From assembly GCF_019879105.1 (NCBI RefSeq), contig NZ_CP082247.1:496001-560000 (forward strand): a stretch of 64,000 nucleotides of DNA, written 5' to 3'. The notes beneath the pieces were generated by a model. The model saw nothing but the letters and a program-made list of their open reading frames with translations, did no database searches and was not told where the DNA came from. The DNA comes from Natrinema sp. SYSU A 869 (GTDB taxonomy: Archaea > Halobacteriota > Halobacteria > Halobacteriales > Natrialbaceae). The position numbers and the translations under genes were made by a program. Shown piece after piece: positions 1-64,000 of this stretch (position 1 is its first letter; every line of letters begins with the position of its first letter).

Positions 1-545
1 TGTCTGCAACTCCTCGAACACACTGACGACCGCACTCGTTAGGTCTTTCCCACCGGCGACGGCTTCACCCAACCGCCGACCGATCGCCGCTCGAGACCAG
101 CTATCCAACTTCTCGGCCAACCGCATCGACTCCTTGTTCACTGCTGCCAACCCCTCCTGAGTGAGTTCTGCACGGGGATCAGCTCGTTCCGGGTCCACCA
201 TCGGATCCACACACTTGCAGCCCGTTTCTGGAACGTCACACGCCGCTCTACGCTCCGTCTTGCGGCAATCTCTCGCGTCCCTCCTGCGTTCCCAGCTTGG
301 CCTGGGAACTAATCCGCTCGAGTTCTTCCTCTCGTGCCTTGATACGCTCTTCCTGCTCGAGGGTCACACCGTGAATCCGCTCGGTGCTCGTCTCTGTAAT
401 TCCGTCTGGGTGATTCGCATCCACCTTCGCCTATATCTCCTGTTTGACCGTCGCCTCGAATTCTGGCGTCTCGTCGACGACCGGGACGCTATCTTCATCG
501 ACCGTCTGCTCGCCTGCCTGTTCATCCACCGTAACGACCTTGAGA
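1..545 (-). pseudogene. RPA-like OB-fold plasmid protein, remnant copy 1
   Basis: Reading the minus strand from 545 to the window edge gives the same protein as the copy at 20078-20976, starting at its KVVTVDE stretch and running to FEELQT. It is broken: the lysine-rich N-terminal part contains an in-frame TAG (EI*AK, where copy 2 has EIQAK), and the reading frame changes near 280. The first residues are missing, replaced by unrelated sequence at 545. The OB-fold half would lie beyond the window. The family is a haloarchaeal plasmid protein resembling replication protein A (single-strand DNA binding). This copy is not expected to give a full protein. Confidence 0.75.
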
Positions 546-583
546 TGGTTTCATATCGATTCACGACCAAGAAATTCGGCTGG

Positions 584-1003
584 CTAATCTGCGCTGGCGG
601 GAGTATTATCGGCGTCGCCGTCGTCAAGGAGGGGGTAGTCGATATGCATCTCGATTTTGTCGAATGGGACAATCGGTTGTATCGCGCCACCAGGGCCACC
701 TTCCTTAAGCTCGAGAATGCCAAGCACTTCGAGATGCTTTAGGTCTGCATGAACATCAGAAACATCGCGATCAACGAGCCGTGCAGCTTCACGCATACTG
801 GAGGGGTGCTCTTTGGCGATTGCTTGGATGAGAGTTAGACGCAGTGGTGTGAGACTGTCAACGAGATCATCGTAGGTACCGAACTGGAGGACTGCCTGCT
901 CATCACTCTTATCTAGTTCATCAGCTTCGGCGTCTTGGATGAACTGGAGAGTGTCCTTACGAACCTGCGCTCGATCGCCGACGGTGATGTGAAGTGTGGT
1001 CAT
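584..1003 (-). CDS. HVO_A0114-type HTH protein, probable antitoxin (TumA-like)
   Basis: 139 residues. The central part (about 50-110) reads as a winged helix: after TPLRLTLIQAIAKEHPSS come a recognition region (MREAARLVDRDVSDVHADL) and the wing LGILELKEGG. This is the haloarchaeal HVO_A0114 family of DNA-binding proteins, often found beside TumE-type toxins. It starts 24 bp after the stop of the TumE-like gene (1028-1342), so the two form one minus-strand operon with the toxin gene first. By family logic it would bind the toxin and repress the operon through the paired palindromes at 1351-1399. The C-terminal tail is very acidic, as usual in halophiles. Function is inferred from family and context. 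Confidence 0.75.
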   Translation of the reverse strand: MTTLHITVGDRAQVRKDTLQFIQDAEADELDKSDEQAVLQFGTYDDLVDSLTPLRLTLIQAIAKEHPSSMREAARLVDRDVSDVHADLKHLEVLGILELKEGGPGGAIQPIVPFDKIEMHIDYPLLDDGDADNTPASAD

Positions 1004-1027
1004 AGGTTGGTGTGGTGTATGCGGTTT

Positions 1028-1342
1028 TCAATAGGGACGTGGTGGATTGCCGCTAGTGGTGTCCCAGTATTCGTCAGCATTGGCCCAGAACTCAACGAGA
1101 AGTTCCTCCATTCCTGGAAACTCGAGATCAGTATCGCCAGCAGCGGTGTGGAGTTCGTGGCCTTTGGTATCTTCGTGGGCGTTGTCGTAGCGGATGAGTG
1201 TCAGGTCTTGTAGTGTTCCCAAGTGCAGTGTGTATTTCCAGCCGGACGGATAGGTGTTTGTATCGGTCGTGCGTCGTATGACGACATTTTCGACAAGTCC
1301 AGCTTCGACGTGGGTATACCGATGGGTGAGTTCATGACCCAT
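1028..1342 (-). CDS. TumE family toxin (DUF6516)
   Basis: 104 residues, with the family core YTLHLGTLQDLTLIRYDNAH followed by a His-containing segment (KGHELHTAAG) and a C-terminal helix (MEELLVEFWANADEYW). This matches the DUF6516/TumE pattern in which a beta-hairpin carries LIRYDN-H. TumE proteins are the toxin half of type II pairs whose antitoxin is an HTH protein; here that partner follows 24 bp downstream. The ATG at 1340-1342 lies only 8 bp from the first operator palindrome, so transcription is probably leaderless and directly blocked by bound repressor. It looks full length. Confidence 0.75.
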   Translation of the reverse strand: MGHELTHRYTHVEAGLVENVVIRRTTDTNTYPSGWKYTLHLGTLQDLTLIRYDNAHEDTKGHELHTAAGDTDLEFPGMEELLVEFWANADEYWDTTSGNPPRPY

Positions 1343-1350
1343 CCCTCATC

Positions 1351-1399
1351 TGTTGGGATGTTCCCCAACATCAAAAGTATGTTGGGTGGATACCCAACA
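1351..1399 (-). promoter_or_regulatory. Twin palindromic operator of the TumE/TumA operon
   Basis: Two 20-bp interrupted palindromes share the same arms: TGTTGGG-N6-CCCAACA at 1351-1370 and again at 1380-1399. Their centres are 29 bp apart, close to three helical turns. They sit immediately upstream of the toxin start codon. Identical arms with different 6-bp spacers are what two binding sites of one dimeric repressor would look like. Confidence 0.75.
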
Positions 1400-1621
1400 C
1401 CGACCCTGGCTATCTGACATACCCAAGCGACTCAGAACATATTTCGCAATTGAGTAATGTGTTTTGGATCTCTCCGAAATGGTTTCGACTGCGTTGGTGG
1501 CAACCCGTCCGTTACCAGTATGAATATACGTTCTCGAGTACAGAATTTCGTTGGAAAAGTATACACGGAACGCTGGAACCCGTATCCACGACCGAATTTG
1601 CTTCCCTCTCATCCGTAGAAG
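1400..1621. other. No gene seen
   Basis: No reading frame with haloarchaeal codon use is visible. The stretch separates the toxin-antitoxin promoter from the IS6 remnant. Confidence 0.5.
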
Positions 1622-2065
1622 CGGGTCGCTGTTGACGAAACCGCTGTCAAGATCAACGGCGAGTGGTCTTGGCTGTATGCTGCAATAGACATCGAGACAA
1701 CGTTGATTCTCGACGTTGCATTGTTTAGTCGATATGGCACTGATCCGGCGGCTGCATTTCTGCAGAAACTCCGCGAGAAACATGATCTCTCCGAGGCTGA
1801 GTTTCTCGTTGATCAATTTGGCTATCGGATTGCCCCTCTCCCGATTGGGGTTGAGCGGTCAGCTCAACTACGTTGATCGAAACCTGATCGAAAAGTGGTT
1901 TCACACCTTCAAAATGCGTGTTGACCTCTTCCATAATTCATGGGTGGGCAGTCGGGCAAGCGTCAGAGAATGGATTGAACAGTTTATACACTACTACAAT
2001 ACACAACGACCACACCAATCACTTAACGGACAGACGCCAGCGGAGGTGCTAAACTAGACAGTGCC
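1622..2065 (+). mobile_element. IS6 family element, 5'-truncated copy A
   Basis: The reading frame begins inside the transposase catalytic domain (VAVDETAVKINGEWSW), loses frame near 1840, and continues as GLSGQLNYVDRNLIEKWFHT to the normal C-terminus TPAEVLN. It ends with the family terminal repeat CTAAACTAGACAGTGCC at 2049-2065. The N-terminal helix-turn-helix region and left terminal repeat are absent. Related copies lie at 17682-18422, 32808-33606 and 42697-43121. This copy cannot move by itself. Confidence 0.85.
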
Positions 2066-2226
2066 AGATGAGGAGAGATATCTCTCAATAATCACTCCGG
2101 TGTTTAGGAAGGTAAACCACCGTTCTACCGCGATATCGCGTAGGATTAGGACGGAAATCTGCCGTATGTGTCAGTATAATAGAGAATATAGTAATGGTTT
2201 AACCAGTTGGTGATGGGAGGACACTA

Positions 2227-3263
2227 TAGTAGGAGTTAGAAATAACTGCTCATCTTTGGTACAGAGAGCTGATTAAGTGCGGTATCGATCGCCGTTGTTA
2301 ACTCGCCAAGTGAGTCAACCGTTTGGAGCTGTCGCCAGCACTCTTCGACCGGATTGAGTTCAGGAGAGTACGCCGGTAACGTGACGAAGGCGAGGTCGTC
2401 ACGGGCCGCCAGGTCCGTGACGGCCGATGCCTGGAAATACGGCGCTCCATCGAGCACGATGATTAGATCTTCTTCGAATTCTTTGCATAACGCGAGAATG
2501 AAATGTTTCGCGTGATCGGCAGTGACGTACTCGGTGAATCGTGAGAAGAAGCACTCGCCGTCTTCGGTGATCGCGCCGAGCAGACACGTCCAGTCGCGTT
2601 GGCCAGAAAGTTCGACGCTCGGCCGCGTGCCGCGCGGAAACCACGCGGCACGCGGCTCAACCTGGACGGATTTCTTGGTCTGATCGATGCAGACTACTGT
2701 GGCGTCCATCTCCGCTCGCTTTTTTTGAGTTCGTCACGGAACTCTTCTGTGTCGGATTCCTCGGCTTCGGCGGCTGTGCGGCGCGGTTTTTGGTAACTCA
2801 ATCCAGCTTCTTTGAGCAACCGCCGGCAACTCGGATAGGAGTACTCGACGCCGTAGGTTTCTTCAAGAAACTCCTGGACGAGCGCCGGCGTCCATGCCGG
2901 CGCGTCGATCCCGACTTCCTCGGGAGGTTCGTGAACGGTTTGTTCAAACTCTTCTTGCTGTGTTTCTGAGAGCTTTCGTTTTCTCCCGGATCGGTGAGCA
3001 TCAGAGACGGCTTGCTCAAGCGGTTCGTCCGTATCGAGTCGCATGAGCCAACTGTAGATCGTCCTTCGACCAGTGTCGTGCCACTCTGCAAGTTCGGTCT
3101 GTGTCACGCCGTTCTTGTACGCAATCGCCGCTAACAACCGTTGTGTCGGCTTGTTTCCCTCAACCTTGTCAAGGGCGTCTTGGAGTTCTTCAACGGAAAT
3201 CTCGTCGAGATGGTCCATTGTCTACAGTAACAATCTACGGGCGAAAAATTCTAACGGTTACTA
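2227..3263 (-). mobile_element. IS630 family element, copy 1
   Basis: 1,037 bp element with imperfect terminal repeats (TAGTAGGAGTTAGAA at the left, inverse of TAGTAACCGTTAGAA at the right), flanked by the dinucleotide TA at 2225-2226 and 3264-3265. The TA duplication is the hallmark of IS630/Tc1 elements. It carries one transposase in two overlapping frames (see 2236-3218). On its right it abuts the 3' half of an IS5 transposase, whose 5' half is missing. Confidence 0.85.
2236..3218 (-). CDS. IS630 transposase, two frames joined by probable -1 frameshift
   Basis: The first frame (2694-3218, 174 aa) holds the HTH domains (TQTELAEWHDTGRRTIYSWL and the HARP-like PAWTPALVQEFL). The second (2236-2709, 157 aa) holds the DDE catalytic domain: VVCIDQTKK (first D), IVLDGAPYF (second D) and AYSPELNPVEECW (E). 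The overlap contains a run of seven A residues (CTCAAAAAAAGC on the coding strand) where a -1 slip would join the frames; the same run occurs in copy 2 at 53.6 kb. Relative to copy 2 this catalytic domain lacks about six residues after QLQ, an in-frame deletion just downstream of the catalytic E. Whether it is active is unknown. Confidence 0.8.
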
Positions 3264-3265
3264 TA

Positions 3266-3844
3266 GTAAAGTGGTTTGACAGAGTCAAGACAGCACTCTG
3301 GCGAGTGCTGCTGCGCCTCTCGGCGCAGTTGCACGAGCCAAGTGGTCACGCCGCTATCGACGCGACGTTTTTCGACCGCGAAAACGCGAGCAAACACTAC
3401 TGCCGCCGAACGAATTACCGGGTTCAGACGCTCAAAACAACAGCGCTCGTCGATACAGAAAGCCAAGCGATTCTGGACGTTCACTGTACGACCGAGAAAC
3501 GCCACGACACACAGCTCGGCTGGCAGGTCGCCCGCCGCAACGCGGGCGACCTCGCCAGCCTCGCCGCCGACAAAGGCTACGACTGGATGGACTTACGCGA
3601 AAAACTCCGCGAAGACGGCGTGAGACCACTGATCAAACACCGCGAGTTCCGGCCCATCGATCACGCGCACAACGCGCGGATCGATGGGCCTCGCTACCGC
3701 CAACGAGCGATGTGTGAAACCGTCTTCTCGACGATCAAGCGCACGCTCGGCGACGCCGTGCGTGCGCGATCCTGGTACGGCGAATTTCGAGAACTCGTCC
3801 TGATGTGTGCGGTTCACAACATCAAGCAGGCTGTGAAACAGTGA
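3266..3844 (+). pseudogene. IS5 family transposase, C-terminal part
   Basis: About 190 residues of the DDE domain: HAAIDATFFDREN (D), LAADKGYDW (D) and RAMCETVFSTIKRTL (E), ending [11 protein letters not shown]. The N-terminal third is missing, because the frame is entered directly from the right end of the IS630 copy. The sequence is GC-rich and otherwise undamaged. An N-terminal piece of an IS5 transposase is found far away at 60706-60906. This copy lacks its DNA-binding part and upstream terminal repeat and is presumably inactive. Confidence 0.8.
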
Positions 3845-3920
3845 AATCAAGCTACGTCTGGTGATTCACCACAGCCAAAATAACAGTACCCTTTTGCCTC
3901 TCCTTTTGCAAGTTCGACTA

Positions 3921-5003
3921 ATGACGGAGCAGGACTCGTCGGAGACTGAAGACCGAAAAGACGATCATATCCAGATCGTTCGGGAGCGGGACGTTGAAAC
4001 CACAGGAACGGGCTTCGAAGACGTACAACTCGTCCACGAAGCACTTCCAGAACTCAATTACGACGCTATTGATCCGTCCATCGAATTTCTGGGACAGGAA
4101 TTATCTGCCCCGATCTTCATCGAGAGCATGACTGGTGGGCATCAGAACACCACGGAAATCAATCGGGCACTGGCCCGCGCTGCCAGCGAGACGGGCATCG
4201 CTATGGGGGTCGGAAGCCAGCGGGCCGGCCTCGAACTCGACGATGACGACATCCTCGAATCGTATACTGTCGTCCGTGATGCCGCACCCGATGCGTTCAT
4301 CTACGGGAACCTTGGCGCTGCACAGCTTCGAGAGTACGACATTGGAATAGTCGAGCGCGCCGTTGAGATGATTGAGGCAGACGCGCTTGCAATCCACTTG
4401 AACTTCCTCCAAGAAGCCGTCCAACCTGAAGGCGACGTTGATGGGCAGAACTGCTTAGCTGCGATCGAACAAGTAGCTGAGGATCTCTCGGTTCCGATCA
4501 TTGTCAAAGAAACGGGCAACGGGATTTCCGGGGAGACTGCCCAAAAGCTGTCCGCGGCAGGAGTTGGCGCGATCGATGTCGCTGGAAAAGGCGGCACGAC
4601 GTGGTCCGGGATCGAAGCCTACCGTGCTGCTGCCGCGAATGCACCGCGACAGCAACGAATCGGCACCCTGTTCCGAGAATGGGGAATCCCAACCGCTGCA
4701 AGCACGATCGAGTGTGTAGCCGAACACGACTGCGTGATTGCGAGTGGCGGCGTGCGGACGGGATTGGACGTGGCAAAAGCGATTGCGTTAGGTGCACTCG
4801 CCGGCGGGTTGGCGAAACCGTTCCTGAAACCAGCTACAGCCGGGTCGGACGCCGTTATCGAACGAGTCGAGGATTTAATTGCCGAGCTACAGACAGCAAT
4901 GTTCGTCACTGGTTCAGGGTCGATCGAAGATCTTCAACAGACGGAGTACGTCTTACAGGGAGAAACACGTGAATACATTAAACAACGAACCATCAGAGAA
5001 TGA
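3921..5003 (+). CDS. fni: Type 2 isopentenyl-diphosphate delta-isomerase
   Basis: Interconverts isopentenyl and dimethylallyl diphosphate using FMN and NADPH, supplying both units for archaeal isoprenoid lipids and carotenoids. With the ATG at 3921 ([20 protein letters not shown]) it is 360 residues, normal for the family. Visible motifs are the N-terminal [15 protein letters not shown] (about 75-83), GVGSQRAG, the substrate loop [23 protein letters not shown], and the phosphate-binding [11 protein letters not shown] and IASGGVRTG. The upstream in-frame codons back to 3861 look like IS-flank noise. It stands alone, between IS5 debris and a decayed oxidoreductase, with no break. Since fni is usually a core single-copy gene, this may be a second copy on an accessory replicon or sign of a chromosomal location. 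Confidence 0.95.
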
Positions 5004-5274
5004 TACCCTCCCCGTCGTAAATAACAGGAGCTTCCGTACGAGGAAACCTGGCATGCTATCGATCAGGTTACAAGAGTAGCGGGATTTGAGGAGGATCTGC
5101 TAGAATTTAGCTTCCTTGACGGTTCGAGCGTCGGGATTAAGTTTGTGAAGCATGTAACTGACCGCACGCAAACTGATGCAATTGAGTCACGAGAAGTTCA
5201 ACCTCCACGGATGACCGAGCATTACAGTACAATCAAAAGAAGCGGAAAAACGCTCACGTCGACAAAATCGAGGA

Positions 5275-5883
5275 GGTTGTCAAACATCTCTACCATGGCT
5301 TCCCCGATGATCATCCGTACAGCCAGTTGCATCTGCCCTGTTCCGGCGAGTCCACTCCCAAGACGTGGTTGCTCGGGTCCAGTCCGAACAGTGCGGCGAT
5401 CGCCGGCAGGTTAGGACTTCCGTATTGCTTTGCCGGGTTCATTCGGCCCAACGTCGCCCCACAGGCGTTCGAAGCCTATCGTGAGAACTTCGAACCCTCT
5501 CCGTTCGATCTAGCCCAGACAAACCGGTAGGGATGCGTGGTGTGAATGTGTCCTAGGAGAAACGGATCAGGAAGCAGCACGGCTTCGCGCTTCGATCGAA
5601 GCGTATTATCAGCGACTCAATCGTGGCGAGATCGGTGCACCACCGCCAGTGGATGTAGCCCTGACGAACTCGGTAGGGTTCCGGATCCGACGCCAGACTC
5701 ACTGCAGCCCGTAAATAGCTCCGGCAGATCTCTGGGTGCCCCTCCACTGCTCGGAATCTCTTAGAACAGATGACCGACCAGGTTGGCCTCAACAACGTCG
5801 TCGTGCAAAACCTCATCGAAGACTACGAAGACCGGCTTCGGTCGTACGAACTGCTCGCCGAAGGTGTTGGTCCCTCCTCTTAG
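5275..5883 (+). pseudogene. Luciferase-like (LLM class) flavin-dependent oxidoreductase remnant
   Basis: The frame beginning near 5275 reads LYHGFPDDHPYSQLHLP, then TWLLGSSPNSAAIAGRLGLP and FAGFIRPNVAPQAFEAYREN, characteristic of the C-terminal half of MsnO8-like bacterial-luciferase-family enzymes. A stop and frame change at about 5528 is followed by further family sequence (AWCECVLGETDQEAARLRAS) and, after another shift near 5660, the ending NNVVVQNLIEDYEDRLRSYE. The N-terminal half is absent. The 270 bp before it hold only faint coding remnants. It is an old pseudogene with at least two frameshifts. Confidence 0.75.
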
Positions 5884-6062
5884 CAAGTTTGAGACGCTAT
5901 CTGCTGGCGAGAGCTGCGACTGCCCCGTGGACGGTTAATGTATCGAAGTTCGTCAAGATAGACCCCGAGGAGAGTGTGGGGGTTCGATCCCACCTGCAGG
6001 CGCACACTCAGTGGGGATCGCTCGTTCGAGTAGTGGATTGGGAGGACATCACGGCTGCTGAG

Positions 6063-7627
6063 TCACGTCGGAAGAGTAAACGAGAACATCGCACCTTCGC
6101 CGGGCTCGGAGTCGACCGAAATCTCACCGTCGTGACGCTCGACGATGCGCTGACAGAGCGCGAGCCCGATGCCGGTCCCGTCGTACTCCTCGGGGCTGTG
6201 GAGGCGATCGAAAATCGTGAATATCCGCTCTTGGTCGTCAGGGTCAATGCCGATCCCTTCGTCCTCGACCGAGATCACCCACTTCTCACTGTGCCGGTCG
6301 GCGGTGATGTGGACCCACGGCGGTTTGTCTCCGCTGTACGTGATCGCGTTGTCGAGCAGGTTCTGGAACACCTGTCGGAGCTGGCTCGCGTCGCCCTCGA
6401 CGCGAGGGAGTTCCCCAACTGTGATCTCGGCGTTGGTCTCTTCGATCTGCAACTGCAGGTCCGCGAGGACATCGTCCAAGTCGACAGGTTCGAACGGATC
6501 ACCGCGGGTCGAAACCCGCGAGTATTTGAGCAAGCCATCGATCATCTCGCGCATCTGCTGGGCCCCGTCGATTGCGTACTCGAGGAACTCCTCGCCGTCC
6601 TCGTCGAACGTATCGCTATAGCGCCGCTCCAGCAACTGGAGATAGCTCGTCACCATCCGCAGCGGTTCTTGTAAATCGTGAGAAGCGATGTACGCGAACT
6701 GCTCGAGCCGCTCATTCGATTCTCTGATTTCCCGTTCGTACTCCTTCCGGACACCGATATCTCGGGTTACTCCGCAACGGCCAATTCGACCCCCGTCGTA
6801 CTCGTACGGCCCGAACCGAGTTTCTACGGGCAGCGTTTCTCCATCGGCCGTTTCGAACTCGTACTCGAGGACACCGACCTCACGCTTGCCAGCACTGATC
6901 TCGGTTTCCAGTTCGTTGGCGGCTTCGTTCACCGTCTCGCTGTTGATGAGGGTCGCATGTTTTCCCAGCAGTTCGTCGCGGTCGTACCCGACAAGGTCGC
7001 AGAACGCTTGGTTGACGAGAACGAAGCGATCGTTCTCGTCGAGCACGTATACCCGTCCCAGACCGTCTCTACGAGTTGCTCGTACTGCTTGAGTTTCCGT
7101 TCGCGTCCCTTACGCTCGGTGATATCGGTGAAATAGATGGACAACCCGGTGTCAGATGGATAGGCGCGCACCTCAAACCACGCGTCGGCCGTGTCCGAGT
7201 ACTCCTCGAACGAGACCGGTTCCTGGGTCATCATTGCTCGTTCGTACTGCTCTTTAAACGACCGTTCGGTGAACTCCGGAAACGAGTCCCGCATATACTC
7301 GCCGTAGACGTTTCCCTCCGTCGTGCCGAGCAGTTCTTCGGCGCGGTCGTTTAGATGGGTGAACCGCAAGTCGGTATCGGCTGCGAAGAACGCGTCAGTG
7401 ACTCGCTCGTACACTTCGTCCAATTCATGCCGGAGTTCATCGCGCTGACGTTCGAATTGACGTTCTTTTTCTTTCAGCTCCGTGATGTCCTTGCCGGCAA
7501 CAATGATACGTTCGAGTTCATCGTCTTCGTCAAACAGCGGTGCCGCAGTCAGCGAAACCCATCGCTGCTGTGCGTCAGGCGTTTCGTGCTGAACCAGCCG
7601 ATCGTAAACGGGTTCACCAACCCGCAT
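6063..7627 (-). pseudogene. PAS-domain sensor histidine kinase, truncated and frameshifted
   Basis: From the 5' side: the tail of one PAS domain, a second PAS domain (TDAFFAADTDLRFTHLNDRA), a third PAS domain (ENDRFVLVNQAFCDLVGYDR), then a HisKA domain (FAYIASHDLQEPLRMVTSYL with the phosphorylated His) and a HATPase domain (N box QNLLDNAITYSG, G1 VEDEGIGI, G2 YDGTGIGLALC). The frame changes near 7050, between VETVWDG and LDENDR, consistent with loss of one base. The first PAS domain is cut off at 7627, where the sequence becomes non-coding. Such soluble haloarchaeal kinases sense redox, light or small ligands. Without a start region and with the shift, no full kinase can be made; the C-terminal 327-residue frame is intact. 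Confidence 0.85.
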
Positions 7628-7725
7628 AGGGTGAGCAAAGTAGGGTAGGCAGTTTGACTAGGTGAAAGCCATCCTTCTCGCTTTTCAAATCGTAACATCG
7701 TCAATGATACTAAACGGAATTTACA

Positions 7726-7730
7726 GGAGG
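7726..7730 (+). promoter_or_regulatory. Ribosome binding site GGAGG for the acetyl-CoA-synthetase-like gene
   Basis: GGAGG lies 4 nt before the GTG at 7735 and 22 nt before the first ATG at 7753. The spacing favours the GTG as the start codon. Clear Shine-Dalgarno sites are uncommon in haloarchaea. Confidence 0.6.
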
Positions 7731-7734
7731 ATCG

Positions 7735-9720
7735 GTGTCGAAGGAACGTTCTATGACCGAAGAAAGACCGGCATATCCTTCCCTCGAGAACTCATCCGTT
7801 CGTCGTTGGACGCCGCAAACATTCGGTCGCGATAGTACTGCGACGGAGTCGGCCGACGATGATTCTTCCGATCACGAGTGGCCGGCGTGCTGGGAGGCCG
7901 CCACATCGTTGCTCAAGTGGCGCAAGCCCCATGATCGCATCGTCGACGTGGAAAATTCGCCCTTTTACCGATGGTTCGTCGGCGGACGCTTGAACGCCGC
8001 GGAAAATTGCATCGATCGCCACCTCGAGAAGCGGAAGAATCAGGTCGCACTGCGGTGGGAGGGGAAACGAGGTGAGCGCCGAACCTATACGTACTACGAC
8101 CTCTACCGCGAGGTATCGGCCGTCGCAGCCGCGCTCCGCGAGCTCGGTGTCGAAGCGGATGACGTCGTTACGATCTACCTGCCGAAGCTCCCCGAGTTGC
8201 CAATCGCAATGCTCGCCTGCGCTCGTATCGGGGCGGTCCACAACGTCGTCTTTGCGGGTTTTGCTCCCGATGCGCTCGTCAAGCGAATGCAACACGTCGA
8301 CTCGTCCGCGCTCGTTACCTGCGACGGCAGCATCCGCGAGGAGACCGCGATCGACCAGAAGCGGAAAGCCGATACGGCGCTAGCATCGCTTGAGGAATTG
8401 CTCCCCACGATCGTCGTCGATCGACTCGGTGCGAGTCACGGGACGCACCTCGGTGCGAATCAATACGACTACGACGACCTCGTCGAGACGCACGCCGGCG
8501 CAGATGTGACTCCAGTGTCGCGGAAGTCGACCGATACCCTCTTTCACATTCACACGTCGGGGACGACCGGCGACCAGCAACGGATGACTCACGCGACCGG
8601 GGGCTACCTCGCGGGTGTTGCGTGGACGGCTCAGACAGTATTCGACCTCTCCCCTGGGACCACGATCTGGTGTACGGCCGATATCGGGTGGATCACCGGC
8701 CACTCCTACGCCGTCTACGGGCCGCTTCTCTCGGGCGCAACGGCAGTCCTCGTGGAGGGAAGTCTTCGTTATCCGGATCGACACCGGCCGTGGGAGTTGA
8801 TCGAACGAAACGGCGTGGAGATTTTCTATACGACACCAGGAGTGATTCGGACGTTTATGAAGTGGGGCGAGTCGTTTCCCTCGTCCCATGACCTATCGTC
8901 GCTGCGACTGCTCGGTACCGTCGGTGAGCCGATCGGCCCAGATACGTGGGGGTGGTACTACACCCATGTTGGTGAAGAACGGTGCCCGATCGTCGACACG
9001 TGGTGGCAGACCGAAACTGGATGCGTCCTCATTTCGGTCCGTCCCGGAATCGACAAGTCGAAGCCCGGTTCGGTCGGCCCGCCGTTACCTGGAATCGAAA
9101 TCCAGGTCGTCGACGAAGACGGCCGCGAACTACCGCCCGGCGAACCCGGTTATCTGACGATTGACCGCCCCTGGCCGTCGATGCTCGCTCCGCTCGAAGG
9201 TGATCGGTACTGGGTTCTCGCGGAGTACTGGCAAGCGTTTTCGGACCCGCGGGCGGATAGCTGGCGATATTTCACGGGCGACCGAGCCGTCGTTGACGAC
9301 GACGGATACGTGACGATCCTCGGCCGTGACGACGATGTAATCACGATCGGTAACCGCCGCCTTGGAACGGCCGAACTCGAGGCTGCGATCACGACGGTAG
9401 ACGGCGTTACCGAAGCCGCTGTCGTCGCCAAGAGTACCGGTGGTGAGACAACGCTCTGCATCTTCGCAACCCTCGAGCAAGAGCAGCGGGACCAGAACGC
9501 CGTCGGAGACGCCATCGCAGATGCAGTCGCTAAGCACGTCGGTGAGTTTGCTCGGCCGGCAAGCGTCGTATTTACGCCCGAACTTCCCGAAACCTATTCT
9601 GGGAAGACGATGTACCGGCTCCTCGAGCGTATTGTCAACGATCGGGCGCTTACGAACAGCGACGCCCTTCGGAATCCCGAAATTCTCGGTGAACTCGCGA
9701 CGATCTGGAATCGAGAGTGA
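7735..9720 (+). CDS. Acetate-CoA ligase-like adenylate-forming enzyme
   Basis: 661 residues, the usual size of AMP-forming acetyl-CoA synthetase, which makes acetyl-CoA from acetate, ATP and CoA through acetyl-AMP. Features in order: the ACS N-terminal domain (SPFYRWFVGGRLNAAENCID), IYLPKLPELPIAMLACARIG, the phosphate loop TSGTTGDQQRMTHATGGYL, TADIGWITGHSYAVYGPL, DTWWQTETG, TGDRAVVDDDGYVTILGRDD and the C-terminal SGKTMYRLL with the catalytic Lys (about residue 624). The phosphate loop has QQR where PKR or PKG is usual, and the A8 region reads ITIGNRRLGTAELE where INVSGHR is typical, so activity or substrate choice could differ. An IclR regulator gene follows 650 bp downstream. Confidence 0.85.
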   Translation: MSKERSMTEERPAYPSLENSSVRRWTPQTFGRDSTATESADDDSSDHEWPACWEAATSLLKWRKPHDRIVDVENSPFYRWFVGGRLNAAENCIDRHLEKRKNQVALRWEGKRGERRTYTYYDLYREVSAVAAALRELGVEADDVVTIYLPKLPELPIAMLACARIGAVHNVVFAGFAPDALVKRMQHVDSSALVTCDGSIREETAIDQKRKADTALASLEELLPTIVVDRLGASHGTHLGANQYDYDDLVETHAGADVTPVSRKSTDTLFHIHTSGTTGDQQRMTHATGGYLAGVAWTAQTVFDLSPGTTIWCTADIGWITGHSYAVYGPLLSGATAVLVEGSLRYPDRHRPWELIERNGVEIFYTTPGVIRTFMKWGESFPSSHDLSSLRLLGTVGEPIGPDTWGWYYTHVGEERCPIVDTWWQTETGCVLISVRPGIDKSKPGSVGPPLPGIEIQVVDEDGRELPPGEPGYLTIDRPWPSMLAPLEGDRYWVLAEYWQAFSDPRADSWRYFTGDRAVVDDDGYVTILGRDDDVITIGNRRLGTAELEAAITTVDGVTEAAVVAKSTGGETTLCIFATLEQEQRDQNAVGDAIADAVAKHVGEFARPASVVFTPELPETYSGKTMYRLLERIVNDRALTNSDALRNPEILGELATIWNRE

Positions 9721-10003
9721 ACAGTCGAACGATACCTTACCCCAGACGCCTCGTTCACTGACTAATAGGATGTTTTCGCGTCCTTGAGTCGATGTTGAGC
9801 GGTTCGGCCAGCAGATTTCTACAGAATCGGAGTCCGACGAAGGTACGTCGCCGAAAGCGGCTTATCACAACGAGTCCGTTCCTGAAGCGTGGGACAAAAT
9901 GTGTATTGATCCGAAGTCGGTATGACCATATCAACATTATTATGGTCTATCCGAAACAAATTCTATACACGCCTCGGTAGTCGATAGAGACACCTCGATC
10001 ACC
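9721..10003. other. No gene seen
   Basis: Intergenic. The AT-rich stretch 9925-9975 before the next ATG may hold its promoter. Confidence 0.4.
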
Positions 10004-10279
10004 ATGACCGAAATCCCCTCTCAGTTACAGACGTTCGATATCGTAGAAACCGACGACGTTGTACGAGAGTATCTAAAACGGGAATGTCTGGATCATCCGA
10101 CGAAAGGTCCGTACATAAAATCACGAGTGCTGTACGAGGCTGTCGAAGACGAAATCGATGGCCGGTTTTCCCTGGAGTTGTTCGGATTATTCTGTAAAAG
10201 TCGGCCGTACTTGGAAAAGTGGTCGCGAGGATACAACGGATCGTATCGGTATCGAATCCTGCGAGAGCACCTTCGCTAA
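10004..10279 (+). CDS. Small hypothetical protein
   Basis: 91 residues, begins MTEIPSQLQTFDIVETDDVV. I do not recognise the family. The middle (VVREYLKRECLDHPTKGPYI and VLYEAVEDEIDGRFSLELFG) is helical and charged and might form a small winged-helix or adaptor fold; the C-terminus is basic (YRYRILREHLR). No membrane segment, signal peptide or metal ligands are visible. It lies between the synthetase and the IclR gene on the same strand. Codon use is less GC-rich than its neighbours. Confidence 0.55.
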   Translation: MTEIPSQLQTFDIVETDDVVREYLKRECLDHPTKGPYIKSRVLYEAVEDEIDGRFSLELFGLFCKSRPYLEKWSRGYNGSYRYRILREHLR

Positions 10280-10376
10280 CGTTCTCTGTGGAGAATCTTC
10301 GAGGGGGGAGCTGCTTAGAGCCTTAATAGTCCGAGTCAGGCGAACCATTATATTGTGCCAGTCGGTACAGAGAGAT

Positions 10377-11177
10377 ATGACTAAACAGACAGCGAAAACC
10401 ACAGAACGGTCACTGGGCGTAATCGACACGATTCAGAGAGTGGGTGGCGCAACGCTCGATGAACTGACCGAGGAGTTAGAGATCGCGAGAAGTACCATCC
10501 ACCTCCATCTCCAGACCCTTCTCGAAAAAGGGTATCTCACAAAGGAGGGCGCGGTATATCACATCGGATTACGGTTCTTAAATCACGGCGAGTATGCACG
10601 CTCACGCAAGAAGGCATACACGTTGGCCAAGCAGACTGTAACAGAAATTTCTGACCGAATCGACGAAGAGGTCGAATTCGTCGTTGAGAACGATAATCGC
10701 GGCATTCTTGTCCACGAATCCTTCCACCCGGACAGCCACTTTCCGTCCAAGGAGCAACATATATCTACCACGCCTAACTCTGCTGGGATCTACTATTATC
10801 TCCACAGCGTTGCAACCGGCAAAGCGATTCTCGCCGAATTATCAGACGAGCGCGTTGAAGCAGTACTGGACGACTGGGGACTCCCAAGACAGACAGCACA
10901 CACTATCACGGATCAGAACGATTTCTTCCGAGAACTCGAGCAGATTCGCGATCGAGGCATTGCATTCGCCGACGAAGAGTACGTCGACGGTCTCAGAGAA
11001 GTCGGGCGGCGCGTGACAGGCCCCGATGGGAGCGTTCTCGGTGCAATCGCCATCATCGGTCCGAAGTATCGATTCACGGACGAACGATACACCACCGAAC
11101 TGCCGGAGATTCTGATGGAATACGTTAACGATCTCGAGACCGAGATCAACGACTCGTATTTGGATGATTATCGCTAA
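10377..11177 (+). CDS. IclR family transcriptional regulator
   Basis: 266 residues from ATG 10377. The N-terminal winged helix (RSLGVIDTIQRVGGATLDEL then ARSTIHLHLQTLLEKGYLT) is followed by the IclR ligand-binding domain with HSVATGKAILAELSDERVEA, the signature RDRGIAFADEEYVDGLREVG and VLGAIAIIGPKYRF. Haloarchaeal IclR proteins often regulate acyl-CoA, aromatic or organic-acid use, so control of the upstream acetate-CoA ligase-like gene is possible but not shown. The gene looks complete. Confidence 0.9.
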   Translation: MTKQTAKTTERSLGVIDTIQRVGGATLDELTEELEIARSTIHLHLQTLLEKGYLTKEGAVYHIGLRFLNHGEYARSRKKAYTLAKQTVTEISDRIDEEVEFVVENDNRGILVHESFHPDSHFPSKEQHISTTPNSAGIYYYLHSVATGKAILAELSDERVEAVLDDWGLPRQTAHTITDQNDFFRELEQIRDRGIAFADEEYVDGLREVGRRVTGPDGSVLGAIAIIGPKYRFTDERYTTELPEILMEYVNDLETEINDSYLDDYR

Positions 11178-11532
11178 GTAACCGGATCTCTCACGAACCC
11201 TAGTAAATGTCCGAGTATACTGTGTTATTATATATGTCTATTGTTTCATCGTAGATCTGGGGGAATTATGACGACTTATTACATCTGTATGAATGTAATT
11301 CTACACACGAAGTTGCGAAGCAGTACGATGCGATGCCGACATTGTTCGAAGGATCTGGACTAGTATATACCACTGGACGTAGACGTTACGTCTCCGGGGA
11401 ATTGTTGCCCGTCATCAACCGTACTGCCGACAACTGTCAGCGAAGGATCGACTCTAACGGAATGTTCCCACAGAGTGCAAGCAGCGATACGTAGCGAATG
11501 GATGTACAGTCTAATTCCCAGCGAACAGGTGG
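11178..11532. other. No gene seen
   Basis: 355 bp with no frame I would support. Short minus-strand frames here have poor composition. Confidence 0.4.
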
Positions 11533-11814
11533 TTACGATCCATCTCTGGTGACTTCGGTTACCCTCCCAATCATCGTCCACTCTGATTCACTTCCGTCCT
11601 TACGTCCGACCAGAACTGATCCGTTATCCGTGCTCGTGATAAATCGATAGTCCGCTTCATCGTCCTCACAGACACCCTCCGCCTGAAATTCCTGCTGAAA
11701 GAACTCGGCCCCGGAAATATGAAATATGGCCGTCGTTCCATTGTCGAGCGTCAATTCGACGGGATCGGGACTGAGCTGGTGTATTCGTTTTGCGATCGGA
11801 TTGAGATCTGCCAT
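11533..11814 (-). CDS. Small acidic hypothetical protein
   Basis: 93 residues from ATG 11814 (MADLNPIAKRIHQLSPDPVE). Acidic, soluble, with several probable beta strands (PVELTLDNGTTAIFHISGAE and YRFITSTDNGSVLVGRKDG, then WTMIGRVTEVTRDGS), suggesting a compact beta-barrel fold. Conserved haloarchaeal proteins of this look exist but have no known function. The start is supported by a TATA box 26-30 nt upstream, typical for leaderless haloarchaeal genes. The in-frame extension to 11859 would overlap that TATA box and is rejected. Confidence 0.65.
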   Translation of the reverse strand: MADLNPIAKRIHQLSPDPVELTLDNGTTAIFHISGAEFFQQEFQAEGVCEDDEADYRFITSTDNGSVLVGRKDGSESEWTMIGRVTEVTRDGS

Positions 11815-11836
11815 ATGTACATACTGGCGGTTACGG

Positions 11837-11844
11837 CCTATAAG
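11837..11844 (-). promoter_or_regulatory. TATA box for the 93-residue protein
   Basis: CTTATAGG on the minus strand, about 26 nt before the ATG at 11814, the expected distance for a leaderless transcript. Confidence 0.5.
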
Positions 11845-11845
11845 T

Positions 11846-12280
11846 CGTGCTGATTTCACGCTAGATCACTCGATGACTTCCTCGAGTAAATCTGTCTCAA
11901 CGAACAGAATGACGTGATTTCCCGTCTCAGTCCTGTCGTTTCGTGAGGCGTCACGAGTTCACCGGAGCGAGCGACCGTGATTGAGTCACATCTTTGGTCG
12001 GGAGTACGATGAGATTGTCCGATATAGATGGACTATTATAACGGACTGTCGATTCTGGGATTTACCCTCTTGAGTACGACCCACCACAAGAGTCATAATC
12101 CAAATGTGAATAGGTGACTATGGCCAGAATGAGGACGAACGTCGTGAATGGCTCCTCTCCGAAATCGAGTCCGATTCGGACGACCGGCTAAACGAGAGAT
12201 GAAATCAGATGAGTCGTGATAGATAGGTGAGATTGTGGTAGACCAAACGATTTATCTCTATCTGATTGGTACTACGAGGT
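11846..12280. other. Intergenic, faint coding remnant
   Basis: Mostly without signal. Around 12125-12205 one frame reads GQNEDERREWLLSEIESDSD, which looks like a decayed acidic protein, but there is no start and it stops soon after. TTTATCT at 12251-12257 is a plausible TATA box for the next small gene. Confidence 0.35.
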
Positions 12281-12415
12281 ATGGAGCTCGACGAGGTCCT
12301 TAGCGGTGACCAGATCACTGGCCGTCAAGCTACGATGATCTTCTTCATATGGCTAACGCTGGTATTTGTAATTGGATTTATCCTTCTACTGATCACGAGA
12401 GGCACTATTGGGTAA
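12281..12415 (+). CDS. Single-span small membrane protein
   Basis: 44 residues: MELDEVLSGDQITGRQATMI followed by one strongly hydrophobic helix (FFIWLTLVFVIGFILLLITR) and a short tail. The ATG at 12281 has a TATA-like TTTATCT 24-30 nt upstream. Size, composition and promoter spacing fit a real leaderless haloarchaeal microprotein. Function unknown. Confidence 0.5.
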   Translation: MELDEVLSGDQITGRQATMIFFIWLTLVFVIGFILLLITRGTIG

Positions 12416-12856
12416 CATCCTCCTCGCAGTAAACGGCGAGGCTTCCCACGCATAGGGAATACCAGTTAGTCGTCGCTGGTGAACAGCCTCGGGTCAAGCC
12501 CCGAGGCACTCGCCTTATTCATCTGTAGACGCTCTCCAGAGACCCCAGCGAGAGAAGCGTAGATGCACAGACACCAATTGATGAGTATTTGGGCTGAGGC
12601 GCTCTGTTCGTCCTGTGCAGTCAGCTCGAGGTCGTCCGTTGATGCTGAGAAGGGAATCAATGAATAGGAATCGTCAACCGGTGACCTCAAGCGAACGCAG
12701 ATCTCTGTGAGAGGGGCTGTTCGACGAGACACATATTAGGAGGGACGGGAACTCTACGAAACCAGATGCGAATCAATTTGTTCAGAGATACAGACTACCG
12801 AGTATACAGCGATCCATCTCGAGACATTCAAACCAGTCGTCGCGTTACGGGAACGT
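12416..12856. other. Intergenic with GC-rich hairpins, possible IS200/IS605 tail remnant
   Basis: A 7-bp perfect hairpin CCTCGGG-TCAAGC-CCCGAGG lies at 12487-12506, and an imperfect one (CTCGCAGTAAACGGCGAG) at 12422-12439. Similar hairpins occur at the 3' end of haloarchaeal IS200/IS605 elements, but no tnpA or tnpB remains, so this is only a possibility. The 88-residue minus-strand frame across it is probably not a gene. Confidence 0.3.
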
Positions 12857-13833
12857 ATGGAGGAAGATGACTCGCATGAACATGTCGTTCCAGATAGTGA
12901 TGAAGAACTAACGACAGCGAACGTCCGTGGATACGATTTCCGCGAGGAGTTCGACTTTGATGACCTGATCGCGTCCTACGAGACGACGGGATTTCAGGCG
13001 ACACAACTCGCCGAGGCCGTCGATATTGCCGAACGAATGCAAGAAGAGGAGGCGACGATCTATCTTACGTTCACCTCAAACATCATCTCCTCGGGATTGC
13101 GTGAAGTGGTTGCGTATTTGGTACGCGAAGGATACGTCGACGTACTCATCACTACGTCCGGGTCGCTGACGGAGGACGTTATCAAGACGGCAAAGCCGTT
13201 CAAGATGGGCTGGTGGGATGCTGACGAGGCGGCGCTTCGCGACCGCGGCATTAACCGTCTTGGGAATATCTTCGTTCCGTCCGATCGGTACGTATGGCTC
13301 GAGGAGTACCTCTACGACTTCTTCGACGACTTTTTTGCGGCCAAAAAAGTGCGCACGCCGACGGCGTTCGCACGAGAACTAGGGAGACGCTCGACGACGA
13401 GGATTCTGTCTTGAAACAGGCCGCGGATAACGACGTCCCCGTCTATTGCCCTGCGCTGACAGACGCCGAAGTCGGGAACTTCCTCTATTATTATCGGCAA
13501 GGATACGACTCGGAGGTCGGAATCGAGATTCTAGATGACTACGACTCGCTCATCGAGGACGGGTTGCTCGCGGATACGACGGGATTGATAGCCGTCGGTG
13601 GTGGTGTACCAAAACACCACGCGATCATGACGAATCTGTTCCGCGGCGGTGCAGACTACGTCGTCTACATTTCGACGGGGATGGAAGGGGACGGGTCTCT
13701 CTCGGGAGCGCCGCCGAACGAGGCTGTGTCGTGGGGGAAGATCAAAGACGAGAAAACGAATTACACGCAAGTCGAAGCCGAAGCAACGCTCGTATTCCCA
13801 CTGTTAGTTGCAAGTGCGTTTACGGAGCGATAG
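12857..13833 (+). pseudogene. Deoxyhypusine synthase, frameshifted
   Basis: Deoxyhypusine synthase transfers the aminobutyl part of spermidine to a lysine of translation factor aIF5A. The two frames join at about 13380, where one base too many or too few separates FARELG from ETLDDEDSVL. Together they give a family-length protein with TIYLTFTSNIISSGLREVV (NAD site), KPFKMGWWD, VYCPALTDAEVGNFLYYY, GLIAVGGGVPKHH, the substrate loop YISTGMEGDGSLSGAPPNEA and the catalytic lysine in SWGKIK. Everything but the frame is conserved, so the break is recent or a sequencing error. The gene is essential in archaea, so an intact copy is expected elsewhere if the break is real. Confidence 0.85.
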
Positions 13834-14169
13834 GTTTCGTAATCAGTGTTTAGTTCAATTTATTGCTTCGGTCGGCATCGCCACCTAATTCAGTGCTTCG
13901 ATCCGATCGTGTCGAAGACAGTGGATACGAATACGCCTTCACTAGCGTTGATTGCCACGTTTCAGGTGTCGTGAGTTTGTAGGTATCTCTGTGCGCGAGG
14001 TAATTCCGGCGAAAGCCGCAGACGAATCAACGATTCGACTCCTGCTGGCGGTCGGCTAGCAGGAGTCAATGGCTGTCTATACCGATGGCTTTCGAGCGTA
14101 CGAGCCGCTCGATTTGGAACAAGAACGTGTATACCATTGCCGGTAACTCTCACGAAGAGGGTGGAGACC
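13834..14169. other. Intergenic with an IS1595 transposase fragment
   Basis: The only recognisable content is at 14069-14137 (see that entry). Confidence 0.4.
14069..14137 (+). pseudogene. IS1595 (ISH4-like) transposase fragment
   Basis: The frame reads MAVYTDGFRAYEPLDLEQER. YTDGFRAY is the region around the second catalytic Asp in haloarchaeal IS1595 transposases. Nothing else of the element can be recognised beside it. A different piece, around the first catalytic Asp, lies at 33607-33735. Confidence 0.5.
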
Positions 14170-16602
14170 TCATTCGTCCTCTGGTAGCAATGCTCGGGTT
14201 GAATTCGTAACGACCAGTAAGCTACTTGTACCCATCGCAAGTGCGGCAAAAAGCGGATTTAGAAGGCCTAGCACAGCCAGCGGAATTGCAATGGCGTTGT
14301 AGCAAAACGCCCACCCGATATTTCCTTTCACGCGTCGATTTGTCGCCTGAGCGAGATCGAAGATGGTTTCGACAGACGAGAGATCGTCGTCGACGAGAGC
14401 AATGTCCGCGGCATCAGCGGCCATCGCGGTACCGCCACCGAGCGAGATACCGAGATCAGCTGCGGCTAACGCCGGCGCGTCATTGGTACCATCACCGATC
14501 ATCACTGTTCGCCCAGTCTCGTTGAATTGTTCGACAGTCGCCACTTTTCCTTCAGGAGGAACACCCGCAAACACTTCGTCAACAGCACGATGCTCACGAA
14601 AACTCTCCGCCGCTCGAGCATCGTCTCCGGTGAGGACGATGACATCCCGTTCGTTATCCGAAATCGCGGTCAATGTCTCATCCCAGTTCACTCGTAGTTC
14701 GTCACCAACGACGACAACACCCTCGATGGTTCCATCGCGTCCGACAGCGACTGGAACCCGACCCGTTTCGCGGCTGTCGTCAATACGCTTGGCGACTGCC
14801 GCAGGAACCTCCCATCCATGGTGACGGAACAGATCTGGATGGCCGACGATGATTTTGTTACCGTCTACGATACCCGTAACACCGGTTCGATGACTATTGA
14901 AAGATTCGACGCGATCATCTATCGAACTGGTGTCCGAGGCGGATTCAGCTGTACCACCGTCAGTCACCGGCCGTTCGGCGGCAATTGCTTGCCCAACCGG
15001 ATGTGATGACCGCTCCTCAAGGAGCGCCGCCTTCTCAAGTAGGGCTGCCTCTAGATTGGTGTCGATGACGGTCATCTCGCCCGTTGTCAATGTACCTGTC
15101 TTGTCGAAAACAACGGTGTCCGCATCACGGATTCGCTCAAACACAGTATCGTCAAAGATGACAATCGAGCGTTCCAATGCGTCGCGGATCCCCGCAGCGA
15201 CTGCAAGCGGTGTCGCCAGTCCGAGCGCACATGGACAGGAAACGATCAGCACTGTGAGACCGACGAGAAGGGCGGAGGCCCCGCTACCGAGCAGGAGATA
15301 CACGCCAGTGACGATAACTGCGAGGACGAGAACAACCGGCACGAAGATCGTCGCTAATTTGTCTGCGAGCTTCTGAATACCGTGAGAGCCACTCTGGAGG
15401 TCCCAGACAAGTTCAGCAATCCGATCAAGACTGTTCGTAGCATCTTCTCCGACGTGGATGGTCACCGCACCATTGGTTACCATCGAGCCGCCAACTACGG
15501 TATCCCCGATACGTTTCCGTACAGGAAGAGACTCACCAGTGACAACTGCTTCGTCGACGGCTGCGTCGCCATCGACTACCTTACCATCGATGGGGATTCG
15601 CTCTCCAGACCGTACTAGTACGTGATCATCGACCTCGAGCTCATCGACTGCGATATCTTCGTACTCACCATTTCCGCCAACGCGGCGGGCCTCATCGACC
15701 TGAATAGCCGTCAAATCGGAGAGACGATCGGTCGCTTGTTGCTTGATCGACGATTCATAATAGTTTCCGACCGTGACGATGACAATAATAGCAACAGTCA
15801 CATCGTAGTAGATATGCGCGCCCCCCAGTACGATCGAAAGCGTACTGTAGAGGTACGCACTCACGGCTGCAATCGCGACGAGTAGATCCATATTCGGAGA
15901 CCGTGTCCGAATACTGACGTACGCTCCCTGGAGGATCGGCTTTCCAGTCACGGCCAGGATGATTGTCGTGAGCGCTGCGATGACAACGTAGAAAGGCGTG
16001 GCAAGGGGGCTCGCAAGTGTGGCTTCGAAGAACTCTGTGACCCGCTCACCGTAAAATAGTCCGCCAAAATATGTTGGATAGATGATGACTATATACTGCA
16101 GCATCACGGACATCCCCATGAGAACACCGACTGCGACTCGGCCCATCTCCCAATTGTTTGCTCTCCGACGGCTAAACGCATCATCACGTGAGTAAGCACT
16201 GTATCCGAGACCACTGATCGTGTCTCGAAGATCAGCCTCTGAGACACGATCTGGATCGTGATCGATCTGAACCGTGTCCGTCACATAGCTCGAGTTCGCG
16301 TCACTGACACCCTCAACTGCAGTTGCAGAGGATTCAATGAATGCCTCACAGGTTGCACAGTGCATTCCATCGACTTCCAGAAACGTTGCTTCATGATCAG
16401 GTGGAATCTCCCGATTAGACTCTGATTCGTCTCGAGAACGGCGGACATCTTCTGCCTCGATATCGTCGACATCGCCGAGCGCATTATAGACATCGCGACA
16501 ACCGATACAGCAAAACGGGTTCCCATCGTCGACGATATCACTTCCCTCTACGGGAAGATTACAGAGCGTACAACCGGTTTCAGTCGTGCTATTATTATTC
16601 AT
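14170..16602 (-). CDS. Heavy-metal P1B-type ATPase, CcoI/FixI-like copper exporter
   Basis: 810 residues from ATG 16602 (MNNNSTTETGCTLCNLPVEG). The N-terminus has a Cys-rich domain (CTLCNLP and PFCCIGCRDVY), then a heavy-metal-associated domain with MHCATC at about residue 80, eight membrane helices, the phosphatase motif TGES, the metal site SCPCALGLATP, the phosphorylated DKTGT, ERSSHPVGQ, and the hinge MIGDGTNDAPALA. The Cys-rich leader plus HMA arrangement is typical of FixI/CcoI pumps that supply copper for cytochrome oxidase assembly, rather than detoxifying CopA. A SafE/TauE-type membrane protein gene ends 7 bp upstream; the pair matches bacterial ccoI-ccoS/safE arrangements. The ATG 14 codons further upstream would overlap that gene and is less likely. 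Confidence 0.9.
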   Translation of the reverse strand: MNNNSTTETGCTLCNLPVEGSDIVDDGNPFCCIGCRDVYNALGDVDDIEAEDVRRSRDESESNREIPPDHEATFLEVDGMHCATCEAFIESSATAVEGVSDANSSYVTDTVQIDHDPDRVSEADLRDTISGLGYSAYSRDDAFSRRRANNWEMGRVAVGVLMGMSVMLQYIVIIYPTYFGGLFYGERVTEFFEATLASPLATPFYVVIAALTTIILAVTGKPILQGAYVSIRTRSPNMDLLVAIAAVSAYLYSTLSIVLGGAHIYYDVTVAIIVIVTVGNYYESSIKQQATDRLSDLTAIQVDEARRVGGNGEYEDIAVDELEVDDHVLVRSGERIPIDGKVVDGDAAVDEAVVTGESLPVRKRIGDTVVGGSMVTNGAVTIHVGEDATNSLDRIAELVWDLQSGSHGIQKLADKLATIFVPVVLVLAVIVTGVYLLLGSGASALLVGLTVLIVSCPCALGLATPLAVAAGIRDALERSIVIFDDTVFERIRDADTVVFDKTGTLTTGEMTVIDTNLEAALLEKAALLEERSSHPVGQAIAAERPVTDGGTAESASDTSSIDDRVESFNSHRTGVTGIVDGNKIIVGHPDLFRHHGWEVPAAVAKRIDDSRETGRVPVAVGRDGTIEGVVVVGDELRVNWDETLTAISDNERDVIVLTGDDARAAESFREHRAVDEVFAGVPPEGKVATVEQFNETGRTVMIGDGTNDAPALAAADLGISLGGGTAMAADAADIALVDDDLSSVETIFDLAQATNRRVKGNIGWAFCYNAIAIPLAVLGLLNPLFAALAMGTSSLLVVTNSTRALLPEDE

Positions 16603-16609
16603 TGTGTTA

Positions 16610-17398
16610 CTAGTTGGTATGATTTGCCACTTCGATTCCATCATAGAACGGTAATCTAGGGTGAGGTAGGTGAATCCCTAAGCTCATCAATCCATGTGCA
16701 AGCAGGATGTAGCCGAGGGCGACGAACGCAACCCCAAGCAATCGATGCACTCGTTGTCGATGAACCACATCGATAGCGTCGATGACGGTTCCATACGCGA
16801 AGACAGCAGGAATTGTACCGAGTCCAAGTGCGCCAAGAGCTACTGCCCCACCGGCAGGTGAGCCGATCGCAAACGCATACAGAAATGCTGGGTAGAGGAT
16901 CGGGCATGGTAACAGTCCGTGAACCGCACCAAGTCCGACGATACCAAGGCCGTTCGCAAGACGATCAACGCGTGCCGCAAGCCAGCCAGATATCCGCTCA
17001 AGGCCTGGTAAGTGAATACCACCAGTTGTTCGCCCCAGTAAGTAATATACCCCGACGACCATGACGAGGCCACCGATAATGAGACCGATTCCACCACGGA
17101 CGAACTTGACGACAGATGAAAGCGAGGCAGTCGTCACAAACAACGTACTGCCTAGTGCACCGAACACCGCACCGAGAAGCGTATAACTCGCCGTTCGTCC
17201 GATGTTGAACAGTGCATGCTGGCGCACCTCGTAGGTTGTAAGATGACTTTCACGACTGCTATTTGATGTGGCGCTATCCATCTGACTCGCGTAAACGGTG
17301 ACGAGCGGACCACACATTCCGATACAGTGTGCACCGGCGAGGACACCGATTGCGAGAAATAACAGCACGTCGACGCCTAGGGATGTGAATAGGTCCAT
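16610..17398 (-). CDS. Sulfite exporter TauE/SafE family membrane protein
   Basis: 262 residues, about six to seven membrane helices. The N-terminal LAIGVLAGAHCIGMCGPLVT carries the paired Cys seen in DsbD/CcdA-related and cytochrome-oxidase-linked SafE proteins, and the middle has GAVHGLLPCPILYPAFLYAF with another conserved Cys-Pro. The gene lies 7 bp upstream of the copper ATPase on the same strand. By context it assists copper handling or thiol chemistry at the membrane during respiratory oxidase assembly; sulfite export is unlikely. It looks complete. Confidence 0.85.
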   Translation of the reverse strand: MDLFTSLGVDVLLFLAIGVLAGAHCIGMCGPLVTVYASQMDSATSNSSRESHLTTYEVRQHALFNIGRTASYTLLGAVFGALGSTLFVTTASLSSVVKFVRGGIGLIIGGLVMVVGVYYLLGRTTGGIHLPGLERISGWLAARVDRLANGLGIVGLGAVHGLLPCPILYPAFLYAFAIGSPAGGAVALGALGLGTIPAVFAYGTVIDAIDVVHRQRVHRLLGVAFVALGYILLAHGLMSLGIHLPHPRLPFYDGIEVANHTN

Positions 17399-17645
17399 AT
17401 CTATGGGAGTAGCAAGTGATACTGGTCGAAGTAGCCGCCCCGGATAGTAAGGGATTTCGTGTTGAACTCACCGTTCTCCTCTTCAGTTTGATCAAAACAA
17501 CCGGCAATAGTAACCGTGATTTCGCCGCTCACTGCTGGCACAAATCAGTACTGTTTGATGGCTGCATCACTACAGGTATCACATCGAACCTGACGAGACC
17601 GTCCAAGCCCAGTCAGAACGGCACATTAATATCTGTAGACAACTA

Positions 17646-17681
17646 TAGTAACTGTTAGGATTTCTACTCAGAGGTTGTTGC
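17646..17681 (-). mobile_element. IS630 terminal fragment cut by IS6
   Basis: After CTA, the sequence TAGTAACTGTTAGGATTTCT and onward to GAGGTTGTTGC matches the transposase-start end of the IS630 copy at 54 kb with a few changes. At 17682 it is replaced by the IS6 left terminal repeat. Nothing of the IS630 body remains on the far side of the IS6 copy, so about 1 kb was lost. Confidence 0.65.
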
Positions 17682-18422
17682 GGCAGTGTCTAGTTAGGCC
17701 AGTTTGAGAAGCGAGCAGGTCGTAGAGTTTGTTTGGGACAATGCTCGCAGACCTGCTCAGCGAGTGCTACGCGGCGGAATTTGATGACGCTTGGGACCGA
17801 GAGCGGACGGCGACGCCCGTCAGGGCGTTCGCCGTCCAGCTCCATGCGACTGGTTGTTCGCTTCGAGAGACACAAACAATTCTTCGCTCACTCGGCGTTG
17901 AACGCTCTCATCAAGCAATCTGGCACTGGGTACATCGGCTGGCTGACAGCGTACCGGACCCGCCGACGGCGAAGCCGTCGCGGGTCGCGGTTGATGAAAC
18001 CGCTGTCAGGATCAACGGCAACCGATCTTGGATATACGCTGCAATAGACCTCGATACGAAACTCATTCTCGACGTTGCACTCTTTGGACGGCGAGGAACC
18101 GATCCAGCTGCTGCGTTTCTGCATGGACTCGCCGAGAAACACGATCTCTCCGACGCTAAGTTTCTCGTCGATGGTGCTGGCTATCTGACTGCCCTCTCCC
18201 GTTAGGATTGAGCGGTCACCTTGACTACGTTGATCGAAACCACATCGAAAAGTGGTTTCATACTCTCAAAATGCGGATCGACCGCTTCCATAACTCGTGG
18301 GTCGGCAGTCGGGTGAGCGTCAGAGAGTGGCTTGAACAGTTCGCACACTACTACAACACACAGCGACCCCACCAGTCACTCAACGGACAGACGCCAGCGG
18401 AGGTGCTAAACTAGACAGTGCC
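17682..18422 (+). mobile_element. IS6 family element, copy B
   Basis: 741 bp between terminal repeats GGCAGTGTCTAGTTAG and CTAAACTAGACAGTGCC. The transposase frame starts at ATG 17741 (MLADLLSECYAAEFDD), with an HTH region (SLRETQTILRSLGVERSHQA) and DDE residues in VAVDETAV and FLVDGAG, and breaks near 18203: one base is missing in TCTCCCGTTAGG relative to copy C, giving a stop. The remainder (GHLDYVDRNHIEKWFHTLKM to TPAEVLN) is in the next frame. It is the most complete copy here but is frameshifted. No 8-bp target duplication is visible (GTTGTTGC left, GTGATAAG right), consistent with deletion or recombination after insertion. Confidence 0.85.
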
Positions 18423-18424
18423 GT

Positions 18425-18610
18425 GATAAGATAAATGTTGAGAGGCGAATAGACTTACACTTTGAGTTAGCTTCCGAATTAGTTGGTTCAATATACAACC
18501 ATGCTTATGATGTTCACGGAGGGGAACTTAGCGATTATGAGAAAGTGACAAATATACGTAATTACTACATCTCCTTCCCCGTAATAGGCACGTGTTCTGG
18601 TGGTTTGTAA
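18425..18610 (+). pseudogene. Truncated unknown reading frame, 3' part
   Basis: Directly after the IS6 right end an open frame reads DKINVERRIDLHFELASELV and then YNHAYDVHGGELSDYEKVTN to a TAA at 18608. It has balanced, protein-like composition, is AT-richer than its surroundings and has no start, so it looks like the C-terminal 60 residues of a gene cut by the IS. I do not recognise it. Confidence 0.4.
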
Positions 18611-18655
18611 CCAAAAATGGATAGAAATTTGGTTTTTCACCGGTTAGGTGTGTGG

Positions 18656-19664
18656 CTAAATCTTATCTAAATAGTTTCGTCGATTCTTTCTTTTCTGCTC
18701 TTTGTCTCGAGCGTCGTAGTGCTGGTCAAGCACCTTCTCGGAGACGTTCATCCGTTCAGAGACGATAGCCTTCGGTACGTCCGAGTCGAGATGATGAGTG
18801 ATGGCACTTCGTCGAATTGGATGACTACTCACTGAATCAGAGCATTTCGAATATCCTCGATACGAGGTCCCCTCACACTCGTCTATGTCTCTGTCGTGGG
18901 GGCAGTCTCCAGCGAAGTAACAAGGTCGAGTAACCTTGTAGCAGATTTAGAGATAGTCTTGTAGTGGAGCCGCCCTTGCTTCGAGGCCAGGAGTGGGTCT
19001 CTACCGTTATCATCAGTCACGTCTGGGCGTTGTCGTTTCACCCAATCGTTGAGAGCTTCGGCCAGCCGTGAATCAGTGACACTGACGTTTCGGTCACCTT
19101 CTGATTTGAGTTTCAATGCAGTCCCTTGCTCTGGCCGATGGCGGACGGCGAGGTACTGCTCGTCAGAGTGCCAGTCGCCTACGTCGAGCGAGTGAAGTGA
19201 TGAACGGCGCATTCCTGTGTGATAGAGGGTATGGAAGACGATATGAGCGGTTGAAGCCCACTCGTATCGACAGAGGTAGTCAATAATCTGCATCGCCCTC
19301 TCGTGCGAGATATGAACGTCGCGCGCTTTCTCTGAATCGGACACCTCTGGGACGATAATTTTCTCCGAGACGCCTTCATCGACTGCTCCGACATTCTCAC
19401 ACCAGCGGATGAACACACGGAGGGTCTGAATATGGTATTGGAGCGTAACCAGATTCAGGTCGAAGTTCTCCATCCGCCAGTTTTTGAATTGCTCACAATG
19501 CATACCGTCAAGGTCGGAGAGGCCACCTGTGTTAGCTTCCTCGTCGAACCATTGAATGAAGTAATTAGCCGATAGCGATGATTCTGGATAGTGCTGGCAG
19601 TTGCGTCATGGCGTGATTGTAGGTACTGTTCGAGTGCTTCTTCTGGTGTGATGCTTGTGGACAT
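18656..19664 (-). pseudogene. Tyrosine recombinase (XerC/D-like integrase), two frameshifts
   Basis: Starts at 19664 (MSTSITPEEALEQYLQSRHD). The frame shifts near 19565, continues with the core-binding helices (HCEQFKNWRMENFDLNLV) and catalytic domain (LYHTGMRRSSLHSLDVGDW with the first Arg), and shifts again near 18900 to SSHPIRRSAITHHLDSDVP (His-x-x-Arg) and VLDQHYDARDKEQKR (nucleophile Tyr), ending at 18656. All catalytic residues can be seen, so the gene was functional until recently. Such plasmid or provirus recombinases resolve dimers or integrate the element. It lies between IS6 copy B and the RPA-like gene. Confidence 0.85.
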
Positions 19665-20077
19665 ACTTGCGTACTCCTGTCCGCCTCAGGGGAGGTGAGT
19701 ACCTTCTTGCATGAGGGACGTTTGAGAGGCCCCGCGGTTGCCTCGCTGGAACCGAGCATAGCGAGGTTCCACGAGGTCATGTACTGGCCGCGAGCGGACT
19801 CGAAGCGGGCTGTAACGGCAAATCCCGGCGAGTCCACTACTATTTCTCCGCCATTTCCAGGGTTCTACACCGCAAGGTGCGGAATCATCTCACAGATAGT
19901 ATTTGGCTGACCTCTCTGAGGTTGTGGCTGCGCACAGCGATGTTCTCGTGAGCGGAGCGAGCGAGAGCTGGGAAGACGAACGTAGTGAGTCTACCCAAGC
20001 GAGCACGGAGCGGAGGGTGGGAAGGAGGTGGTCTGGGGTGGACTGGCAGGAAGCAAAAAGAAGATCGCAGTACCCAA
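19665..20077. other. No gene seen
   Basis: GC-rich, with short repeats of the GAGCGGAGCGAGCGAGAG kind seen elsewhere near RPA-like genes. No supported reading frame. Confidence 0.4.
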
Positions 20078-20976
20078 CTACGCTTCCCACCACCGACCGC
20101 GATTGGGGAAGTGGATCGTGCTCCACCCGGTCACGGCTAGTGAGACACGTCCCTCGTACCAGTTCCGGGCCGCCTTGTGAATGCGCACTTGCTCACCTTC
20201 CTCGATCCACGGTGCCTCCGACTTCTCCCAGATCGTCACGCGAGTCTGCCCACTCTCGTCTGCGATAAGACCGACCTGCGTGATGCTTGGATGCGATGGA
20301 TCCCACAGCGTTTCGACACGCCCGTCGATGCTCACCTCGTTCCGATCGACCTCCTCGAGTTTCCCGATGGGAATCACCTGCCCGGGCGCTGTCTGCAACT
20401 CCTCGAACACGCTGACGACCGCACTCGGCAGGTCTTTCCCACCGACGACGGCTTCACCCAGCCGTCGGCCGATCGCCGCTCGAGACCAGCCATCCAACTT
20501 CTCGGCCAACCGCATCGATTGCTTGTTCACTGCCGCCAACTGCTCCTGAGTGAGTTCTTCACGGGGATCCGCCCGCTCCGGGTCAGCCCTTGGGTTCACG
20601 CTCGCAGCCCGTTTCTGAAACTCTACACGCCGCTCTATGCTCCGCTTCGCGGCAATCTCTCGCGTCCGCTTTCACGTCCCTCTTGTGTTCCTAGCTCGGC
20701 CTGGGAACTGATCCGCTCGAGTTCTTTCTCTCGCGCCCTGATGCGTTCTTCCTGCTCGAGGGTCACACCGTGAATTCGCTTGGTGTTTGTCTCTGCAATT
20801 CCGTCTGGATGGTTCGCATCCACCTTCGCCTGTATCTCCTGTTTGACCGTCGCCTCGAATACCGGCGTCTCGTCGACAACCGGGACGCTATCTTCATCGA
20901 CCGTCTGATCGCCTGCCTGTTCGAACGCCTGTTCATCCACCGTAACGACCTTGCTACTCGAGTTGTTACTTGACAT
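20078..20976 (-). pseudogene. RPA-like OB-fold plasmid protein, copy 2 (frameshifted)
   Basis: From ATG 20976 (MSSNNSSSKVVTVDEQAFEQ) an acidic N-terminal half runs to AELGTQEGRE; near 20665 the frame shifts and continues REIAAKRSIERRVEFQKRAA, then a helical segment (NKQSMRLAEKLDGWSRAAIG) and a C-terminal OB-fold (VSIDGRVETLWDPSHPSITQ, QTRVTIWEKSEAP, EEGEQVRIHKAARNWYEGRV). With the shift repaired it is about 299 residues. Haloarchaeal plasmids often carry such RPA-related single-strand DNA-binding proteins near replication genes. Partial copies lie at 1-545 and 33736-34035. The 5' flank holds strong hairpins shared with copy 3 (20990-21420). Confidence 0.75.
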
Positions 20977-20989
20977 TGGAGTCAGTACA

Positions 20990-21420
20990 CTCCGAAGGCG
21001 CTCAGCGCCTGCCACCGCGATGCCCTTACATCGCGGTTTTCCGACGATAACGACCGACAGACCCATCTGCGCGCTCTCGCTCGCGCCTTCGCGAGCGCCC
21101 ATCTGGGCGCGAGCGAGAGCGCGCCTGAGACTGGCAATCATCCAGCACCGCGCGCCGTCCGCCCGGAGCGAGCGGCCAGCACACAAGCCGGTTTCGCGTC
21201 CGTCGAGCGAGCGACGTCTGGAGCGAGGGAGACGCAACCGAAAGCGAGCTTGGTGCTGGCGCCGAGGGCACATGCATTTTAGCCCGGCAGTCCGCCCGCT
21301 ACTGCAGGCAGACCGCCCGGAATGGTCGGTCGCGAGCGACGCGGAGGTCTCGTGAGCGAAGCGAACGAGACGTCGGTGAGCTTTGCTCACCGGAAGGCGG
21401 CAGCGGCGAGCGGGGCGGGC
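20990..21420. repeat. Hairpin-rich repeat upstream of RPA-like gene, copy 1
   Basis: About 430 bp that recurs at 34045-34552. It includes ACCGCGATG-N6-CATCGCGGT at 21016-21039, a long inverted repeat with CGCGCTCTCGCTCGCG at 21070-21085 and its complement at 21108-21123, and a shared tail (GGTCGGTCGCGAGCGACGCG and GAGGTCTCGTGAGCGAAGCG) near 21325-21365. It lies directly upstream (5') of the RPA-like gene. No protein frame is convincing. Confidence 0.7.
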
Positions 21421-21531
21421 CGTTACGTACCACTAGTCAACCGGCTACATCGCTCGGCGAATCAGCCACCGTCCTGGTCGGACTCAGAAAGGGCGAGGCC
21501 GCCTCAGTCGTCCCCCAACCCCGCAAGCACC

Positions 21532-22910
21532 TATGAGAATCTGCGGCTGAAGCTACCACGCCGATTACGATAGCTGTTCGGGTGTAATAACAACTGTCTC
21601 CGCCATATTTCCCATTACCGCCCTGACCAGACCATAGGTGCTTCGCGAGAGATAACGAGAGCTGTCGCTACTGATAGGGCCAGCCGCTGGCTGAGTCGCG
21701 CCAGTCCGGCGCGACTCAGCTCACCGGTGGCGCGTACTCCTCCTCACGCGTGAGCATGTAGTAGACCGACACGAGCAGTTTGCGTGCGGTCGCAACAATC
21801 GCTATCTGATGATTCTTCCGCCGTTTTAGTCGCTCGTAAAACCCCGCGAGATACTCGTTTCCGCACGTAATCGCCGTGTTCGCACACTGCGCGAGTACCC
21901 AGCGCATCGCCGCCGATCCTTCTTTGCTAATGCCGCCACGAGTCTCGTGATCACTTGATTGGCGAACCGTCGGATTCAGTCCAGCATAGCTCACGAGTTG
22001 CTCGTGACTTGGAAACCGTTCGATTTCGCCGATCTCGGCGGTGAGCAACACCGCCGAGAACGGCCCAACGCCTGGAATCGTCTCTAGCAGCTTCGCCGCC
22101 TCGCTCTCTGTGGCGACCGCTTCGATTTTTCTATCCAACTCGGCGATCTTCTCGTCGTAGGTGTCGACCACGTCGAGATACGTCTCGACGATCACGCGAT
22201 CCGTTTCTGCCAGCGAGAGTTCCGCGAGGAACTCTCGCCCGGTCGGGCCGAACAACGCACTCCGATACTGGTTGCCGGTGCGCTTGAGGACGGCCCGGAC
22301 GCGGGATTTCACCCGCGTCCGGTCCTCGACGAGGGTCTTACGTGTACGAACGAGATCGCGTTGCTCGCGGATCTCCTTGGGCGGAACGTAGCTCTCAGCG
22401 ACGAGGTTCGCTCGGAGCAGATGCGCGAGCATCTGCGCATCGATTTTGTCCGTTTTGACACTCGCTTCGGCGATCACGCGGGTTTTCTTCGGGTTGACAA
22501 GCGTAACGTCCATGTGCTCGTCAAGCGTCTCATAGATATGCCGGTAGAAGCCGGTCGCCTCAATGGCGACGGGCGACCCGGCGAACTCGCGAGCGAACTC
22601 GTCAAGGGCGCTGTCAGTAACGCGCCGTTCGTCGAGAATCGTTCCGTTGGACGCCATGACGGCCACCTGGGAGTGACCGTCATGGCAATCCATGCCGATG
22701 TATGGAGTCTCTGACTTCATGCTTTCACCAAGGGCTGTGTCGGGTGGCGCGAGCCAGATAGGCACCTATTCGCGCTCCTAGCGCAGTCGTTCCTATCCAT
22801 GCAAGCGGGCCAGTCACCGCACCGTGTTCTATTCTGTGACACATGCTTACGGACGGCCTCAATCAGCCCCAATGTGGGTTCGCGCCGACAGGACTTAGCA
22901 GATTCTCATA
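21532..22910 (-). mobile_element. IS110 family element with subterminal inverted repeats
   Basis: A 13-bp perfect inverted repeat, TATGAGAATCTGC at 21532-21544 and GCAGATTCTCATA at 22898-22910, brackets an intact IS110 transposase with about 170-190 bp of non-coding DNA at each end. IS1111-subgroup IS110 elements carry such subterminal repeats and do not make target duplications. The exact ends cannot be fixed from one copy. Confidence 0.65.
21716..22720 (-). CDS. IS110 family transposase
   Basis: 334 residues from ATG 22720 (MKSETPYIGMDCHDGHSQVA). The N-terminal RuvC-like DEDD domain shows GMDCHDG, VAIEATGFYRHIYETL, NPKKTRVIAEASVKTDKIDA; the C-terminal Tnp domain shows LLETIPGVGPFSAVLLTAEI and the serine region YAGLNPTVRQSSDHETRGG, then GSAAMRWVLAQCANTA. 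It is complete and undamaged, unlike most transposases in this window, so it may be active. IS110 enzymes recombine DNA guided by a structured RNA made from the element's non-coding end. Confidence 0.92.
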   Translation of the reverse strand: MKSETPYIGMDCHDGHSQVAVMASNGTILDERRVTDSALDEFAREFAGSPVAIEATGFYRHIYETLDEHMDVTLVNPKKTRVIAEASVKTDKIDAQMLAHLLRANLVAESYVPPKEIREQRDLVRTRKTLVEDRTRVKSRVRAVLKRTGNQYRSALFGPTGREFLAELSLAETDRVIVETYLDVVDTYDEKIAELDRKIEAVATESEAAKLLETIPGVGPFSAVLLTAEIGEIERFPSHEQLVSYAGLNPTVRQSSDHETRGGISKEGSAAMRWVLAQCANTAITCGNEYLAGFYERLKRRKNHQIAIVATARKLLVSVYYMLTREEEYAPPVS

Positions 22911-23080
22911 AACACACCGCAGCCTATGAGGAGCGCAGCGAGGCGCGGGACTCGAGCGCGTCAGGGGCTTTCTCTTATTCGAATGTTCACGGAGCTCACT
23001 GAAGGTCGCCGCTGTCTAGCGATTCACAGCCCTCTGTCAAAGCTAGGGACGTCGTGCGGATTGGGACCCGCTCATCGCTA
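22911..23080. other. No gene seen
   Basis: Short GC-rich stretch between the IS110 element and the MITE. A 67-residue frame covering 22799-23002 runs through the IS110 end and is not supported. Confidence 0.4.
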
Positions 23081-23160
23081 TAGTAGCCACTGAAAGTCAA
23101 TGCACACTCGATCGCATGACGGCTGTGCGATCGGCATGTAAATCGTTTCAGTTGTTAGTA
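23081..23160. mobile_element. 80-bp MITE related to IS630
   Basis: Begins TAGTAGCCACTGAAAG and ends TTTCAGTTGTTAGTA, imperfect inverted repeats, flanked on both sides by TA (23079-23080 and 23161-23162). The centre forms a hairpin GATCGCA...TGCGATC. The TAGTA tips and TA target match the IS630 copies in this window (TAGTAACCGTTAGAA), so an IS630-type transposase is the likely driver. It has no coding capacity. Confidence 0.6.
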
Positions 23161-23274
23161 TAGTCATCACTCGAGAACCTCGACGTCGGGATGCTCTCCA
23201 GTTGGGCCGGCGACTGCTTTCGCACGCTCGAGTTCACGCAGCTCTTGTTGGATTTGTTATTCGATCGCATCATC

Positions 23275-23504
23275 AGCACTGTCTAGATAAGAGAAACCGC
23301 AATACGGGAAGGTGATGAAGTGACGGTATCGGCTGTAAATCACCATATTGGATCTGATATAGGGGACTCTGTTCCACGAGGAGCGACAATTCGGCTGCGT
23401 CAGCAAATTTCTCATAAGCAGTGACAATATCAGATCTCACCGGTAATGCTGTAGCAGGCTCTGAAACACTGCTATACGTCGAGACCGAGTAACTAGACAG
23501 TGCC
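23275..23504. mobile_element. 230-bp element with IS6-type ends, MITE candidate
   Basis: The left end AGCACTGTCTAG and the right end CTAGACAGTGCC are the inverted terminal repeats of the IS6 family seen four times in this window (GGCACTGTCTAGTTAG), with 11 bp identical. The 200 bp between carry no transposase. It sits inside the MBL-fold pseudogene: the hydrolase reading frame is recognisable up to NREEKLAK and then enters this segment. Confidence 0.5.
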
Positions 23505-23974
23505 TTAGCAAGCTTCTCCTCCCTATTCTGATAAATATCGGCTGGAAGTAGGAATGTCTGTCCCTGATAACTGATCTTCAAGACAAGAGATGTTCGGTCG
23601 ATATTGCTCGAGGGGTCGGCTGGCAAGGGGGTTGAGAACCGTGATGTCGTAGCTATCTCCGTCTGGCGAGAGTTTATTCCCGTCGCCTCGCTCGATCCGA
23701 GTGGTGCTGATATCGTTGGCCGAGATAGCATCTCAAGCTCTTCTTAGGAGGTAGCATCGTTATTGATACCGGAGTGGTACACTTCTCCAACTGACACCTC
23801 ATTAATGATTGCATCTGCACTACCGATGTGGTCAGTGTGGTTATGCGTGAGAACCATCGAATCGATCTCATTGACGCCTTCGCTGTCCAAGACGTCCAGA
23901 ATTTGGTCACCCGCTCCTCGAGGACAGCGATAAGCACAGGTAATTCCGTTTTGGAGTGGTGAGTCAATTCTCAT
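23505..23974 (-). pseudogene. ComEC/Rec2-like MBL-fold hydrolase remnant
   Basis: Starts at ATG 23974 (MRIDSPLQNGITCAYRCPRG) and has the metallo-beta-lactamase metal motif VLTHNHTDHIGSADAIINEV, typical of the secreted or membrane-linked ComEC-type hydrolase family. The frame breaks after VYHSGINNDATS (about 23750) and resumes as DRTSLVLKISYQGQTFLLPA, the conserved C-terminal beta strands, ending at the 230-bp MITE-like insertion. The start overlaps the end of a small membrane protein gene by 11 bp, so the two were probably cotranscribed. Confidence 0.7.
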
Positions 23975-24161
23975 GCGTTCTCATAGGGTATATGAAGTAA
24001 AACCCCACTCCAAGCCCAATGCCTGCTCCAATAGCGTGAGCAAACACCAATCCATCTACCGTTTTGCCGAAAACAAACAACTGAACGAACAGTGAGGTAA
24101 GAACCCCAATAGCAAATCCAACGAGAGCCATTCGACGAGAAGACTCCTGAATAGTAGTCAT
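23964..24161 (-). CDS. Two-helix small membrane protein
   Basis: 65 residues from 24161: a short charged start (MTTIQESSRRM) and two hydrophobic helices (ALVGFAIGVLTSLFVQLFVF and FAHAIGAGIGLGVGFYFIYP). It overlaps the start of the MBL-fold pseudogene by 11 bp, suggesting an operon in which it may have anchored or partnered the hydrolase. Not recognised by family; composition and overlap support a real gene. Confidence 0.6.
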   Translation of the reverse strand: MTTIQESSRRMALVGFAIGVLTSLFVQLFVFGKTVDGLVFAHAIGAGIGLGVGFYFIYPMRTHEN

Positions 24162-24223
24162 ATCGAACTCAAGAATCTCTTAGATAATAAATAGATGTAT
24201 CATCCGGATCATCAGTAGCGTTT

Positions 24224-24530
24224 ATATCGGAAAATTCGCACGTGTACTTACCAAGGACGCCGTAATATGGCCGTGTGAGAATAGTATTTTATTCGCCAAC
24301 AGTCTCAACCTTGGATAGTAACTATCGACTCGTTCGTCAAACGCTTCAACGATATCTTCAGCGATTGATTCGACCTGACTGTCGGTTTCGATAGCGTCGG
24401 GAATCTCCTCGGTCAGGTGTATTTAGATAGCGAACTCAGCCTTGTCAATTCCCCGCTCTCAGCCTCATTTTCAATTTCGAGGAGATCCTCCTCGGCCTAT
24501 TTAAGAGCCTGATTGCGGACGGCTAAACAC
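24224..24530 (-). pseudogene. Remnant of an acidic protein gene
   Basis: The minus strand reads AEEDLLEIENEAESGELDKA, a stop, then EIPDAIETDSQVESIAEDIV and EAFDERVDSYYPRLRLLANK in one frame with an internal stop. Acidic, helix-rich and clearly protein-like, but without a start. Family not recognised. Confidence 0.4.
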
Positions 24531-24547
24531 GCCCTTCATTTGGAAAA

Positions 24548-24557
24548 ATATAAATAT
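24548..24557 (+). promoter_or_regulatory. TATA box of the halocin-like gene
   Basis: ATATAAATAT about 24-33 nt before ATG 24581, in an AT-rich stretch. The spacing fits a leaderless transcript. Confidence 0.55.
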
Positions 24558-24580
24558 GTAGTATACTTTGAATTAATAGC

Positions 24581-25434
24581 ATGGCAAAAGATAGTTCGGA
24601 TTTTACTCGTCGAGATGTCCTCAAACGACCGCTGTTGGTGGCGCAGGCTCTGCGGGACTGTTCGGTTTAAGCCAGTCTGTAGCTTCGGCGAAACAGAATC
24701 AAGCTTCGGCTCACCACAGCCAGTCCGGAAACGGAATCGAGGACGACCTGCTCGTCGAAAACGGGAAGATAGTGGGCTACGACGACGGCGAAGTCCAGAT
24801 GAACGAGCCCAAGATCCTCGAGGGAGGTCAGGCCCGGAAGGAGGCCAAGGGTGCAATGCGCAACGAGGAGGTCCGGGCACTGCGAGACTGGTTCAAACAG
24901 CAGCAGCTGCGTCCGAACGTGAAGGGCGCCGCCGCGTTCGAGATCAGCTACGAAGGAGAGTACGAGGAGGTAAATCAGGGCAACCCGGTTATCGTCTTAA
25001 TTCCGTACGCTCCGCGCGGAAAGGACGAGAAACGGGGCGGCCTCCTGCAGTTGTACATGGTCGACGACGGGCCCCAGCGCGTCGTGGGCGGCGTCACGGC
25101 CGTTTACAGCGAAGAGTTCGATGAAGGTGTCCACGCGAAGTACCTCGGACTGGACGGCGACGACGTGATCGTCACCCACGAAGAGACGCTCGCCAGCTCA
25201 TTCTCCGCCTCTTGGAGCGTCAAGTGCGCGACCTGTGAAATTACCTTCGAGGCCATCTGCACCGGTACGTACGGCACAGTGGGGGTAGCTGGCTGCAGTA
25301 CGATCTGCGCAGCGAGCGGTCCGGGCTGGCTGGCATGTACTCCCGTCTGCAGTACGATGGTGGTCGTCGGAACGTATTACATGTGTAACTTCGGAGCCAG
25401 CTACTTTTGCAGTAACATGGTCGACTTCTGTTGA
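24581..25434 (+). CDS. Halocin C8-like bacteriocin precursor (one-base frameshift in the signal peptide)
   Basis: Begins MAKDSSDFTRRDVLK, a Tat signal with the twin Arg, and continues in another frame as TAVGGAGSAGLFGLSQSVAS. One A appears lost from CTCAAAACG (about 24623). Repaired, the precursor is about 284 residues, essentially the size of the halocin C8 precursor (283). The last 72 residues (25216-25431) are the Cys-rich peptide: ten Cys, with C-x2-C-x7-C at its start (KCATCEITFEAIC), Gly/Ala/Thr-rich and ending FCSNMVDFC. In halocin C8 the Tat-exported precursor is cleaved to a 76-residue, ten-Cys antimicrobial peptide, while the N-terminal part gives immunity. The middle of this protein (residues about 60-210) is acidic and soluble, as in that immunity region. 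If the frameshift is real, export is lost although immunity could still be made from internal starts. Confidence 0.8.
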
Positions 25435-25670
25435 TCGGGTACGAAGACGCGTCCACGTACGCGGGTCTGGAAGCTCTCCTCCGCTGACACGCAGCAGGGG
25501 ACAGCTTCGCAGTACTCGGAGCGGTCTACACCTCCGATCTGCCCTCGGGGAGGCAAGAATCGTCACGATGCGGCGCTCGATACCCCGAGCCACGGGTACT
25601 CCCGGTGCGAGAGAAGCAGCGGCGGCCGCACGGCGAGGGGACGTTCTCGCAGTACGTGAAAACAGAAACA

Positions 25671-25680
25671 TTATAATTTA
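25671..25680 (+). promoter_or_regulatory. TATA box of the 73-residue membrane protein
   Basis: TTATAATTTA, 19-28 nt before ATG 25699, in an AT-rich island between GC-rich sequence. Confidence 0.5.
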
Positions 25681-25698
25681 CCTCTGTAATTCACTTAT

Positions 25699-25920
25699 AT
25701 GGAAGTCAATTTTAGTAATATAGTAAGTATATTATTTGATAATATAGCACGGGCAACGGTTATTGCGGCGTTTGGATCGACGGGCGCCTTGATCTACTTT
25801 GAGGAGGTTTCGAGCCAAGAGACTCCAGAAATGGTCAGTAGTGCTGTCATCGTCTTTTCGCTCGTGGGATTCTTGGCAGGAATCCTGTCCATCGTCTTCT
25901 TTATACACTCTGTTCGATAG
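25699..25920 (+). CDS. Small membrane protein beside the halocin gene
   Basis: 73 residues with two hydrophobic helices (ARATVIAAFGSTGALIYFE and SSAVIVFSLVGFLAGILSIV) joined by a short acidic loop (EEVSSQETPEM). It has its own TATA box and sits 264 bp after the halocin-like gene on the same strand, separate from any other gene. Bacteriocin loci often carry such proteins as immunity or export helpers; that role is a guess from position. The family is not recognised. Confidence 0.6.
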   Translation: MEVNFSNIVSILFDNIARATVIAAFGSTGALIYFEEVSSQETPEMVSSAVIVFSLVGFLAGILSIVFFIHSVR

Positions 25921-26019
25921 CGTTCGGAGGAACGACCGATCCGCGTGGCGCCCTCAGGAATACACGACGCTGCCGTTCAAACCGTGACATTCTTGAACCG
26001 GAGATCGGGTTCACTACCC

Positions 26020-26350
26020 ATGAGTTTACAGCCGTTTCTCCGTGACACCGCACTGTTTACCGTCCTGGTCGTCTGTGGGTTCATCGGGACTGGGTTCTTC
26101 GTCGCAGCCATGTAAGGCGAGTCGACGTCGGTGTTCCTCAGAGCGTTGTTCACGGAGTCTCCTGGTTGTTCACGTGTCTCGTCCTCTTCCTCGTCTGGTG
26201 GCTGATGTACCCCAAACTCCCGCCAGAATCGAGGAGTAGTTCGCTCCCGGCCCGCGGTAACTGGCGGCCAGAGACCGAGTCAAACCGTGCTGGCACTCGA
26301 CTGAGAATGTGGACGACGGCAGGCGTGTTGGTACTCGCACGCGCAGGCTG
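26020..26350 (+). pseudogene. Decayed small membrane protein gene
   Basis: From ATG 26020 the frame gives MSLQPFLRDTALFTVLVVCG and a first membrane helix (IGTGFFVAAM), then a TAA. In the next frame the sequence reads VRRVDVGVPQSVVHGVSWLF and TCLVLFLVWWLMYPKLPPES, a second helix, to a stop at 26350. One indel near 26105 would join them into a two-helix protein of about 110 residues. Possibly related in role to the preceding small membrane protein. Tentative. Confidence 0.4.
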
Positions 26351-26414
26351 ACGCGCATGCTACACCGCACACCGATCGGACCACCGGATGCTTCCACGTC
26401 CCCTACAGTGCCGT

Positions 26415-27758
26415 CTACTGAACCGAAAGCAACGATTTGAGATCGAGGTGTCCGGCGCCCCGGTACTGCAAGGGGTCGATCTCCCTTGCAGTCTCTCGTA
26501 GACGGAGGCGAGCCGCCTCGGGACCGAGCGCAGGGTTCTTGCTCCGGAGGAGCGCAAGGGCACCTGTGACCTGGGGCGCAGCGAGACTTGTCCCGTCTGC
26601 CCAACCGTACTCCGGGACGCGCTTTTCCGACGAGCTGTTCGGTCGGTACGAGAACGTCGTGCTGAGAATACCGTCGTACCGTGCGCCAGGGTGACGGTTG
26701 AGAGCGGTTTCGTCGATCTCGCCGCCCGGGGCGCTGACAGTCACGGTTTCCCGCCCGTAGTTCGTGTATGTCGTTGGAGTGTATGCCGGTTCGTCGATCG
26801 CAGAGGATGGATCGACCGAATAGCCTCCGACAGCCTCGTTCGAGGATGTTGCTGGCCAATTGTATCCCGCAGGCGCTGTCGCGCTGACGGTGACGAACGA
26901 CTCCACGTTGGTGGGGAGAGCGAACGGAGGTGCCTCGGGCGACAGCCGCTTGGCGTCGTTCCCCGCCGAGCAGACGACGATCGTCCCCTCCGTTTCAGCG
27001 CGTGCAGCGACCCTCTGTAGTGCGTCCAGAAGGACGTCATGGTCCGACTCAGGCGTGTACGGGTACCAGTTCTGGCTCACGTTGACGACGTCGCAGCCGT
27101 CTTCGACGGCGTATGCGAGCGCAGCGAGGAGGTCCCCTGCGAGGACGCCATGTCGAGTGGTGACACGATAGTCCCGCACCTCCACACCAGGAGCGACGCC
27201 CGTGACGCCACCGTCTCGCCCGGTACCAGCGATGATCCCTGTGACGTGCGTCGCGTGCGAACGACCTCCGATCGGTGTGTGATCCCCGGCGTCTTCCGTC
27301 ACGTTTCGCGATCTCCCACCGTTCAGAGCGGAAGCGAGATCCGGATGGTTATCGATGACTCCCGTTCCGACGATACCGATGGTGACGCCGTCTCCACGCG
27401 TCTCTTCGTGGCACTCTCGGACGGACTGGGACTGCTTGTCCCACTGGAGTTCGTAGAGATCCTCTCCGGAGACGTCGAAAGTTCCCGTGACGCGCGTGCG
27501 TATCTCAGGGCCGAAAGACGACCTGCTATCTCTGAACGTAGCGGAGGTCTCGACCAGTTCGGGAGCCACGTAACCAACGACGAGGTCGAGTTCTGGGAGG
27601 TCGTGAACGATATCGATTCGTTCCCGGGTCCGTTCGGAGATGTCGCTCGCGTCGATCACGTATCGTCGAGGGTCGCTAGTCTCCGTTCGTCGCTGACAGC
27701 CTGCGAGCAGTGCCGTACTGAGGCACCCCGATCGTCGTAGGAAGCTCCGTCTGTCCAT
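26415..27758 (-). CDS. Tat-exported subtilase (S8) lipoprotein lacking the catalytic Asp
   Basis: 447 residues from ATG 27758. The leader MDRRSFLRRSGCLSTALLAG ends in a lipobox (LLAGC), so it is Tat-exported and lipid-anchored. A propeptide-like region (about 25-130) precedes the S8 domain. The His motif (GRSHATHVTGIIAGTG), oxyanion Asn (VVCSAGND) and Ser motif (WADGTSLAAPQVTGALALLR) are present, but the first motif reads GIVGTGVIDNHPD where the family has VIDTGV or VIDSGV: the catalytic Asp is Gly. The frame is otherwise undamaged. It may be an inactive homologue kept for binding or a recent point mutant. The first nine residues of the longer frame (from 27785) precede the Tat motif and are unlikely. 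The gene is convergent with the halocin-side genes. Confidence 0.85.
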   Translation of the reverse strand: MDRRSFLRRSGCLSTALLAGCQRRTETSDPRRYVIDASDISERTRERIDIVHDLPELDLVVGYVAPELVETSATFRDSRSSFGPEIRTRVTGTFDVSGEDLYELQWDKQSQSVRECHEETRGDGVTIGIVGTGVIDNHPDLASALNGGRSRNVTEDAGDHTPIGGRSHATHVTGIIAGTGRDGGVTGVAPGVEVRDYRVTTRHGVLAGDLLAALAYAVEDGCDVVNVSQNWYPYTPESDHDVLLDALQRVAARAETEGTIVVCSAGNDAKRLSPEAPPFALPTNVESFVTVSATAPAGYNWPATSSNEAVGGYSVDPSSAIDEPAYTPTTYTNYGRETVTVSAPGGEIDETALNRHPGARYDGILSTTFSYRPNSSSEKRVPEYGWADGTSLAAPQVTGALALLRSKNPALGPEAARLRLRETAREIDPLQYRGAGHLDLKSLLSVQ

Positions 27759-27799
27759 AAGACAGTTACCAGAGTGTAAATACATAAGTTCAACAGTTT

Positions 27800-28857
27800 C
27801 CCCAAGCGAACGATGCGTCGGAACTTGTCAGGGTGTTGCTCGAGAGCGTTCAACTCGGTCGCGCCCGCGCCGTGTTGCTGTTCCCACTCGGTGATTCGCC
27901 GGTTGTACGCGACGCCGCCGGTACCGGTCGCCGAACTCGTTTCGATCGGCTTTCTCGGGAGTTCCAGCGCCTCAATTTGTTCCGTGGTGACCGCCAGCCG
28001 TTCGATCACGACGCGTTGCTCGAGATCGCCGCGCTGGTGGAGCCACGCGAGTTTTCCCGCCATGTTCGCCGGCATACCGTACCCCTTCACGTCGAAATCG
28101 GCGAGATACAGGATTACGGCCGGCTTCCCCGCCGCTCCGATTCGTTGGGCGAGCTCATTCGCGACGGTCTGGGAGAGATCGACCTCGCCTTCGACCACGA
28201 CGTTACAGCCACAGTCCGCAGCCAACCCGCCCTCGTCGCGGATGTAATCGGGAGCGTCTTCTCGCTCCAGAGTTCGATGTGATACGGCGACTGCCGGGCC
28301 TTGTCGAACGGCAGTTGCTCGCGAGCGCTCGAGGCGACATGGTCTGCGGCCCACTCCGAGTAGCGCGTCTCGTCGCGGTCGAACACGGACTCAGCGCGGG
28401 CCTCTGGATGGGGAATCTGTGGTGTCGAAACCCCAGTGGGAGCGGCAATCGACTCGGGGTCGGGTTCGAGCGTGTGGGTGCCGTACTCGGTGACCGTCCT
28501 AGTATGGGCGCGCTTGTCGATGATCCCGTCCAACGGGATGTAGCCAAGAATCCGAGCGAGGACGGCACACTCCTTGGGGTAGCCGTAACACCGCTGGGTG
28601 TTGTCGTAAGTATCCCACGAGCAGTCCGTCGGCGGCTGCACGTCTTCGTCGGACATGTAGACCGTGTAGTGAACGCCGCGGACGTGGATGCAGTCGCTCT
28701 CGCGCTGGCCGCGGGCAGTGATCGTGTAGTAGTTCGGTCGCTTGTCGAGTTCGCCTTTCTCGACGAGACCCTTGTCGACGACCTCGTTGAGGTTGGGATA
28801 CAGCCGGGCGTGATAGATCTCGGAGACAGCAACCGCGAGCGCGTCGAGGGCTTTCAC
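27800..28857 (-). pseudogene. Chimera of PadR-like regulator end and TOPRIM-like viral/plasmid protein
   Basis: The first 60 residues (ARLYPNLNEVVDKGLVEKGE, then PNYYTITARGQRE) are the C-terminal part of a PadR-like winged helix. Without a stop the frame continues into an unrelated protein: VRGVHYTVYMSDEDVQ, AVLARILGYIPLDGIIDKRA, SEWAADHVASSAREQLPFDK, SPYHIELWSEKT. Near 28255 it shifts frame to DYIRDEGGLAADCGCNVVVE, PAVILYLADFDVKGYGMPAN (a TOPRIM-like strand with an acidic pair) and RKPIETSSATGTGGVAYNRR, and is cut at about 27800. The second part resembles a protein common in haloarchaeal viruses and plasmids. Both ends are truncated, so this is a recombination product. Confidence 0.65.
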
Positions 28858-28932
28858 CGTTCGTTATCGAGTGCGGTCGCCACCACCTGACCCGCTGCCG
28901 AGACGTCTGAAAAATGAGCTGCCACGCTCGCT

Positions 28933-29886
28933 TTAGTACGCGAGTTGGTCGACGGTCGTCCCGGCTGCCGTCTGCACCGTCGCCGTGTCACCGTCGTCGT
29001 TCCAGATTTCGGTCCCGTAGCCCATGTAGCGGTCGTCGGCGTCGTTGGTCCCACTACCAGTGTGGACGTACACCGAGTCACCAGCGCCGAGCGTGAACTC
29101 TGCAAACGTGTGGCTATAACCCGCCTCGTCGGCGAGCGTGAACCCGTCGAGGTCGACCGAACTACTGCCGGTGTTGGTGATCTTCACACGCTCATCGTTG
29201 AGGGAACTCGCTTCCGCGTTGACCCAATCGATAGTGAGCGCACTTGCGTCCCCACCCGACGACCCGTCATCGCCAGAGCCGTCGTCGTTCGGCGTCCGAC
29301 ACGACCAGGCGTTTCGCTCGGCGGACTGAGCCGCCGATTCGGCGCTGTAGAACGAATCGCTTTGGGAGAACGTACTGTCGTAGACCCGGGCGTGGCCCCG
29401 CTCCACGAGACCGTAGTTGAAGTTCGAACCGTCGACCTGTACGTACGCGAGCAGACGGCCGTAGTCACCGCGTCGGTCCGCCTGGCTGTCGAATTGCAGC
29501 GTGACCGTTTGGCCAGCGAGTTGGTCAGTCGCGTACGCACTCGCGTTCTCACCCGCGGCTTGCAGGCACTCACGGCCCGCCTGCGTGTCCGGCACGCCCT
29601 CGAATTCGCCGGGCGAGACCGACCCGTACGTTTCCGGCGTGTCGACACCCAGTAGTCGAACGGTATCGGTCGACCCGTTCTGGTATTCGATGTCGATTGT
29701 GTCGCCGTCGACGACGTTCGTCACCGTCACCGTCGTCGACTCGCTGATCGAGGTCGTCGTCTCGACCGACGGCGTCGTGACTGCCCCCGCCGAGGCCGTC
29801 ATCCCAGTTGCAACGAGCGCTACGACCATGACCGCTGTCAGGAGTTTACGTCGAACCACACTCACTGACCCGACTGCAATCGTCAT
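28933..29886 (-). CDS. Secreted thermonuclease (SNase) with C-terminal lamin-tail domain
   Basis: 317 residues from ATG 29886. A basic start (SVSVVRRKL) and hydrophobic helix (LTAVMVVALVATGMTASAGA) form a signal peptide. Residues about 50-190 are a staphylococcal-nuclease domain: VTNVVDGDTIDIEYQNGS, VRLLGVDTPETYG (catalytic Arg, Asp, Glu) and DYGRLLAYVQVDG (second catalytic Arg). An acidic Gly/Ser/Asp linker leads to a lamin-tail domain (INWVNAEA-type start TIDWVNAEASSLNDERVKIT, NTGSSSVDLDGFTLADEAGY), a beta sandwich that binds surfaces or DNA. The product is probably an extracellular nuclease that digests DNA for nutrient or defence. The frame is intact. A TATA-like stretch lies at 29913-29920. 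Confidence 0.9.
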   Translation of the reverse strand: MTIAVGSVSVVRRKLLTAVMVVALVATGMTASAGAVTTPSVETTTSISESTTVTVTNVVDGDTIDIEYQNGSTDTVRLLGVDTPETYGSVSPGEFEGVPDTQAGRECLQAAGENASAYATDQLAGQTVTLQFDSQADRRGDYGRLLAYVQVDGSNFNYGLVERGHARVYDSTFSQSDSFYSAESAAQSAERNAWSCRTPNDDGSGDDGSSGGDASALTIDWVNAEASSLNDERVKITNTGSSSVDLDGFTLADEAGYSHTFAEFTLGAGDSVYVHTGSGTNDADDRYMGYGTEIWNDDGDTATVQTAAGTTVDQLAY

Positions 29887-29912
29887 CAACTTGTGTAATA
29901 CCTATATGTACC

Positions 29913-29920
29913 CGTATATA
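29913..29920 (-). promoter_or_regulatory. TATA-like box of the secreted nuclease gene
   Basis: TATATA-rich stretch about 27-34 nt before ATG 29886, within an AT-rich 45-bp island. Confidence 0.45.
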
Positions 29921-29939
29921 CATATATTTTAGCTCATTT

Positions 29940-30360
29940 CCTGGATCGAAACGAAACTGCACTCACCGACGGGTCGACCTACCACGCGCCGACGGTCGTC
30001 CAACCCGCGTGGCGACCTCTGGCATCAGGGCTGTAATGGAGTGAAAGAGTATCTTGATGCCGGTGAGATAGCCACCTGGATCCGCATCCAGGAACAGGAC
30101 GTCAGCTGTGAGTACGCGACCAAACTCGCCGGCGAACGATTGACGGGTTGCTCGACCTCTCAAAGTATCGACTGTACGACGAACTGCGCTCCCGGCCGAG
30201 TGATGGACTCCAGTACAAGGAGCGACGAGTCGTGTTGCCAGCAGATGCAGAGATACCTGAGGAACAGCGCTATCCGACAGACTCGAGCCCGTCGACACCT
30301 GGTATCACCGTTGACTAGCGTCCCTAGAGGCCTGCAGATGCCCAAGCGGGCACCCGGCAG
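29940..30360 (+). pseudogene. Decayed unknown coding remnant
   Basis: One frame reads STYHAPTVVQPAWRPLASGL before a stop; further on another reads LLDLSKYRLYDELRSRPSDG and RRVVLPADAEIPEEQRYPTD to a TAG near 30317. The composition is that of a real acidic protein, broken by several shifts. Family not recognised. Confidence 0.35.
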
Positions 30361-30398
30361 CTAACCGGCCACCGTACATCCACGACTTGTAGTGTCGG

Positions 30399-30797
30399 CT
30401 ATCGGTACTGGTCACGGTTCAGTACTCGTCGCCCTGCCTGCGTGATCTCGTAATTACTGGTGGAGTGTTTTACGAGAAGCCTCCTATCTTCGAGAGCGAG
30501 TGAGGTTCGGAACTGCGTCTCTTCGACGCCGATCCGCCCCTCTATCTCTTCGCGGGACGGCGGTTCTTCGTCCTCGCCAACCGCCAATTCGGTTAGATAC
30601 GCTCGCTGGAGTTCCGTTAGTCCGGGGTCCGACCACCCGTGTGTGAATCTTGGAGTCAGATCGGGCGAATCTGGCGAGACTTCGTAGCGAAACTTCGGCG
30701 CGTCGCTTGCCGGTGGGATCTCACAATACTCACACTGGACGGCATCGACGAATCGCTCTTCTGTTTCGACTGGTTTGACGTCGTGCGTTACGCAGAC
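30399..30797 (-). CDS. Hypothetical winged-helix protein, start missing or unusual
   Basis: The open frame runs from about 30797 to 30399. Its N-terminal part (ERFVDAVQCEYCEIPPASDA) has a Cys-x2-Cys plus a further Cys (VCVTHDVKP), a possible half zinc ribbon. The C-terminal part (SREEIEGRIGVEETQFRTSL, VKHSTSNYEITQAGRRVLNR) looks like a winged helix. No ATG, GTG or TTG lies near the apparent beginning; the first usable start is at 30587, which would lose the Cys region. So the gene either begins in deleted sequence or is truncated. Function unknown. Confidence 0.45.
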   Translation of the reverse strand, partial: VCVTHDVKPVETEERFVDAVQCEYCEIPPASDAPKFRYEVSPDSPDLTPRFTHGWSDPGLTELQRAYLTELAVGEDEEPPSREEIEGRIGVEETQFRTSLALEDRRLLVKHSTSNYEITQAGRRVLNRDQYR

Positions 30798-30850
30798 CCG
30801 CCACCGTCGCTGTCACCCAGCGCAAGTTGATACTGGTCCTCGTACAGAAA

Positions 30851-31369
30851 CTATTCTGGAGTATACTCGTCAGGAAGGACATCACTGACACTCTCAACTG
30901 GTGCATAGTAACTGCATTCATCAATCCAGGTTGTGAGCCAACTGTCAGCTGTTTCGACAGTGAGCTTCTCTCGAACAACACCATGAACGAGTATCCCAAT
31001 AGAACCCGTAAGGTCGATTTCGTATGTAGAAGCAAGGTCTCGGGCTGCACCGTCATCGGTCACGAGTGTGCCACCAGTTCTATCAGCAACAACGAATGCC
31101 TCTGCCTCACCAAGGTCGAGTTGGTCTCGAATCGTTGGATACGCTTGCTCGAGTTGCTCTGGTGCACTCTCCTCGAGAGGAATTTGTCCAGTCTCGATGG
31201 CCTTGAGTTCGTTTTCAAGATACGGATACCCGTTCTCGGTACCGCGTTGGAGTTCCCGTTCAACGGCAGGAACAGTCGTTAGATTCTCGAGTACCGACGT
31301 AAGCCACGTCACTGACTCAGTGCTCGCGAAGTTGCTCAACAAAGTTTGTCCGCTACCAGAACTATCCAC
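30851..31369 (-). CDS. PIN-domain toxin, DUF3368-like, without antitoxin
   Basis: 172 residues if started at the GTG 31369. The PIN fold is visible in LTTVPAVERELQRG, IRDQLDLGEAEAFVVADRTG (acidic site residues), GTLVTDDGAARDLASTYEID and TGSIGILVHGVVREKL. DUF3368 proteins are VapC-type ribonuclease toxins paired with UPF0175 antitoxins. About 70 residues are nearly identical to the truncated copy at 35662-35907, but here the start differs: VVDSSGSGQTLLSNF replaces VILDATVLSNF, adding residues around the first active-site Asp. No antitoxin gene lies upstream. It may be a harmless or altered duplicate. Confidence 0.65.
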   Translation of the reverse strand: MDSSGSGQTLLSNFASTESVTWLTSVLENLTTVPAVERELQRGTENGYPYLENELKAIETGQIPLEESAPEQLEQAYPTIRDQLDLGEAEAFVVADRTGGTLVTDDGAARDLASTYEIDLTGSIGILVHGVVREKLTVETADSWLTTWIDECSYYAPVESVSDVLPDEYTPE

Positions 31370-31540
31370 AACAGAAATAGTATCAGAAGGCGATTGTTCT
31401 CGTAGATGGAACTAGATACTCAGCCGCATCAATTCGCGCAAGGTTTCCTCTCGCTTTATAAATCCCCCAACTGGATCTCGGTGCCAGATCCGTCAGGGAA
31501 GGGAAATTCAGGCTTGGATACATCGAATACCACCGCCCCA

Positions 31541-31559
31541 CCCTTTAATCACTAAAGGG
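31541..31559. repeat. Short hairpin upstream of the phosphate transporter
   Basis: CCCTTTA-ATCAC-TAAAGGG, a perfect 7-bp stem, lying 58 bp before the ATG at 31617. It may be a remnant of an IS end or a regulatory hairpin. Confidence 0.35.
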
Positions 31560-31616
31560 AAGGAGCTCCCTCATTTAAAACATAAGCGTTATGCCACACA
31601 AAATAAAGCTTCAGGT

Positions 31617-32789
31617 ATGGATTCCGTGTTGTTTCCTTTGGGAATTCTAGCCGCAGCGTTCGTGGGATTTAATATCGGCGGCTCGTCGACTGGCGTCGCG
31701 TGGGGACCTTCTGTCGGAGCAAATATTATCAGCAAATCGATGGCCGCATTAGTGATGGTGTTTTTCGCCTTTTTAGGCGGGTGGACGGTAGGTCGCAACG
31801 TAACTGAAACGCTCGGAAGCGAACTCGTCCAACAGACCGCGTTCTCCATCGAAGCGAGTATCATCGTGTTATTGTATATCGGTATCGGGATGTTAGTCGC
31901 CAATATCTATGGTGTCCCAATTTCGACCTCGATGACTGCTGTCGGTGCGATTGCAGGACTAGGGTTCGCCACGGATTCGCTTAACTGGTCAGCAATCGGT
32001 GAGATTGTCGCCTGGTGGCTCATTGCTCCCATTATCGGCTTTTGGTGTGGGGGTGTCGTTGGTCGGTATCTCTATCCGTACTTGAACCAATTTTTCGAGA
32101 TCCAGCAGTCTGACGGGCCGCTCGTCACGATAGATACGACCAGTACGGTACCGACAGTGGCGCTCGGTCCGGGAACGTCGCCTCGTGAACTTGTTAGTAC
32201 AGTTATCGCGTTCGTTATCGCCTGTTATATGTCATTCAGCGCGGGGGCGAGCAACGTAGCGAACGCGGTGGCACCGTTAGTCGGTGGAGGTATCATCAAC
32301 CCTGATTGGGCAGTCGTTCTTGGGGCGCTGGCTATCGGGTTAGGGGCGTTCACGATCGCACGGCGGACCATGGAATCAGTGGGCAACGGGTTAACTGAAC
32401 TTCCGCTGTTAGCTGCCACCGTCGTGATGGTCATCGCCGCTAGTATTACGACGTTCGCCTCATTGCTCGGTAATCCGATCAGTCTGGCCCTCTCGACCGT
32501 GATGACCATTGTCGGACTAGGTTGGGGACGCGCGTCGCGGACCACAACTGCTATCGACCTAGCTAGAGGAAAGGTCAAAGGTAGTGTTTCGGTCAATGCA
32601 GTGATGATAGAGGAGACGGATGAAGTAGTACGAATTGGTGAGGAGAGCAACGAAAACCACCGGGCAGCGGGAGAACTATTTGACCCAGCGGCTGTAGTGA
32701 AGTACGTCATCTTCTGGATCATTAGTCCGTCTGTCGCGACCTTCTTCTCGTACCTGACTTTCAAATTCTTGCCGATAACTATGACTTAG
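31617..32789 (+). CDS. Inorganic phosphate transporter, PiT family
   Basis: 390 residues with about ten membrane helices. The family's duplicated signature is visible twice: FVGFNIGGSSTGVAWGPSVG near the start and MSFSAGASNVANAVAPLVGG (about residue 205). PiT proteins import phosphate with a cation at low affinity. A hydrophilic loop (VKGSVSVNAVMIEETDEVVR to GELFDPAAV) precedes the last helices. No PhoU-like gene is beside it; it is flanked by toxin-antitoxin genes and an IS6 copy that begins 19 bp after its stop. The frame is intact. Confidence 0.9.
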   Translation: MDSVLFPLGILAAAFVGFNIGGSSTGVAWGPSVGANIISKSMAALVMVFFAFLGGWTVGRNVTETLGSELVQQTAFSIEASIIVLLYIGIGMLVANIYGVPISTSMTAVGAIAGLGFATDSLNWSAIGEIVAWWLIAPIIGFWCGGVVGRYLYPYLNQFFEIQQSDGPLVTIDTTSTVPTVALGPGTSPRELVSTVIAFVIACYMSFSAGASNVANAVAPLVGGGIINPDWAVVLGALAIGLGAFTIARRTMESVGNGLTELPLLAATVVMVIAASITTFASLLGNPISLALSTVMTIVGLGWGRASRTTTAIDLARGKVKGSVSVNAVMIEETDEVVRIGEESNENHRAAGELFDPAAVVKYVIFWIISPSVATFFSYLTFKFLPITMT

Positions 32790-32807
32790 TGATAAATACC
32801 CAATTCA

Positions 32808-33606
32808 GGCACCGTCTAGTTAGCGTGGTTTGAGAAGCGAGCAGGTCGTAGAGCTACGTTGGCTATGACGCTCGCAGACCTGCTCAGCGAGTGCTACGCG
32901 ACGGAATTTGATGAAGCTTGGGAGCGTGAGCGGACGGCGACGCCCGTCAGGGTGTTTGCCGTCCGCCTCCACACAACCGGTTGTTCGCTTTGAGAGACAC
33001 AAGCAATTCTTTGCTTGGTCGGCGTCAAACGCTCTCATCAAGCAATCTGGCACTGGGTACATCGGCTGGCTGATAGCGTGTCAGACCCGCCGACGTCCAC
33101 GAGAGCAACGCTCTCGTGCGGCCCATCAGAACGCAAAGCGTTCTGAGGACGGCGCAGCCGTCGCGGGTCGCCATTGATGAAACCGCTGTCAAGATTAACA
33201 GCGACTGGTCTTGGGTATACGCTGCAATAGACGTAGACTCTAGGCTCGTTCTCGATGTCGCAGTGTTTGGACGACGAGGCACCGATCCAGCCGCTGCGTT
33301 CCTGCATCGATTGACCGAGAAACACAATCTCTCCGATACCGTGTTTCTCGTTGATGGCTATGGGTATCTGACTGTCATCTCTCGGTTAGGATTGAGCGGT
33401 CAGCTCGACTACGTTGATCGAAACCTCATCGAAAAGTGGTTTCACACCTTCAAGATGCAAGTTGACCGCTTCCATAATTCATGGGTGGGCAGTCGGGCGA
33501 GCGTCCGCGAATGGCTTGAACAATTCATACACTATTATAACACACAACGACCGCACCAGACACTCAATGGACAGACGCCAGCGGAGGTGCTTAACTAGAC
33601 AGTGCC
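32808..33606 (+). mobile_element. IS6 family element, copy C with palindromic insertion
   Basis: Ends GGCACCGTCTAGTTAG and CTTAACTAGACAGTGCC. The N-terminal half of the transposase is damaged (stop after LHTTGCSL, and a shift), while the catalytic half (VAIDETAVKINSDWSWVYAA through FLVDGYGYLT to TPAEVLN) is open. Between the halves lies about 60 bp absent from copy B: CACGAGAGC-AAC-GCTCTCGTG followed by TCAGAACGC-AAA-GCGTTCTGA (33098-33156). The same pair of hairpins is in copy D. No target duplication is visible. Confidence 0.85.
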
Positions 33607-33735
33607 GTACAAAACAATCTATCAGCGCGTCGATCGCTTTACGAAGGCGCTCGACGCACCTTCGCTCGACCTCGTTGGTCCCGTCGAAATCGACGAAGCC
33701 TACGTTTCTGCAAGGATGAAAGGCCGCGAGCGCGA
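33607..33735 (+). pseudogene. IS1595 transposase fragment
   Basis: Reads YQRVDRFTKALDAPSLDLVG and PVEIDEAYVSARMKGRERD, the region around the first catalytic Asp of haloarchaeal IS1595 (ISH4-like) transposases. It is fused on the left to the IS6 end and on the right to the RPA-like fragment. Confidence 0.7.
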
Positions 33736-34035
33736 CCGACCATCCTGCGTTCCCAGTTCGGCCTGGGCACTGATGCGCTCCAGTTCGGCTTCCCACGCCC
33801 GAATGCGCTCCTCCTGCTCGAGGGTGACACCGTGAATCCGCTCGTTGCTCGTGTCCGCGATCCCCCGGGTGGTTCGCATCTACCTTCGCCTGCGCCTCCT
33901 GCTCGAGCGCCGCCTCGAACTCTGGCGTCTCGTCGACGACCGGGAAGCTGTCTTCATCGACTGCCTGCTTGCCCGCTTTCTCGAATGCCAGTTCCTCGAC
34001 CGTAACGACCTCCCGCTAGCGTTGTTACTAGACAT
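33736..34035 (-). pseudogene. RPA-like OB-fold plasmid protein, N-terminal fragment copy 3
   Basis: Begins at ATG 34035 (MSSNNASG) and follows copy 2 through FEAALEQEAQAKVDA-type and TLEQEERIRAW-type segments to AELGTQD, with at least two frame changes (near 34008 and 33868). It stops where the IS1595 fragment begins, so the OB-fold half is lost. Its 5' flank is the hairpin-rich repeat. Confidence 0.65.
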
Positions 34036-34044
34036 TGGGTACTC

Positions 34045-34552
34045 ACCGTACCAGTGAAGGCGCTCACGCGCCGACACCGCGATGCTCCTACATCGCGGTT
34101 TTCCGACGACACCGACCGACAGATCCATCTGCGCGCTCTCGCTCGCGCCTTCGCGAGCGAGAGCGCGTCTGAACGAGGAGACGCACCCAGCACCGCGCGC
34201 CGTCCGCCGGAGCGAGCGACCAGCTTTAAGCCGTTTGTTGTGCCCGGCCCGGACAGCGGACCCGTGTCCAGGGCGACGGTCGTGAGCACGGCGAGCCGTG
34301 GCATGGCTCGCCGCGCGGAGCGGCCCAAAGCGCTGGAACGCGAAAGCCCGCGAGGGGCGCAACCGAAAACGCGCTTAATGCTGGCGTCGAGACCAGATGC
34401 CCGGAACGGTGACCGAGCGGTGCGTATCGGTCACTGCATGCCTAGAATGGTCGGTCGCGAGCGACGCGGAGGTCTCGTGAGCGAAGCGAACGAGACGTCG
34501 GTGAGCAAAGCTCACCGAAAGGCCGCAGCGGCGAGCGGGGCGGGCCGTTGAG
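34045..34552. repeat. Hairpin-rich repeat upstream of RPA-like gene, copy 2
   Basis: Homologous to 20990-21420. Contains ACCGCGATG-N6-CATCGCGGT (34076-34099), CTCTCGCTCGCG-CCTT-CGCGAGCGAGAG (about 34136-34163, a perfect 12-bp stem) and the shared tail ending in GCAGCGGCGAGCGGGGCGGG. Stems are conserved while loops differ (CTCCTA here, CCCTTA in copy 1). Confidence 0.7.
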
Positions 34553-34809
34553 AAACACCGTCTATTCAGATTCGACGCTCGTGACGTAACTGATGCCTAG
34601 CGGACTCAGAGAGAGCAAGACCGTCTCGATCACCGGGAGATCTGTGCTCTCCCGAGGAATTCGTCAGTCAGAAACTCGTTAATATCGAGAGTCTAGTAGC
34701 GACGCACGGGTCTTGATAAAACAGCTTGTACTTGCTGCGGAGCGTTTCTCGGCCCTCGGCAGAGCAGTTCATGTGGTTCCGGTATGATCGTTGATGGCAG
34801 CAAGTTCCC

Positions 34810-35151
34810 TTAGGAGGAGATGTAGCCGATCGATTGCGCTGCTACGTCCGCGGTACGTTCGTCGGTGAGGGAGGTCATATAGAGTTTCACTTCTACAGCA
34901 CTATTGAGAGTCGCGAGAGACCACGGAAGCACGTGACTCCGTTCCCCGAGTGGATCGCCATCATAGTCGTCGTCGCGGAGCGTGAGTGATTCCTCGTGAT
35001 ACGCCTTCGTGGATATCAGGACGGTGATGAGCTGTATGCCGTGGTTCGGGAACCGGGGTGTTCCCAGAACGAGCATTGGACGACCTTTATCTGAAAGCGG
35101 ATCGGTCCCCCAAATGATATCGCCGCGTTCCAGTTCATCGAACGCCGTCAC
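34810..35151 (-). CDS. MazF/PemK-like toxin
   Basis: 113 residues (MTAFDELERGDIIWGTDPLS). The small beta-barrel endoribonuclease fold is suggested by RGDIIWGTDP, KGRPMLVLGTPRFPNHGIQL, VLISTKAYHEES and SHVLPWSLATLNSAVEVKLY. PemK/MazF proteins cleave mRNA at short sites. The ATG overlaps the stop of the preceding HTH gene by 4 bp (ATGA), the usual tight coupling of antitoxin and toxin. It appears intact. Confidence 0.75.
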   Translation of the reverse strand: MTAFDELERGDIIWGTDPLSDKGRPMLVLGTPRFPNHGIQLITVLISTKAYHEESLTLRDDDYDGDPLGERSHVLPWSLATLNSAVEVKLYMTSLTDERTADVAAQSIGYISS

Positions 35152-35507
35152 CGCACTTCCTCCATCTCGTCAGTTTTCAACTCCTCAAGATGCTCCTCGC
35201 CGTACTGTTCGTCTGCAGTCTGGTGGTGCTGATGAAGCCGGTAGGCGGCTCGGAGCCGTTCCTCGTTGTCTGTGATCGCCCAGTACGGTCGCTTGTGTCG
35301 CACAAGACCTCGTTCCTTCAGTCGCGAGAGGATCGCACTGACGGCGTCCGTATCCAGTTCGAGTTGTTCAGCGATCGTCGCCGCCTTCCACGCCCGGTCG
35401 TCGTTCTCGTCGAGGAACAGCACGATCCGCTCGGTGTCATTTCGGTCCTCAAATTCGTCGTCGTCGGCGTTCTCGAACTCGTCGATATCGATAGTGCCGC
35501 TCGACAT
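35148..35507 (-). CDS. MarR-like winged-helix antitoxin of the MazF-like toxin
   Basis: 119 residues from ATG 35507 (MSSGTIDIDEFENADDDEFE); a longer version from 35534 is possible. A very acidic N-terminus is followed by a winged helix: KAATIAEQLELDTDAVSAIL, SRLKERGLVRHKRPYWAITD. The C-terminal helix (YRLHQHHQTADEQYGEEHLE) probably contacts the toxin. Its stop overlaps the toxin start. In haloarchaea PemK/MazF genes are commonly preceded by such HTH proteins. Confidence 0.75.
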   Translation of the reverse strand: MSSGTIDIDEFENADDDEFEDRNDTERIVLFLDENDDRAWKAATIAEQLELDTDAVSAILSRLKERGLVRHKRPYWAITDNEERLRAAYRLHQHHQTADEQYGEEHLEELKTDEMEEVR

Positions 35508-35661
35508 AGATTGATGTTGGTAGCGTTGTTCCATAGCTGTTTGGGATATTTGTTACAGCGAGAGTAGGGAGTACACTCACATCAGAAGGCCGGTATGACT
35601 CGGATACTCCTCCCTACAGACAGCATTTCAAGTATCCGTTTGCAGGTGATCGTATCGGACT

Positions 35662-35907
35662 TCACAGTTGCTCGAGTTGCTCTGGTGCACTCCCCTCGAG
35701 AGGAATTTGTCCAGTCTCGATGGCCTTGAGTGCGTTCTCAAGATATGTGTACCCACTCTCGGGACCGCGTTGGAGTTCCCGTTCAACGGCAGGAACAGTC
35801 GTTAGATTCTCGAGTACCGACGTAAGCCACGTTACTGACTCAGTGCTCGCGAAGTTGCTCAACACTGTTGCATCAAGAATAACCGGCGGCGAAAACGACT
35901 CACTCAT
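35662..35907 (-). pseudogene. Truncated PIN toxin (DUF3368)
   Basis: 81 residues. The start is normal (MSESFSPPVILDATVLSNFA, first active-site Asp in ILDATV) but the frame ends EQLEQL* before the second half of the PIN domain. The rest is present in the related gene at 30851-31369, so this copy lost its C-terminal half, including the other acidic residues. It overlaps the UPF0175 antitoxin by 4 bp. Confidence 0.75.
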
Positions 35908-36134
35908 TCGATGTCGAGTGCTGTCTCGACCTCATTCTCGAGATCGTCCATGGTCTGGGGCCCAAGGCGAACCTCAACACCGGCCTCAGTAAGAATCTCT
36001 GTCATCTCCCAGCGGGTGACGTCAGCCCGCTCTGCAGCCTTCCCAAGGGAGATTTCACCGAGCACGTAGAGCCCGATCATGGTCGCGAGCTCCTCGGTGT
36101 GATCGGCATGGGAATTGTGGCGATCAGTTGCCAT
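35904..36134 (-). CDS. UPF0175 family antitoxin
   Basis: 76 residues: ELATMIGLYVLGEISLGKAA, ERADVTRWEMTEILTEAGVE and VRLGPQTMDDLENEVETALD. UPF0175 proteins are small HTH-like antitoxins paired with PIN toxins of the DUF3368 type. The partner here (35662-35907) is truncated, so this antitoxin has no full toxin beside it, though it could still neutralise the related PIN protein at 31 kb. A C-terminally similar fragment is fused to the permease remnant at 45.9 kb. Confidence 0.8.
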   Translation of the reverse strand: MATDRHNSHADHTEELATMIGLYVLGEISLGKAAERADVTRWEMTEILTEAGVEVRLGPQTMDDLENEVETALDIE

Positions 36135-36303
36135 GGGTTCTAGTTAAATACTCGAGCGGCAGCGTCGTTAATGTATTCTCGTCTGGCGTCATCGATTTGA
36201 GTTGACTGGCAATTCCTGAACATGCCAGTAACGAGTGTGTTTCGAGAGGTTGCAACTCCATACTACGAGTGCCCAACTCGGCTATCGAGCTAAGAAGCGA
36301 GGA

Positions 36304-36531
36304 CTAGTCCGTTGAGCGGAGTGGCATCGCATATGGGAGGACATCGAGTCCGAAACTCCGAGCGAGCGTGACAATCGTCCCGTCATACGTGAAGACAAAG
36401 TTGGCCTCGGAGCGTGCGACTTCAAGAACGAGTGTGGCTTCTGTGATGTTGAACGCGATCTTCACACGCTCTTCGATAACTGCGTTGCAGCCAGAAAGAG
36501 TTCTTTTGGCGTAGTCGAGAGCGTGGTACAT
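36304..36531 (-). CDS. Possible PIN-like toxin, C-terminal part
   Basis: 75 residues: VIEERVKIAFNITEATLVLE, VARSEANFVFTYDGTIVTLA and RSFGLDVLPYAMPLRSTD. The last half resembles the end of PIN-domain proteins (exposed strand FVFTYDGTI with acidic residue, then a helix). It is too short for a whole PIN domain. The start at 36531 (MYHALDYAKR) may be internal to a lost gene. It lies among other toxin-antitoxin genes. Confidence 0.4.
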   Translation of the reverse strand: MYHALDYAKRTLSGCNAVIEERVKIAFNITEATLVLEVARSEANFVFTYDGTIVTLARSFGLDVLPYAMPLRSTD

Positions 36532-36655
36532 ACCTAATCACGACTCAGTTGGAAAAAGCGATCAATGACTTCCTAGTGTCGTGCTGATCGGAGGTCAGTC
36601 AATCGGGCCGGTAACACTTCTTTCCCCAAGAAGGCAGTCTCCACGGCTATGAGGT

Positions 36656-36949
36656 TCAATCATCTGCTGAATAGGCCCCGTCTCGTTTTCGAACACTCTC
36701 CACGCGTAAGATGCGTTCTTCCGATCAGAGTCGACACCCCAGTCGGTAGGTCCCGACTCGTAACTTCTTGTATGGGGAATTAGTCAATGGCTCGAGAAAA
36801 TCAGTTGGCTCGCGCCACTCCGAGGACACGACATCATCGAGTTTCGTGATGATCCGGTCCTGTGTTTCTGTAGGTAACTGCGCAAGTTGGTCTTCCGCTC
36901 GAGACGAAAATGCCCACTCCCAATCGTCATCACTCGTCGTCGGACCCAT
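36656..36949 (-). pseudogene. RelE/ParE-type toxin with in-frame TGA
   Basis: Begins at ATG 36949 and reads DDDWEWAFSSRAEDQLAQLP, QDRIITKLDDVVSSEWREPT, YKKLRVGTYRLGCRL, then a TGA at 36725-36727. After the TGA the same frame continues with SEERILRVESVRKRDGAYS, the normal last strand and catalytic region of RelE/ParE toxins, to the stop at 36656. So a single nonsense change removes the last 23 residues. The start overlaps the end of the ribbon-helix-helix antitoxin gene by 20 bp. Confidence 0.75.
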
Positions 36950-37205
36950 ATGCTGCTTTGATTTCCTCGCTCGAGCGGCTCTCACCGTCATCAAACTGTG
37001 CTTCACTAATTGCAAGGTCCTTCCAGAACCCAGCACCCTCCGGATGATTCACTGACTCTCGCAGTGCGTATCGAATAAACTCACTTCGACTGTTGAAGCC
37101 TCGCTCGCGCCACGTCTCATCGACGACTTCGCGGAATGACTGGGAAATCCGAAGGTTGATCCGTTCGATCTCCGGATCATCGTTGTTGCTTTCAGCTTCA
37201 GACAT
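36930..37205 (-). CDS. Ribbon-helix-helix antitoxin
   Basis: 91 residues from ATG 37205 (MSEAESNNDDPEIERINLRI). The RHH motif is IERINLRISQSFREVVDETW and FNSRSEFIRYALRESVNHPE, followed by an acidic toxin-binding tail (SEAQFDDGESRSSEEIKAAY). The longer in-frame start at 37316 has basic, Cys-rich residues unlike the rest and is rejected. Overlaps the RelE-like toxin downstream, whose gene now has a stop, so the antitoxin may persist alone. Confidence 0.8.
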   Translation of the reverse strand: MSEAESNNDDPEIERINLRISQSFREVVDETWRERGFNSRSEFIRYALRESVNHPEGAGFWKDLAISEAQFDDGESRSSEEIKAAYGSDDE

Positions 37206-37398
37206 ACGCCTGTACGTTCGTAGTACACACACAAAACAGTACCGTCGAGATTGCTGGAATCGGATCATGGCTACACTTCTCAATCGATCCGTACAACCAC
37301 ACAATGCGTTGGTCATCTGTCTGGTTGATTTCAGTCATCGTTGAACACCTCACCCCTCCGGGAGTCGATAAACCGGTCAGAGTGCTTTGGAACGGCCC

Positions 37399-38654
37399 TC
37401 AGTTGTCATTTCCGACGAACCGCCGTGCACGACCCCAGATAGAGTCACCGCCATCAGTACCCGCTTCATCCATCCCAAGGTTCGAAGACTGATCACGACG
37501 CTCGAGTACCTCTTGACAGTCACTGAGTTGCTCTCGAAGCGCTTCATTGGTCGCCTCGAGTTCGTCGATACGGTCATCTTTCTCCACCAGTGTTGCCTCG
37601 AGGTCGTCGACGCGGTCGGTCAACAGTCGATTTTTCTCGACCAGATACGCATGATTTTGCGCTGGTTCGTCATGACTGCCACGGTCGACGACTCGCTCTG
37701 TCTGGAACTCGTTTCACTCGAGTCGTCTCGAACATCTGGATCGTAGAACTCGGAAGTGTTCGCAATCGCTCGTTCGATGGTCTTCTCACCGTACGTCGAT
37801 CCATCAGCATAGTGGACCTCGTCCCATTTTTCGCGGAGAAGCCCTGACTGCCGAAAGAAGGCATCCACTCGAGTGTGGTCGCCGCCGGTCCAGAACGCCA
37901 GCAGATAGCACAGTGCCATATCGGCCTCCGACTGACTATCGTACCCAGCAGTCGAGCCACGCCATAATCGCTCGAATTTCTCACCGTTCGACGCGTTTCG
38001 GGCCTTCTCGAGAAGATCCTTGTCCTCGAGGTCAACGTCGATATCGACTACCTCGTCCGTCGGCACCTGTTCATCAGTCACGCCACGATGTCCGGATTCG
38101 GATTTCGCGTCAGTATCGGTATCTTGGACGTACTCCCGGTGGATCGCCTCGAGTGCATCCTGTCGACGAGCAACTCGACCAGGAGACTCCTCGAAGGTGT
38201 CACCGGTTACGGTGAAAAACCGGGCTGTGTCGTACAGTTCAATGCTTCCACGTCGATTCCGTCCATCCGGGAGTTCACCCTCGATGAGCACATGGAAGCC
38301 AGTTCCCGACGGAGAAATCTCCGTATAGGAATCAAGCCGCTCGATAATGTCCTGTGCCGCGTCGTCGACGTCCCCAGTCTCCGGATCTCGGCAGTCATCC
38401 AGATCCACGCCGACAATGGGACCGTCATCGGTAAACACGAATCCGACGCCATCCGCATCTCTCGAATTGGCGTACTCGAGCGCTGTCTCGAACGAAGCCC
38501 ATGTTTCGGGATCCGTCGAGGAGGCGAACTCACCACTCCCAGGTGTCACCGGGATCTTAGTCGGCTTCCCGTCTCGCAATTCTTCCCGCCAGCACACCCA
38601 CTGGTCACGCTTACGTAACTGCTCAGGGAGCACCGAAACCGTCCGTTCAGTCAT
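37399..38654 (-). CDS. Primase-polymerase-like protein with coiled-coil tail (frameshift near the end)
   Basis: From ATG 38654 (MTERTVSVLPEQLRKRDQWV). The N-terminal 170 residues match the NrS-1-type or bifunctional primase-polymerase fold of viral and plasmid proteins: QWVCWREELRDGKPTKIPVT, GVGFVFTDDGPIVGVDLDDC (paired acidic metal ligands), SYTEISPSGTGFHVLIEGEL, and YDTARFFTVTGDTFEE. A helical domain follows (KFERLWRGSTAGYDSQSEAD, LLAFWTGGDHTRVDAFFRQS). Near 37665 the frame changes to HAYLVEKNRLLTDRVDDLEA and a coiled coil ending RRFVGNDN at 37399. The catalytic domain is intact; only the tail is affected. It would start or copy DNA for the surrounding replicon. Confidence 0.75.
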
Positions 38655-39010
38655 CGCCGATCCGCCTCGTACTGCACGTCCATCTGGTCGCATACCACCC
38701 ATCAGTATGCTGATAAACATGCCATAGGCTGGTAGACTGTCCGTGACTCTGTCCAACGGGTGCAACCCGTTCTATACTAGTTGGTTTTGACCTTGGATTT
38801 GCCCTGAACATCGCTTCCGTGCTGCGGTTTTGCCCTGAACAATACTCAGATATCTGACCTGAACGCTTGATTTGCCCTGAACAGATCCGATTATATCCCC
38901 AGAATTGGCGGGTAGAAGGGCTAACGAGGGAGGGTCGAGATAGTGGCGATGATGCGGAGGTATCCAGAAGTCTCCCCTCTTGTACTACAGTCATAGTTAT
39001 GATATGAACC
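38655..39010. other. Intergenic region holding iteron-like repeats
   Basis: Separates the large ATPase gene from the primase-like gene; both are on the minus strand. Apart from the repeats at 38798-38882 nothing is evident. Confidence 0.5.
38798..38882. repeat. Iteron-like direct repeats TTTGCCCTGAAC
   Basis: TTTGCCCTGAAC occurs exactly at 38798-38809, 38829-38840 and 38871-38882, with a related TCTGACCTGAAC at 38853-38864. All are in the same orientation, in the gap upstream of the primase-like gene. Such clusters are binding sites for replication initiators, partition proteins or repressors. Confidence 0.7.
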
Positions 39011-42000
39011 TCATTCAAGGAGCCCTGATCCGTCTCTGGTTAGGTCGATACCAGTGTAGACAGTCACCAGATCGTCGCCGTCTCTGATACGGTCATTCTC
39101 ATACTCGACAACGTTCGCAAGCTTCCGACCGAACCAGCTCGCGTTTGTCCTGTCAATGTCGTGCTGATCAGTCCATCTCGAGTACGCCTGAAACAGTGTT
39201 GCCTTCGGTATCTGCGTACCATCAGCCTCCCTGATGTACATCGCTGCGAACGCCTCAATGCCGTCACTATCTGGTTCGATTTCCACGGACTCCTCTACTG
39301 ATGATCGTTCCCCTGCGGACGGGGACGACTCCGCAGTTTGGGAGTGCTCAACGGAAGGGGCATCCGGCCATAGCTCCTCATAGTCCGGTGATTCAGGTAG
39401 TTCCTGTGTGTCGCCCTGCTGGAAGAGTATGGGACTCCCGTCTGTGGGATGTATCAGGATGAGGTAGCTGTCGCGCGAATAGTTCGCGTCTGGCAGGTCA
39501 ATGTCAGGGAGGAACGGCCGCTTGATCGGCGTCCATTCTGTCTCGAACTCGTCTTTCGAGTCGTACGTCTGTGTCTCACCAGGTTGGTGGACGGTGTACT
39601 GACCGGATTCATGGTCGTAACTGTAGTAGGCCGGCACGTCATCTTTCGAGAGCGGGCCATCATCCGGTACACGGGTGAACTCTGTCTCACCGTCCGACAG
39701 CACGCGCTCATCGTTGTCACGTGTCCAGACAGTCCGATTCGCATCGGATGTATTGGGACGAACGGCGGTTACGCCACCGTGAGTTGTTGCGCCACCGCCG
39801 AAGGTTACGATCTCGTCGCAGTTGTAGAACAGCTCGGTACCATCTGCACGTTCACGCAGCGGTTCTGACAGGATATTTTCGACTCGTGACGCCCACTCTG
39901 TCTCAGGGTCACCAGGGCGGACGACGAAGATGGGGATTCGGTCTGATTCGTGAGCCCGTTTGAGATTCTGCAGGACCTTCGCAGGCCGATTCGGCGTCGT
40001 TGTCTCAGCCTCAATGTTGAACACACCGTCGTGGTCTGGATGAGTCGCAGTTGCGTCGGGCTGCTCACTCCCGTCCTGCTCGAGGATATTGACACTGAAT
40101 CCACGCTCTGTGAGCGCTACCTCAGTGTCCATGAGCACTGCATCATGGCTGGTTCCACCGGCCGACCCGACAGTTCCTGTCTCAGGCTGCACCAGTGTTT
40201 CTCCCTCGTCAGTGAGACGAGCAACGATCTCGTCATTCTGCAGTTCAACCTCAATCAACCGCGATGCGTCACGGATGTCCGGCAAGTCTTCATATGCATA
40301 GTTAATCTCAGGCTCGGTCTTCTCGAGACGGACCGAAAGTTCCTCGTCGACAGTAGTGACATTGACCCAGCCGTTTTCTGCCCGCACACCCTCCTGAATT
40401 TGGACCGTTCGAAGTAATTCTGCCATGGTCTCGTCGAGTATCTTCGTGGGATTAGCTGCCGCATTGGCGTCGCTGTAGATGAGATTTTGGAGGATTTCTG
40501 CATCCGTCAATGGCTCAGTCCCGTAGCGCTCTAAACTCTGTTCAACGACAGCACCAACAGCATCAATCGATCGAAGCGGTGGATACGGCGGGAATGAGTT
40601 GATGAGAACCGGTTCAGAGTACCGCCCACCGTCGAGCGGGAGTTTCGTCCAGGCCTTGTACTGATCAGTCGAGATCAGGTCCTCTGCCGTGTAGTCCTGA
40701 AAGCGTTTCATCAGGAGTCGGGCGTCGTCGACATCGTTGACCGAGAAGGCGAGGAGGGTATCACAGTTGTTCTGCATCGCTTTCAGCGTGTCCTCGTCAA
40801 ACTGAGAGGGATATTGAGAAGCGAGCGTCACCGACAGTCGCATTGACCGAGCACGAGCCAGCATTGACTCGATATCGAGATTGTCACTGGCGATGTCGTC
40901 GAACTCGTCACACAGGACGAAATAGGGGTCTGGATCCATGTCACGTTCGTACGACCGATGCTGAATGGCGCTCCAGAGATTACGCATCACGCCGAGCGTG
41001 ACCATCTTCTTGATGTCCGTATTCTCGACGGGCGTTCGGACAATAACGATCCGGTCGTTGTCGATGATGTCCCGAAAGTCGATGGTACTCTCGCGATGGG
41101 CGATGATTCGGCGAATTACCGAGTTCTCGACCCACGACTTGATCCGTTTCAGAAGTGGCCGGATCGTCTCTTCTTCCATATTCGCAATCTCGAGGCAGAA
41201 CTCTCTGATATAGGGATCCTCGACATCGAGCGCGAAGTCTTCGCGTCGCTCGGCGTTGAGCAACGTGAAGTACATATTGATAATGGAGAACGGTTTCTCG
41301 GATTTCATCATCGCCCGAGCCATCGACTCGGTGATCGCCTCCATATTGATGCCCCAGTAGTCAGACGTATCGAAGACCGCTTTCAGGTTCTCGACCCGGT
41401 TTTCGATCTCGTTTTCGAGTTCCTCGGTCGTCTCACACTCGGGAACCTCGAGGAAATTCATCCCGACCGTGTTCTCGTGGGTGGTCGATCCGGGCTCGAT
41501 CCAGACCACGTCCTCGAGACGGTGTTCGGGAAGCTTCCGAAGCAGTTCACGGGAGTCACGGCCCTTTGGATCGAAGTACACGAAGCCGTGGCCAGCGTAC
41601 GCCCACTGAACCATCATATTCAGGAGTGCTGTGGTTTTTCCATAGCCAGTGGTGCCCGTAATCCAGACATGGCGGAAGAGCGAGTCAAAGCGAAGTGGTG
41701 CTTCACGGAATCCAGTTTGGGGATCCTTATCGTAGCCGATCCAGAGCGGTGCAGATGAGGTATCGACACCTACCTCGAACATCTCGCGGATAAACGGTCC
41801 TGCGACAGTCCCCTCACGAGCCGTTTCAGTGATAGCTTGCTTCCCTCCAACGAAGCTAGTTTTCTGCTCAGTGATATCGTACGTCTCGCCGAGTCGGGAC
41901 TGGGGAGCTGGTGGTGAATCAGCCCCTGAGCCACTGTCACCAGTGGCTTGTGTCGCTGGCTTGGTTTCCGTCTCTTCCGTTGCTTCTCCGGACTTGTCGC

Positions 42001-42025
42001 GGTCAAAGAATCGATCAAACACCAT
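39011..42025 (-). CDS. VirD4/HerA-type DNA-pumping ATPase with C-terminal D5-like domain
   Basis: 1,004 residues from ATG 42025 (MVFDRFFDRDKSGEATEETE); GAGG stands 7-10 nt before this ATG. Walker A is HVWITGTTGYGKTTALLNMM (about residue 120), followed by GHGFVYFDPKGRDSRELLRK; Walker B is DPYFVLCDEFDDIASDNLDI and sensor regions include SMRLSVTLASQYPSQFDEDT. A long C-terminal region follows, whose last 80 residues (IEAFAAMYIREADGTQIPKA, YSRWTDQHDIDRTNASWFGR) resemble the winged helix at the end of viral D5-type primases. The protein probably moves DNA in conjugation or packaging, or acts at the replicon's DNA. Frame intact over 3 kb. Confidence 0.85.
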   Translation of the reverse strand: MVFDRFFDRDKSGEATEETETKPATQATGDSGSGADSPPAPQSRLGETYDITEQKTSFVGGKQAITETAREGTVAGPFIREMFEVGVDTSSAPLWIGYDKDPQTGFREAPLRFDSLFRHVWITGTTGYGKTTALLNMMVQWAYAGHGFVYFDPKGRDSRELLRKLPEHRLEDVVWIEPGSTTHENTVGMNFLEVPECETTEELENEIENRVENLKAVFDTSDYWGINMEAITESMARAMMKSEKPFSIINMYFTLLNAERREDFALDVEDPYIREFCLEIANMEEETIRPLLKRIKSWVENSVIRRIIAHRESTIDFRDIIDNDRIVIVRTPVENTDIKKMVTLGVMRNLWSAIQHRSYERDMDPDPYFVLCDEFDDIASDNLDIESMLARARSMRLSVTLASQYPSQFDEDTLKAMQNNCDTLLAFSVNDVDDARLLMKRFQDYTAEDLISTDQYKAWTKLPLDGGRYSEPVLINSFPPYPPLRSIDAVGAVVEQSLERYGTEPLTDAEILQNLIYSDANAAANPTKILDETMAELLRTVQIQEGVRAENGWVNVTTVDEELSVRLEKTEPEINYAYEDLPDIRDASRLIEVELQNDEIVARLTDEGETLVQPETGTVGSAGGTSHDAVLMDTEVALTERGFSVNILEQDGSEQPDATATHPDHDGVFNIEAETTTPNRPAKVLQNLKRAHESDRIPIFVVRPGDPETEWASRVENILSEPLRERADGTELFYNCDEIVTFGGGATTHGGVTAVRPNTSDANRTVWTRDNDERVLSDGETEFTRVPDDGPLSKDDVPAYYSYDHESGQYTVHQPGETQTYDSKDEFETEWTPIKRPFLPDIDLPDANYSRDSYLILIHPTDGSPILFQQGDTQELPESPDYEELWPDAPSVEHSQTAESSPSAGERSSVEESVEIEPDSDGIEAFAAMYIREADGTQIPKATLFQAYSRWTDQHDIDRTNASWFGRKLANVVEYENDRIRDGDDLVTVYTGIDLTRDGSGLLE

Positions 42026-42235
42026 TGTGTCCTCTGTTGACGTTGTGTTCAGTGGAAGCGCTGCTATCGGCAGATTGTCCGTATTGACCGAGGTCGGCGG
42101 GGACGCGGTCGCCACACTGCTAGTGGCTGGATTGTTGACCTAATCTGACCGAACAACCGGCGAGTCCGGGTCGAGAAACTGAATTCCGAATGAGGGCATT
42201 TGGTGACCGATTCGGATGACTCACGAGGTGAATTA

Positions 42236-42499
42236 TCACTCATAATGGTGGATATTTGGACGTCGTGTTCCCAGCAGCGTCTCGAGATCAACGATCTCAG
42301 TCGCTGATTCGGGCAGCTCATCCCACGTGGAGTTGCTCCCACGACGGGTGATATCACAATGGGCTATCAGCCCAGTCACCGCTTTGTAGGCCAGTCCAGA
42401 CGTATTGGGGCTGGTCGTCTGTCTGAGAAACCACGCGTCGGCAGTCTGGCCTACAGCTATCGTATTGAGTATGTTACCTAGTATTCCACTTAATCCCAT
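42236..42499 (-). CDS. Small hypothetical protein upstream of the ATPase
   Basis: 87 residues from ATG 42499 (MGLSGILGNILNTIAVGQTA), preceded by an AT-rich promoter-like stretch (42500-42545). Amphipathic N-terminus, then TADAWFLRQTTSPNTSGLAY and ATEIVDLETLLGTRRPNIHH. It ends in TATGAGTGA, where a further short frame (MSDNSPRESSESV) begins with overlap and leads toward the ATPase gene. Not recognised; probably part of the same operon. Confidence 0.5.
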   Translation of the reverse strand: MGLSGILGNILNTIAVGQTADAWFLRQTTSPNTSGLAYKAVTGLIAHCDITRRGSNSTWDELPESATEIVDLETLLGTRRPNIHHYE

Positions 42500-42549
42500 G
42501 TCTAAATCATGGATTTAATAGTTAGGATAAATAAATATTTCTATAGACT

Positions 42550-42696
42550 ATTACCGATATGAGTCCCATCGTACCATCCGAAGGTGAAGGTCTTGGTGAA
42601 TAAGTCGATGAACGACAACGAGGCATGGGCCGATCGCCACGAGGTGACCGAGCAGATCGAGGAGACGCTGTTGAATGCGCTGCACTGGGAAGACAT
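42550..42696 (+). pseudogene. Short coding remnant beside IS6 copy D
   Basis: One frame reads VNKSMNDNEAWADRHEVTEQ, IEETLLNALHWEDMNQ with strongly protein-like, GC-rich codons, and then enters the IS6 copy. No start or end is present. Not recognised. Confidence 0.3.
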
Positions 42697-43121
42697 GAAT
42701 CAACTTCGTCTCGAGATCTATTGCAGCATACAACCAAGACCACTCGCCGTTGATCTTGACAGCGGTTTCGTCAACAGCGGCCCGCGACGGCGTCGCCGTC
42801 CTCAGAACGCTTTGCGTTCTGATGGGTCGCACGAGAGCTCTGCTCTCGTGGACGTCGTCGGGTCGCGTCCACTGTCAGGCAGCCGATATACCCAGATCCA
42901 GACCGCTCCATGCGAACGCTCAACGCCTAATTCAGCGAGAATCGCTGTTGTCTCTCGAAGCGAACAACTAGTCTGGTGGAGACGGGCGTCGCCGTCCGCT
43001 CACGCTCCTAACATTGATCAAATTCCGCCGCGTAGCACTCGTTGAGCAGGTCTGCGAGCTGCATGTCCAAACTCGCTCTACGACCTGCTCGCTTCTCAAA
43101 CTGCGCTAACTAGACGGTGCC
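42697..43121 (-). mobile_element. IS6 family element, copy D, N-terminal half
   Basis: Begins at the terminal repeat at 43121 (GGCACCGTCTAGTTAG on the minus strand), carries damaged N-terminal transposase sequence, the same two hairpins as copy C (TCAGAACGC-AAA-GCGTTCTGA and CACGAGAGC-AGA-GCTCTCGTG), then VDETAVKINGEWSWLYAAID, and is cut at 42697. The catalytic C-terminus and right end are missing. Confidence 0.8.
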
Positions 43122-43458
43122 CCTTCTCAATAATTATCTGGAGCGTCATTATAAGATATTGATAAGCATTCGTGTGAAGGCCAAAATTGCTATGTATTGG
43201 AGTGAGAACGTAGCGTAAGTACTACCCACTATCGCATAACAGTCTACGTAACCTGTTACCTCAGTAGTCAACGAAAAGAAAACATGAGTAAGATAGATAT
43301 ACTTCTTATTCTCCTTATGATGCTGTTTTTAGTGGTCCTGTTCCTCGTAATGATTGTGAGTGATGCAGTCGCGGCATCGACACTTCCACTACTACCTCAG
43401 AAAAGCACCTACCCATCTTTCTGGAGTTTGGACATGCCCGAGGCTAAGTATCGTGGTC
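43122..43458. other. Leader region of the CNNM-like gene
   Basis: AT-rich. A short frame at 43284 begins MSKIDILLILLMMLFLVVLF and could encode a small membrane peptide, but it runs into the next gene in another frame and is not called. Confidence 0.3.
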
Positions 43459-44580
43459 ATGAATTTACTCGAAATCGGAGGCCGCTTGGTCGCTGGCCTC
43501 TTCCTGATCCTCACAAATGGATTTTTCGTCGCCATTGAGTTCGCGTTGACTCGTGCTCGACAGTTCACCGAAGAGGAGTTCGTCGGTGGTGATCCTGCCC
43601 TTGAGCGGGCGTGGGAGATGACCGATAATCTTGAACTCTATCTCACCACGTGTCAGGTCGGGATTACGGCCTCAAGTATCGCCGTTGGAATAGTCGCCGA
43701 ACCCGCACTAGCGGCCATTTTCGAGCCGCTCTTCGCAAATACGATGTTAGCCACGATCGGAAGCGGCGCAATCCTCGCCTTCCTCATTATCAACCTCGTC
43801 CATCTGACCCACGGTGAACAGACGCCGACGTATCTCGGCGTCGAACGATCACGGATGGTCTGTCGGTACGGGGCAACACCGTTATATTGGTTCCATTGGC
43901 TTATCTCGCCGGTCATTACGCTCGGCGATGGTATTGCGAAACTGACGCTCAAACTCTTCGGCATCGAGATGACCGGTGCCTGGCTTGAAACCGAAGAGGA
44001 TGTTATCGAGTCTCGTGCGGACCTCCGGAACCGACTCGGCTCGATCCTCGAAGAAGGTGACCTCTCCGAGGAACGCCGCGACGAGGTGATGAACGCGTTC
44101 CAGATCGGCGAACAGTCCGTCAGCGAGCTGATGGTGCCACCGAACGAGATCGTTGCACTGTCGACCGAGAACGACACTGAAACCAACTTCAGGAAGATGG
44201 AAGAACGTCCCCAGACTCGGTATCCACTGGTCGGCGAGGATCTAACCGATTTTCGTGGTATCGTCTATACGCCAATCCTCGTCAGGCACCGTGAGAAACT
44301 GGCCGACGGCACTGTCGACTTCGGCGAACTGGCAGCGCCGCCGATGACGTTCTCTCCCGACATAGACGTTAGTGACGCAGTCGACCAGTTTCAGACAGAA
44401 AATCAGGAACTCGCGCTGGTAATTGAAGACGGCGAGGAACAAAGTTCCTCGAGCAGTCGGACGCAGTCCGACGACGGCGAGGTCGTCGGACTCGTCACGG
44501 TAACCGATCTACTCGAGGCAGTGATGGGAGATATCGAGGATCCGCTCGATCAGGGACAGCTCGAGACAGCAGACCGCTGA
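43459..44580 (+). CDS. CNNM/hemolysin-type transporter with DUF21 and CBS domains
   Basis: 373 residues from ATG 43459 (MNLLEIGGRLVAGLFLILTN). The DUF21 membrane domain shows GFFVAIEFALTRARQFTEEE, YLTTCQVGITASSIAVGIVA and LVHLTHGEQTPTYLGVERSR. A paired CBS domain follows (VMNAFQIGEQSVSELMVPPN, TRYPLVGEDLTDFRGIVYTP, GLVTVTDLLEAVMGDIEDP). CNNM/CorB proteins export or balance magnesium, with CBS domains sensing ATP-Mg; the related HlyC/CorC family is often mislabelled hemolysin. The usual GEQVPK motif is GEQTPT here. UspA follows 80 bp downstream. Confidence 0.85.
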   Translation: MNLLEIGGRLVAGLFLILTNGFFVAIEFALTRARQFTEEEFVGGDPALERAWEMTDNLELYLTTCQVGITASSIAVGIVAEPALAAIFEPLFANTMLATIGSGAILAFLIINLVHLTHGEQTPTYLGVERSRMVCRYGATPLYWFHWLISPVITLGDGIAKLTLKLFGIEMTGAWLETEEDVIESRADLRNRLGSILEEGDLSEERRDEVMNAFQIGEQSVSELMVPPNEIVALSTENDTETNFRKMEERPQTRYPLVGEDLTDFRGIVYTPILVRHREKLADGTVDFGELAAPPMTFSPDIDVSDAVDQFQTENQELALVIEDGEEQSSSSSRTQSDDGEVVGLVTVTDLLEAVMGDIEDPLDQGQLETADR

Positions 44581-44660
44581 TCGGTCGTTGCAACTGTTGT
44601 CAGCCGGACCGATACCAAGCCCTTGCACACGGCCATTTTTTGCCCGCTAGGGTGGTACCG

Positions 44661-45098
44661 ATGGTCGTGTACGATGACATTTTGGTGCCGACGGACGGGA
44701 GCGAATCAAGTATGGCGGCAGTCGATCAGGCCGCCGCGATAGCAGAGAGTAGAGCGACGACGGTTCACTTCCTCCACGTGATAGACGTGGGAACGGAAAT
44801 GTCCGCAGGCGCGTCCGGGAGCATCGCACCCCAACTCACGGAGACGCTCGAGGAGGAAGCCGAATCCGCCCTCGATGACGCCGCGAACCGGGCCGAGGAG
44901 GCAAGGGTCAACTACGACCGAACTACTCGTGAGGGAAATCCGCACGAGGTGATCGAGGAATACGTCGCCGAACACGATATCGACCTCGTTGTTATGGGAG
45001 CGAGCGGTCGTTCTGGGTTGAAAGAACGTCTACTTGGCAGTACGTCTGATCGAGTCCTTCGTACAGTTGATACATCTGTATTGCTGGCGCGGCCTTGA
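44661..45098 (+). CDS. Universal stress protein UspA family
   Basis: 145 residues from ATG 44661 (MVVYDDILVPTDGSESSMAA). The ATP-binding signature G-x2-G-x9-G-S is GASGRSGLKERLLGST (about residue 115), with the usual end RVLRTVDTSVLLARP. The upstream in-frame ATG at 44640 gives a less typical start. The first 90 residues are nearly the same as the frameshifted UspA at 51888, so one is probably a duplicate of the other. Haloarchaeal UspA proteins are often linked to ion transport and stress. Confidence 0.92.
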   Translation: MVVYDDILVPTDGSESSMAAVDQAAAIAESRATTVHFLHVIDVGTEMSAGASGSIAPQLTETLEEEAESALDDAANRAEEARVNYDRTTREGNPHEVIEEYVAEHDIDLVVMGASGRSGLKERLLGSTSDRVLRTVDTSVLLARP

Positions 45099-45119
45099 AC
45101 ATGTCATGGGGTGTTGATC

Positions 45120-45560
45120 ATGCCGAAGGCCGTGCCCGGTGACAACGTCGGATTCAACGTCCGCGGCATCGGCAAGGGCGACATCCACCGCGGTAATGTC
45201 TGTGGTCCCGCCGATGATCCATCGAAGGTTGCTGAGACCTTCTAAGCCTAGATCGTCGTCATGCAGCACCCGAGCGTGATCACCGCCGGTTACACGCCGG
45301 TCTTCCACGCTCACACGGCACAGATCTCCTGTACGATCGAGTCCATCGATAAGAAGATGGATCCCTCGAGCGGCGAGGTCGCCGAGGAAGACCTCGACTT
45401 CATCCAGTCGGGCGACGCTGCTGTGGTCACGATCCGACCGCAGAAGCCCCTCAGTATCGAGCCATCTAGAGAGATTCCTGAGCTCGGAAGTTTCGCCATC
45501 CGCGCCATAGGGCAGACCATCGCAGTTGACAAGGTCCTTGAGGTCAATGAGGGGAATTGA
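45120..45560 (+). pseudogene. Translation elongation factor EF-1alpha, C-terminal fragment
   Basis: Reads [37 protein letters not shown], then TAA (45244-45246), GCC, TAG (45250-45252), and on to [60 protein letters not shown] and the C-terminus KVLEVNEGN. This is domains 2-3 of aEF-1alpha. The two stops stand where the family has Gln codons (FQAQIVV), CAA to TAA and CAG to TAG. The GTPase domain is missing. A functional gene must exist elsewhere. Confidence 0.85.
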
Positions 45561-45749
45561 CACTACCGAAGACAAGACAGTGATCTCGTTGTAACTAGAT
45601 TTGAGTATCGATGAGAGCCACATACTGATATCTCGTTGACCCGAGTAGAGGACCGGCTTCATGACTAGCACATGCAATACTCGAGGTAGCAATCAACCTG
45701 CTACCAGTCCGTTACTCCGATTCCGAGAGCAACTCGCCCACGTACTGAT

Positions 45750-45892
45750 CTTCCCTTGTCGTCGAGTCTCAGGTTCACGTTGACATGAGCCGTTATCGTG
45801 TAGTAATTCGTCCGGCGATCAAGTTCACTCTTCTCGACGAGGCCCTTGTCGACGACCTCGTCGAAGTTCGGGTAGAGTCGTCCGTGATGGTT
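45750..45892 (-). pseudogene. PadR-like regulator fragment
   Basis: Minus strand reads HHGRLYPNFDEVVDKGLVEK, SELDRRTNYYTITA, the C-terminal winged helix of a PadR-like regulator, with no N-terminal part. The same piece of a relative is fused in the chimera at 28.7-28.86 kb. On its right it joins the UPF0175 fragment. Confidence 0.6.
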
Positions 45893-47528
45893 CTCTTTTC
45901 AAGATCTTCTATGCGCTCTGGTCCCAGCCGTACCTTGACATCCGCTTCTGAGAGTATTTCTTCCATCTTCCATCGAGTAAAGCCAGTCCGTTCTCCAGCC
46001 TTTCCAAGTGAGATCTCGCTGAGTGTATAGAGCCCAATTGTAGCCGCTAGCGCTTCAGGTACCATTACGTGGAAGTCGCCACCATCCGCAACACTGGCGG
46101 CGGGTCGGATCGAGTCGGCCGCGGCCACTGCGGCGTCGGGCATCTCCTCGGAACGGTGGAGGATCCAGTTGACGAACACGCCGGCGCTCTCAACGCGCTG
46201 GCGCGCGTACAGCAGGTACCACACTCCCGCGAAGATGACGAGCGCCGCCGAGAGCAGGATGACGAATGGTTCGATGTACGCGATCAGTGCGAACGACGAG
46301 ATTGTCCCGATAATCGGAACGAAGGGGTACAGCGGGACCTCGAAGTCGGGATCGTAGTCGGCCGGTTCGGCCTCCCGCATGACGATTAACGCGATGTTCA
46401 ACAGGCCGTAGACGATCAGGTGAAGCACCGAGCCGGCCGTCGACAGCAGCTTGAGGTCGCCGAATAGGAGGAAACCGATGATGAACGCGCCGGTGATCAG
46501 GATTGACTTGTACGGCGTCCCGAACCGCTGGTGGATCTCGTTGACCGACGGCGAGATTATCTTCTCCCGTCCCATGGCGAAGTTGATCCGCGACGACGAT
46601 AGGATCGAGGCGTTCGCACTCGAGGCAGTCGCCAGGAGACCACCGATCAGTAGCATTCCCCAGCCGAGCGCGCCCAGATTGATGCCGAAGACGCTGTACT
46701 GGCCGAACAGCAACTCGGCGGCCTCGACGACCGCGGTCTGGTTGTTCGCCACCACCTCGTTTGGGACCGCCGCCAGCAACACCACGAGGAACAGCGCGTA
46801 GACGACTGTGACGATGACGACCGATCCGATAACTGCCAGCGGGAGGTTTCGACCGGGATTTTGATCTCCTCGGCAACCGAAGTGATCTGGACGAAGCCGA
46901 GATAGGAGACGAAGACGATGGCGGTTACTGGAAGCACCTCGGCTGTCGTTCCCGGCGGCGCGAACGGTCGCAACGAATCGAGTTCGGCATTCAGAAGTCC
47001 GATAACAGTGAATACGCCGAGAATGGCGAGCAGTGTGAGTACGATAGCGATCTGGAGACCACCGGTCTCCTTGGCACCGATGTAGTTGACGGCGATAAAT
47101 AGCGCCGCCCCGATGAGACCGATAGTCTGGGCTGCCGTCACCGTTACTGGGCCGAGTGCGAGCGCTGGCGCGCCCACGAGCTGGTTGACGTACTCGCCGA
47201 ATCCGTACATATAAAATGCGGATGCGAACGCCAATCCCAGCCAGTTGGCCCATCCGCTTATGGACCCGAACAGCGGTCCGAGCGCACGGTTAATGTAGAA
47301 GTAGGCGCCGCCGGATTTGGGCATCGCCGTCCCCAGTTCCGAGGCCGACAGTGCCGTGAACAGCGCGGTCACGCCGCCGATGACGAACGTCAGCGCCGCG
47401 AGCGGCCCCGCTCGAGCGACCGCGGTGCCCGGCAGCACGAAGATGCCCGCCCCGATCATCGTGCCGATGCCGATCGCGATTGCTGAGAGGAGCCCGAGGT
47501 CTTTCGCAAGTTCCTCATCCGCGCTCAT
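45893..47528 (-). pseudogene. Amino-acid permease (APC family), frameshifted, with UPF0175 fragment replacing its tail
   Basis: Starts at 47528 (MSADEELAKDLGLLSAIAIG), twelve-helix APC family: GTMIGAGIFVLPGTAVARAG, SELGTAMPKSGGAYFYINRA, VFVSYLGFVQITSVAEEIK. Near 46860 one base is lost and the frame resumes NPGRNLPLAVIGSVVIVTVV, ASSANASILSSSRINFAMGR, YKSILITGAFIIGFLLFGDL. At the C-terminus haloarchaeal relatives have a UspA-like domain after ADGGDFHVMVP; here MVP at 46064 is followed by EALAATIGLYTLSEISLGKA and FTRWKMEEILSEADVKVRLG, a UPF0175 antitoxin. So recombination swapped the tail. A Lrp/TrkA-C regulator gene is divergent, and a UspA-like tail domain is encoded separately at 48.7 kb. Confidence 0.85.
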
Positions 47529-47790
47529 TCGGGTTCACCACCACATAGCGAATCCTCACTCGCCGATCCTGGTGGCCTATTCGATACTACTTGTCCTGGC
47601 GGACCGCATGTACAACTTCTAGCGTTCATTGAATCGAATTTCAGAGGGTGACGATGATAAACTCCCGGATTAGATTACTGAATCCGCAGTTACACAATCC
47701 TATATTGACGATTGGTAAAAACAGTATTCGAAAATGCACTTTCCGATAAGAAACCAGAACACTGTATGAGAGCAGGTGCAGAATCAGAGT

Positions 47791-48549
47791 ATGAACTACC
47801 GTCTCGACGATATTGATCGGCGGATTATCTACGCGGTGATGGACGATGCCCGAAACATCTCGGCGCCAACGATCGCCGAGGAAGTGAACGTTTCGCCAGG
47901 AACGATCAGGAATCGGATTTCGAACATGGAAGAACACGGGATCATCACTGGTTACCATGCCAATGTGGATTTCGAGCAGGCAGACGGACGCCTGACGAAC
48001 TTGTACATGTGCAACGCACCGGTTTCCGAGCGGGAAATGATCGCCCGACAGGCTCAGGTAATCAACGGCGTGATCAACGTTCGGGAACTGATGACTGGGC
48101 GCCGGAACCTCCACGTGCTCGCGGTCGGAGAGAACACGAGTGATCTTCGGCGTATTGCCCGGTCACTCTCGGACCTCGGTCTGGAAATCGAGGACGAGGT
48201 GCTCGTCCAGAATGAAACCCGGCATGCGTACGCGCCTTTCGGTTCCGACGAGGACACTCACCACGAACGTATCACGGACTTTATCAGCCTCACCGGTGAC
48301 GCCGAAGTCGCCGAGATCACCGCTAATCCCGAAGCCCCGATTGCCGGGGTGACCTTGGAACAGGCTGTCCGAAAGGAAATCCTCGACGAAGACACTCTTG
48401 TGATCGCGATCGAGAGGGGAGACACCGTACTGACTCCGCACGGTAACACCGAGATTCGAGCCGATGACGTCGTTACTGTCTTCTCGAGAGGTGGTATTGG
48501 TGAAAGTACTATCGAAGCGTTCCGTAGCGAAGCCAATTCAGCGCAGTAG
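47791..48549 (+). CDS. Lrp/AsnC family regulator with TrkA-C domain
   Basis: 252 residues from ATG 47791 (MNYRLDDIDRRIIYAVMDDA). HTH: NISAPTIAEEVNVSPGTIRN; Lrp ligand-type domain up to about 150; C-terminal TrkA-C (RCK-C) domain with GDAEVAEITANPEAPIAGVT, VAIERGDTVLTPHGNTEIRA and DDVVTVFSRGG. This fusion is common in haloarchaea next to amino-acid or cation permeases, where it may respond to a nucleotide or amino acid. It is divergent from the permease (262 bp between starts), so it likely controls it. Intact. Confidence 0.9.
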   Translation: MNYRLDDIDRRIIYAVMDDARNISAPTIAEEVNVSPGTIRNRISNMEEHGIITGYHANVDFEQADGRLTNLYMCNAPVSEREMIARQAQVINGVINVRELMTGRRNLHVLAVGENTSDLRRIARSLSDLGLEIEDEVLVQNETRHAYAPFGSDEDTHHERITDFISLTGDAEVAEITANPEAPIAGVTLEQAVRKEILDEDTLVIAIERGDTVLTPHGNTEIRADDVVTVFSRGGIGESTIEAFRSEANSAQ

Positions 48550-48683
48550 AACGGCTTAGCGTAGCCTGAGGTTCACATGCCACTATTTTCTGACCCTATA
48601 GAAATGATATATGACCGAGTTCTTCGGCTACACTAATTACTTATCGGATTGTGTGCTAATGACTAGTAGAATAGACGAACAAG

Positions 48684-49549
48684 ATGAGTGAAAATACCGT
48701 CTCAACGATTATACGGCCAGATGGGGTCAATATCGGGTAATGGTTCCCCTATCGAATCCCGAACATGAGCAAGACCTTATCGAACTTGCCTCGGCTATCG
48801 CCAAGCAGCGTGGCGGCGTGGTTGATGCGATTCATATTGTAACCGTACCCGATCAGACGGCTCTCGATCAAGCCGCCAGTCACGTCGACGAGATAGACGC
48901 CGAATCAGCGGACCTTCTCAAAAGGGCGCACTCGGACGCAAATACCTTCGGCGTTGACATCGAGACTCACACTATCTTCTCCCACCAGGGCCTCGAGCAA
49001 ATTTTCGACACGGCACGCGGCCACGAGGCTGACGTAGTGGTGATGGGCTGGGGTGAGCACGGCCACGCCCGCGTCGAGACACGTCTCGAGGAACTCACAG
49101 GAAACCCGCCGTGTGACTTCCTCGTGTTGCGCGACCGGGGGTTCGATCCGGACCGCGTTCTGGTACCGACAGCGGGCGGTCCCGACTCGGATCTGAGTGC
49201 GGAGGTCGCGTCCTTGCTCCGCCGGGAGCACGGCTCGGAAGTGACGTTATTACACGTCACCGACGATTTGGACGAAGGCGAATCGTTTCTCGGAGAGTGG
49301 GCTGCTAAGCACGACCTAGAGGACGCGACCCTTCAGGTTGAGTCAGGCGATGTAGAAACAGCTATCGAGCGGGCCGCCCGAGATGCAACGATGGTCGTAA
49401 TCGGAGCGACTGAGCGAGGGCTACTGGCCCGTCTGGTGACCGGGTCACTGGTACTGGATGTCGTTGACGAAATAGAATGTTCGGTGCTACTGGCCGAGCG
49501 GCCGACGAGACGGTCTTTTCGGGAGCGGCTATTCGGGTCAGGGAAGTAG
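48684..49549 (+). CDS. Tandem UspA-domain protein (permease-tail type)
   Basis: From ATG 48740 it is 269 residues: two Usp domains (MVPLSNPEHEQDLIELASAI, VVVMGWGEHGHARVETRLEE; then DRVLVPTAGGPDSDLSAEVA, VVIGATERGLLARLVTGSLV, ECSVLLAERPTRRSFRERLF). This is the tail usually fused to haloarchaeal APC permeases. Upstream, ATG 48684 gives MSENTVSTIIRPDG and, with one added base near 48722, GQYRVMVPLSN in frame, the typical permease junction. So it may be a longer gene with one missing base, or a shortened gene starting at 48740. Confidence 0.8.
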
Positions 49550-49623
49550 GGTTGGAAAGTTGCTCGCAGCAATTTATTCAAGTGAAGACTGTAGCATATG
49601 CAATAGAAGGTACGTATGACTAC

Positions 49624-51120
49624 TCACTGTCTCCAATATGATGGTGTGAGAAGAACTAAAACAGGGATAATCTCAATACGCCCAATCCACATCAGAAAGA
49701 TCATTACTGCTTTCGTACTCATCGGAAATACCTCGTAGGTTTCGAAGGGTCCAACAATTCCGAATCCTGGTCCGATATTGAAGAATGTGGCTGCAGCAGC
49801 GCTCATTGCCTCAAACTCTCCAATCTGAAGTCCGACTCGTGAGGTATCGAACACGATAAACACTGTTGCTGTAATGAAGAAAATAATGCTCACGAGTGTG
49901 TATGCGTAAACGTCTCTGATCGTCTCTTCATCGACAACGCCACCGGATAATCGAACCGGACGAACTGCCTGTGGATGGCCTGCAATAAAGAGATCTCGTC
50001 TAAATGACTTCAAAACGATGAGCCAGCGAAGCGCTTTAATCGAACACGTCGTACTACCCGCCATTCCGCCAATAAACATGCAAATAAATAGTAGATTCTT
50101 CGTAGAGGCGGACCATATGTTGAAATCCGTACTCGCATATCCGGTTGTTGTGGTTATCGAGACAACCTGGAATACCGCGTGGCGAACCGTCGCCTCTATG
50201 CTTTCGGGGTATATTGTATCGTGACTAAGAATCGCACCAATTCCAATGCTGAAAAAGAGCAAAATCCCGACATAGAATCGGAATTCTTCACTCTCGTAGA
50301 GTCGTTTGTGTTGTCCTTGAAGGGCGAGATAAATCAGAATGAAATTCGTTGCGCCGATAGCCATGAACGCGATGACGACCCATTGGACCGCAGGTGAGAA
50401 CGCTGCTATGCTCGCAGGTCGTGGCGAAAAGCCACTCGTTGAAATCGTCGTGAGAGGGTGAGCAATCGCATCGTATAGCGTCATATTTGGTGCGAGTCCG
50501 ACGAGATGAAGGAGATACATGATCACCATCTGTGAGACAGTGAGACCGATGTATAGAGTCCATAGAAGACGAGCGGTTTCAGCGATCCGGGGTGTTAGCT
50601 TCGTAACGTTTCTCGTTTGAGTTTCTGTTTCCATCAACTGAGCACCTGCAATCCCCAAATGTGAGAGGATTGCTGTCGCAAGAACGAGAATCCCTAACCC
50701 CCCAAGCCATTGGATGAGCTGCCGCCACATGAGGATTGACTGGGTGTGAACAGAGAAGTCAACCATAGCCGTTGCTCCTGTCGTTGTGATCCCGCTCGTA
50801 CTCTCAAACAATGCGTTGATTGGGTGTGCAAGAGCTCCCTCGCCAGCAACCAGAAACGGGATTGCTCCGATCACGGCGACAGCAAACCAAGTAAGTGAAA
50901 CCATTAGGAACGCTTCTCTGGTACCGAGATCACGGTCCTCTGTAAGACGTTCTAACAGGACTCCCAGGACTACTGTAGCAAGAATTGTGATCACGAATGG
51001 CAAAGGATTCTCTCTATAGTAAACCGCGATCACAAGCGGAAGTAACAGCGGCGCTGAGAGCCATTTTAAGACTGTTCCAACCAGACTACAGCTCACTCGC
51101 CAGTTTACTCGTACGTTCAT
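49624..51120 (-). CDS. trkH: TrkH family potassium uptake protein
   Basis: 498 residues, about ten membrane helices with four pore-loop repeats. Selectivity-filter turns are visible: NALFESTSGITTTGATAMVD, AIAHPLTTISTSGFSPRPAS, FQVVSITTTTGYASTDFNIW and AAAATFFNIGPGFGIVGPFE. TrkH forms the potassium channel of the Trk system, gated by a TrkA ring; no trkA gene is in this window, though TrkA-C-bearing proteins are nearby. Potassium uptake is central to salt-in halophiles. The frame is intact and AT-richer than its neighbours. Confidence 0.93.
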   Translation of the reverse strand: MNVRVNWRVSCSLVGTVLKWLSAPLLLPLVIAVYYRENPLPFVITILATVVLGVLLERLTEDRDLGTREAFLMVSLTWFAVAVIGAIPFLVAGEGALAHPINALFESTSGITTTGATAMVDFSVHTQSILMWRQLIQWLGGLGILVLATAILSHLGIAGAQLMETETQTRNVTKLTPRIAETARLLWTLYIGLTVSQMVIMYLLHLVGLAPNMTLYDAIAHPLTTISTSGFSPRPASIAAFSPAVQWVVIAFMAIGATNFILIYLALQGQHKRLYESEEFRFYVGILLFFSIGIGAILSHDTIYPESIEATVRHAVFQVVSITTTTGYASTDFNIWSASTKNLLFICMFIGGMAGSTTCSIKALRWLIVLKSFRRDLFIAGHPQAVRPVRLSGGVVDEETIRDVYAYTLVSIIFFITATVFIVFDTSRVGLQIGEFEAMSAAAATFFNIGPGFGIVGPFETYEVFPMSTKAVMIFLMWIGRIEIIPVLVLLTPSYWRQ

Positions 51121-51545
51121 AATGAGATCCCGCTAGTATGACAGATACAGTGAATTTTCATTGAAGACTCCATGAAAGACAGTATATCCATTTTTGTTGG
51201 GATCTACTGATGTGGTTGTTACAGGCCCTCTTATAAATCTATCTTGGACCTATTCAACCAGTCCTATATCTGTTGTATGTGTAATAGAGGAACATGGGCA
51301 ACTAATCTTCCGATGGGCAACAGAGCGCACAGATCATGATAATGATTGTAGGACCACAGATTTCAATTATTGGTGTTGGATTTTCAGACTATCTACTTAT
51401 AGTAGACGCTATGCTTACATTTTCTGTAGTAGTAAGGGAGATTATAGCTTAGAAATTTAAGCGTGAAATCTCTATGTGGTTAAAACAGAATCTATACACG
51501 AGACACCAAAAAGTAAAGCCGTTCCGCACTCACTGAACAACTGAA
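51121..51545. other. AT-rich intergenic region, no gene seen
   Basis: 425 bp, clearly AT-richer than average. Short frames have many stops and no haloarchaeal composition. Confidence 0.45.
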
Positions 51546-51758
51546 GTGAGATTACCTAGCCTTCGTAATCCTAAAGGATTCGGCGACATCTTTCCAATTC
51601 TCGCCGGGTACGTCTTTCTACTAGGAATATTCATCCAAATTTCCGATAATATCATCATTCGGCGCGTCTATGTTCTTGGAACAATAGTTGCATTAGGTTG
51701 GGTCAGTTGGGCACTTTTCTCGATTCTTGCCACCTCTTCGGAAGAAGAGGACAATTAG
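51546..51758 (+). CDS. Two-helix small membrane protein
   Basis: 70 residues from GTG 51546 (VRLPSLRNPKGFGDIFPILA). Two hydrophobic helices (GYVFLLGIFIQISDNIII and VYVLGTIVALGWVSWALFSI) and an acidic tail (SSEEEDN). Located between trkH and a UspA gene, it might be a small subunit or regulator of a transporter. Not recognised. Confidence 0.5.
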   Translation: MRLPSLRNPKGFGDIFPILAGYVFLLGIFIQISDNIIIRRVYVLGTIVALGWVSWALFSILATSSEEEDN

Positions 51759-51887
51759 TTGTAACTGAGTGACAAAGGTAGTAACCTTCCAAATGCATTA
51801 ACCAATTGATGTGAAAATCAACTCCATATCCAAAGATGCGCGACTGCATGCTTTCAGTTTTTATCTGCCGTAGTAGAACGGAAACTC

Positions 51888-52318
51888 ATGTATGACGAGA
51901 TACTGGTTCCCACGGATGGGAGTGAATCGAGTACAGCAGCGGTTGATCAAGCTATCGCGATAGCAGAGAACAAAGTAACGACGGTTCACTTTCTCAATGT
52001 GGTAGACGTAGGTACGGAGATGTCTGCAAGTGCGTCCGGCAGCATTGCACCCCAACTCACGGAGACACTCCAGGAGGAAGCTGACTCAGCTCTTGATGAC
52101 GCTGTGAATCGAGCCGAAGAAGCGGGTGTGGATACGACCGAACCATTCGCGAGGGCGAGCCTCACGAAGTGATCACAGAGTACAGTGTTAAACACGATAT
52201 CGACCTCATAGTCATGGGCGCAAACGGCCGATCTGGTCTAAAGGAACACCTCCTCGGCAGTACATCCGACCGTGTCATCCGCACAGTAGATACATCTGTC
52301 CTACTGGCACGAGCCTGA
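51888..52318 (+). pseudogene. Universal stress protein UspA family, frameshifted
   Basis: Begins MYDEILVPTDGSESSTAAVD and matches the UspA at 44661 until VNRAEEAG; near 52130 an indel shifts the frame, and the proper continuation is YDRTIREGEPHEVITEYSVK, GANGRSGLKEHLLGST (ATP-binding signature) and DTSVLLARA, ending 52318. As it stands the first frame gives a 94-residue product without the signature. Confidence 0.85.
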
Positions 52319-52421
52319 GCAGCTGTTACTACGACACCTTCGTGAAAAATCACAGAAAGGACGATTACAATCAGTCGGACGGGACATGCCATTTATTACT
52401 GTGTCTTTGCTTTTGTGACGT

Positions 52422-52915
52422 ATGACTGTCTACGAGAGCGATCTCCCCGGCGTCGGAAAGAAGTTCGAGATCGAACTCGATGACGGGGAGCGTCTCGTCA
52501 TCGTGACCCACAACACGGGGAAACGAGAGGTATACCTGAAAGCTGATGCGGATGCAGACAGCGAAAAGGTATTCGAGGTGTCGGATCGCTTGGCCCGGAA
52601 AATCGGCACGATTTTGGAAGGAGCGTACTTCCAGCCGGTTCAGGTCAAACAGGTGGAAACGATGCTCTCGGATGATACCTACCTCGAGTGGTACGGCGTC
52701 TCCGAGACGGCCGAGGTAGCCGGCCAAACCCTCGCTGAGGCGAACATCCGCGATCGGACCGGGTCTCCATCGTCGCCATTCAGCGCGGCGAGGAACTGAT
52801 CTCACCGCCGACGCCGGAGACAGTCCTCGAGGTCGGTGACACGCTGGTCGTCATCGGCGATCGTGAGGACTGCGCTCAGTTCGAGGAACTGCTCGGAGCC
52901 GGACTCGACGAGTGA
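52422..52915 (+). pseudogene. Cation:proton antiporter regulatory subunit (KhtT-like), frameshifted
   Basis: MTVYESDLPGVGKKFEIELD starts the typical N-terminal domain (DDGERLVIVTHNTGKREVYL); near 52762 a base is missing, and the next frame gives SIVAIQRGEELISPPTPETV, LEVGDTLVVIGDREDCAQFE, the TrkA-C domain, ending 52915. The family forms the nucleotide-sensing partner of CPA2 antiporters; the antiporter gene follows 34 bp later and is also broken. Confidence 0.85.
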
Positions 52916-52949
52916 TCGCGACGAATGTTTCTGCCCGAGGTGATCGGTA

Positions 52950-55335
52950 GTGGCGACTGAAACGGCACTCGTCGACGTCGGCGTCCTCTTTACCGCAGTC
53001 GCACTCGCCGGAGTCCTCTCGAGTCGGATTGATCAGTCGGTGATTCCGTTTACATTATCATCGGAGTGGTACTGGGATCGAACGTACTATAGTAGGCGTT
53101 AGAAATAGTTACTCACCTTTGGGATTGAGAGTTGGTCGAGAGCTGTATCAATCGCTGTCGTCAGCTCGTCGAGTGAATCAAAGAAGCGGTTGCTAAGAGA
53201 CGCTTGAAGCTGTCTCCAGCACTCCTCGACAGGATTCAGTTCCGGCGAATACGACGGTAACGTCACGAAGGCGAGGTCGTCACGGGCCGCCAGGTCCGTG
53301 ACGGCTGACGCCTGAAAATATGGCGCTCCATCTAGGACGACAATCAAGTTACCTTCGAATTCTCTGCATAATGCTAAAATGAAATGTTTCGTGTGTTCGG
53401 CGGTGACGTACTCAGTGAATCGGGAGAAAAAGCGATCACCGTTTTCGGTGATCGCGCCCAGCAGACACGTCCAGTCGCGTTGGCCAGAGAGTTCGACAGA
53501 GGGTCGCGTGCCGCGCGGAAACCACGCGGCACGCGGCTCAACTTGCACGGATTTCTTGGTTTGGTCGATACAGACTACTGTGGCGTCCATCTCCCGCCGC
53601 TTTTTTTGAGTTCGTCGTAGAACGTTTCTTGTTCGTCAGCCTCAGCTTCAGCGGCTGTGCGGCGTGGTTTTTGGTAGCTCAATCCCGCCTCGTTCAGCAA
53701 CCGCCGGCAACTCGGGATTGAGTACTCGACATCGTAGGTCTCGTCGAGATACTGCTGGACGAGCGCCGGCGTCCACGCCGGCGCGTCAACCCCAACTTCC
53801 TCGGGTGAGTCGTGGACAACTTCCTCGAATTCTTGTTGCTCTTTTCTGAGAGCTTTCGTTTCTCCCAGATCGGTGAGCATCAGTAACAGCCTGCTCAAGC
53901 GACTCGTCGGTGTCGAGTCGCTTGAGCCAGCTATAGATCGTGCGTCGCTGAATGTCGTACCACTCGGCTAGTTCAGTCTGTGTAACGCCGTTTTTGAACG
54001 CTATTGCCGCTAAGAGCCGTTGTGTCGGCTTCTTCCCCTCCACGTTGTCGAGGGCATCTTGCAATTCCTCGACAGAGATTTCGTCGAGATGATCCACTAC
54101 GCTTAGCAACAATCTCTGAGTAGAAAGTTCTAACGGTTACTATAGGTGAGCTCCCCTCGCTCGCCGGCAGTGAGTTCGGAATCGGTGGTATCGCTGTCAC
54201 TTTCCCTGAGGTAACTGTTGGCGGGATCGACCTTCTCGCAGCGCTCGGCGAGTTCGCACTCGGTGAAACCGACTTTATCGTCGTTGGTGCAGAGATCGGG
54301 ATCGTCCTCCTGTTGTTCTTCCTCGGTCTCGAGTTCAACCTGAGCCGATTGGTCGCGAGCAAAGACCGGATCGGCAAAGCGGGATCTGTCGATCTATTCA
54401 TCAACTTCGGTATCGGGTTGGTTTTCGGTTATCTCGTCTTCGGGACCTTCCTCGCGGCCTTCCTTACAGCAGGAATCGTCTACATCTCCTCGAGTGCGAT
54501 CATCACGAAGTCACTGATCGATCTGGGCTGGATCGCCAACAACGAGTCCGAACCAATGCTGGGGACGCTCGTCTTCGAGGACTTGTTCATCGCTGTCTAC
54601 CTGGCGATCGCATCCGCACTACTCTTGGGTGGCGGTGACATCGGTGAGGCCGCTGGCCAGATCGGAATCGCCGTCGGGTTCATCCTTGCGTTGCTCGGGC
54701 TCGTCACCTTCGGGACCGGCTTCTTTCAGCGCTTTCTCGACGTCGACACGAACGAGTTCATCGTCGTCCGCACACTTGGCGTCACGATCCTCGTCGCCGG
54801 AATCGCACTCGAACTGGGCGTCAGCGAGGCCGTTGCCGCGTTCTTCGTCGGCATGACCCTCTCCTCGACCGATCACGTCCACGACCTGGAGCAACTGCTC
54901 GAACCGCTCCGGAACGCCTTCGCGGCGATCTTTTTCTTTTGGATCGGGCTCGTCACCGATCCGGGGCTGTTCACGCTTTCGATTCTCGGGATGATCGTCG
55001 CCGCCGTGATCGTGACGACGCCGACGAAGATCGTGAGTGGCTACCTCGGTGGACGGATATACGGCCTCAACGACCGCCGCTCGCTACGGGTCGGGTTCGG
55101 GATGACCACCCGCGGCGAATTCTCGCTGATCATCGCGAGTCTTGCCCTCTCTGGGGCCGGAAGCGGCATGGCAGCGGAGACGGCCCAGACCATCTATGCC
55201 TTTACCGTCGGCTACGTCCTCGTGATGAGTATTCTCGGAACGTCGCTCATGCAGTACTCGAGCCGCATCGAACCCGTCGCTGTATCGCTGCTCGAACGGA
55301 CCCGCAGCGGAACTGCACGGTCGACTACCAAGTGA
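52950..55335 (+). pseudogene. CPA2 monovalent cation:proton antiporter, split by IS630 and frameshifted
   Basis: From GTG 52950: VGVLFTAVALAGVLSSRIDQ, then at about 53050 one T is missing (CCGTTTACATT, expected FYIIIGVVLGSNV). IS630 copy 2 interrupts at 53088. After it the frame resumes GELPSLAGSEFGIGGIAVTF and runs intact to 55335: IGIVLLLFFLGLEFNLSRLV, IVYISSSAIITKSLIDLGWI, GTLVFEDLFIAVYLAIASAL, AFFVGMTLSSTDHVHDLEQL, VGFGMTTRGEFSLIIASLAL. Removing the element and one TA restores SNVLGELPS in frame. KefB/CPA2 antiporters exchange K+ or Na+ for protons. An internal ATG at 54313 could in theory give a 340-residue product lacking the first helices. Confidence 0.88.
53090..54142 (-). mobile_element. 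IS630 family element, copy 2
   Basis: 1,053 bp with ends TAGTAGGCGTTAGAA and (inverse) TAGTAACCGTTAGAA, flanked by TA duplications at 53088-53089 and 54143-54144; the rebuilt target is CTAG. The catalytic frame (53099-53590) is complete, with VVCIDQTKK, VLDGAPYF and SYSPELNPVEECWRQLQASL. The first frame is broken near 53855 by one missing A (HRSGR then NESSQK). The A7 slip site of copy 1 is also here. It lies inside the antiporter gene on the opposite strand. Confidence 0.88.
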
Positions 55336-55639
55336 ACGATTAGTGTCGAACTATTTTCATGTGAATTCGTTCTACAAAGGCAAGTAGATAGATCAAAGAG
55401 AACTCGATTATTCCTCATAGAAGCTGGAGAGGTATCGTTTCAATTCAATTGTTCCCCTCTGGTTGTACGCCGACAGAATCCGATTCCCGAATATGCACAC
55501 GAGACGCAAACCCTCGTGTGCATATTTCGAGTCAGTTCATCGTTTGAGATGAGCTCTTCTCTGGATAGTAGACACGTTTCTCCGATTGAGGCCGAAATAG
55601 CCCACTCAGTGAGTCGAAAAAACTAGGATTTCGGGGGTC
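55336..55639. other. No gene seen
   Basis: About 300 bp with no convincing frame. CGAATATGCACACGAGAC and the nearby CTCGTGTGCATATTTCG (55491-55530) form an inverted repeat, GAATATGCACACGAG with CTCGTGTGCATATT, which might be a terminator or regulatory stem. Confidence 0.4.
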
Positions 55640-55801
55640 GTGTGTACGAGTACGCGAATCAGAACCGACGGCGACTATGCATACCGCCGAGACGCCATCG
55701 AACGCGCAGCTGACTTCTACGATTGTAACAAGACGAAAGCGGTGGTAAGTGCTTGCGACGACGTTCCGAAGTTCGTTCAGGCTTCCCACCATGACGATTG
55801 A
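55640..55801 (+). CDS. Small hypothetical protein, possibly truncated
   Basis: 53 residues from GTG 55640: RIRTDGDYAYRRDAIERAAD, FYDCNKTKAVVSACDDVPKF. The pattern (strand, then an RRDAIERAADFYDCNKTKAV helix) looks like a short ribbon-helix-helix-like protein of haloarchaeal viruses. The end VQASHHDD may be abnormal. Start uncertain. Confidence 0.45.
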   Translation: MCTSTRIRTDGDYAYRRDAIERAADFYDCNKTKAVVSACDDVPKFVQASHHDD

Positions 55802-55941
55802 CGCGCCAGAATGACGAGTTTCGACTCGGAACGTATCTCATCCAAAACTGGCGGCTGTCGTTCGCCAGCTACCAAGATAATCGCTGGCGTGTCGAGATCG
55901 CAGATGTTGGTTATTCGACTCCGAGGGTGTCAAAGATTTAG
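55802..55941 (+). pseudogene. Short coding remnant
   Basis: One frame reads FRLGTYLIQNWRLSFASYQD, NRWRVEIADVGYSTPRVSKI and stops. Protein-like but without a start; unknown family, probably viral debris. Confidence 0.3.
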
Positions 55942-56194
55942 GGGGCATCCCACATCCGAAGCACAACGGCTGTGGTGACATTCACGGACGATTCTAAGAG
56001 TGTTAGAATCGGGGTGAAGTTGATAAGGATTACAACGAACATATTCACTGTCGCGTTCCCACGGCGCGACACGATCCAATCAGCATCCAACCCCACCCCG
56101 ATGTTGTTTCCATGCCGCCCGGCGGCCATCCCCCTTGTGCCCATCCGGGCGGCCTTTTGAGGTCTTCTTAAGGCAATTTGACGCCGAGCGATAG

Positions 56195-56374
56195 CTATCC
56201 GATCTCGAGTGCGTCGACAGCCTCGAGTGGCTCGACGTCGTGATCAACGAGACCGTCGGCGGCCAGCTGCCACGCCTATTCGGCGAGTTTGGGATCTGCT
56301 TGCTCGTAGTGGACTGAGAATTCGGTCAGTGCAACGGCGATCAGGAGGTCCTCCTGTCGGTTGGTGAGTGGCAT
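56195..56374 (-). pseudogene. Small conserved-looking protein with in-frame TAG
   Basis: From ATG 56374: MPLTNRQEDLLIAVALTEFS, VHYEQADPKLAE, TAG (56276-56278), AWQLAADGLVDHDVEPLEAV, DALEIG. The TAG stands where Trp (TGG) or Gln would fit. 59 codons in all. Family not recognised. Confidence 0.45.
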
Positions 56375-56465
56375 CGCCGGCGTTGGCCGCGGCTTCGTAT
56401 ATAAATCATCGCCCGAGCCACTACTCGAATAACAACACTGCTGTCACAGCCGGACTCGCATGCTG

Positions 56466-56472
56466 CTTAAGA
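56466..56472 (+). promoter_or_regulatory. TATA-like box of the zinc microprotein
   Basis: CTTAAGA 23-29 nt before ATG 56495, spacing expected for a leaderless gene. Confidence 0.35.
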
Positions 56473-56494
56473 CTACTCTCCGTCTCGAGAGTGT

Positions 56495-56623
56495 ATGGCA
56501 ACTGGCGAATCATGGATCATCCGGCGGTGCGAAGACTGCGGATTGGTGATAATGAGTTCCATAGAGGAGCCCGGTTCGCGGCAGGAGTGCCTCTGCGGGA
56601 GTTCGTCGCTGGTCGAGATCTAA
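56495..56623 (+). CDS. Zinc-finger microprotein
   Basis: 42 residues: MATGESWIIRRCEDCGLVIM and QECLCGSSSLVEI. Four Cys arranged Cys-x2-Cys ... Cys-x-Cys could bind one zinc. Small haloarchaeal zinc-finger proteins of this size are numerous and several act in regulation. It has a TATA-like box at leaderless distance and intact codons, in a region otherwise full of debris. Confidence 0.6.
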   Translation: MATGESWIIRRCEDCGLVIMSSIEEPGSRQECLCGSSSLVEI

Positions 56624-56889
56624 TCTCTCGGGAAACGCCGGCCAGAAGCCGGCGTCAAACTCCCCTCCCTGAATGGTTGTCAGTGGTAGGTGGGTCTGAG
56701 ACCAAGATTCCGTTTGGATAGTCGATGTTGGAACGATCTCAATGACGAGGGTCCGAATGTCTCGGATCGAACGGATTCTGTCGGGGCCACGACCGAATCC
56801 TTACCTCACCGTGAAAACTTCGAGGAGATCACAACCTTACTGGCAATCTCCGAACTCACGCTCAAGGTCGCGATGAACACGGCGACGCC

Positions 56890-57600
56890 ATGCCGGAACT
56901 GGCGCTCCGCGAGAACGGTACCGGCTCGTGGAACACAGTGACCGATGCCTCGAGTCATACGATCATGTACTTGGAACTCGCGACGACCACCGCCGCCCAC
57001 GTCAGCGTTGGCTACGACGAGACGCTAAGCGCTCGCGATACGACGCCCTGCTATGGCTACGAGATGCAGGGCCTAGATAGCCTCCAGATCGATGCCATCC
57101 TCGACGATACGCCCGTCCTCACGAACCGGTCATTCGACAGAAAGTTGATCGACGTTCTTCGCGAGGTCGCGAAGACCGGCAACTTCGTGCTCGAGGCTCA
57201 TTGGAAGAACGGCGGAATCTCGATCGAATGGATCCATCTGGGCCAGCGTGAGGCCAGCGTCGATCCCGAGATCGTGGACTATAGCATCGATCAGCAGACC
57301 GAGGACATCGTTGAGCGGGCGATCGTCTACGGCGGCGCCGCGAGAGTGACCCCGCCAGTCTGTCGATGTCGCGATCGACACATGGGACGACCTGCCGTTC
57401 CCCGATTCGAAGATCGTCGACCGGAAGGAAACGATCTACGACTCCAGCAGCGAGACTGAGTTCACTCGAGGAGAGGACTACGCGATTCGCTACGCGACTC
57501 CGGAGGGGCAGCCGCGGATCAAGGCACTCTCCGATGAGGCGCTCTCGGATGGTCAGACGGTCTCGGTCGACGCTCTCACACATTACTCTGGTGGCGTCGC
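56890..57600 (+). pseudogene. Viral structural-type protein fragment, frameshifted
   Basis: The frame at 56890 reads TIMYLELATTTAAHVSVGYD, RSFDRKLIDVLREVAKTGNF, VLEAHWKNGGISIEWIHLGQ, DQQTEDIVERAIVYGGAARV; near 57345 it shifts to QSVDVAIDTWDDLPFPDSKI, SETEFTRGEDYAIRYATPEG, ALSDGQTVSVDALTHYSGG. The mix of beta strands and the repeated domain look like a tail or baseplate protein of a head-tail halovirus. It runs into the convergent fragment at 57583. The start is probably internal. Confidence 0.5.
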
Positions 57601-58022
57601 ATCCTCGAGCGTCTGCCGGCTCGGTAGATCGGCCGTGTATTCACCTTCAGAAAGGATATCGAGGGCCTGTTCATACCGGTAGTAGCCGCTGGTCGGCACA
57701 TCCGAGCGGTACTCGTCTGAGCTCAATTCGAGCTGTGCCGCGGCCTCGGAGATCGTCGTTACGAGGCTCTCAAGCGAGGCAAACTCGTCGGCGAATAAGG
57801 CGGGATCTTCAGGGAACCCAATATCCTCGTACTCTCGAGTGACTGCGTAGAACGTCGACCACGACACGGTGTAGTTTTCGTCGACCGCGTACTCGTCGCC
57901 GCCCTCGAGCCAGCCGAAGAGTGCGTCCTCGGCGAGCATCGCGTTAGCTACAGCGTTGAGATCGTCGACGGCCGTCAACCGGTCGTCGATCACCGCCTGC
58001 TTCTGCTCGATCTCGGGGTTGA
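57583..58022 (-). pseudogene. Viral-type hypothetical protein, N-terminally cut
   Basis: Open from the junction at 58022 (FNPEIEQKQAVIDDRLTAVD) to 57583: NAVANAMLAEDALFGWLEGG, WSTFYAVTREYEDIGFPEDP, ESLVTTISEAAAQLELSSDE. Acidic and helical, intact codons, no proper start. A start at 57993 would be possible. Likely the C-terminal part of a provirus gene. Confidence 0.45.
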
Positions 58023-58217
58023 AAATGAGTCAAAGTGCCTTTACGATATCTTCGGAAGTTGTCTTTGGATATTCTCGCTTACCTGCGACAAATATTTTAG
58101 TAAATAAACACTCGCCAATTAGTGTTAGAAATTATTTCTAAGCTTGTTATACCATACCAAATACTGGATCTGTTGATCATTAATTGGATGAAGTCCATAA
58201 AATCAGATAAAGCATAG

Positions 58218-58225
58218 TTATAAGT
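58218..58225 (+). promoter_or_regulatory. TATA box of the Tat-exported protein
   Basis: TTATAAGT, 24-31 nt before ATG 58249, matching leaderless spacing. Confidence 0.55.
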
Positions 58226-58248
58226 AATAGTGTGATAACAGGTAATTG

Positions 58249-59127
58249 ATGACTTCAAATGGTGAAGGTGTCAATCGACGCAACGTGCTGAAAAAGTCAG
58301 CTGTTCTAGGTGGTATCGGATTCACCACGACCGCTGGAGCAGCTAGTGCTGAGTCAGACGAAGAAAGATCAGCAGGATCAGGCGAATTCAGAGGATCTGT
58401 CACACTCAGCGAGAGTGATCCGATGAGTGACGAAGAACTTGAAGAGTACGCAAGAAAAGAAATGAAGAAGTCGAGTCCTGCGCAGACTATTCCCCCAGGA
58501 GTTGTTAATGAGGTAGTGGATTCTAGTCCAATCAGTATCCAAGCGGCATCTCCAGATGATCCACAACAAGTCACCCTTGATGACACATGGGACACTGGAG
58601 TCGAGAAGATAACTGGATCATTTGGTGAGCTCGGCGAAACACGCCATCAGGTTTCAGTGTATGAAGGTGACTACAAGTCTGCGGATGGAGATAACGTCTA
58701 CATTCTATGGCATATGTCCAGAGCGGATTTCGGCCATGTATCACATAATACAAAGGTGGAAAAGATGGAGAATTACATCGATCTGCCTAGTGATTGGTCG
58801 CTGTACACATATGAGCCCCAAGATAGCGTCTCTGATGGCGGACAAGATATTAATGTGGGTATTGGTGCAGCGAAAGGCGGAGGATCGATGTCATTAGGAA
58901 CAACAGTTACAGTCGGTGGAGGAACAGTTCGTACTACGAACCACACCTCGACTGGAAGTGGGTCAAAGTACGAACTCGAGTATCAGGGGTGTACAAAAGG
59001 CGATAACGGTACAGAAATAATAAACGGTCTCTCATTACTCACTACTTCTGATAGTTACATCTCAGAGTATTCTCTAGACTGGAGTTACTACACAAAACTG
59101 AATACGACCTTGAACTGCTTCTACTAA
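58249..59127 (+). CDS. Tat-exported protein of unknown function
   Basis: 292 residues from ATG 58249. Leader: MTSNGEGVNRRNVLKKSAVL with twin Arg, then GGIGFTTTAGAASAESDEE and a probable cleavage after ASA. The mature protein has an acidic helical stretch (SDEELEEYARKEMKKSSPAQ), a middle rich in Tyr and Asp, a Gly-rich strand region (GIGAAKGGGSMSLGTTVTVG), and ends TKLNTTLNCFY. Two Cys (YQGC and NCFY) could bridge. Base composition is clearly AT-richer than the window, suggesting transfer from another source. Its architecture (Tat leader, pro-region, Gly-rich end) resembles secreted halocin precursors, but no family match is evident. Confidence 0.75.
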   Translation: MTSNGEGVNRRNVLKKSAVLGGIGFTTTAGAASAESDEERSAGSGEFRGSVTLSESDPMSDEELEEYARKEMKKSSPAQTIPPGVVNEVVDSSPISIQAASPDDPQQVTLDDTWDTGVEKITGSFGELGETRHQVSVYEGDYKSADGDNVYILWHMSRADFGHVSHNTKVEKMENYIDLPSDWSLYTYEPQDSVSDGGQDINVGIGAAKGGGSMSLGTTVTVGGGTVRTTNHTSTGSGSKYELEYQGCTKGDNGTEIINGLSLLTTSDSYISEYSLDWSYYTKLNTTLNCFY

Positions 59128-59260
59128 TAGGGAAATCCCTATATGAAAACCGATCGCTAGTGGTCAGCCGATGGATTCTCTGTTATCACACGCAAGGAGG
59201 ATATCCCCCTCCAGCTAAGTAAGGGTAGTTCGTGAAAATGTGCTAAATCTTGAAATCGAC

Positions 59261-59668
59261 CTACTTGCACTCTGCTCGAACGATACTTCGATCAATTTCC
59301 TCATCACTATCATATGCAACTAATTCAAACGTCCTATCTGACGGACGTTCATCAACATCCCATGATAGTTCCATTTCGTCATCAGTCACAGCAAAGCTGA
59401 CAACTTCAGAACCATCCTTATTGTATATAGTGATAGAATTTAATCTACTTGGGTCTAATTCTACGATAATAGTAATATGAAAATCGCCATCATCCGTATC
59501 AGTACCCATGTAATTCAATGATTCAATATAGTCTGTCTTGAATGCTGTTTCCGTAGAGAAGGTACATATATCGCCATCTGACTCTTGTTCACCGACACAC
59601 CCTGAGAGGAAACAAAAGCCAGCACTGACTCCGGCTAGAACGTTCCGTCTTCGGTATGGCTTGCCCAT
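59261..59668 (-). CDS. Tat-exported lipoprotein of unknown function
   Basis: 135 residues from ATG 59668 (MGKPYRRRNVLAGVSAGFCF). RRRNVLAG is the Tat motif and LSGC the lipobox. The mature part is small, acidic and beta-rich (GDFHITIIVELDPSRLNSIT, EVVSFAVTDDEMELSWDVDE, RTFELVAYDSDEEIDRSIVR), suggesting an Ig-like surface domain. The longer in-frame start at 59692 precedes the Tat motif and is rejected. Convergent with the Tat protein at 58249 and similarly AT-rich; the two may belong together. Confidence 0.7.
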   Translation of the reverse strand: MGKPYRRRNVLAGVSAGFCFLSGCVGEQESDGDICTFSTETAFKTDYIESLNYMGTDTDDGDFHITIIVELDPSRLNSITIYNKDGSEVVSFAVTDDEMELSWDVDERPSDRTFELVAYDSDEEIDRSIVRAECK

Positions 59669-60434
59669 AGATGATTTTACACTTGGAACCATATATGAAT
59701 TTCTTATTTGGAATGTAATATATTGGTCTTATTTGCTAAGGTAAAATTATTTACCAATCTCAAGCACGTCGACGGTGTCAGCAGGCTTGAGGTCAATGAT
59801 CGAGGCGATCAACCCCGAGACAGTGTGATCTCATCGCTACGCAAGAAGGTCGGTCAAGTCTCGAAACAGTGTGAGCTGATCGTTTGGGAGATTCGCGACC
59901 AGACTTCAAGTGACGGCGAACGAGTGTGATCGGTTCCAGTAGGGACGATTCCAAGTGGGCAAGAATCGGGACGACCTCGATTATTCGTAGTTGGATAGTA
60001 GTGGTCGGAATACAGTGCGTTAATACCGGTGTCTAGCTCACAATGGAAGAGTGTGTAATTGGATCGGCCCCGGTTCAGCTACAATTCGATGTCCTGCTTT
60101 CTTATCGGTTTCTGATATCTGATGGGATTTTTGTACGGCTATTGAGATTGTGTATTTACCCCGTGAACGTTTTTTGTCGTTCGCAACTCAACTCGGAGGA
60201 AACCATATTGCAATATACGGTTTATTCATATAGCGCATTTTATCGCTAGACCCACCGTGGGTTTAGCAGACTCTCCCGGTCAGCCGAACCCACAAACTGA
60301 TAAGGACCGACTGAAACGCTGAATAACTCGAATATGCCACTCTTAGAATCGCCATACTGGACCGCGACTGGGCCTCTATCCAAATTCTGCACCAATCCAA
60401 TTTTGGACGGTCGAATTCCCCAGAGATCGTTACA
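59669..60434. other. AT-rich intergenic region with remnants
   Basis: At 59751-59929 one frame reads LEVNDRGDQPRDSVISSLRK, KVGQVSKQCELIVWEIRDQT and stops, a probable gene fragment of unknown type. The remainder (59930-60434) shows no gene. Confidence 0.35.
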
Positions 60435-60705
60435 ATGAGTCGATCGGATGCCGAACAGGAGAACGAGACCGATGCTGAGCGGGTGCTATCATTCGATGGT
60501 GTCCGATCCTCGTGTTCGCTCGAGGACTTCACGGACCTGTATTGGGACGAGATCGCCCCCTGCCTTGAAGCAGGGAGTATCGATCCCACGAGCGAGAAAC
60601 CTCCCCACTAATGGTTTCGGGATCACGATGCGCGGTCATTTCTCGCGGCTCTCAGTCGCCACCACGACCGTTCGTTCGGTGAGTTCTGGAACGAGGATCT
60701 CGGGC
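60435..60705 (+). pseudogene. Small hypothetical protein with in-frame TAA, cut by IS5
   Basis: ATG 60435: MSRSDAEQENETDAERVLSF, SLEDFTDLYWDEIAPCLEAG, SEKPPH, then TAA (60609-60611); the same frame goes on WFRDHDARSFLAALSRHHDR, SFGEFWNEDLGL before IS5 sequence begins. The protein-like continuation shows that the TAA is a nonsense change in a longer gene. Family not recognised; context suggests an integrative-element gene beside the integrase. Confidence 0.5.
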
Positions 60706-60906
60706 TCTCCGAATGCGGAGCATCTCGATGAGTTCGTCGAGGAGAGTCCGATAGGTTGTGTCCTTCTGCACTTTGAGACACAGGAGAACGATGTGTTGAT
60801 GGAGCGTGTAGCGTTGTTTTGAGAACTTCGATGAGTATCGAGCCACAGCACGTTACGCTAACTGAAATGCCTCCTCGACAAATCGGAGCAACCGTGACTT
60901 TGGGAG
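60706..60906 (-). pseudogene. IS5 family transposase, N-terminal fragment
   Basis: Minus strand reads LLRFVEEAFQLA, a stop, RAVARYSSKFSKQRYTLHQH, IVLLCLKVQKDTTYRTLLDE, LIEMLRIRR. This is the N-terminal helical region of haloarchaeal IS5 transposases. The catalytic domain is missing. Confidence 0.7.
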
Positions 60907-61028
60907 AGCTTGCATTCGGTTCCACTACTGTCCAAACGTGTAACCCCTCAAGGACTTCAACAGAGCCGAGAACTTGCAAACTAATCAAGGAAATATCCAC
61001 TTCCGGAATCTGCATTACGATTGTGACA

Positions 61029-62127
61029 CTATTCATTTTCAAACACACCCGTATTGTCCTCGCCCAGCTCGCTCGCTTCGATGTGCGAGTACATTTCAGA
61101 GGTTGTTTTCGGATCGGCGTGCCGGAGCGTCCGTTGGGCGCGTTGCGCGCCGTGTTCCTTGTATAGCGTCTCGCCGACGCCACGGCGAGCGCCATGGAGG
61201 GTCAGATACTCACCGTCCTCGAAATCCAGTCCCAGTACCTCGGCTTCTTTCGAGAGTCGTTTCAATAGCGTTCGAGTACCGGAGGTGCTCATCGACTGCG
61301 GTTCGACATCGTGCTCGAGGGCGTAGTCCCACGGGTCGCCGTCGGGTTTGTCGTGTCCGGCGTCTTCGATCGCCTTGTACAGCGATGGCGGGTGTCTCGA
61401 GGGAAAGACCGGCCACGGTTCGGCAGGCGGATCGACAAGCGTGCGGAGTCGTCGCAGCGGTTCGATGGTTGGCCCGTGAGTCCGACCTCTTCGTTCGGAT
61501 CTTGGCTCTTTCCGAAGACTTGGATCATGCTGTTCTCGAGGTAGACGTCGCTCCACCGGAGACCGTTCCGGTCGTCGTGTCTCGAGTCGGCCAGCACTTC
61601 CGACCCGCGAACACCCGAGTACGCAAGCACGTAGATCAACGCTCGGTTGCGGACCTCCTCGAAGGCGTCCATCCCATCGGCATCGATTGCCGCTCGAGCG
61701 CGTTCGTCGACGTACTCGGTGAGCGCTCCGCGCTGTTCGGGTTGCTAGAACTGTTGTTCGCTACTGCTCGTGCCCCCTTTTGGGAGCGGCTTCTTCGCGT
61801 CGCGTTTCTCTGCCGGGTTCTCGGCGAGTTCGCTGACTTCGACGCCCCAGTTCAACAACGCTGAGACGTAGTTGTAGTACGTCCGCGCGGTCGACGCGCT
61901 GATAGCGTCGCCTTTTGTCGCCGCTTGAGGTGGCCGGCGTAGTTGCGCATCGTTCGCTTTGAGACGCCGTCAAGCGTCTGGACGTGGTCGCCGGTCCAGT
62001 CGATCCATTTCTCGAGTGCGTACTCGAGGTTCGATGCGTAGTTGCCGTCGCGTTCGGCGATAAACTCGTCTTTCGCGTCTTCGAGGGAGATTTGGCCGCG
62101 TAAACCCTCGGAGTTTCTCTTTGCCAT
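61029..62127 (-). pseudogene. Integrase (tyrosine recombinase) of an integrative element, multiply broken
   Basis: From ATG 62127 (MAKRNSEGLRGQISLEDAKD) the SAM-like core-binding domain (YALEKWIDWTGDHVQTLDGV) is followed by a frame change near 61920, a TAG at 61745-61747, the catalytic start (NRALIYVLAYSGVRGSEVLA, first Arg), another change near 61470, and then LTLHGARRGVGETLYKEHGA (His-x-x-Arg) and RHADPKTTSEMYSHIEASEL (Tyr), ending 61029. All catalytic residues remain readable. It is of the phage/ICE type and probably inserted the element whose remains lie at 55.6-60.9 kb. Confidence 0.8.
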
Positions 62128-62495
62128 CGACTCGGCTTCCCAGAGGGCGCGGACCCTAGTAAATGCACCGTACATTATTGGTCTAATCAAGTGTGTTCTG
62201 CAAAAAGCAGCTATTCTGATGATATCATCGGTATAAGAGTGCTGTAGGTGAATATTTCCACTCTATAAATATTATATCGCTATACAGAATTGTAGGGATG
62301 GAGAGTTCACAGTTTCGGAAGATGGACAGTTTTAGCGTTGTTTCACCGGGAGGTTGGACTAGCTGAGGGGAGAAATGGGATAGGAAATCCGACTACAATA
62401 GATCTCTTTCTCTTCAGTTGTCAGAAACTAATCGGAGCATTCCACCAAGAGATAGCGCCACCGCTCACGAAAGGCGATCCCGTGTGCTCAGTCAG
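62128..62495. other. No gene seen; possible integration-site flank
   Basis: Lies between the integrase start and an IS fragment. No tRNA or clear attachment repeat is seen. Confidence 0.35.
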
Positions 62496-62870
62496 TTAAT
62501 CAGGAGGAAGCAGCGCCGAAGCAACTAATTCGACATACTCTCTAGCGGTTATCACAGGCGCGTAGTTCATCTCATCACTAGTACCAGCTTTCAGCAGGAA
62601 GTCGGTGAGTTGCCAAATATTGTAGAGAAGTACAGCAAATATGAAGTAGAACAATCGAACTCGATAATCCTTCGATGAGGTCTTCGCCAAGAAATCGTGT
62701 TTGATGCTCTTGTATTCGTTTTCGATCTGCCAGCGGCTACTATAGCGCCGACAGAACTCTTCAGCCTCTTCCGGCTGAACACGAGCATTCGCCGCGAATA
62801 TCGTCGTTCCATCCGTCTTCGTCGAGGGAACGTATAAGAACTGCATCTGATACCTAGCGGAAATATACAA
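62496..62870 (-). pseudogene. ISH3 family transposase, C-terminal fragment
   Basis: FCRRYSSRWQIENEYKSIKH, DFLAKTSSKDYRVRLFYFIF, AVLLYNIWQLTDFLLKAG are typical of the C-terminal part of haloarchaeal ISH3 (IS4-related) transposases, with the catalytic Glu in IENEYKSIK. The first two thirds are missing; the frame's nominal start (MYISARYQ) is internal. Confidence 0.7.
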
Positions 62871-63410
62871 CGAAGTTTGAGTAGCAGTGTGTCTGATTAT
62901 GTTGTTTCCAATCTCTCACTGAAACCAGACTCTCCGTGCTCCCGGGCGCAATCGTGGTCGCAATTCTGGGTCCCGAGATCGTCGCTAGAGGCCAGCGAAG
63001 TGGACGGCAGCAGGTATCACTGCGGTGATCATGAATCGTGTAGAGAATATCTTGATCGCACTCTGTGTAGGAGTCCTCACAGTGGTCGTCCTTCGCTCCG
63101 CGGGCCTCTGACGGCAGCCGCTGTGATTGTCGGTAACGCGGTTCAGTGACGACTCTCACGTTACCAACTAGGTGTAACAAACGAATACGATTGATGTGTC
63201 GGAGGTCACACGACTGGCACCCACATGAAGCCCCAGAATCGATCAATAAGCATGTGTAGTGACCAGTAGTTTCGCCATGGTCTGTGTCTAAAGAAGAGGG
63301 TTTCAACAGAGTCAGCCTCCATAATATGATCCTTTCATTTAGAAATCCGTGATCGGATCGACTACTCAGTGAATATGAGAATTGAGCGGTCCCACTGCGT
63401 CAGCTGGCAA
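62871..63410. other. Mostly no gene; one possible tiny membrane peptide
   Basis: At 63031-63111 a frame reads MNRVENILIALCVGVLTVVV, LRSAGL (26 residues, one hydrophobic helix). It could be a microprotein but support is weak. The long minus-strand frame over this region has Cys/His-rich noise composition. Confidence 0.3.
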
Positions 63411-63998
63411 TTACATTGTTTCATCAATAGCGAGACTCACAAAATTCTCAAAGAGCCGTCCTGCGGTCACGTCCTCGAACGAGAACCGTTCCGATTTCCA
63501 TCCGAAGTCGTTGACGAGGTTGTCACGGTGTGAGGCTGTGATCTCCGGATGAAACTGAACAGTCCACAATGGTGCGATCCGGTGACGAGTCCCGAACACG
63601 CGAGCGTGATCGGCTGACGCGATGATCTCCATGTCTTTCCCCGGGTCCGTCACAACGTCACTATGAAGGGAGACGACGACTGGATCGACACCGTCAAACA
63701 GTGGGTCGTCGGCCAGAGTCGCCTCTACAAGCGTCGCAGTTGTTCCGACTTCTTCGACAGTGCCACCGAGGGCCGAATTGACCACTTGATGGCCGAAACA
63801 GACACCGAGGGTCGGAATCTCTCGATCGATGAGTTCGCGGACAAGGCCCTCCTGATCGGCGATCCATGAACGACAGTCGGATTCGTAGACGGCAGCTGTG
63901 CTACCGGTCAAGACGATGCCATCCGCCTCGTCGAGGGGGACACGTTCACCTGCCACGAAATCGATTTCCGCAGTGGTGGGAAACTGCGCTGCCAATGC
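63411..63998 (-). CDS. Type 1 glutamine amidotransferase, runs off the window
   Basis: About 195 residues visible. The GATase1 triad is present: Cys in EIPTLGVCFGHQVVNSALGG, His and Glu in WTVQFHPEITASHRDN. The oxyanion strand GIVLTGSTAAVYESD precedes it. These GMP-synthase-like stand-alone proteins release ammonia from glutamine or hydrolyse related amides. The first residues (AAQFPTTAEIDFVAGERVPL) show that the N-terminus lies beyond the window. Intact as far as seen. Confidence 0.85.
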   Translation of the reverse strand, partial: ALAAQFPTTAEIDFVAGERVPLDEADGIVLTGSTAAVYESDCRSWIADQEGLVRELIDREIPTLGVCFGHQVVNSALGGTVEEVGTTATLVEATLADDPLFDGVDPVVVSLHSDVVTDPGKDMEIIASADHARVFGTRHRIAPLWTVQFHPEITASHRDNLVNDFGWKSERFSFEDVTAGRLFENFVSLAIDETM

Positions 63999-64000
63999 AT

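Follow-up and report, generated by a model that had tools for sequence, protein, structure and literature searches.

A probably silenced gene of the halocin C8 sister branch in Natrinema sp. SYSU A 869

A gene of Natrinema sp. SYSU A 869 is likely to be the precursor gene of a halocin C8-like peptide from the sister clade of halocin C8, in which the reading frame of the Tat signal has been lost. We refer to this clade as type II, a label given in this analysis. The gene lies in a stretch of 64,000 nucleotides (here called the window, G000:C1:496001-560000) of a 5.67 Mb genome present in three contigs. It is probably a divergent, silenced member of the sister branch and not a halocin C8. In itself it is an ordinary broken gene; the interest lies in its relatives, with their disulfide scheme, their membrane partner and the lesions in their signals. 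The following features were assigned:

24547-24558, plus strand: AT-rich and TATA-like, about 23-34 nt before the ATG; candidate leaderless promoter (sequence reading)
24581-24625, plus strand: start codon and first stretch of the Tat signal, MAKDSSDFTRRDVLK (ATG frame; layout common to most relatives)
24620-24630, plus strand: point of frame loss, where a continuous frame would need one more base (sequence reading)
24625-25215, plus strand: remaining part of the Tat signal (TTAVGGAGSAGLFGL), then the type II middle domain, NPVIVLIPY...GGLLQL (profile match)
24772-25434, plus strand: ORF from the first in-frame GTG, without signal (ORF list)
25216-25434, plus strand: C-terminal 72-residue domain with ten cysteines, the predicted mature peptide, and stop (TIGR04449 1-69/69; type II cysteine spacing)
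25669-25680, plus strand: AT-rich and TATA-like, before the two-helix gene (sequence reading)
25699-25920, plus strand: 73 amino acid protein, two membrane helices predicted; candidate for an immunity role (ORF, helix prediction)

The precursor gene opens at the ATG at 24581 on the plus strand. This frame reads M-A-K-D-S-S-D-F-T-R-R-D-V-L-K up to 24625, including the Tat signal motif TRRDVLK, and ends after 29 codons at a stop (24668-24670). The frame switch sits between CTC-AAA-CGA (24620-24628) and ACG-ACC-GCT (24625-24633). The second frame, one position earlier, carries TTAVGGAGSAGLFGLSQSVASA followed by the open precursor body; from the GCT at 24631 it comprises 267 open codons and closes with TGA (25432-25434). 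The lesion amounts to a simple loss of frame, no other stop being present over these 267 codons, and with the missing base restored the continuous precursor has 284 codons. The GC content of the open part is 74% at the third and 45% at the second codon position, which shows that it is real coding sequence. The only open product of the second frame that begins at a common start codon is the GTG ORF (24772-25434). The last 72 residues contain ten cysteines with the spacing 2-7-11-3-9-3-11-7-6. A preliminary description of this DNA had reported a Tat leader with a one-base lesion, a restored length of about 284 residues, and ten cysteines in the last 72 residues with a C-x2-C-x7-C opening; each of these was recovered here, signal and lesion at 24581-24630.

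A one-base lesion of this kind might be an assembly error, the gene then being an intact and exported type II precursor. The gene is otherwise open over 267 codons, as an intact gene would be, two frame breaks were found among the ABC-transporter domains of the same genome, and three genes close by (23273-23974, 24190-24540 and 27656-28857) seem to have broken frames too. However, these two splits are the only ones among about 80 strong ABC domains (about 34 kb of coding sequence); such domains are rarely split and the assembly is thus not rich in frame-break errors. Even if both splits were errors, a random error in an 850 nt gene would be a ~5% event. The lesion site has a run of three A only and no long single-base run, the neighbouring genes are plainly decayed, and relatives are damaged in this part of the gene as well. 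We therefore regard an assembly error as possible but doubtful. The two split ABC-transporter ATPase domains are located at G000:C1:70620-71098 and G000:C3:213940-214411.

The preliminary description had also placed the C terminus in the wider halocin C8-like family, and this placement is supported by a domain match, a profile score and a tree. The NCBIfam model for the halocin C8-like domain, TIGR04449, matches the C terminus of the window protein over its full length (1-69/69; 18.5-21.7 bits, E 0.002-0.003), but the score stays under the curated cut-off of 24 bits. By the NCBI rule the window gene is not a member of TIGR04449, only a homologue of its members. A profile was built from 14 type II relatives with the window gene left out, and the window precursor scored 74.5 bits against it. 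The best of 1000 shuffles with the core cysteine positions fixed reached 29.2 bits, and 1000 free shuffles gave no more than 14.3 bits. The middle of the window precursor alone scored 50.1 bits against the type II profile, where 1000 shuffles reached at most 7.2 bits. These scores above the shuffles, the middle included, show that homology spans the whole precursor and goes beyond a mere count of cysteines. In the alignment, the middle common to the window gene and its nearest loci has the motifs NPxxxxxPF and GGxL.

TIGR04449 domains occur in 48 of 391 Halobacteria genomes, and about 80 family loci were gathered from TIGR04449-positive genomes and others. Close relatives of the whole window protein were not found in GTDB contigs, viral contigs or plasmids; a whole-protein search of 125 family genomes gave a single weak match, and an alignment-based scan of genome contigs returned one relative. 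A maximum-likelihood tree of 59 family members splits with support of 100/100 into type I (35 rows), which includes halocin C8, and type II (24 rows), which includes the window gene. Within type II the window gene groups with L050, L064 and L139 (96/93). Its branch (2.03) is longer than any other end branch in the clade, with a best identity of 24%, and its exact position inside type II is thus unsure.

Halocin C8 (ProC8/HalC8, from Natrinema and relatives; L074, L075, L077 and L084) and the window gene share a C-terminal domain of ten cysteines that opens with C-x2-C-x7-C, and in each of them the match to TIGR04449 covers the whole model. Halocin C8 has a Tat-exported precursor of about 283 residues, and the architecture of the window gene is alike. 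They differ in clade, the window gene lying outside the C8 clade in the 100/100 split, and in the cysteine spacing after the opening. In most type I rows the spacing is 2-7-3-7-(11 to 14)-7-..., and in halocin C8 it is 2-7-3-7-13-7-8-8-5, which the window precursor does not have. Type II rows with all ten cysteines show 2-7-11-3-(9 to 13)-3-11-7-5/6, except for L045/L093 and L064/L139. The cysteine pattern had been described as halocin C8-like. This holds for the opening, while the remaining spacing is that of a different clade. The same description took the acidic middle for the HalI immunity part, which we could not substantiate: hmmsearch with a C8-clade middle profile gave no match to the window middle, and an hhalign profile-profile comparison of the type II and C8-clade middles yielded a probability of 2%. 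Against the type II middle, the window middle scored 49 bits. With the other type II precursors (L050, L064, L069, L045, L080, L092 and others) the window gene shares the clade, the NPxxxxxPF and GGxL middle (49-50 bits) and the ten cysteines with mirror-like spacing, but it differs from them in that its Tat signal is not in frame with the body. The sequence supports descent from type II precursors and does not support a working precursor for the window gene.

Losses of cysteines in the family come as nested pairs. Cys1 and Cys10 are jointly absent in one type II clade (eight rows) and Cys5 and Cys6 in another (four rows). In type I, Cys3 and Cys8 are jointly absent in L052/L132 and L061, and a six-cysteine variant that lacks cysteines 3, 4, 7 and 8 (L065, L068 and L138) has no detected Tat signal. 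Single losses occur only in copies that also lack the signal (L048, L049 and L131). All paired losses obey the rule i + j = 11, which leaves the pair 2-9 by elimination. Furthermore, the type II spacing is nearly a mirror image (7/7, 11/11, 3/3), and its steps of 4, 8 and 12 residues suit one face of two antiparallel helices. We predict a nested disulfide ladder with the five rungs 1-10, 2-9, 3-8, 4-7 and 5-6 in an antiparallel hairpin. This hairpin is read from the sequence, since two structure predictions, made with two rows, were of low confidence (pLDDT 35 and 44); the core model was all helical. Among solved structures, none was found with a sequence like that of the window protein or of halocin C8. 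We know of no disulfide mapping for halocin C8. The losses in pairs yield a concrete connectivity that can be tested cheaply, for a family present in about one eighth of the sampled haloarchaeal genomes. In L061 (G183:C1, 3061-5220) the halocin C8-like domain ends an open frame of 719 codons, which makes it far longer than the usual precursors.

The two-helix ORF at 25699-25920 starts 264 nt downstream of the window precursor gene. Such a protein with its own TATA box beside the halocin-like gene had been pointed out in the preliminary description; the ORF and a TATA-like stretch (25669-25680) are both present, and the association turns out to be real across the family. We scanned for ORFs of up to 140 residues with at least two hydrophobic helices on the same strand and no more than 300 nt downstream. 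They were found at 27 of 61 non-redundant family loci, compared with 6 of 245 other long ORFs of the same loci, a control that may include false genes (Fisher p 2e-16). In a stricter scan the numbers were 22/62 and 5/191. In most relatives the membrane ORF lies within about 140 nt, so that the window copy is at the far edge; L050 and L064, which are close to the window gene, have no such ORF within the scanned range. The window two-helix protein has no close relative in the 125 family genomes and shows a weak match to DUF7333 (E 0.025). The small membrane proteins differ between loci, and ten of them compared with Pfam gave sub-threshold matches only, with no family common to them. Immunity proteins often differ between loci. 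A small membrane protein gene beside the peptide gene is the arrangement of bacteriocin-type immunity, and on the basis of this association the window two-helix protein is a candidate immunity protein.

For halocin C8, a single gene is responsible for both production and immunity (reviewed in PMC11509114). Many other family loci have a small membrane ORF directly downstream; its absence from the C8 loci fits the published single-gene immunity (PMC11509114). Given the strong link to a membrane gene elsewhere in the family, halocin C8 with its single-gene immunity may be an exception, and the link names specific gene pairs to be tested.

In intact relatives, a putatively leaderless mRNA would be translated into a precursor, which in the sequences has 250-350 residues and a Tat signal, and the folded precursor would be exported through the Tat pathway. 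By comparison with halocin C8, an extracellular protease would then free the C-terminal 70-75 residues. The freed peptide, presumably held by the nested disulfides predicted above, would inhibit other haloarchaea, as expected from its family, and the producer might be protected by the downstream small membrane protein and not by the middle of the precursor. A different haloarchaeal antagonistic precursor protein, HmHapP (HFX_0892), is secreted in an inactive form and activated by halolysins (PMC12893001). Activation there is by an extracellular serine protease, and in the window a subtilase gene lies 1 kb away, but the active part of HmHapP is its N-terminus with two helices, and the paper does not mention cysteines (PMC12893001). 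In the window strain, the break in the Tat signal should stop export, and the membrane protein may remain as immunity. Judged from the sequence, the strain is probably a non-producer that does not secrete the peptide now.

We infer an antimicrobial activity of the window peptide from its family. The antimicrobial label derives from halocin C8 and its close kin, and not every family gene is followed by a membrane gene. The family member could instead be a secreted cysteine-rich protein with a role other than antagonism, for example in adhesion, signalling or redox reactions. Yet the family is patchily present (48/391 genomes), highly divergent, frequently decayed and associated with small membrane proteins, all of which are typical of bacteriocin-like loci. 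A role other than antagonism is therefore rather unlikely in our view, and the precursor of an antimicrobial peptide is the preferred reading. We know of no type II member that has been tested for activity.

The Tat signal of the window gene is not the only one in the family that is damaged. Several relatives carry independent lesions limited to this signal, each with an intact body. L034 has a stop inside the Tat signal, which is intact in its relative L039. In L036 (G107:C2) the signal is split by an 82 nt insert about 300 nt upstream of the intact body; over the coding stretch compared, L036 is otherwise identical to L085. The ends of this insert are near-perfectly inverted (TAGTAGCCG.TGAAA), and it looks like a miniature transposable element. 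L053 has lost the frame in the Tat signal with its body intact, and in L082 the 5′ end is replaced. Altogether, seven lesions of the point or insert type were found in genes whose core is intact, and five of them lie in the signal, which makes up about 19% of the length open to the search (binomial p ~0.004); this statistic is suggestive, with small numbers, a pattern picked after seeing the data and a search by the C-terminal core that is blind to lesions within the core. L056 and L093 (G319:C1, about 8 kb apart) have near-identical Tat signal DNA and divergent bodies, and both are frame-broken. Their 5′ ends may have recombined.

The clustering of lesions in the signal could mean that selection keeps the body and removes export, so that a product without Tat signal, made from the GTG at 24772 or by re-initiation, stays inside the cell and serves immunity only. 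That halocin C8 combines peptide and immunity in one gene (PMC11509114) would agree with this. The lesions are few and were chosen post hoc, however, in a search that cannot show lesions of the core. Several copies lack the entire N-terminal part and the window middle is not detectably HalI, and we consider such an immunity-only product improbable. It is highly improbable that low amounts of the full precursor arise by programmed -1 frameshifting at CTC-AAA-CGA: the frame after the junction is indeed the -1 frame, open and with no start codon close by, but there is no slippery heptamer (C-TCA-AAC), and a frame change at the junction is seen in no relative, the signal being in one frame in most.

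For the family as a whole, we put forward only tentatively that both branches have the same architecture, an antiparallel hairpin held by five nested disulfides, that most loci outside the C8 clade depend on a separate small membrane immunity protein, and that repeated damage to the Tat signal silences export but spares the remainder of the locus, which produces immune non-producers. Very few archaeal antimicrobial peptides are understood. Recurrent damage to export signals would make the dynamics of archaeal producers and non-producers testable from genomes.

The surroundings of the window gene contain an IS110 transposase at 21716-22765 and, on the minus strand, a decayed gene of the metallo-beta-lactamase fold (PF00753) with frame breaks at 23273-23974 and a frame-broken gene of unknown family at about 24190-24540. 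The subtilase gene (PF00082, E 2.6e-39; 26415-27785, minus strand) is convergent with the halocin-like locus, and its product has a start like that of a Tat lipoprotein (MDRRSFLRRSGCLSTALLAGC). As a dedicated maturation protease it was rejected, since it is not conserved near other family genes. A gene for a PadR-domain regulator (27656-28857, minus strand) appears to shift frame around 28114-28354 and is probably frame-broken. Further along the window, at 28933-29889 on the minus strand, a protein with a secreted-type staphylococcal nuclease and a lamin tail domain is encoded, and DNA with 94-95% identity to this stretch is present on Haloterrigena plasmids.
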